Shown here piece by piece: positions 1-21,744 of a stretch of DNA of 21,744 bases (position 1 is its first letter; each line of letters begins with the position of its first letter). This DNA comes from a virus, in the IMG/VR virus record IMGVR_UViG_3300009128_001027, positions 1 to 21,744 of that record. The stretch is one strand, 5' to 3'. The position numbers and the translations under genes were made by a program. A model generated the notes under the pieces. That model was not told the origin of the DNA, ran no database searches, and saw only the letters and a list, made by a program, of their open reading frames with translations.

Positions 1-414
1 CACGCCGGAAACCCAAACAGTTGTGGAACGCTGACCACCGATGGACTTGCTGCGCGCCTCGACGTTCCCACCGCCCCCCTCGCCGTCTACGCCGGCCCCG
101 CCGAGGACATCGAGCCGCCACCGGACTGCAGCGGGGTGTACGTGTACCTGGATCCCCCGTACAAGGGCACCACAGGCTACGCGGCCAGCATGCCCCGCGA
201 GGTGGTGCTGGACGTGGCCCAGCGGTGGTCAGACGCTGGCGCGGTGGTGTGCGTGAGCGAGGCTGAGCCCCTGGAGCTGGACGGCTGGCACCACCTGGAC
301 ATCGCGAGCGCTCGCCAGGGGCAGAAACGCACGTTCAGCAAGCAACAGCGCGAGGTGCTGACGCTCAACCGCGAGCCCGCGCACCGCCCCGCTGAGCAGG
401 TGAGCCTGTTCTGA
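1..414 (+). CDS. D12-class (Dam-like) N6-adenine DNA methyltransferase, C-terminal part
   Basis: The reading frame is open from base 1, so the start lies upstream of the window; 137 codons remain before the TGA. The key motif is DPPY (in YLDPPYKGTTGY, about residues 51-62 of the visible part), the catalytic motif IV of amino-methyltransferases. The spacing and the following Gly/Thr/Tyr residues fit the D12 class, which transfers a methyl group from S-adenosylmethionine to N6 of adenine. The visible end (REVLTLNREP and the terminal VSLF) has the look of phage versions of this family. The N-terminal SAM-binding FxGxG region is not in the window. Phages use such enzymes to evade host restriction or to mark their own DNA; which applies here is not visible. 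A non-coding region with a strong hairpin follows. Confidence 0.75.
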   Translation, partial: HAGNPNSCGTLTTDGLAARLDVPTAPLAVYAGPAEDIEPPPDCSGVYVYLDPPYKGTTGYAASMPREVVLDVAQRWSDAGAVVCVSEAEPLELDGWHHLDIASARQGQKRTFSKQQREVLTLNREPAHRPAEQVSLF

Positions 415-452
415 GGCTTGCATCCTGGGGCCGAGCTGGCCCAGAATAGGAA

Positions 453-485
453 CGCCCCCGCGGCCAATGGCAGCACGCGGGGGCG
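453..485 (+). terminator. Strong GC hairpin, possible terminator without U-tract
   Basis: CGCCCCCGCG (453-462) and CGCGGGGGCG (476-485) are perfect 10-base complements around a 13-base loop that itself contains GCCAATGGC. It lies about 40 bases after the methyltransferase stop codon. No T-run follows (next bases AAAGGCAG), so intrinsic termination is uncertain; it could instead protect the 3' end of the message or belong to the DnaA-box region. Confidence 0.4.
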
Positions 486-506
486 AAAGGCAGAGTCAAT
501 GTCAGG

Positions 507-515
507 TTATCCACA
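507..515 (+). other. Perfect DnaA box (TTATCCACA)
   Basis: The nine bases TTATCCACA match the bacterial DnaA-box consensus exactly. I saw no second perfect copy nearby and no AT-rich unwinding element, so a complete oriC-like origin is not demonstrated. Two other findings make the box more meaningful: it lies in a hairpin-rich non-coding gap, and the phage encodes an O-like replication protein and a DnaC-like loader rather than a visible polymerase. Confidence 0.5.
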
Positions 516-540
516 GCTCACGCTCGAGTCAAGCCTGCAC

Positions 541-566
541 CGCTCCGCCTCAGACATAGCGGAGCG
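541..566. repeat. Inverted repeat, 8-bp arms
   Basis: CGCTCCGC (541-548) and GCGGAGCG (559-566) are perfect complements around a 10-base loop. It sits 26 bases after the DnaA box. It may be a hairpin in RNA or a site for a dimeric protein. Confidence 0.5.
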
Positions 567-599
567 TTGCAAGGTTCGCAGCCCGGTCTTCGCCCGCAT

Positions 600-771
600 A
601 CCCCTTACCCGGATGAGCCGCCTCCCCAGGCAGGACATGGGCACTGGCTCCCATGGCGGGCAAACACCCGTTGACACCTGGAACGCCGCCGAGCATTGCG
701 CAGCGGAACCGTGGGGAAGAACCCAAGCGGGGAGTTGTCCGATCCCCCAGAGGTAGAGCGGGGTAAGGGGT
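600..771. repeat. Long-range inverted repeat, 11-bp arms 150 bases apart
   Basis: ACCCCTTACCC (600-610) and GGGTAAGGGGT (761-771) are perfect reverse complements. The same 11-base word therefore occurs twice in opposite orientation inside the non-coding gap. This arrangement fits two binding sites for one protein, possibly by looping, or an origin element. The function is inferred only from the arrangement. Confidence 0.4.
671..699 (+). promoter_or_regulatory. Possible promoter for the HNH gene (consensus -35, weak -10)
   Basis: TTGACA at 671-676 is a perfect sigma-70 -35 hexamer. A 17-base spacer leads to CATTGC (694-699), a poor -10. It is the only TTGACA in the gap and is correctly oriented for the HNH gene at 829. 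Confidence 0.3.
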
Positions 772-776
772 GGAGC

Positions 777-788
777 CACACGCGTGTG
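777..788. promoter_or_regulatory. 12-bp perfect palindrome, operator candidate
   Basis: CACACGCGTGTG is self-complementary over all 12 bases and lies 41 bases before the HNH start codon. Such a dyad could be an operator. A second dyad follows (AGGAG at 800-804 with CTCCT at 813-817), close to the ribosome-binding region, and could affect translation of the HNH gene. Confidence 0.35.
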
Positions 789-828
789 TGCGTGTCCGCA
801 GGAGTAGGACATCTCCTGGGAGAGAGCT

Positions 829-1488
829 GTGCCCAGCAAGAAACGACGCCAGGACCGCAAGCGAAACAGGGCGCTGAACGACGCTCACAACCGCTGGCGC
901 AAGGGTGTGTATCGGCGGTACGGGGGGCGCTGCCAGGGGTGCGGGGCAACTCACCGCGTTCTGCACGCTCACCACCTGGAGAGCAAGGCCAAGCATCCAG
1001 AGCTGAGGTTCGACCCTGAGAACGGGGTGTGCTTGTGCGAGCGATGCCACTGGTGGTTTCACGAGATCTATGGGCCGAGCACGACCCGCGCGGAGTTCTT
1101 CCGGTTTCAGAACTCGATGGCTGAGCCGTACGCTGGGGAGCCATGGTCAGAGGCTGCGTACGAGTGCCTGCGGCACCAGGACCGCAACGAGGACGAGCAC
1201 CACCGCAGGGTGCGCCAGCTGCCGCTTGGGCCGCGCCAGCGTGAGGTGAGGGCGTACGAGACGCTGCGGGCACAGGCCCAGCAGCGTGGTGAGAAGCGGG
1301 CGCTGAACGTTGATCCTGCAACGGAAGAACGACGGCAGAAGGCCAAGCTGCAGGCCAAGCATCGAGCTGAGAAGCGCAAGCGACGGCGCGCGCGCAAGCG
1401 CCAGGAGCGAGCAGAGCAGGATGAGCGCTGTGAGGTGTTCACCCGCCGGATGCGGGAGCGCTACGAGGAGAGACGGGGAAGGCGCTGA
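829..1488 (+). CDS. HNH family endonuclease with basic C-terminal tail
   Basis: The 219-residue product carries an HNH (beta-beta-alpha-metal) nuclease core near its N-terminus. C35-x2-C38 and C70-x2-C73 form a zinc-binding pair. Between them are LHAHHLE (His 46-49) and N65, and WWFH (75-78) follows, giving the His-Asn-His order. Residues ~100-219 are very rich in Arg, Lys, Glu and Gln and probably form long charged helices that hold nucleic acid. The start is GTG at 829, with GGGAGA shortly before it. HNH proteins of phages act as homing endonucleases, in terminase-linked DNA cleavage or as nicking enzymes. This one is far from the terminase genes and stands alone between the DnaA-box region and the RavA-like cassette, so a freestanding mobile nuclease or a replication nickase are both possible. 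Confidence 0.8.
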   Translation: MPSKKRRQDRKRNRALNDAHNRWRKGVYRRYGGRCQGCGATHRVLHAHHLESKAKHPELRFDPENGVCLCERCHWWFHEIYGPSTTRAEFFRFQNSMAEPYAGEPWSEAAYECLRHQDRNEDEHHRRVRQLPLGPRQREVRAYETLRAQAQQRGEKRALNVDPATEERRQKAKLQAKHRAEKRKRRRARKRQERAEQDERCEVFTRRMRERYEERRGRR

Positions 1489-1496
1489 CCCCCCCC

Positions 1497-1526
1497 TTGC
1501 ACCCGTAACACAAGCCGTGCTAACGT
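1497..1526 (+). promoter_or_regulatory. Sigma-70-like promoter with extended -10 (copy 1)
   Basis: TTGCAC (1497-1502) is followed by an 18-base spacer and TAACGT (1521-1526). The TGC just before the -10 makes it an extended -10. It lies 9 bases after the HNH stop and 48 bases before the next start. Nearly the same promoter recurs at 12479-12508, which supports its being real. Confidence 0.7.
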
Positions 1527-1533
1527 GAGCGCT

Positions 1534-1555
1534 GGTGTGCACCTGAACGCACACC
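1534..1555 (+). promoter_or_regulatory. Leader hairpin before the RavA-like cassette
   Basis: GGTGTGC (1534-1540) pairs perfectly with GCACACC (1549-1555) around an 8-base loop, just after the predicted transcription start and before the GCAGCGAAGGAG ribosome-binding site. The related leader at ~12514-12530 shares TGTGCACC but has a shorter stem. It may stabilise the 5' end of the message. Confidence 0.45.
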
Positions 1556-1573
1556 GCAGCGAAGGAGCATGGC

Positions 1574-2515
1574 ATGACCCCCCGAGACACGAACGAGCTG
1601 ATCACCACCCTGGAGAGCAACGCGGGCCAGCTGCCCGTGCTGGGCTTCATGGTGTACTGGACCCTGCAGCAGGTGCGCGAGCCTGACGCCAAGGCCAAGG
1701 CGGACTGGAAGGACGCGGGCCTGGACGAGGCGTTCACCCCCAAGGCCCCCAGCGACGTGGGCGCGTACAAGCGCGCCAGCCGCACCGCGATCCGCACCAT
1801 GACCGAGGCCACCAGCGGTGTGCAGATCAAGCGCGCTGTCATGAACAGCGAGCGCATCGAGGACGTGGTGTACAGGTACAAGCCGGTGGTCGGGCTGGAC
1901 GACGTGGTGCGGCACAAGTTCACGGAGAGCGCGCGGGTGACCTTCTGGCGTGCCACGGGGAACGCGGACGTGGACGGTGACGCCAGCGACGCAGCCGCCC
2001 AGGCGGTGCTGCAGCAGTACGGGCACCACCGCGGGCACGTGACGACCCACGACGGCACCCTGTGCGTGGGCGAGGCTGTCAAGCGCATGCTGGGGGGCGT
2101 GGCGCTCCGCAGCACGGGTGGGATCTACTTCATCCCCAGCGAGCGTGTGGACGAGCTGGAGGCCCTGCAGAGCGTGGTGGAGCGCTGGGGTGACAGCGAG
2201 CTGTACATGGTCCCCCTGTACGACACCAGCGAGGCCCGCAGGGGCGTCAAGGCGTCAGCCACGGCGAGCTTCAGGGCTGAGCTGGAGCGCGTGCGCAGCG
2301 AGGCGAGCGCGTACCGCGAGCGGCTGGAGGACGCGGACGAGGGCAACCCCCAGGCAGCGACCATCGCGCAGCGGCTGGAGGTGCTGCTGGACATCGAGGG
2401 GCGCGGGGAGGTGTTCGCGGACATGCTGGAGCTGAGCCGCGAGGACATGCTGGGCGACCTGGACGAGGTGCGGACCGAGATCAACGCGCTGGTGCAGATG
2501 GCGGGGGGTGAGTGA
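1574..2515 (+). CDS. Unknown protein, first gene of the RavA/ViaA-like cassette (possibly DUF6744-like)
   Basis: The product has 313 residues. I do not recognise it with certainty. The N-terminal part (LGFMVYWTLQQV, later SDVGAYKRASRTA) recalls the phage family DUF6744, but that is a memory-based guess. Residues ~155-185 contain a GGIYFIPSERVDELEAL stretch that looks like a beta-hairpin followed by a helix. The last third (from ~residue 220) is strongly helical and charged, probably coiled coil, and is a candidate contact with the ATPase. The start ATG follows GCAGCGAAGGAG with good spacing. It is the first gene after a clear promoter, and its stop is one base from the ATG of the AAA+ gene. 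The tight coupling suggests that the three products work together. No catalytic motif is visible; an adaptor or substrate role is inference. Confidence 0.7.
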   Translation: MTPRDTNELITTLESNAGQLPVLGFMVYWTLQQVREPDAKAKADWKDAGLDEAFTPKAPSDVGAYKRASRTAIRTMTEATSGVQIKRAVMNSERIEDVVYRYKPVVGLDDVVRHKFTESARVTFWRATGNADVDGDASDAAAQAVLQQYGHHRGHVTTHDGTLCVGEAVKRMLGGVALRSTGGIYFIPSERVDELEALQSVVERWGDSELYMVPLYDTSEARRGVKASATASFRAELERVRSEASAYRERLEDADEGNPQAATIAQRLEVLLDIEGRGEVFADMLELSREDMLGDLDEVRTEINALVQMAGGE

Positions 2516-2516
2516 C

Positions 2517-3647
2517 ATGGCGACCGCACGCAAGATCAAGGCGCAGAGCGCTCACGAGGCGCTGACCCAGCTGGTGGACGAGCTGAACGCGAGCGTGCTG
2601 GAGCGCGCTGGGGTGGTGCAGCCCATGGTGGCCGCGCTGATCGCCCAGGAACACGTGCTGCTGCTGGGGCTCCCTGGTACGGCCAAGTCCATGATCGCCC
2701 GCAAGCTGGCCGAGGCGCTCAGCGGTACGTACTTCGAGTTGCTGCTGGGGAAGTTCACGGTGCCGGAGGAGGTGTGGGGCCCCGTGAGCGTGAGCGGGCT
2801 GCAGCAGGACAGGTACGAGCGGGTGGGCGCGGGCAAGATGCAGGAGGCGCAGTACGTGGTGCTGGACGAGATTTTCAAGAGCAGCAGCGCCCTGCTCAAC
2901 TCGTTCCTGGCAGCGATCAACGAGCGGATCTACCACGACGGCACCAGGGGCCCCGTGAGGCTGCCCCTGGAGATGGTGGTGGCAGCCAGCAACGAGCTGC
3001 CCCAGGAGGAGGGGCTGGAGGCGCTGTACGACCGATTCCTGGTGCGGATCGAGGTGAAGCCCCTGCGCGAGGACGCATCGTTCGAGGCGCTGCTGCAGCG
3101 CCCCCCGTGCAAGCGGCTCAGCAAGGTCACCGAGCAGCAGCTGGCGGACGCTCGCCAGCAGGCGGCGGCGCTCCCCCTGTCCAAGGGGCTCACCAGCACG
3201 CTGGCCAGCCTGCGTCGCAAGGTGCAGCAGAAGGGCGTGTACGTCAGCGACCGGCGCTGGCTGCAGGCGCTCGGGTACCTGCGCGCGGTGGCGTGGCTCC
3301 AGGGGTTCGCTGAGGTGAGTGATGACCAGCTGGAGGCCCTGAAGGACTGCCTGTGGGATGCCCCCGAGCAGCGGGCTGAGATCGTCGGGTGCATCATGAG
3401 TGTGGCCAACCCCCAGGGCATGAAGGCCCAGGAGCTGGCGGACGCAGCTGAGGCCAAGCGCCAGGAGGTGATCAACGGCGGTTCCAGCGAGCAGCTGGTG
3501 ATGGCGGGTGTGGAGCTGAAGCGGCTCGCGGCTGAGATCGCCAAGCTGGAGCAGAGCAACCCCAGCGTGGCCAAGGCGCACCAGCAGGTGGTGTCCACGC
3601 GGAAGGAGATCCTGCGGGCTCTGAACAAGCTGGCGGGGGCGGACTGA
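2517..3647 (+). CDS. RavA/MoxR-family AAA+ ATPase
   Basis: This 376-residue AAA+ ATPase has Walker A GLPGTAKS (51-58), Walker B VVLDE (114-118), sensor-1 Asn in AASNELP (about 159) and an arginine finger in LYDRFLVR (173). GKFTVPEEVWGPVS (78-91) is typical of the RavA branch of the MoxR clade. The C-terminal third has a helical lid and a long Ala/Glu/Lys-rich helix. MoxR proteins are ring-forming chaperone-like ATPases that act with a VWA partner to remodel or insert cofactors into target complexes; RavA is shorter here than the cellular protein (roughly 500 residues). ATG 2517 is preferred to the upstream GTG at 2508 because it follows GGGGTGAG at a workable distance. The gene ends in TGATG, overlapping the VWA gene start, so the two are translationally coupled. 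Confidence 0.9.
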   Translation: MATARKIKAQSAHEALTQLVDELNASVLERAGVVQPMVAALIAQEHVLLLGLPGTAKSMIARKLAEALSGTYFELLLGKFTVPEEVWGPVSVSGLQQDRYERVGAGKMQEAQYVVLDEIFKSSSALLNSFLAAINERIYHDGTRGPVRLPLEMVVAASNELPQEEGLEALYDRFLVRIEVKPLREDASFEALLQRPPCKRLSKVTEQQLADARQQAAALPLSKGLTSTLASLRRKVQQKGVYVSDRRWLQALGYLRAVAWLQGFAEVSDDQLEALKDCLWDAPEQRAEIVGCIMSVANPQGMKAQELADAAEAKRQEVINGGSSEQLVMAGVELKRLAAEIAKLEQSNPSVAKAHQQVVSTRKEILRALNKLAGAD

Positions 3648-5191
3648 TGCCCCGCACCATCAATCCCGCACACGCGGCCAAGGTCCAGAAGGCCCGCAAG
3701 CGGATCACGGGCGCCAAGGCCCGCGCGCTGCGCATGGCCGAGCAGCTGGGGGACGGGCTCCGCTGGCGCGACAACCTCACCCACAAGGTAGACGGCTGGG
3801 CGCGGTATATCTGGCGCGAGCGCGGGCACAGTGACGAGCAGTGGGTGGCCGAGGGGCAGGACCGCAAGATCCCAGGGTGGGAGCAGTTCAGCCGCGAGAT
3901 GTTCGCTGACCTGCTGGCTGGCCAGGGCAAGCTCCAGGAGCTGCCCGAGGACGATCAGCCCGCGAGCGCTGGCTGGGCCCGCGAGGCGCACCGCCAGCTG
4001 GACGAGGTGGGCGAGTACCAGCAGCTGCGCGAGGTGTGCAACGACGATCCCGAATGGGCCGCGGTAGGCGCGCGCAGGGTGGCCAAGGCGATCCGGCGCA
4101 AGCTGCAGCCAGAGTGCACCACTGACCCCGAGGCTCTGCGCGAGCTGGCCGAGGCGGTGCGTGAGAGAGGCGAGCGCCCCACAGCCAACCACCTGGAGAG
4201 CATGGCCCAGGAGCAGCAGGAGGCCGCTGAGCGCGATGCAGAGCGCCAGGGCGAGCAAGGGGCTGCCGTGAGGGTTGCCGTGCGTGAGGCAGCGGCTGAG
4301 GCGGCTCAGACGGTGGAGCAGGGGCAGCAGCTCCTGGGCATGCTGGGCCATGGCATGGGCACCGCTGAGCTGGGCCGCAGCGACGAGGGCATGGAGCTGA
4401 AGCGTCAGGTGGCCGAGCTGCTCACCACCCGCCCTGACCTGCAGGAGATCGTGGAGCTGGCTGGACGGCTGCAGGCCGCTGGCGGGCAGGCCCGCATGGA
4501 GAAGATCCGGACCCACGCTGGCGCGGTGGTGGACGTGACGCGCGGTGCTGACGTGGCGCGCCTGTGCCCTGGTGAGCTGGCGCGGCTGGCCACCCCTGAG
4601 CTGGCGCCAACCCTCATGCGTGACATCGTGGAGCGTCAGGCAGCGTGTTACGAAATGGAGGGCGAGCAGCAGGCTGACCGCGGCCCGATCGTGCTGCTGG
4701 TGGACTGCAGCAGCTCCATGGCTGGGCAGCGCCAGAGCTGGGCCATGGGCGCGGTGCTGGCCGTGTACAACATGGCCCGCAGGGACAAGCGCGTGTTGGC
4801 AATCGGCCACTACAACAGCAGCCTGACGGATTTCGGATTCTACGCCCCGCCCGCGTACGGGAACGGCGCGGTGCTGGACGAGCTGATGGTGGGTGCCAGC
4901 GGGGGCACGAACCTGGGCGCTGCCATGCGCGAGTGTGAGGAGCACGTGGACCGCGAGCGCGAGCTGGACGCGGCTGACTACCTCGTGATCACCGATGGCC
5001 AGGACAGCCGCCCCAGCTCGCTGGAGCAGGTGACGGCCGCTGGCCGCAGCGTGTGGGGGGTGTTCATCCAATGCGGCGCGCCGGACTGGGCTGGTGACCT
5101 GGACGGGTACTGTGAGATCAACGATGCGCAGGTGCGGACGGGGGACGATTCCGAGGCCGCCAAGCTGATGCTGAGCGGGGCGCTGAGCTAA
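3647..5191 (+). CDS. ViaA-like von Willebrand factor A (VWA) domain protein
   Basis: The 514-residue protein has a helical N-terminal two thirds and a C-terminal VWA domain. The metal-ion-dependent adhesion site is complete: DCSSSM (D353, S355, S357), the Thr of GGTN (421) and the Asp of ITDGQD (450). The linker before it (CPGELARLATPEL and RDIVERQAACYEMEG) closely recalls ViaA, the partner of RavA. A Gln/Glu/Ala-rich helix spans about 185-230. In cells, such proteins bind the MoxR ATPase and direct it to substrates through the metal site. Its start overlaps the ATPase stop by one base. The next promoter begins right after its stop, so the cassette ends here. What it acts on in a phage is not known to me. 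Confidence 0.88.
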   Translation: MPRTINPAHAAKVQKARKRITGAKARALRMAEQLGDGLRWRDNLTHKVDGWARYIWRERGHSDEQWVAEGQDRKIPGWEQFSREMFADLLAGQGKLQELPEDDQPASAGWAREAHRQLDEVGEYQQLREVCNDDPEWAAVGARRVAKAIRRKLQPECTTDPEALRELAEAVRERGERPTANHLESMAQEQQEAAERDAERQGEQGAAVRVAVREAAAEAAQTVEQGQQLLGMLGHGMGTAELGRSDEGMELKRQVAELLTTRPDLQEIVELAGRLQAAGGQARMEKIRTHAGAVVDVTRGADVARLCPGELARLATPELAPTLMRDIVERQAACYEMEGEQQADRGPIVLLVDCSSSMAGQRQSWAMGAVLAVYNMARRDKRVLAIGHYNSSLTDFGFYAPPAYGNGAVLDELMVGASGGTNLGAAMRECEEHVDRERELDAADYLVITDGQDSRPSSLEQVTAAGRSVWGVFIQCGAPDWAGDLDGYCEINDAQVRTGDDSEAAKLMLSGALS

Positions 5192-5192
5192 C

Positions 5193-5231
5193 TTGACGGC
5201 TGCACGCCCCTTGATATATCCCTGGTATACC
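5193..5231 (+). promoter_or_regulatory. Promoter and operator-like palindrome before the HTH regulator
   Basis: TTGACG (5193-5198), 16 bases, then TATATC (5215-5220) form a plausible sigma-70 promoter in an unusually AT-rich patch. The perfect palindrome GGTATACC (5224-5231) covers the expected transcription start. The next gene encodes a small HTH protein, so autorepression at this dyad is a reasonable inference. Confidence 0.55.
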
Positions 5232-5253
5232 TGTGACACGGGAGACGAATTTC

Positions 5254-5565
5254 ATGGTTGGAAAAAAGACAGCTGGACCGAAACCGCACGCTGGACCGCA
5301 CCGCGTGCATATCGAGCGCACCACCACCGAGCGCCTGGGGTTCGTGTACGACCTGCGCAAGCGCGTGTTCAGAGCGCTCCAGAAACAGGGGCTCACCCTG
5401 CACGACCTGGGCAAGGCCCTGGGGTGCTCGCACATGACGGCGGGCCGCAGGCTCCACGCACGCACCATGGAGGAGCCCGAGGCTCGCGCCATCTGTGAGC
5501 TGGTGGGGCTCGATCTGGACGAGATGATGAAACCCCCGACAGGGGCTGACGCGGGCAGCAGGTAG
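5254..5565 (+). CDS. Small helix-turn-helix DNA-binding regulator
   Basis: The product has 103 residues. After a basic, Pro/His-rich N-terminus, the region QGLTLHDLGKALGCSHMTAGRRL (about residues 45-67) has the spacing and residues of a Cro/CI (XRE)-type helix-turn-helix, followed by EARAICELVGLDLDEMM, the usual supporting helix. ATG 5254 is chosen over the in-frame GTG 5233 because GGGAGA lies at the right distance and because the predicted transcription start falls near 5227. It is the first gene of the long replication and recombination operon and has its own promoter with a palindrome on the start point, so it probably regulates this operon. It is too short for a CI-type repressor with a cleavage domain, so a Cro-like role is likelier. 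Confidence 0.72.
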   Translation: MVGKKTAGPKPHAGPHRVHIERTTTERLGFVYDLRKRVFRALQKQGLTLHDLGKALGCSHMTAGRRLHARTMEEPEARAICELVGLDLDEMMKPPTGADAGSR

Positions 5566-5600
5566 GCTGGCCGCAATACGAACAGCGAAGGAGACACCCC

Positions 5601-6848
5601 GTGACCCTGCACAACCTCAACCTGGGGGGCGACCCCCGCACCATCCAGGTGCTGAGCTACAGCCAGATCAGCACGTTCATCAGCTGCCCGTACAAGTGGC
5701 TGGTGAGCTACGTGCTGGGGGTGACGAGCCCCCCGCCCCGCCCGCTGCCCATGGCGTACGGTTCCCTGATACACACCCTGCGCGAGGAGCTGAGCCGCGA
5801 GCGCACCAGCCCCCCCGAGGTGGAGCGCCTGATCGGTGAGTGGATGGGTGGCTGGCTCAGCGAGGCCCAGGACGCAGCTGACGACCACCTGAGCCCCTTC
5901 AGCGATCCGCGCCTGCTGGAGGACACCAGCACGCTCCACGAGCTGGGCAACTGCGCGCGCTGGTGGGCTGACACGTACCAGCTGATGCGACGCGAGAACC
6001 CCCTCACGTACATCGCCCTGGAGCAGCCCGTGCTGGTGCGCATGCGCGACAGCCTGGGGCGCCCCCGCGGTGACCTGTGGGTGCAGGCCATCCTGGACGG
6101 GCTGGGGATCAACGATTTCGGTGAGGTGGAGCTGGAGGAGGTGAAGACCAGCGGGGAGCGCTCGCTGCCGAAGTATCAGACCAAGCTGGACGGCGACCTG
6201 CAGGTGCCGCTGTACGCGCGCATCCTGAGATACGTGCTACCGCCCAACCTCACCCCCCGCAGGGCGGTGTACGAGTGCGCGCGGCGCGCCATGCCCAAGC
6301 GCCCCAAGGTGGTGGGCAAGGGAACGGAGAAGCAGCCGTACAGGCTCAGCACGGCCAAGTGTGACACCGACAGGCGCACCGCCGAGGAAGTGATCGTGGG
6401 CAACGGGCTGGACCTGAACGCGCACGTGGGGTACCTCGCCAACCTCCCAGGCACCGAGGCGTTCCTGGCGCGGTTCAGCTACGACGTGCCCCACGCTCAG
6501 GCGCTGGAGAGCGAGCGCACGGTGGTCCAGGTGGCGCGGGCCATGCGCGCGGTGCGGCGCAATCCCTTGCTGGCGTGGCGGAACACCCTGCAGTGCAGCA
6601 ACTGGGGTTGCCAGTACAAGCGGGTCTGCTGGGCCCGTGGGCGTACCCCGCTCACCGCTCAGACGTACCTGGACGCGGGGTACACCACACGCCCCCAGCG
6701 CACCATCACTGACACAGAAAAGCCGTTTCTGGTGGAGGCTGGCGCTGCTGAGCAGCTGCGGGCCGCGGGTGTGTTCTGCACCACTGCTCAGGAGCTGGTG
6801 AACCACGAGATGCTGTACGGCGACGTACCCGACAGCACGCCCTTCTGA
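5601..6848 (+). CDS. PD-(D/E)XK nuclease, RecB/AddB/Cas4-like, with Fe-S-type cysteines
   Basis: This 415-residue protein opens with LSYSQISTFISCPYKW (18-33), the usual start of RecB-family nuclease domains, and has MAYGSLIHTL (51-60). The metal site is LDG (D166) plus ELEEVKTSG (E180-V-K182), and QVPLY (201-205) is the QxxxY motif. C29 and the late cluster C332, C337 and C343 (in CSNWGCQYKRVC) match the four cysteines that hold a 4Fe-4S cluster in AddB and Cas4 proteins. It probably trims DNA ends during recombination or replication. The start is GTG 5601 after GCGAAGGAG. Its position upstream of the Sak4-like and SSB-like genes suggests that it supplies single strands for annealing, as an exonuclease does in phage recombination modules. 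A Cas4-like role in adaptation is unlikely without CRISPR genes. Confidence 0.83.
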   Translation: MTLHNLNLGGDPRTIQVLSYSQISTFISCPYKWLVSYVLGVTSPPPRPLPMAYGSLIHTLREELSRERTSPPEVERLIGEWMGGWLSEAQDAADDHLSPFSDPRLLEDTSTLHELGNCARWWADTYQLMRRENPLTYIALEQPVLVRMRDSLGRPRGDLWVQAILDGLGINDFGEVELEEVKTSGERSLPKYQTKLDGDLQVPLYARILRYVLPPNLTPRRAVYECARRAMPKRPKVVGKGTEKQPYRLSTAKCDTDRRTAEEVIVGNGLDLNAHVGYLANLPGTEAFLARFSYDVPHAQALESERTVVQVARAMRAVRRNPLLAWRNTLQCSNWGCQYKRVCWARGRTPLTAQTYLDAGYTTRPQRTITDTEKPFLVEAGAAEQLRAAGVFCTTAQELVNHEMLYGDVPDSTPF

Positions 6849-6864
6849 GGGGCTGGAGAGAACC

Positions 6865-7266
6865 ATGGAACAGACCACCATCGGGTGGCACGAGGAGCGC
6901 CTGACCAGGATTCAGGATCTGTATCAGCGCGTGGACGAGCTGGACAAGGAACGCAAGGCCCTGCAGCGCCAGTGGGATGAGCGGCTCGCTGAGGAGCGCG
7001 CCGAGCTGAAGCGGCTGATCGAGAGCCCCGTTCCCAGCCTCAGCGATGAGCGCAAGGGCCTGCTGCAGAACATCCAGCAGCAGCACCAGGACATCGATCA
7101 GACCCTGGTGGGCAAGAAGACCGAGATGCACGAGATCCGCGCCACCCTGAAGGAGGCCAAGGCCCGACTGCGGGCGCTGATCGAGGATGACGGACAGCTG
7201 GACATCACCGAGGGCATGGAGCCCCCTGGTGAGGACGGCGACAACAGCGAAGGAGACGACGAGTGA
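6865..7266 (+). CDS. Coiled-coil protein of unknown function
   Basis: The 133 residues are almost all helix-forming. Heptad-like spacing runs from about residue 8 to 60 and again from 65 to 105 (for example VDELDKERKALQRQWDERL), broken by a Pro-Val-Pro hinge near residue 55. The last 25 residues are strongly acidic (Asp, Glu and Gly). I do not recognise a family. It starts with ATG after GGAGAGA, and its stop overlaps the GTG start of the Sak4-like gene, so it belongs to the recombination operon. It may be a structural partner of the neighbouring nuclease or ATPase; nothing in it points to catalysis. Confidence 0.72.
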   Translation: MEQTTIGWHEERLTRIQDLYQRVDELDKERKALQRQWDERLAEERAELKRLIESPVPSLSDERKGLLQNIQQQHQDIDQTLVGKKTEMHEIRATLKEAKARLRALIEDDGQLDITEGMEPPGEDGDNSEGDDE

Positions 7267-8072
7267 CCATCCAATTCATGAGGGCTGACGAGATGCCCAT
7301 GGCACGGCTGGCCAAGCTGCTGGAGCACGGCCGCAGCGGCGTGGGCAAGACATGGAGCAGCGCGCGGGCAACGCGCGACCCCGAGCGCACCGTGATCGCG
7401 CTCACCGAGAGCCAGGGAGCGCTCCAGATCCGCCAGAGCAACCCCCACGCCACGATCGTCCCGATCAGGGAGTTCGAGGACTGGCGCGATTTCGTGCGGG
7501 CCATGACGGCACCCCACCCCGACTGCAGGGGTGAGGGCTGCGACGATTGCGCCGGTACGGGCGTCAAGGGCCGGACCAAGTGGGATGCGGTGGTGATGGA
7601 CTCGATCACCGACCTGCAGCGGTTCATCAAGGTCCACGTGGCCACGGACAAGAGCCGCCCTGCGGGCAACCGCAAGCTGCGCGAGGGCGTGCTGGCGATG
7701 GACGACTGGCAGGTGGTGGGCAGCTACCTGGAGCGCGCCCTGCGCGCCCTGCGGGACATGCCCTACCACGTGGTGTGCACCGCCATCACGGACGAGACGA
7801 TCAGCGAGGACGGCAGCATCACCGCGCGCCCCGCCCTGCAGGGGTACGCCAAGACGGTGGTGGGCCAGTACTTCAACGCGATCTGCCACCTGCAGACCCG
7901 CAGGGGCGAGGGCGACGAGGTGATCCGTGAGGGCACGTTCGACAGCCCAGGCGACGCCGTGCTGTGCAAGCCCAGCCCCGCGCTGGAGGCGGTGGAACCC
8001 GTGGACGTGGCCAGCTGGCTGGAGCGGCTGAGCACGTACACCAGCGAGGACGAGGACGGGGGTGAGCTGTGA
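7263..8072 (+). CDS. Sak4-like RecA-fold ATPase (phage single-strand annealing/recombination)
   Basis: The product has 269 residues. Walker A is GRSGVGKT (23-30), and WDAVVMDSITDL (about 107-118) holds Walker B. ALTES near residue 47 and the short RecA-like core without DNA-polymerising N-terminal domain fit the Sak4/AAA_24 group of phage recombinases, which anneal single strands together with an SSB. A small Cys insertion lies at 88-100; CDDCAGTG is an exact CxxCxGxG, the DnaJ-type zinc motif, with C88 as a possible third ligand. The start is GTG 7263 after GCGAAGGAG; it overlaps the coiled-coil gene by 4 bases. An SSB-like gene lies one gene downstream, as in known Sak4 modules. A general AAA+ nucleotide-binding protein is the main alternative. 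Confidence 0.78.
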   Translation: MTIQFMRADEMPMARLAKLLEHGRSGVGKTWSSARATRDPERTVIALTESQGALQIRQSNPHATIVPIREFEDWRDFVRAMTAPHPDCRGEGCDDCAGTGVKGRTKWDAVVMDSITDLQRFIKVHVATDKSRPAGNRKLREGVLAMDDWQVVGSYLERALRALRDMPYHVVCTAITDETISEDGSITARPALQGYAKTVVGQYFNAICHLQTRRGEGDEVIREGTFDSPGDAVLCKPSPALEAVEPVDVASWLERLSTYTSEDEDGGEL

Positions 8073-8401
8073 TCACCCCCCGAGACATCCACTACGCTGG
8101 CGCCACGCACGCGGCGCTGGACAAGCTGATGAACCAGGCCATGGACCTGGGCCGCGTCATCATGTGCACAGCCCCGATCCTGGAGGTGTGCGGGCACGGC
8201 CAGGAGGCGGAGCGGCTCCGCGGCCATGGCATGAGCCTGTGGCACATGCGGCTCCAGCTGGGGCAGCTTATGGACCACATCGAGCGCGAGCCCGAAGCGT
8301 GGATTCCTCCCGAGAACGAGCACAACGGCAACGGCGACCTGCAGGCGGAGCTGCGGGCCATGCTGGAGAGCGCCAGCGACCTGATGGATGGAGGTGAGTG
8401 A
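8069..8401 (+). CDS. Small helical protein of unknown function
   Basis: The 110-residue product has no motif I recognise. It is predicted mainly helical, with two Cys (in VIMCTAPILEVCGHG), several His residues and a final stretch of helix ending DLMDGGE. It starts with GTG overlapping the Sak4-like stop and ends in TGATG, overlapping the SSB-like start. This tight packing makes it a genuine gene rather than a chance frame. Being sandwiched between an annealing ATPase and an SSB-like protein hints at an accessory role in recombination, which is inference. Confidence 0.65.
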   Translation: MITPRDIHYAGATHAALDKLMNQAMDLGRVIMCTAPILEVCGHGQEAERLRGHGMSLWHMRLQLGQLMDHIEREPEAWIPPENEHNGNGDLQAELRAMLESASDLMDGGE

Positions 8402-8985
8402 TGCCGGGGTTCTACTTCGATCCGAGCGAGGACCGCAGGGACGGTGAGCGAGGCAAGCGCCTTGAGCTGGGCCGGTGGGTGCTGGCTGTCAAGGACATCA
8501 CCGTGAAGGTGGGGCGCAGCGGGTACCCGTACCTGAACGTGGTGGTTGTGGGCGTGAGCCCCAAGGTGCGCGGGGGCAAGTGCTTCACCGTGTTCAGCCT
8601 GCAGGAGCGCGCCATCTGGAAGCTCGCCAACCTCGCCAGGGCCATCCTGCTCAGCGAGCAGGGCAACCTGGACGACCCCGCGTACCTGCGGCGGTTCACG
8701 GGCAAGCCGTTCATCGGTGAGATCGTGCAGAAGGGCGAGTACCTGGACCTGGGGGAGGTGTTCCCCTGGGAGGAGGGCGACCCGCTGCGCAACGAGGTGA
8801 TGGGGTGGCAGCCCCCCGAGGGCACGGGCGAGGTGGTGATCCTGGACGAGGCGCGCCAGTGGTTCCGTGACCAGCTGGCCGCTCAGCAGCAGGGCCAGTA
8901 CCGCGACGAGGAGCCCGACGACGTGTACACCGACGAGCCCGCGGACCCCAGCGAGCCCAGCGGTGACGCGGGCGACTACTTCTAG
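8401..8985 (+). CDS. Single-stranded-DNA-binding-like protein with acidic C-terminal tail
   Basis: The product has 194 residues. The first 130 contain beta-rich stretches (RWVLAVKDITVKVGRSGYPY, NVVVVGVSP, CFTVFSL) as in OB-fold and DUF669-type phage proteins. The last 35 residues are rich in Asp, Glu and Pro and end with DAGDYF: an acidic tail with a terminal aromatic residue, the hallmark by which SSB proteins recruit partners. Together with the Sak4-like neighbour this supports a phage SSB. The ATG at 8401 overlaps the previous stop; a GTG three bases earlier is an alternative start. No canonical SSB consensus is visible, so the assignment rests on fold impression, tail and context. Confidence 0.62.
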   Translation: MPGFYFDPSEDRRDGERGKRLELGRWVLAVKDITVKVGRSGYPYLNVVVVGVSPKVRGGKCFTVFSLQERAIWKLANLARAILLSEQGNLDDPAYLRRFTGKPFIGEIVQKGEYLDLGEVFPWEEGDPLRNEVMGWQPPEGTGEVVILDEARQWFRDQLAAQQQGQYRDEEPDDVYTDEPADPSEPSGDAGDYF

Positions 8986-8994
8986 GCTGAGGCA

Positions 8995-9477
8995 GTGCTG
9001 GGCAGCACGAACCTGAGCCTGTTCGCACCCCCCGCTGGTGGCAGCACTGGCGGGGGGACCGCGAGCACGACCAAGCCTGACGAGGCTGCTGCTGTGCGGG
9101 TGGTGTTCGACCACTGGCAGCAGGCCATGGGCAAGCCCAGAGCCAAGCTGACCGCTGACAGGGCGCGCAAGGTGCGCGCGAGGCTGCGCGAGGGGTACAA
9201 CGTGCAGGAGATCCTGCAGGCGGTGCAGGGCTGCGCCGCGAGCCCCTTCCACCGCGGCGAGAACGACCGTGGCACCGAGTACGTGGACCTGACCCTGATC
9301 TGCCGGTCGGGGTCCAAGCTGGAACAGTTCATTGAGATGGCTCCTGAGGAGCCCGCAGAAGGCACTGAGGCGCCCGTCCTTCGCGACGGGGTGTACCAGG
9401 AGCCCGAGCGGTCGGGCGAGGTGTCCGATGCGCTCCAGCGGGCGGAGAGGCGCCTGAGAGACAAGCTGGGGGAGTGA
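8995..9477 (+). CDS. Phage replication protein (O-like C-terminal type)
   Basis: The product has 160 residues. After a flexible Gly/Ser/Thr-rich N-terminus comes VFDHWQQAMGKPRAKLTADR, then RLREGYNVQEILQAVQGCAA and SPFHRGENDRGTEYVDLTLI. This order (F.xW....G.P.AKLT, a three-helix segment, then SPFH.G.NDRG...DL..I) is the conserved region I associate with phage replication-initiation proteins downstream of helicase-interaction domains. GTG 8995 is the first start after the SSB-like stop; the ribosome-binding site is weak, so translation may depend on coupling. With the DnaC-like gene two places downstream it could form an O/P-type pair that loads the host replicative helicase. It is shorter than lambda O and lacks an obvious DNA-binding N-terminal domain. 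Confidence 0.68.
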   Translation: MLGSTNLSLFAPPAGGSTGGGTASTTKPDEAAAVRVVFDHWQQAMGKPRAKLTADRARKVRARLREGYNVQEILQAVQGCAASPFHRGENDRGTEYVDLTLICRSGSKLEQFIEMAPEEPAEGTEAPVLRDGVYQEPERSGEVSDALQRAERRLRDKLGE

Positions 9478-9499
9478 ACCCCGAGCGGAGGAGGAAGAC

Positions 9500-9814
9500 A
9501 TGGTACCGAGGACACACACACAGCGCATCGCAGCCCTGGAGCACGAGCTGGAGCAGCTGCTCGCGAGCAACCCCCTGATCGAGCTGGACGACGTGCACCT
9601 GCCCACGCTGCTGCAGGAGCTGCGTGAGCAGCAGGCCAGCACGCACCAGCGGCTGACCGAGCTGGAGGAGCGGCTGGGCGCGAGCGAGTACGACGTGTTC
9701 GAGCTGTTCGTGCTCGAGGCCACGCTGCGCGGGCGCCACGCCAGCGGCTGGGAGTGGGTGCCCAGCACCGTGCAGTGGGTGGAGGCTGAGGTGCAGGAGC
9801 AGAACGGTGACTGA
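9500..9814 (+). CDS. Small coiled-coil protein
   Basis: The 104-residue product is helical throughout. It has heptads from about residue 8 (RIAALEHELEQLLASN) to 60 (RLTELEERLG) and a C-terminal Trp-rich segment with GWEWVPSTVQWVEAEV. No family is recognised. ATG 9500 follows the strong ribosome-binding site GGAGGAGG. The gene overlaps the helicase-loader start by 8 bases, so the two are probably made together. It could be an adaptor of the loader, but this is context only. Confidence 0.68.
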   Translation: MVPRTHTQRIAALEHELEQLLASNPLIELDDVHLPTLLQELREQQASTHQRLTELEERLGASEYDVFELFVLEATLRGRHASGWEWVPSTVQWVEAEVQEQNGD

Positions 9815-10484
9815 CCTGCACCACCTCACCGAGGACGAGCTGCACGCGTGGCGACGCTCACACCGTGAGCCCGCGGACGAGGTGCGGTACGTGCGCGAGC
9901 TGATGCGGCGCTCCAGCAGCAAGGCAGCTCTGACCCGCTGCGGGGTGCCAGAGCGCTGGAGAGCGCACGGCATACTGGAGGTGGAGCCCCACCCCCAGCA
10001 GCGAGGAACGCACACGCTGCTGAGTGAGATCCGCCCTGGGTCGCGTGGCCTGTACCTGTACGGGCGCGTGGGCACTGGCAAGAGCAGACTCACAGCCGCC
10101 CTGGTGGTCACCTTGGCCACCGAGGGGGTAAGCGCTCGCTGGCTCCGCTGGCAGCAGCTGCTCACGAACCAGCGCGAGCGCATGGACGGCGACCGCACCG
10201 CCACCGACCTGCTGGATGTGGCCCGCTCGTGTACCGTGCTGGTGCTGGACGACCTGGGGGCGGGCAAGCCCACCCCCTGGAGCGTGGGCATCGCTGAGGA
10301 GGTGCTGGACGCGCGCCTGAACAGCTCCCTGACCACGATCATCACCTCGAACCTCTGGACCGCTGGCGACCCCAGGCGCGTGGCCACCCTGACGGGTGTC
10401 ATGAGCGCCCGCGTCACCAGCCGCGTGGCCGAGCTGTGCCAGCCGTACAGGCTGGACGGCACGGACCTACGCGTGCGAGGCTGA
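9807..10484 (+). CDS. DnaC/IstB-like AAA+ helicase loader
   Basis: The product has 225 residues. It contains Walker A GRVGTGKS (86-93), Walker B VLVLDDLG (144-151), the sensor-1 Asn in TIITSN (about 182) and an arginine-rich box ARVTSRV (201-207) with the arginine finger, in the order and spacing of DnaC-type loaders. The N-terminal 75 residues would contact the helicase. These ATPases open the replicative helicase ring and place it on single-stranded DNA. No helicase or primase gene is visible in the window, so the phage probably loads the host DnaB, or its helicase lies elsewhere. The GTG start at 9807 overlaps the coiled-coil gene. A structured 117-base gap follows. Confidence 0.82.
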   Translation: MTDLHHLTEDELHAWRRSHREPADEVRYVRELMRRSSSKAALTRCGVPERWRAHGILEVEPHPQQRGTHTLLSEIRPGSRGLYLYGRVGTGKSRLTAALVVTLATEGVSARWLRWQQLLTNQRERMDGDRTATDLLDVARSCTVLVLDDLGAGKPTPWSVGIAEEVLDARLNSSLTTIITSNLWTAGDPRRVATLTGVMSARVTSRVAELCQPYRLDGTDLRVRG

Positions 10485-10491
10485 ACCCCTT

Positions 10492-10565
10492 GGGTGCCAC
10501 CCCCTGCTCCTACCACTACCCCCTAACAGCTGATCCGCAAGTCAGCCACGCGGGGGGTGGCACCC
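10492..10565 (+). promoter_or_regulatory. Long inverted repeat (13-bp arms) with inner hairpin
   Basis: GGGTGCCACCCCC (10492-10504) and GGGGGTGGCACCC (10553-10565) are perfect reverse complements. Within the 48-base loop, GCTGA and TCAGC (about 10529-10546) can form a second hairpin. A CA-repeat (10574-10586) follows and leads into the next ribosome-binding site. It fits an RNA structure that tunes expression downstream of the helicase loader, or a protein-binding dyad. No T-run follows, so it is not a classic terminator. Confidence 0.5.
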
Positions 10566-10601
10566 CACCCCATACACACACACACAGCGAAGGAGATGAA
10601 C

Positions 10602-10829
10602 ATGGGCGAGCCACTGGACGACGGGTATCCGACCTGCCCAGAGGAGCCGGAAAGCGGCGCGTGTCGCGTGCTGATCCGCGCTTGCGATGAGCGCGACGCC
10701 ACCATCGCCTCACAGGCCGCGGAGATCGCCACCCTGCGCGGGGAGGTGGATGAGGCAGAGACCGAGCGGGAAGTCGTGAGCGCCGATATCCTCGCGGCCA
10801 TCGGCCAGGAGCCCCATGATGCGCCCTGA
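10602..10829 (+). CDS. Small hypothetical protein with C-terminal coiled coil
   Basis: The 75-residue product begins with an acidic, Pro/Cys-containing stretch (YPTCPEEPESGACRVLIRAC, three Cys) and continues as a helix with coiled-coil spacing (ASQAAEIATLRGEVDEAETE). ATG 10602 is preferred to ATG 10596 because AAGGAG at 10590-10595 abuts the earlier codon but is properly spaced from the later one. It overlaps the resolvase gene by 14 bases. I do not recognise the family. Confidence 0.62.
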   Translation: MGEPLDDGYPTCPEEPESGACRVLIRACDERDATIASQAAEIATLRGEVDEAETEREVVSADILAAIGQEPHDAP

Positions 10830-11316
10830 GCTGCTGCCGTCCCCGATCCTGACTATCGACCCAGGGAAGCGGGCCGCTTGCGCTCTGTGGGCGCCACAGG
10901 GCGCCTCGTGCCCCATTCCTCGCGTGTGCACCGTCAGCGGGGACGACCCACGCGAGATCATGGCCCTGCTGCGGGTGCTGCGCCCTGAGCTGGGCATCGT
11001 GGAGGCGGTCCACCCCGTGCGAGGTAAGGGGGGCAAGATCGTCAACCTGAAGGCGTACGCCACCATGCTGCACCGCGCTCACCACTGGCACACCCTGCTC
11101 CAAGCCCAGGCCATCCCCACCCGCGAGGTGCAGCCCCTCACGTGGCAGAACGCCATCCCAGGCATGCCCAGCAAGGCCAAGCGCGACGAGCGCATCACCA
11201 TCTACAGAGCGCACGCCAGCGACCTCATGGGCCGCAAGCTCACCGAGGACGAGGCGGCTGCTGTGGGGATCGGCTGCTGGTGGCTGGCCGAGCAGGGGAT
11301 CGAGGCGAACCCATGA
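10816..11316 (+). CDS. RuvC-like Holliday junction resolvase
   Basis: The 166-residue RNase H-fold protein has the RuvC acidic residues in order: D15 in TIDPGKRAACALW, E63 in IVEAVHP and the pair in TEDEAAAVGIGCWWL (about 143-157). K-A-K-R-D-E-R (120-126) is the basic segment typical of the family. Length is close to cellular RuvC (about 170). It cuts four-way junctions, for phages usually to remove branches before packaging. ATG 10816 overlaps the upstream small gene; ATG 10819 is equally possible and better spaced from AGGAG. The gene's stop overlaps the methyltransferase start (ATGA). Confidence 0.85.
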   Translation: MMRPELLPSPILTIDPGKRAACALWAPQGASCPIPRVCTVSGDDPREIMALLRVLRPELGIVEAVHPVRGKGGKIVNLKAYATMLHRAHHWHTLLQAQAIPTREVQPLTWQNAIPGMPSKAKRDERITIYRAHASDLMGRKLTEDEAAAVGIGCWWLAEQGIEANP

Positions 11317-11996
11317 TCGACCTGCGCTGTTGCGACGTGGCCGAGCTACTGCAGAGCGCTCAGGGGGTACAGCTGGCACACGCTGATCCGCCATGGTCGT
11401 ACGCGAACGAGGGAGGCCGCGGTACTGCGTGCAACGAGTACACCACGATCACGAACGCGGACATCGTGGAACACCTCGATGCCGCGTACGACTGCGCCCA
11501 GCCCGATGCCTATGCCCTGGTTTGGTGTACCTTCCCCAAGCTGGCAGAGTGGATGCAAGCCAGCTCGAGGATGCGGTGGGAGTACAAGAGCGGGGGAGCC
11601 TGGGGCAAGGCGGACGGGCTCGGGGTGGGGTTCCACTGGCGCGGGGATTCTGAGGTGCTACTGCTGTACACCAGGGGGAAGCCGCACCCCAGTGACAAGA
11701 GCGTTTCCAACCTCCACATCGGCCCACGCACGCAGCACAGCGAGAAGCCGCTGGCATGGCTGCTGCAGCTCGCTGGTGGGCTGTGCCCAGCTGGTGGACT
11801 GGTGCTGGACCTGTACGCGGGGCTGGCACCGATGGCGCGCGCGTGCAAGGCCACGGGCAGGCGCTACTTGGGCGCCGAGATCGACACCGAGCGCCATCGC
11901 CACGCGATGGCCAAGCTGCAGGGGCTGGCGTACCACCCCGACCCAAGACAAACCGGGCTGTTTGAACAGCCCGCCGCGAAGGAGACGCAACCATGA
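11313..11996 (+). CDS. MT-A70-like N6-adenine methyltransferase
   Basis: The product has 227 residues. The catalytic DPPW (25-28, in HADPPWSYANEGGRG) lies near the N-terminus, and the SAM-binding segment VLDLYAGLAPMARACKATGRRYLGAEID (about 162-189) lies near the C-terminus, preceded by EKPLAWLLQL. This circular order is that of MT-A70/Ime4-like and beta-group enzymes. The SAM loop reads AGLAPM where many relatives have a GSGTT-type sequence, a noticeable change. A methyl group would go to N6 of adenine in DNA; a target site cannot be read. It overlaps the RuvC stop and the following gene. It is the second adenine methyltransferase of the window, in addition to the D12 enzyme at the left end. 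Confidence 0.82.
   Translation: MIDLRCCDVAELLQSAQGVQLAHADPPWSYANEGGRGTACNEYTTITNADIVEHLDAAYDCAQPDAYALVWCTFPKLAEWMQASSRMRWEYKSGGAWGKADGLGVGFHWRGDSEVLLLYTRGKPHPSDKSVSNLHIGPRTQHSEKPLAWLLQLAGGLCPAGGLVLDLYAGLAPMARACKATGRRYLGAEIDTERHRHAMAKLQGLAYHPDPRQTGLFEQPAAKETQP
11955..11972 (+). promoter_or_regulatory. Hairpin just upstream of a ribosome-binding site
   Basis: GGGCTGTT and AACAGCCC are perfect complements around two bases, inside the last codons of the methyltransferase and 6 bases before AAGGAG (11979-11984) of the next gene. It could modulate translation there. A similar arrangement occurs at 13183-13199. Confidence 0.4.
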
Positions 11997-12475
11997 ATGA
12001 GGAACACGCACGCAACCTGTACCTGGGCCAGCCCAAGCTGCGCAGGGGCATGGTCACACGCAGCGGCCACGTGGTGCTGCACGGTGAGGTGGGCAACATG
12101 CCCCGCCAGAACGCCCAGGAGGTGACCCTGGTGGACACCTGGGGTGAGCTGCTGGTGCTGCGCTGGCGCGCGGTGAGCGAGCGCTGGCACATCCCCCACG
12201 GGGACGAATTCCCAGAGGACAGCATCGTGACCCCTGACCTGGACAACGACGGCACCCGCATGGCTGTGGTGCTCGACATGAAGGAGCGGATCTGCGGTGA
12301 GCGCGTGGAGCACCCCCAGATGTTCCAGGACGAGGAGCTGTCACTGGTGGCCAAGGCGACCGCGCAGCAGGGGCTCCACAAGCTCACCCCCAAGCAGCAG
12401 CAGAGCGAGAACCAGCAGGTGATCAGCAGTGTGCTGGGCGCCATGTTTGCACACGCCATCACCCCCACCGACTGA
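11993..12475 (+). CDS. Hypothetical protein, 160 aa
   Basis: No family is recognised. The first half is rich in beta-forming residues (GMVTRSGHVVLHGEVGN, EVTLVDTWGELLVLRWRAV), suggesting a compact beta-barrel-like domain; ERWHIPHGDEF and PDLDNDG follow. The last 45 residues are Gln/Lys-rich and helical (LHKLTPKQQQSENQQVISS). ATG 11993 overlaps the methyltransferase stop and has GCGAAGGAG at the right distance. It is the last gene of the long operon that starts at 5254, since a promoter begins 3 bases after its stop. Confidence 0.68.
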   Translation: MNEEHARNLYLGQPKLRRGMVTRSGHVVLHGEVGNMPRQNAQEVTLVDTWGELLVLRWRAVSERWHIPHGDEFPEDSIVTPDLDNDGTRMAVVLDMKERICGERVEHPQMFQDEELSLVAKATAQQGLHKLTPKQQQSENQQVISSVLGAMFAHAITPTD

Positions 12476-12478
12476 CCC

Positions 12479-12508
12479 TTGCATCCATAACGCAGCCTGT
12501 GCTAACGT
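12479..12508 (+). promoter_or_regulatory. Sigma-70-like promoter with extended -10 (copy 2)
   Basis: TTGCAT (12479-12484), 18-base spacer, TGC-TAACGT (-10 at 12503-12508). It matches the promoter at 1497-1526 in both hexamer positions, spacer length, TAAC inside the spacer, and the GCAGCGAAGGAG leader end. Both follow a stop codon within 10 bases. This points to a coregulated pair of promoters. Confidence 0.7.
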
Positions 12509-12546
12509 TCCCCTGTGCACCCCGTGTGCGCAGCGAAGGAGCGACC

Positions 12547-12819
12547 ATGGCACACCGCACCGACACCCTGGACAACCTCACCGCGCATACCCTCGCGCGG
12601 CTCCAGCTCAGAGCTGAGGAGGTGGCCAGCACGTTCAGCCTGCAGGCGGACCCCGACACCCGCGAAATCATCCTGGTACTCACCCCGCCCGCGTGTGTGG
12701 GTGCCCCTGTCCAGGTGGCCAGCGTCAGCGAGGCGCACCACCTCCTGGACACCCTGGAGACGGATCAGCAGCTGAACGGGCTGTGCCGCCCCCTGGGCAC
12801 CATGAACCCACAGGGGTAA
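12547..12819 (+). CDS. Small hypothetical protein, 90 aa
   Basis: No family is recognised. A helical N-terminus (LDNLTAHTLARLQLRAEEVASTF) leads into a short beta-like segment (EIILVLTPPA) and a second helix (VSEAHHLLDTLETDQQ). ATG 12547 follows GCAGCGAAGGAG with 8-base spacing and is the first start after the copy-2 promoter, so it is probably well expressed. Confidence 0.65.
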   Translation: MAHRTDTLDNLTAHTLARLQLRAEEVASTFSLQADPDTREIILVLTPPACVGAPVQVASVSEAHHLLDTLETDQQLNGLCRPLGTMNPQG

Positions 12820-12822
12820 GCG

Positions 12823-12854
12823 CTGACACTCATGAGCACAGCGCATGTTATTTT
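12823..12854 (+). promoter_or_regulatory. AT-rich patch, possible promoter
   Basis: CTGACA (12823-12828) and TGT-TATTTT (12846-12854) resemble a -35 and an extended -10, but the spacer is 20 bases, longer than normal. The run from about 12845 to 12870 is strikingly AT-rich for this window. Confidence 0.25.
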
Positions 12855-12981
12855 GTGGTTGGTTATTACTGGCAGGCTGCTGCTGGCGCTGCACTGCGCC
12901 CCAGCCCTGCCCATGGAGGTGGGCGATGCAGGTACCCCTGACACCCCGCACGGACGCCCAGCGCGCTGCCTACGTCGCTGA
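12832..12981 (+). CDS. Possible small hydrophobic peptide (low confidence)
   Basis: A 49-codon frame starts at ATG 12832. Its N-terminal part, AHVILWLVITGRLLLALHC, would make a membrane or signal segment, and the rest is Pro/Arg-rich. There is no ribosome-binding site, and its C-terminal half overlaps the better supported gene at 12926. The AT-rich codons of the hydrophobic part differ from all neighbours. A second hydrophobic frame (ATG 12845, with LLLAGC resembling a lipobox) overlaps it and is in frame with the 12926 gene. Either could be chance. Confidence 0.25.
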   Translation: MSTAHVILWLVITGRLLLALHCAPALPMEVGDAGTPDTPHGRPARCLRR

Positions 12982-13177
12982 CATGCGACGCCTGCTGCAC
13001 GAGGCTGGTGGGGAGCTACCCATCAGCAAGCTGAAGGCCCAGCTGAAGCGCTGCGGCTGGGAGACCGGGCTGCTGGAGCCGTTCAGAGCCCAGCTGGTGG
13101 CTGCTGGCTGGCCCATGCAACAGCGGCCCAACCCACGATGGAAGAACCAGATCGCCACGTACGTACGAACGATCTGA
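12926..13177 (+). CDS. Small protein with possible winged-helix fold
   Basis: The product has 83 residues. The pattern AYVADMRRLLHEAGGELPISKLKAQLKRCGW followed by PFRAQLVAAGWPM and a short basic strand (NPRWKNQIATYV) resembles a winged helix: helix, helix, recognition helix, hairpin. DNA or RNA binding is a guess from this pattern. ATG 12926 is chosen because GGAGGTGGGCG precedes it at ideal spacing; an open frame continues upstream to ATG 12845 with no ribosome-binding site. Confidence 0.6.
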   Translation: MQVPLTPRTDAQRAAYVADMRRLLHEAGGELPISKLKAQLKRCGWETGLLEPFRAQLVAAGWPMQQRPNPRWKNQIATYVRTI

Positions 13178-13182
13178 CAACA

Positions 13183-13199
13183 GCCCGCGCAACGCGGGC
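13183..13199 (+). promoter_or_regulatory. Hairpin directly before a ribosome-binding site
   Basis: GCCCGCG and CGCGGGC are perfect complements around CAA. The GGAAGGAG of the next gene begins at the very next base (13200-13207). It may insulate or tune translation of the small membrane protein. No T-run follows. Confidence 0.45.
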
Positions 13200-13213
13200 G
13201 GAAGGAGCAAGAT

Positions 13214-13423
13214 ATGAGCGGATTTCTGGACGAGTGGGGCTTTCCCCTCATGGTGTTCGTGGCGGTCGAGCTGCTCTTTGGCGCCCTGGTGGCAGGGGCT
13301 GGATACGAGCTGCACATGAAGGACAAGCGCGATCAGCGCTGTGCGGAGCAGTGCGGGGGCTCGTACCTGATGCTGGAGGACGGGTGCATGTGCACCAACG
13401 GTGTGGAGGCGCCCCGTGACTGA
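13214..13423 (+). CDS. Small single-pass membrane protein with Cys cluster
   Basis: The product has 69 residues. Residues ~10-30 (FPLMVFVAVELLFGALVAGAG) form one hydrophobic membrane segment that includes a Glu. The segment after it is basic (HMKDKRDQR), which by the positive-inside rule would put the C-terminus in the cytoplasm. Four Cys follow as C43-x3-C47 and C58-x-C60, a possible zinc or iron site, unusual for so small a membrane protein. GGAAGGAG gives a good start at ATG 13214. The gene overlaps the next by 8 bases. A holin- or spanin-type role cannot be inferred without lysis neighbours. Confidence 0.68.
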   Translation: MSGFLDEWGFPLMVFVAVELLFGALVAGAGYELHMKDKRDQRCAEQCGGSYLMLEDGCMCTNGVEAPRD

Positions 13424-14066
13424 GCACGACACCCTGAGCGAGGCGATCACCGAGGAGGTGCAGAGCCTGCGCGAGACCGTCCGCGAGCTGCGGGGCAAGC
13501 TGGACCAGCTCAACCGCAAGCGCGAGGAGCAGCGCAAGCAGGCCATCAAGATGTTGGACATGCGCGACCGCATGGCACGCACCGAGGAGCTGGAGAACGA
13601 GGTGGACGAGCTGCGTGAGCGGCTGGACCGCGCCGCCGAGAGCAACGAGAACAGGCGCCAGCAGTGCAGGGAGCTGCAGCGTGAGCGCAATACCCTGCAG
13701 GCCAAGCTGGACGCGTACACCACCGACGAGGACACCGCTGAGCAACACCAGCAGCAGCTGGAGCGCGAGCTGGACTACCTGCGCACCCACAGGTGCGCGA
13801 ACGACTGCGCGCGCAACCGCGAGATCGTCAGCAAGCTCCGCACCATGAACGCCAGCAAGGCCACGATCAAGAGCATCAGCAGGGACATCGCACGCGCGGA
13901 CAGGGACGCGCAGAACATGACCTGCGCTGGGGACGATGGTGGCGCCAAGGTGTTCAACCGCAGGGCACTCCGCCTGCGCAACGCTCGCAAGCGACACAGC
14001 CACACCGTGGACCAGTGCGGGGCGGACATCAGAGCCCTACTGAACGCCGAGGTGGACCATGACTGA
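13416..14066 (+). CDS. Long coiled-coil protein
   Basis: The 216-residue product is almost entirely helical, with Arg/Glu/Leu heptads from about residue 5 to 125 (for example TVRELRGKLDQLNRKREEQ, VDELRERLDRAAES). A basic C-terminal third includes three Cys (CANDC and CAGDD regions) and ends with another helix. GTG 13416 is preferred to the upstream in-frame GTG 13401 because GGAGG lies at the right distance. No enzyme motif is visible. It overlaps the membrane protein gene upstream and the short ORF downstream, so it may be made together with them. Confidence 0.7.
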   Translation: MTEHDTLSEAITEEVQSLRETVRELRGKLDQLNRKREEQRKQAIKMLDMRDRMARTEELENEVDELRERLDRAAESNENRRQQCRELQRERNTLQAKLDAYTTDEDTAEQHQQQLERELDYLRTHRCANDCARNREIVSKLRTMNASKATIKSISRDIARADRDAQNMTCAGDDGGAKVFNRRALRLRNARKRHSHTVDQCGADIRALLNAEVDHD

Positions 14067-14139
14067 CGAGACCAGCTGGCACATGGGGATCGCGCTCGGC
14101 GGGGTCAACTACCTCACCACCTTCGAGATCATCACGTGA
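14059..14139 (+). CDS. Short ORF, 26 aa
   Basis: ATG 14059 overlaps the upstream coiled-coil gene stop by 8 bases and follows GAGGTGG, a usable ribosome-binding site. The peptide MTDETSWHMGIALGGVNYLT then TFEIIT has third-position GC bias like its neighbours. It ends just before the C-rich tract. No function can be suggested; a leader peptide connected with the tract is one possibility. Confidence 0.4.
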   Translation: MTDETSWHMGIALGGVNYLTTFEIIT

Positions 14140-14359
14140 CCACACCATCCCGACCCGCCCAAAACACCCCCCTGCGCACGCACGCATCACGCGCACCACC
14201 CACCCACGCGCATCACCACACTCACAACACTCACAACACCCACCACACCTCACCACCCTTGCCCCACGCACCCCCCTATGACACCCTCTCCCCAGGGAGC
14301 TGGCTACCACACCAGCACAACAAGAACACCACACCTCACCACCCCGTGGAGGCCCCCCC
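14140..14359 (+). terminator. C/A-rich, G-poor tract: Rho-site-like region before the late genes
   Basis: This 220-base gap is strongly biased to C and A on the + strand. Bases 14211-14260 contain no G at all, with many CA, CC and CT steps. A 9-base unit CTCACAACA is repeated directly at 14221-14238. Rho binds such C-rich, G-poor, unstructured RNA, so transcripts from the early genes could end here before the terminase genes. A packaging site is an alternative, since pac sites often lie near terS. I see no convincing late promoter in it (TTGCCC at 14259 and TATGAC at 14277 are only 12 bases apart). Confidence 0.5.
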
Positions 14360-14950
14360 ATGGCTCAAAGGGATCGGAAATTCACCACAGATCGAAGAGA
14401 GACGATCTTACGGGCTGTAGAACTAGGGATGACCTACAAGCACGCTGCCCACTACGCTGGTGTCACGCCCTCAACCCTCTACAGGTGGATCAAACTAGGC
14501 AAGGAACGGCTCCGTGGAGCACACCACGACTTCGTACGCTCCCTGCTACAAGCTGAGGCAAAGGGCGTCGCTGCCAACCTCGCCATGATCAAACGCGCTG
14601 CCCAGGGCATCCCCGCCCAGCCAGACCGCGAGGAACCATGTGACAGCTGTAGCAGTACGGGGCAGAACGCTCTGGGCAAGACGTGCCGCGCGTGTGGGGG
14701 TGCGGGCACGCAGAAGGTTCGAGGGCTGAAGGGTGTGCCCCCTGACGCCAAGGCGGCGCAGTGGATGCTGGAGCGTCGGCACCGCGAGGCGTACGGCAAG
14801 AGTGTGACAGAGCTACAGATCACGGACGGGAACACGATGCACCGCAGCCCCGAGGAGATCGAGGCGTTGCGTGCAGAGCTGCTGGAGCGGCTGGAGCGCG
14901 AGGCTCCCCAGCTGCTGAGCGCACCACAGGAGGACAGTGATGACGAGTGA
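14360..14950 (+). CDS. terS: Terminase small subunit with DnaJ-like zinc motif
   Basis: The product has 196 residues. The N-terminal helix-turn-helix (MTYKHAAHYAGVTPSTLYRW, about 24-43) is typical of phage small terminases that recognise the packaging site, and PPDAKAAQWMLERRHREAYG (127-146) is the conserved oligomerisation-region motif. Between them are four Cys: CDSCSSTG (94-101) and CRACGGAG (109-116). The second is an exact CxxCxGxG and the first nearly so, giving a DnaJ-type zinc finger inside the protein, which is unusual. The acidic C-terminus may contact TerL. ATG 14360 follows GTGGAGG. Position directly upstream of TerL confirms the call. Confidence 0.85.
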   Translation: MAQRDRKFTTDRRETILRAVELGMTYKHAAHYAGVTPSTLYRWIKLGKERLRGAHHDFVRSLLQAEAKGVAANLAMIKRAAQGIPAQPDREEPCDSCSSTGQNALGKTCRACGGAGTQKVRGLKGVPPDAKAAQWMLERRHREAYGKSVTELQITDGNTMHRSPEEIEALRAELLERLEREAPQLLSAPQEDSDDE

Positions 14951-15014
14951 CAGGGACAGGGCTGAGCAGCTGGAGCAGGTGGCGGACATGCTGGGGGAGC
15001 TGGGGGTGCTGTGA
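14940..15014 (+). CDS. Tiny ORF between terS and terL, 24 aa
   Basis: ATG 14940 lies 7 bases after AGGAGG, a very strong ribosome-binding site, and overlaps the terS stop. The TGA overlaps the GTG start of terL (GTGA). The peptide (MTSDRDRAEQLEQVADMLGE, then LGVL) is helical and acidic, with the local codon bias. It may be a real micro-gene or a coupling device that brings ribosomes to the weak terL start. Confidence 0.4.
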   Translation: MTSDRDRAEQLEQVADMLGELGVL

Positions 15015-16510
15015 CTCACCGGCAGCTGGTGCGGGGCGGGGTGGACGTTGCCAAGCTGAGCAAGGGCACCCGCGCCATGCTGGACGCTCTGGCTGAGCTG
15101 GAGGCGCTGAACCCCCTGGCGCGGTACTGGCTGGACCCAGCTGGTGCGGGTGGCATGTCCCCAGGGCAGCACCGGTTCCACGTGGACCCCGCACGCCAGC
15201 GGTTCCTGCGGTGCGCGAACAAGGTGGGCAAGACGTACGCGCTCAGCGCTGAGGTGTGGGCGTTCCTGCTGGGTCAGCACCCGTTCAGGCGCGAGCCCCA
15301 GCCCCCGCTCACGGTGCTGTACGTGGTGAGCGACCTGGACAGCAGCTACGCGGACGACGTGTGCAAGCGGCTCAGGGAGCTGGAGCCGCACGGGGTGCTG
15401 CACCCCAGCTGCTCGTACGACGCTGTGCGGGGGTACTACGTCAGGGGGCGGCGGGGCATCCTGCTGGGCAACGGGTCGCAGGTGATCTTTCGGTCGGGTC
15501 AGCAGGACGGTGGAGCGCTCGCGGGGATCAGCGCTGACGTGGTGGTGATCAACGAGCCGCCCAAGCGAGCCCGCTGGGGCGAGATCATGCGCGCGGCGGC
15601 TGAGAGCAATGCCCCCGTGATCATGGGCTTCACCCCGATCGATCAGCGTGGCAGCTCGGTGCTGGACTCCCTGGGGTGGCTGCGCGGTCTGGTGGAGGCG
15701 AGCGACAGCCAGTGGAGTCAGACGGTGATCCGGCTCACGCTCGAGGAGGTGCCCCACCGCAGCGCTGAGGACATCGCTGCCCAGGTGGCGGACGTGCCCC
15801 CGTGGGAGCGCCCCCAGCGCGTGGACGGGGCGTGGGAGGGCGTCAGCATCGATCGGCTGTTTGAGGGATTCGTGGACCAGCACGTGCGGGAGGGGGGTTG
15901 CGTGGTGGGCGCTGGCGATCTGCCTGAGCACGAGGTGCACGTGGGGATCGCTCTGGACCACGGTGAGAGCCCAGGCAACGAGGTGTGTCTGCTGTATCTG
16001 TACTGGCGCGACGAGGGGGACAGACGGCAGCGGGTGATGGTGCTGGACGAGTACGTGAGCAAGGGGCGTACCACGGTGGCGATGGATGCCCAGGCAGTGG
16101 CGGACATGCTACAGCGGTACGGGCTGGGCGTGCTACACGTGGATCGTGCGCATGGCGACGTGAACACCATGGGGAAGTCACAGCTGAGCACGGTGAACGA
16201 GGCGCTAGCTGAGGCGTTCGCTGACCTGGAGCGGGTGCCCAGGGAGCAGGCGCCGATCACGATCCTGCGGCCACGCAAGGGCCCAGGGAGTGTGATGTAC
16301 GGGTGCCGCGTGCTGAACCACGCGTTTCTGCAGGGGCGGCTGGTGGTGCACGAGCGGTGCGGGGTGCTGATACACGCTCTGCGCAACTGGCAGGGCGGGA
16401 AGTCGGGTGTAGACGGTGACCTATCGCATACGATCGATGCTCTGCGGTACGGGTGCGTGGAGCTGCTGGACATCGTGGACCGGAGCACACCCGAGATCAT
16501 GGTGAGCTGA
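15011..16510 (+). CDS. terL: Terminase large subunit
   Basis: The product has 499 residues, in the normal size range. The N-terminal ATPase has Walker A ANKVGKT (69-75), Walker B VVVINE (177-182) and coupling motif GFTPI (206-210). The C-terminal RNase H-like nuclease shows D316 (VGIALDHGES), D378 (VLHVDRAHGD) and D476 (LSHTIDALRY). This motor translocates DNA into the prohead and cuts it. The usual Walker B Asp is Asn here (N181), while the catalytic Glu is kept; this is worth checking. The GTG start at 15011 overlaps the tiny ORF; a weak GGGGGAG lies before it. TerS upstream and portal downstream agree with the call. Confidence 0.92.
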   Translation: MTHRQLVRGGVDVAKLSKGTRAMLDALAELEALNPLARYWLDPAGAGGMSPGQHRFHVDPARQRFLRCANKVGKTYALSAEVWAFLLGQHPFRREPQPPLTVLYVVSDLDSSYADDVCKRLRELEPHGVLHPSCSYDAVRGYYVRGRRGILLGNGSQVIFRSGQQDGGALAGISADVVVINEPPKRARWGEIMRAAAESNAPVIMGFTPIDQRGSSVLDSLGWLRGLVEASDSQWSQTVIRLTLEEVPHRSAEDIAAQVADVPPWERPQRVDGAWEGVSIDRLFEGFVDQHVREGGCVVGAGDLPEHEVHVGIALDHGESPGNEVCLLYLYWRDEGDRRQRVMVLDEYVSKGRTTVAMDAQAVADMLQRYGLGVLHVDRAHGDVNTMGKSQLSTVNEALAEAFADLERVPREQAPITILRPRKGPGSVMYGCRVLNHAFLQGRLVVHERCGVLIHALRNWQGGKSGVDGDLSHTIDALRYGCVELLDIVDRSTPEIMVS

Positions 16511-16521
16511 GGAGGCGAAGG

Positions 16522-17268
16522 ATGACGACAGGCAGCGCGATTGCGTGGACGGATCACACGTGGAACCCCTGGCAGGGCTGCACCCGCACGGGGTTCGAGG
16601 GGTGCAGGCACTGCTACATGTACCGTGAGAAACGGCGGTGGGGGCAGGAGCCTAGCGAGGTGGTGCGTAGCAGCTCCAGCACGTTCAGAAAGCCCCTGAG
16701 CCCGCGGTGGGAGGCTGGCAGCATGGTGTTCACCAGCAGCTGGACGGACTTCTGCCACCGTGCTGCGGACCCCTGGCGCGAGGAGGCGCGGGGGATCATG
16801 GAGCAGCGCACGGATCTGGTGTTCCAGGTGCTGACCAAGCGGGGCGGTAGGCTGGACCTGTGCCTGCCCCCCGAGTGGCTGGAGCGAAACCCCCATGTGT
16901 GGGTGGGGCACAGCGCGAGCACGCAGGAGGAGCTGGATCTGGCCGTGCGGTACCTGGAGAGCAGCAGGGCGCGGTGCGTGTTCCTGAGCCTGGAGCCCCT
17001 GCTGGAGCGGGTGGACGTGGGGATCGCTCTGGAGCGCCTGCAGCGAGGCGGGCGTGAGCTGTGGGTGATCGTGGGCAGTGAGTCAGGGCTGCACCGAAGG
17101 CACACCGCTGACGCGTGGGTGCAGGACGTGGTGGGGCGCTGTGCTGGGCGCTGCTCTGTGTTCGTGAAGCAGCTGGACAGGGAGGGTCGCCCTGTGCTGG
17201 AGGACGACCCGAGCTGGCCGAGCTGGGCGGTACAGCAGCTGCCCGTGGAGTGGCTTGCGTGGAGGTGA
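16522..17268 (+). CDS. Gp37/Gp68 (DUF5131) family protein
   Basis: The product has 248 residues. The start, SAIAWTDHTWNPWQGC followed by GFEGCRHCY (C20, C28, C31), is the signature of the phage Gp37/Gp68 family; FTSSWTDFCH, FQVLTKR and LSLEPLLERVD are further family-type segments. The Cys triad and barrel-like pattern resemble radical-SAM enzymes, but biochemical function is not established to my knowledge. ATG 16522 follows GGAGGCGAAGG. The gene lies between terL and portal, an unusual place, and starts a cluster of small genes that separates them. It may modify nucleic acid or act as an accessory (moron) gene. Confidence 0.8.
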   Translation: MTTGSAIAWTDHTWNPWQGCTRTGFEGCRHCYMYREKRRWGQEPSEVVRSSSSTFRKPLSPRWEAGSMVFTSSWTDFCHRAADPWREEARGIMEQRTDLVFQVLTKRGGRLDLCLPPEWLERNPHVWVGHSASTQEELDLAVRYLESSRARCVFLSLEPLLERVDVGIALERLQRGGRELWVIVGSESGLHRRHTADAWVQDVVGRCAGRCSVFVKQLDREGRPVLEDDPSWPSWAVQQLPVEWLAWR

Positions 17269-17271
17269 GAC

Positions 17272-17520
17272 ATGGGCGAGGAGCTGAAGGTGTGTCTGGA
17301 CTGTACGCGGTGGTGGGGTGGCCCGCTGCCCCTGTTCGGTCATGGTGGCCGCAGGCAAGCGCTGTGCAGCGCGTACGTGCTGAGCCCAGGGGCGCACGCG
17401 AGGCCGCTGCTGGGCGGTGTGAAGGCGCTGAGCCTGTGCAGGTGCCCCAGCGAGTACGAGCGGCACGGGGCGCACCAGCGGGTACTTCTGGGCGCACTGC
17501 AGGAGGTGAGACATGGGTGA
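17272..17520 (+). CDS. Small Cys-containing protein
   Basis: The product has 82 residues with C8-x2-C11, C32 and C56-x-C58, a possible zinc site. The rest is Gly/Arg/Leu-rich and I do not recognise it. GGAGGTGAGACATGGG supplies the start; the same 16 bases occur at the next gene (17502-17517). It overlaps the next gene by 8 bases. Confidence 0.58.
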   Translation: MGEELKVCLDCTRWWGGPLPLFGHGGRRQALCSAYVLSPGAHARPLLGGVKALSLCRCPSEYERHGAHQRVLLGALQEVRHG

Positions 17521-17779
17521 CGGCGGGTGGATGTTCGACGCGCTACTGAGCGAGCCAGAGCGGCTGTACGTGCTGTGGCGCAGCGGGCTGGCTGGTGGTG
17601 CTGAGGTGGACCCAGCTGGTGAGGAGCCCAGGGTGCAGGACGCTCTGGAGCAGCTGGAGGTGGGCGACGTGCTGATGGTGTACGAGTACGGCCGAGGGCG
17701 GCTGGTGCGGATCAAGCGCGGGCAGGCGGTGCCTGACAACGTAGTGGCTGGGCTGCGCAAGATCTGGCGCAGGAGGTGA
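17513..17779 (+). CDS. Small hypothetical protein, 88 aa
   Basis: The N-terminal half is helical (MFDALLSEPERLYVLWRSGLAG). The second half is beta-like and basic (VGDVLMVYEYGRGRLVRIKRGQ) and ends with a helix and KIWRRR. No family is recognised. AGGAGGTGAG precedes the ATG at 17513. Spacing of 2 bases to the next start shows it belongs to the late operon. Confidence 0.62.
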   Translation: MGDGGWMFDALLSEPERLYVLWRSGLAGGAEVDPAGEEPRVQDALEQLEVGDVLMVYEYGRGRLVRIKRGQAVPDNVVAGLRKIWRRR

Positions 17780-17781
17780 GC

Positions 17782-18033
17782 ATGGGTGCCCCGTTCGAGA
17801 CCCCATCGATCGGGCTGGCCGCGTTCCTGGCGTGCAGGGGGCACAAGTACCGCGTGCGGTGGGAGGTGCCAGAGGCCAAGCAGGGGCGCGTGCTGTTCCT
17901 GTTCCAGGACACCAGCCCCGCTGATACCCTCGCGTATAGGCGCGGGGCTCTGGTGCCCGCTGAGGACTATTACAGGGAGCTGAAGCAAGCGCGCGAGGCG
18001 GTCTGGTGGCTGCAGCGCGATAGGAGGAGCTGA
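17782..18033 (+). CDS. DUF5659-like small protein
   Basis: The product has 83 residues. The sequence FETPSIGLAAFLACRGHKY, then VLFLFQDTSPADTL and a final helix YYRELKQAREAVWWLQ match the pattern I associate with DUF5659: a short domain in which LAAFL..GH leads to a F.F.DT strand. The function is unknown. ATG 17782 after AGGAGGTGAG is preferred to GTG 17776. It ends 2 bases before the portal gene. Confidence 0.62.
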   Translation: MGAPFETPSIGLAAFLACRGHKYRVRWEVPEAKQGRVLFLFQDTSPADTLAYRRGALVPAEDYYRELKQAREAVWWLQRDRRS

Positions 18034-18035
18034 GC

Positions 18036-19553
18036 ATGTACACCCCGATCGTGAGCAGCAGGGACAGCCTGAGCGATCACCCCCCGCTCCCTGGCGGTGC
18101 ACCCGAGCAGGAGCAGCGGAAGCACACGCGCCTGCGGCGGCGCATCATGGAGGGCATGTGGCGGGGTGACCTGATAGACCACCTCAGCCAGCACTTCGAT
18201 CAGGTGCGGCGTCACCTTGTGGGCAAGCCGGACATCAGCACGAACCTGCTGCGGAGCGTGGTGCAGCAGCTCAGCGCGCTGTACGACCAGGAGCCCCAGG
18301 TACGGCACGAGGTGGGGGAGGACGCGATCGCGGTGTTCCTGGACGCGGTGCGTGGCGCTGGGCTGTGGCAGCTGTCCATGGTGAACCAGCAGAACGTGTT
18401 GAGCCTGCGCGACGCGCTGATCCGGCCGAGCTGGAGCCCCGAGGCTGGGCTGATGTTCCGGCTCGTGACCCCCGACATGGTGTACATGGAGGCGCCCCCC
18501 GACGATCCGGATCTGCCGTGGTACGTGGTGGAGGCTCGGCAGCGCATGTACCGGGGCAAGCTGCGGTGGACGTGGGATGTGGCTGACGTGCGCGACCCGT
18601 CGAACCCCACGTTCCAGGTGCTGCTGCACGCTGGGGAGCGCTCGGGCAAGCCGATCCTGGTGGACCTGACTGAGGAGCTGCTGGGTGGGAGCATGAGCGT
18701 GGCATCGTACCCGTTCAGGTTCGCTGACGGTGGCGAGCCGTACGTGCCCTACTCGCTGTACCACGCCAAGCGCACGGGCAAGCTGGTGGACCCGTACGAC
18801 GGGCGCGAGCTGGTGGATGGCACGCTCACGGTGGCGGTGCTGTGGACGTACTGGATTCACTGCGTGAGGGACAGCGCGTGGGCTCAGAAGTGGACCCTGG
18901 ACGCGTTCCTGCGCGGTGGGTCGGGCCAGGAGGCTGACACGTACGCCCAGCACAGGGCGGTGAGCACGGACCCAACCATGGTGATGCAGTTCCGTAGCGA
19001 CGGGCAGAACGCGGCCAGTATGGGGCAGTGGAACCCCCCGGTTGATCCTGCGACGCTGGGCAAGGCTGTGAGCGACTACGAGGGGCGCCTGGGGGTGCAC
19101 TTCGACATTGGCCCGCAGGACTTCGAGCGGAGCGGGGACGCTGAGAGCGGGTACGCGATCGCTCTGAAGCGGGCCAGCGTGCGGGAGGCTCAACGCCGGT
19201 TTGCGCCTCAGTTCATGCGTGGTGACCAGCGGCTGCTGAGTATCACCGCAGCGATGCTGAACGGCGTGAAGGCATTGCCCGCTGCGGTGCCAGAGAGCGG
19301 GTACACGATCGAGTACCCAGGGCTGCCGAAGACGGCGGATGAGGTGGAGAGCGAGCTGGCCGAGGTGGAGCGTCAGGTGGCGCTCGGGCTGGCGAGCAAG
19401 GTGGACGCGTACATGATGCTGCACAGCGGGGTGGACCGCGTGGGCGCCCTGGAGGCGCTGCAGCAGATCGAGATGGAAACGAGGATGCTGGCAGCTGGTG
19501 CTGGGCCCGCGGTGGGTGCTGGTGCTGGAGCTGGTGCACAGCCCGCGGTGTGA
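18036..19553 (+). CDS. Portal protein
   Basis: The product has 505 residues, in the normal portal range. Portal-like segments are the stem/wing region around ISTNLLRSVVQQLSALYDQEPQV (about 67-90), DMVYMEAPPDDP, then WNPPVDPATLGKAVSDYEGRLG and the tail with SGYAIALKRASVREAQRRFA (about 369-388), a helix-rich area before the clip-distal tail. The last 20 residues are Gly/Ala-rich low complexity. The portal is the 12-subunit ring through which the genome enters and leaves the head, and the docking site for TerL. It starts with ATG after AGGAGGAG. The order terL, small genes, portal, scaffold supports the call. Confidence 0.85.
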   Translation: MYTPIVSSRDSLSDHPPLPGGAPEQEQRKHTRLRRRIMEGMWRGDLIDHLSQHFDQVRRHLVGKPDISTNLLRSVVQQLSALYDQEPQVRHEVGEDAIAVFLDAVRGAGLWQLSMVNQQNVLSLRDALIRPSWSPEAGLMFRLVTPDMVYMEAPPDDPDLPWYVVEARQRMYRGKLRWTWDVADVRDPSNPTFQVLLHAGERSGKPILVDLTEELLGGSMSVASYPFRFADGGEPYVPYSLYHAKRTGKLVDPYDGRELVDGTLTVAVLWTYWIHCVRDSAWAQKWTLDAFLRGGSGQEADTYAQHRAVSTDPTMVMQFRSDGQNAASMGQWNPPVDPATLGKAVSDYEGRLGVHFDIGPQDFERSGDAESGYAIALKRASVREAQRRFAPQFMRGDQRLLSITAAMLNGVKALPAAVPESGYTIEYPGLPKTADEVESELAEVERQVALGLASKVDAYMMLHSGVDRVGALEALQQIEMETRMLAAGAGPAVGAGAGAGAQPAV

Positions 19554-19559
19554 CCGCGG
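19543..19559 (+). promoter_or_regulatory. GC hairpin at the portal stop codon
   Basis: CCGCGG (19543-19548) and CCGCGG (19554-19559) pair around TGTGA, which contains the portal TGA. It could affect the amount of scaffold relative to portal. It is short and has no T-run. Confidence 0.3.
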
Positions 19560-19576
19560 TACAGGGAGTGTGAGAG

Positions 19577-20278
19577 ATGGGTGACGAGACCACGGACATG
19601 GTGCCGCGTTCGCGGCTGAACGAAGTGATCGCGCAGCGGAACGAGGCGCGGGCGAAGATCACCGCGCTGGAGGACGACCTGAACAAGGTGGGTGCCAGCG
19701 CGGTGGGGTACAAGCAGCGGGTGCAGGAGATGGGCCAGCAGCTGGAGCAGGCTCAGCAGCGGCTGGGGAGCATCGAGGATCTGGAGGGTCTGCAGGCTCG
19801 GGCCAAGTCGGCTGAGGGGCTGGAGGCCAAGGTGAAGGAGCTGGAGGGGGAGCTGGCCCAGCAGCAGGATCTCCGGCGGACGGACGCCACGATGCGCAAC
19901 GTGGACGACGAGGACGCGCGTGACCTCGTGCGGCGCAAGTTCGAGGCCCAGCGCGAGGACGGCGTGGGGGACTTCGACAAGTTCTGGGGCAAGCTGCAGA
20001 AGGACGCTCCGAAGTGGCTGCAGCCGTTCCTGGGGGACGGTGCTGAGGCGCCCCAGAGCGCGCCTGACGGCGCCGAGGGCGCTGGGGCTGGTGAGGGTAC
20101 CCCCGCGGCTGACGGTGGCCAGGAGGGCGCGGCTGGCACGCCCCCCACGCTGCCAGGGAACCAGGGCGCTGTGCAGACCCCCCCGGTGGCTGACGATCTG
20201 GACCCTGTGGCCATCGCGAACATGCCCCGTTCTCAGTTCCAGGAGAGCGGCATCCTGGACCAGTACAACAAGCGCTGA
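19577..20278 (+). CDS. Capsid scaffold-like protein
   Basis: The product has 233 residues. The first 110 are a Gln/Glu/Ala/Lys-rich coiled coil (RLNEVIAQRNEARAKITALE and more). A helical middle with FDKFWGKLQKDAPKWLQPFL, then a Gly/Ala/Pro-rich disordered region, and the final PRSQFQESGILDQYNKR (a basic helix) follow. Scaffold proteins have just this architecture: a long coiled coil, flexible linker and small basic capsid-binding C-terminus. It is downstream of the portal, where scaffold genes belong. The major capsid gene that normally follows is not seen. No protease motif is visible. Confidence 0.78.
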   Translation: MGDETTDMVPRSRLNEVIAQRNEARAKITALEDDLNKVGASAVGYKQRVQEMGQQLEQAQQRLGSIEDLEGLQARAKSAEGLEAKVKELEGELAQQQDLRRTDATMRNVDDEDARDLVRRKFEAQREDGVGDFDKFWGKLQKDAPKWLQPFLGDGAEAPQSAPDGAEGAGAGEGTPAADGGQEGAAGTPPTLPGNQGAVQTPPVADDLDPVAIANMPRSQFQESGILDQYNKR

Positions 20279-20287
20279 GGTGCGGGC

Positions 20288-20569
20288 GTGTCGTACAAGC
20301 GACTGGTGGGCGCCCCTCGCGGCTCTGGGCATGGGGCTGCTGGGGTGTCCACCACCCCCCGCAGGTGCATGTGCCAGCGGAGCGACAACAGCGGGCTGAG
20401 CAGCACCGTGATCAAGGCGGTGCGTGACGAGAGATCCGCCGCGTGGCGGTGCCCCAGCTGCGGCCAGATCGTGGCCACTGACGAGGAGGCGGTGCGGGGT
20501 GACCCTGTGCCGCTGCTGGAGCGTGAGCTGGCCTGGAAATACACCACCACCACCAACGGCACCGGCTGA
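20288..20569 (+). CDS. Small zinc-ribbon protein
   Basis: The product has 93 residues. C27-x-C29 and C55-x2-C58 (in AAWRCPSCGQIVATDEEAV) give a probable zinc ribbon. The N-terminus SYKRLVGAP is nearly repeated at 20938 (TYKRLVGAA), an apparent partial duplication. GTG 20288 is the first start after the scaffold stop. No function is known; it occupies the place where the major capsid gene is expected. Confidence 0.6.
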   Translation: MSYKRLVGAPRGSGHGAAGVSTTPRRCMCQRSDNSGLSSTVIKAVRDERSAAWRCPSCGQIVATDEEAVRGDPVPLLERELAWKYTTTTNGTG

Positions 20570-20584
20570 GCGAAGGAGGACATC

Positions 20585-20941
20585 ATGGGCGAGACCCCAG
20601 GAGAGGCAGCAGCACGCACGATGGACGCCATGGCGCGCGCTGTGGCGGACATGGAGCTGGCGCGGTGCTCGCACTGCGTGGGGCGCGGTCAGCTGGCGTA
20701 CGATCCCCACCTGCACCGGGTGGTGTGCCAGGGATGCGGGTTCCCGTACGACCTGCGTGAGACGGCGCTGCTGCTGCAGGAGCCGCTGGAGGCTGGGGGC
20801 AACGCTCGGCCAGGGATGCTGTGCAGCGAGATCCCAGGGCACAGCAAGCGGCGGTGCAAGGGCGTGCTGGAGCTTCACCTGAGCCTGACGGCTGACGCGG
20901 TGCGCTGCCCGAGCTGTGGGGTGGCCTGGAGGTTCCTGTGA
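20585..20941 (+). CDS. Protein with two zinc ribbons
   Basis: The product has 118 residues. Cys pairs C28-x2-C31 and C48-x2-C51 form one ribbon, and C80, C91 and C108-x2-C111 a second. CSHCVGRG (28-35) is an exact CxxCxGxG motif, as in the Sak4-like and TerS proteins. GAAGGAGG precedes the ATG. The frame continues open for 69 codons past its TGA, which is followed by C, so a read-through extension is possible. Related functions cannot be inferred from sequence alone. Confidence 0.65.
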   Translation: MGETPGEAAARTMDAMARAVADMELARCSHCVGRGQLAYDPHLHRVVCQGCGFPYDLRETALLLQEPLEAGGNARPGMLCSEIPGHSKRRCKGVLELHLSLTADAVRCPSCGVAWRFL

Positions 20942-21198
20942 CGTACAAGCGGCTGGTGGGAGCGGCTCCAGGGCGCTCGCCTCGCGGGCGCGTACAAGGA
21001 CGTGGTGCGCCGCGCGCCCGCGAGGAGCAGGTGGGCCGGAACCGCTACACCCTGGCGGACAGGGACGCCCGTGAAGTCCATCGAGCGAGCCGGACGGAAA
21101 GAGATGGACGGAGCGGCGAGACCGGGAAGGAAGGGGGGGCGGAAAAAGTAGCTGCCCCCATTGGCCCGAGTAGCTGCCCCCATTGGCCGATCCAGTAG
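20938..21198 (+). CDS. Doubtful ORF or frame-disrupted gene
   Basis: GTG 20938 overlaps the previous stop. The first ten codons (TYKRLVGAA) resemble the start of the zinc-ribbon protein at 20288. After that, codon bias weakens: the frame becomes Arg/Gly/Glu-rich with AGG, CGA and GAA codons, unlike the neighbours. Meanwhile the frame that continues the upstream gene past its TGA shows better third-position GC and a sensible basic C-terminus (PVKSIERAGRKEMDG then a Lys/Arg tail) ending at TAG 21149-21151. A frameshift at about 20975-20990, an error in the sequence, or a chance ORF are all possible. The stop at 21196-21198 lies inside the repeat region. Confidence 0.35.
   Translation: MTYKRLVGAAPGRSPRGRVQGRGAPRAREEQVGRNRYTLADRDAREVHRASRTERDGRSGETGKEGGAEKVAAPIGPSSCPHWPIQ
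21148..21188. repeat. Tandem direct repeat, 19-bp unit, period 22
   Basis: GTAGCTGCCCCCATTGGCC occurs exactly at 21148-21166 and 21170-21188, with three spacer bases. Similar words recur nearby (GTAG at 21196). Two copies in front of a promoter fit binding sites for one protein. They do not form a palindrome. They also mark the change from the late genes to a region with different gene content. Confidence 0.6.
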
Positions 21199-21218
21199 TG
21201 AATCGGGCGTGCTTTTTT
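21187..21218 (+). terminator. Weak intrinsic terminator candidate
   Basis: CCGAT (21187-21191) pairs with ATCGG (21202-21206) around a 10-base loop, and six T follow after GCGTGC (21213-21218). The stem is short and several bases from the T-run, so termination is only plausible. It would end transcription of the late genes before the next promoter. Confidence 0.3.
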
Positions 21219-21240
21219 CCCACCACAAAAAAACTAGTCG

Positions 21241-21249
21241 TGTTATAAC
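21241..21249 (+). promoter_or_regulatory. Extended -10 promoter (TGTTATAAC)
   Basis: TG-T-TATAAC is a good extended -10; a -35 at the normal distance would be CACCAC, a poor match, which an extended -10 can tolerate. The region 21213-21250 is unusually AT-rich here (runs of T and A). It lies 40 bases before the next start codon. Its TGn-extended form is shared with the promoters at 1497 and 12479. Confidence 0.5.
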
Positions 21250-21290
21250 CGTACATGTCAGCTGATGCTGGCGCTGCGGAGGAACCGAAC

Positions 21291-21563
21291 ATGGCAACCA
21301 CGACGACCCAGACCAAGGCCACCGAGAACACTCACCGCTGCTGCGTCACCGGGAAGCGCATCGAGCGCACCGGCAAGCGTGGACGGCCGAGCGAGTACAG
21401 CAGCCCTGCCGCTCGGGAGTTCCAGAGCCGGATCAACCGCTGCGAGCAGCTGCTGGCTGAGATGGCTGCTGACGGGATGACCGAGGAGGCGGTGCGGCAC
21501 CTGCGGGCCAAGCTGTTTGGCATGAGCAACATCCTGAACAACGCCGAGCGCGTGGACGGCTGA
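21291..21563 (+). CDS. Small protein with Cys pair and GRPSxY motif
   Basis: The product has 90 residues. HRCCVTGKRIERTGKRGRPSEYSSPAAREFQSRINRC contains two adjacent Cys, a second Cys further on, and GRPSEYSS, a word found in many phage and plasmid proteins of unknown role where a short Cys segment precedes a helix. The C-terminal half is helical (RINRCEQLLAEMAADGMTEE). ATG 21291 is chosen over ATG 21255 because GCGGAGGAA is correctly spaced before it. It is the first gene after the promoter and is followed by a methylase-like start. Confidence 0.62.
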   Translation: MATTTTQTKATENTHRCCVTGKRIERTGKRGRPSEYSSPAAREFQSRINRCEQLLAEMAADGMTEEAVRHLRAKLFGMSNILNNAERVDG

Positions 21564-21565
21564 CG

Positions 21566-21679
21566 GTGCGCGTGCTCGTCGCCTGTGAATTCTCTGGCAT
21601 AGTGCGCGATGCGTTCACCGCTCGCCACGGGTGCGAGGTGGTGCCGTCGCTAATGGCGAGGTTCCACCCGATCGGGTAG
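21566..21679 (+). pseudogene. Truncated DNA methylase-like N-terminus
   Basis: GTG 21566 opens VRVLVACEFSGIVRDAFTAR, which is the N-terminal strand and SAM-pocket segment common to phage DNA-cytosine-methylase-like proteins (normally continuing ARGHDA... and a CDL motif). Here it reads ARHGCEVVPSL, loses similarity and stops at TAG 21677-21679 after 37 codons. From about 21645 the sequence also looks less GC-biased and has no good frame to the window end. A damaged gene, a sequencing or assembly artefact at the contig end, or an insertion junction could explain it. The ribosome-binding site is weak. Confidence 0.55.
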
Positions 21680-21744
21680 TCATCCGGATTTTCCAGGATC
21701 TCCAGCGATCACGCCCGTACCACAAGCGCGCGAGTGCCGTCTAG

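Follow-up and report, generated by a model that had tools for sequence, protein, structure and literature searches.

Metal insertion or enzyme activation is the role of several MoxR-VWA pairs that have been studied. As described in two reports (PMC7159879; NorQD, PMC13036017), MoxR rings and their VWA partners remodel a bound client. Such pairs are already known in viruses (PMC4124505, PMC2147016, PMC7824862, PMC8651126), contrary to the preliminary description of the DNA analyzed here, which considered the pair not to be a phage function. Acidianus two-tailed virus (ATV) possesses a MoxR ATPase with a VWA partner, p618/p892 (PMC4124505); Bacillus phage 0305phi8-36 encodes a MoxR/VWA pair, orf66/orf63 (PMC2147016); the jumbo phages of group 2.2 carry a MoxR-VWA pair for which a role in virion assembly has been proposed (PMC7824862); and haloarchaeal tailed viruses and cyanophages encode CobS/CobT-like pairs that were interpreted as helpers of a cobaltochelatase (PMC8651126). 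Each viral pair has so far received an explanation of its own, be it as a helper of B12 chelatase, a tail chaperone or a chaperone of metalloproteins. What is added here is a triad in which the pair is joined by a protein of the DUF6744 family; a search of largely open-access literature on phage MoxR/VWA proteins found no description of this triad.

The window, i.e., the whole stretch of DNA analyzed, comes from IMG/VR, where it is a virus record; it has 21,744 bases, about 68% G+C and terminase genes. At positions 1574-5191, it encompasses a cassette of three co-directional genes coupled by overlaps or one-base gaps. The cassette, its leader and the downstream neighbors are as follows:

1489..1573, + strand: intergenic leader with an AAGGAG ribosome site as well as an inverted repeat of 7 bp, GGTGTGC-N8-GCACACC, at about 1532-1553 (sequence; promoter scan)
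1574..2515, + strand: DUF6744 protein, 313 aa, the third component of the triad (PF20529, E 3.9e-15; AlphaFold2 model)
2508..3647, + strand: MoxR-type AAA+ ATPase, RavA-like, without LARA domain, 379 aa (GTG 2508) or 376 aa (ATG 2517) (PF20030 bpMoxR, AAA_lid_8)
3647..5191, + strand: VWA protein, 514 aa, helical in its N-terminal part, with a complete MIDAS in the VWA domain at the C-terminus (VWA_2; NorD match)
5601..6848, + strand: PD-(D/E)XK RecB-like exonuclease, conserved downstream neighbor (PF12705, E 2.8e-17; PHROG exonuclease, E 4.5e-27; 13/57 viral triad loci)
7263..8072, + strand: Sak4-like ssDNA-annealing protein, conserved downstream neighbor (PHROG 124, E 1e-20; 11/57 viral triad loci)
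8995..9477, + strand: replication-initiation (O/DnaD-like) protein, conserved downstream neighbor (phrog_16167, E 6e-25; 8/57 viral triad loci)
9807..10484, + strand: DnaC-like helicase loader, encoded farther along and co-directionally (phrog_50, E 1.7e-24)

The MoxR gene starts with the GTG at 2508 in the list of open reading frames, but the ATG at 2517, one base past the TGA of the first gene, is the likelier start; the ATG of the VWA gene overlaps the MoxR stop (TGATG). The AAGGAG ribosome site is located upstream of the DUF6744 gene. The dedicated promoter previously attributed to the cassette is not borne out, with no sigma-70-type site detected by the promoter scan in 1300-5700 and only a poor best manual reading, TTGCAC-N18-TAACGT. 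An HNH-domain gene on the same strand (829-1488) ends 85 bases upstream of the DUF6744 gene, so that transcription of the triad may start further up.

A Pfam search assigns the second gene to bpMoxR (PF20030) with an E-value of 1.2e-52 and 178 bits against a cut-off of 27; AAA_5 and AAA_lid_8 (E 1.5e-15) are also above their cut-offs. The Walker A motif (GLPGTAKS), the DE of Walker B and the downstream Asn and Arg show little or no variation among 11 relatives and, together with the lid, identify a MoxR-clade AAA+ ATPase. The nearest solved structure is RavA (3nbx, E 2.6e-48), where the match covers only residues 11-289. The product of the third gene matches VWA_2 with an E-value of 4.7e-6 and 27.6 bits, at a cut-off of 27, and its MIDAS residues, DxSxS (353-357), T421 and D450, do not vary among 38 relatives, in agreement with the complete metal site noted earlier. 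The structural model of this protein (pLDDT 84) matches VWA domains including the MIDAS domain of midasin, and the NorD VWA of the solved NorQD complexes (E 3e-5). A MoxR-adjacent VWA gene with a MIDAS of the form DxSxS...T...D, the general hallmark of MoxR-VWA pairs, is thus present.

The first gene, correctly described as encoding 313 residues but incorrectly as unrecognized, belongs to DUF6744 (PF20529), a family of unknown function; the match (E 3.9e-15, 56 bits against a cut-off of 27) spans positions 17-308 of the 314 in the model, so that the gathering threshold is passed over most of its length. The AlphaFold2 model (pLDDT 93.3, pTM 0.85) predicts an alpha/beta module at the N-terminus, followed by another alpha/beta part of smaller size and, at the C-terminus, a long helical region. 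A search of this model against the PDB yields nothing at E 1e-3 or better, the best E-value being 9e-3 with poor TM-scores; the protein therefore combines a confidently predicted fold with the lack of a confident counterpart among solved structures. Similarity to RnlA (probability 0.96 over 84 columns) and CENP-N (0.72) was set aside as a weak hint at an alpha/beta module. The strong viral structure matches are unnamed proteins, one of which proved to be a member of the DUF6744 family. The best conserved motif of the family is GG-[VIM]-Y-F-[VI]-P. The protein from the window is acidic, with a pI of 4.9 (family median 6.0), and direct DNA binding is accordingly not indicated. Fusion of DUF6744 to DNA-binding domains was considered and dropped for two relatives (L059 and L068), the C-terminal extensions of which match winged-helix/MarR domains below threshold only. 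The largely open-access literature searched neither names DUF6744 nor describes a function for it.

The triad is not local but recurs in many unrelated phages, archaeal viruses and plasmids. A tblastn search started with the DUF6744 protein of Moorella phage MTATph1 identifies 20 plasmids from Brevibacillus, Alicyclobacillus, Streptomyces, Nocardia, Rubrobacter, Pseudanabaena and Subdoligranulum, i.e., from Bacillota, Actinomycetota and Cyanobacteriota. By coordinates or annotation, MoxR is encoded within about 3 kb of DUF6744 in 19 of these plasmids, and a VWA gene is also present in each of the nine inspected among them; the twentieth carries a frame-split MoxR gene 44 kb from DUF6744. MTATph1 itself and contigs of Archaeoglobales also possess the triad. 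A MoxR profile search of IMG/VR yields 80 loci, 66 of them distinct at 90% identity, and all 66 contain a VWA gene. DUF6744 is found in 52 (49 with the first profile, two with a wider profile and one at the opposite end of the contig), a proportion not to be taken as the frequency in viral MoxR genes at large, given that the search patterns were derived from DUF6744-linked members. The DUF6744 profile had no matches among 8008 reversed open reading frames. Scans of viral sequences with single proteins from the window as queries retrieved nothing, so that multi-sequence alignments were required. The usual gene orders in the viral loci are DUF6744-MoxR-VWA (30) and MoxR-VWA-DUF6744 (13). These observations support the original proposal that the third gene belongs with the pair, and the triad is conserved in other phages, one of the points on which the preliminary description had made its own refutation depend.

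The distance matrices of the triad proteins from 61 complete triads correlate with one another (r 0.66 for DUF6744-MoxR, 0.79 for DUF6744-VWA and 0.71 for the remaining comparison, values reached in none of 2000 permutations), although this co-divergence may partly reflect the shared phylogeny of the elements. One MoxR clade of nine rows (SH-aLRT 98 in a quick tree) is devoid of DUF6744, which is therefore not indispensable to every such pair; in six of the nine members, a small CxxC...CxxC protein is encoded just upstream of MoxR.

DUF6744 is also encoded alongside AAA+/VWA pairs of other kinds. A viral search starting from DUF6744 identifies ten loci, of which five contain bpMoxR and VWA genes and one (L019) contains MoxR near the end of the available stretch. 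The other four (L021-L024) combine a different AAA+-like gene, assigned from motifs given that its Pfam scores are weak or absent, with a DUF2201 metallopeptidase-VWA gene, a type of pair reported from jumbo phages (PMC7824862). In the haloarchaeal virus HVTV-1, gp25 is a DUF6744 protein (profile E 6.5e-27; BFVD structure match E 1e-18, identified as gp25 from the protein length, 383 aa), and a CobS/GvpN-like AAA protein, gp59, and a VWA protein, gp57, are encoded about 15 kb away; relatives of gp25 are present in HVTV-2, HCTV-1, HCTV-5 and HCTV-16. Thus, the same third protein is common to distinct AAA+/VWA pairs. No recognizable DUF6744 was detected in cyanophage P-SSM2, T4 or jumbo phage Atu_ph07. 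In Aphanizomenon phage CL131, the gene order is LPD29-MoxR-VWA-dnaN, with LPD29 in the place expected for DUF6744. As a third protein that accompanies AAA+/VWA pairs of different types, in bacterial phages and archaeal viruses as well as on mobilizable plasmids, DUF6744 provides a single testable handle on the function.

Analysis of the genomic context reveals the same order, triad followed by exonuclease, Sak4 and initiator, in seven viral contigs (the window, L074, L033, L044, L032, L050 and L091), and in four further loci, the triad is still accompanied by the exonuclease and Sak4, whether or not the order is preserved. Within the stretch available, at least one of the tested replication or recombination neighbors is present in only 26 of the 57 viral triad loci. 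The DUF6744 proteins of the contigs that share the order are only 15-25% identical to the copy in the window, so that the conserved gene order is either old or repeatedly re-formed. A Sak4-anchored search with a two-row alignment identifies four loci, a number too small for estimating how often the triad stands beside Sak4: the L074 contig, two contigs that stop 2-4 kb upstream of Sak4, and L122, where a VWA gene is located upstream. In phages, shared timing can bring genes together just as shared function can. In the Alicyclobacillus plasmids, dnaN is located immediately upstream of the triad, as compared to its position after the VWA gene in CL131; the other plasmid neighbors include SNF2/DEAD helicases, near several copies, and DUF6094 genes. 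Two of the triad plasmids, pNF1 (which also encodes a conjugative coupling protein) and ABRG53b, carry a MOBP relaxase. The presence of the triad on both plasmids and phages narrows the range of candidate functions to those required by both, above all replication of DNA, its recombination or evasion of host defences.

The gene identities, the intact catalytic and metal sites, the conservation and co-divergence of the triad and its gene context are best compatible with a MoxR-VWA remodeling machine for which DUF6744 would serve as the dedicated substrate or adaptor and the nucleoprotein of the element's replication and recombination would be the target, a reading to which we assign a probability of about 0.45. 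From these observations, we infer complex formation, the subunit that would touch the target, and the target itself. By analogy with its family, MoxR would form an AAA+ ring on which, as in NorQD and midasin, the VWA protein would dock and grip its partner via the MIDAS metal site; the pair would then act on or through DUF6744, as its substrate or as an adaptor that presents the substrate. The final targets might include the exonuclease, the Sak4 annealase, the initiator, the helicase loader and the sliding clamp, the loading, release or turnover of which the machine would drive. A more general version, which we put forward as a tentative proposal, is that tailed phages, archaeal viruses and large plasmids share an undescribed machine, the triad, for loading, stripping or recycling the replication-recombination proteins of the element, with DUF6744 as an exchangeable adaptor replaced by LPD29 in CL131 and perhaps by the CxxC zinc-ribbon-like protein in one clade of large phages.

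Among the other explanations, a role in conflicts, whereby the pair restrains a sensor or effector, DUF6744, and unleashes it on competing elements or the defences of the host, similarly to the MoxR-vWA ternary systems proposed in multicellular bacteria (PMC7159879), is unlikely, but the least so. The ATPase from the window belongs to the Pfam family bpMoxR, which is named for those systems, the carriers are plasmids and phages alike, and LPD29, which takes the place of DUF6744 in CL131, is a domain originally reported from the polyvalent proteins that phages and conjugative elements encode. Against this stands the position of the triad ahead of replication-recombination genes, and no effector domain, peptidase, beta-propeller, TPR or membrane segment is recognized in any triad protein (for the propeller, by Pfam in all three and in the secondary structure of the DUF6744 and VWA-protein models). 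The PADLOC defence models likewise detect nothing above noise, the only hit being IetA with E 0.012 over 60 residues. A chaperone of the CobST/NorQD/CoxDE type that inserts a metal or cofactor into a metalloenzyme of the element, e.g., ribonucleotide reductase (RNR) or a B12-dependent enzyme, with DUF6744 as the docking subunit, would be in line with the activities of studied pairs and with the reading given to the viral CobS/CobT pairs (PMC8651126). In MTATph1, an RNR gene is indeed located just upstream of DUF6744, and HVTV-1 has one in the vicinity of its DUF6744 gene, but RNR-like neighbors occur in only 4 of 84 loci, none is recognized in the window, no metalloenzyme is found among the conserved neighbors, and the proteins from the window have no CobS/CobT match in NCBIfam at E<0.01, all of which renders this function rather improbable.

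A chaperone for virion assembly has precedents in ATV p618/p892 (PMC4124505) and in what has been proposed for the jumbo phages of group 2.2 (PMC7824862). The triad on plasmids with a MOBP relaxase indicates, however, that virion assembly alone cannot be the function, and in the window the triad lies beside early replication genes, at least some 9 kb away from those for terminase and scaffold, so that we consider this role quite improbable. Of the targets offered in the preliminary description, namely the replisome, the host envelope and head assembly, the replication-recombination apparatus is favored by the gene context, whereas head assembly is disfavored by the carriage on mobilizable plasmids. 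Finally, DUF6744 could be functionally unrelated to the pair and linked to it by operon inheritance only, as might be suggested by the distance of 15-45 kb between DUF6744 and the AAA+ gene in HVTV-1 and Subdoligranulum and by the MoxR clade without DUF6744. Given that the association holds across phyla, gene orders and different AAA+/VWA pairs, and that the triad proteins co-diverge, such a linkage by inheritance alone seems highly improbable, even more so than virion assembly.

Compared with the described systems, the triad resembles the MoxR-vWA-beta-propeller ternary systems (PMC7159879) in the bpMoxR match above cut-off, the VWA partner and the presence of a third conserved gene, but this gene is DUF6744, and the context is that of phage and plasmid replication and recombination. 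Similarly to the viral CobS/CobT-like pairs (PMC8651126), AAA+ and VWA genes are found in tailed viruses, and HVTV-1 encodes DUF6744 in addition; the proteins from the window nevertheless fail the CobS/CobT models, and P-SSM2 has no recognizable DUF6744. The ATV proteins (PMC4124505) are tied to extracellular tail growth, with no DUF6744 reported, whereas the present triad is also found on plasmids. With 0305phi8-36 (PMC2147016) and the group 2.2 jumbo phages (PMC7824862), the triad shares a phage-borne MoxR plus a partner subunit, but no third component is described there, and in the jumbo phages the VWA is combined with a metallopeptidase domain, as in L021-L024, with Atu_ph07 lacking a recognizable DUF6744. 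The pair is RavA-ViaA-like, as the preliminary description had it: the genes are adjacent, RavA is the solved structure closest to the AAA+ core, the VWA protein is weakly but clearly ViaA-like (E 1.7e-15), and the pair has the look of this kind. Membership is nevertheless rejected, with 193 bits against 681 for RavA (NF010054) and 57 against 500 for ViaA (NF008230) in NCBIfam; the match ends around RavA residue 289-312 of about 498, and the triple-helical and LARA regions are absent. Judging from these sequence comparisons, the pair from the window is a relative, not a member, of RavA-ViaA, distinguished by its third gene, DUF6744, and by its location on mobile elements.

The leader of the triad (genes for a DUF6744 protein, a MoxR AAA+ ATPase and a VWA protein) contains the inverted repeat GGTGTGC-N8-GCACACC (window 1532-1553), which is a possible operator or RNA hairpin. 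A stretch rich in AT (window 5205-5232) that stands out against the high-G+C genome and includes the palindrome GGTATACC lies directly 5' of a small HTH gene (window 5233-5565) and might be an autoregulated promoter. An ORF of the phage family DUF5131 (window 16453-17265, E 1e-40) sits among packaging genes, its first bases shared with the 3' end of the terminase gene. Further to the right, two ORFs (20288-20569 and 20938-21198) have near-identical N-terminal peptides, MSYKRLVGAPRG and MTYKRLVGAAPG respectively; this short repeat adjoins zinc-ribbon-like ORFs.

The following genes were delineated in other viral loci:
L049, 7399-7983, protein with two CxxC motifs, upstream of MoxR (also in L053, L056, L080, L092 and L093)
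L059, 5448-7193, DUF6744 protein with a C-terminal extension
L068, 5922-7193, DUF6744 protein with a C-terminal extension
Aphanizomenon phage CL131 (L003), 758-1600, LPD29 protein

The two extensions show weak, sub-threshold resemblance to winged-helix domains. In CL131, the LPD29 protein occupies the expected place of DUF6744 upstream of MoxR-VWA, and the next gene is dnaN. In the MoxR-VWA clade without DUF6744, the two-CxxC protein (~190-230 aa) is encoded directly upstream of MoxR. Among contigs that have MoxR-VWA and lack DUF6744, nine carry RNA polymerase beta-like genes (Pfam check for L076) and nine carry reverse-transcriptase-like genes (called by eye).

The haloarchaeal virus HVTV-1 (L112 9815-10966, 25607-29463) combines a DUF6744 gene with annotated AAA/VWA genes in one genome. 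AAA/VWA pairs of this kind have been interpreted as CobST (PMC8651126); the presence of DUF6744 in the same genome opens a reading other than cobaltochelatase.
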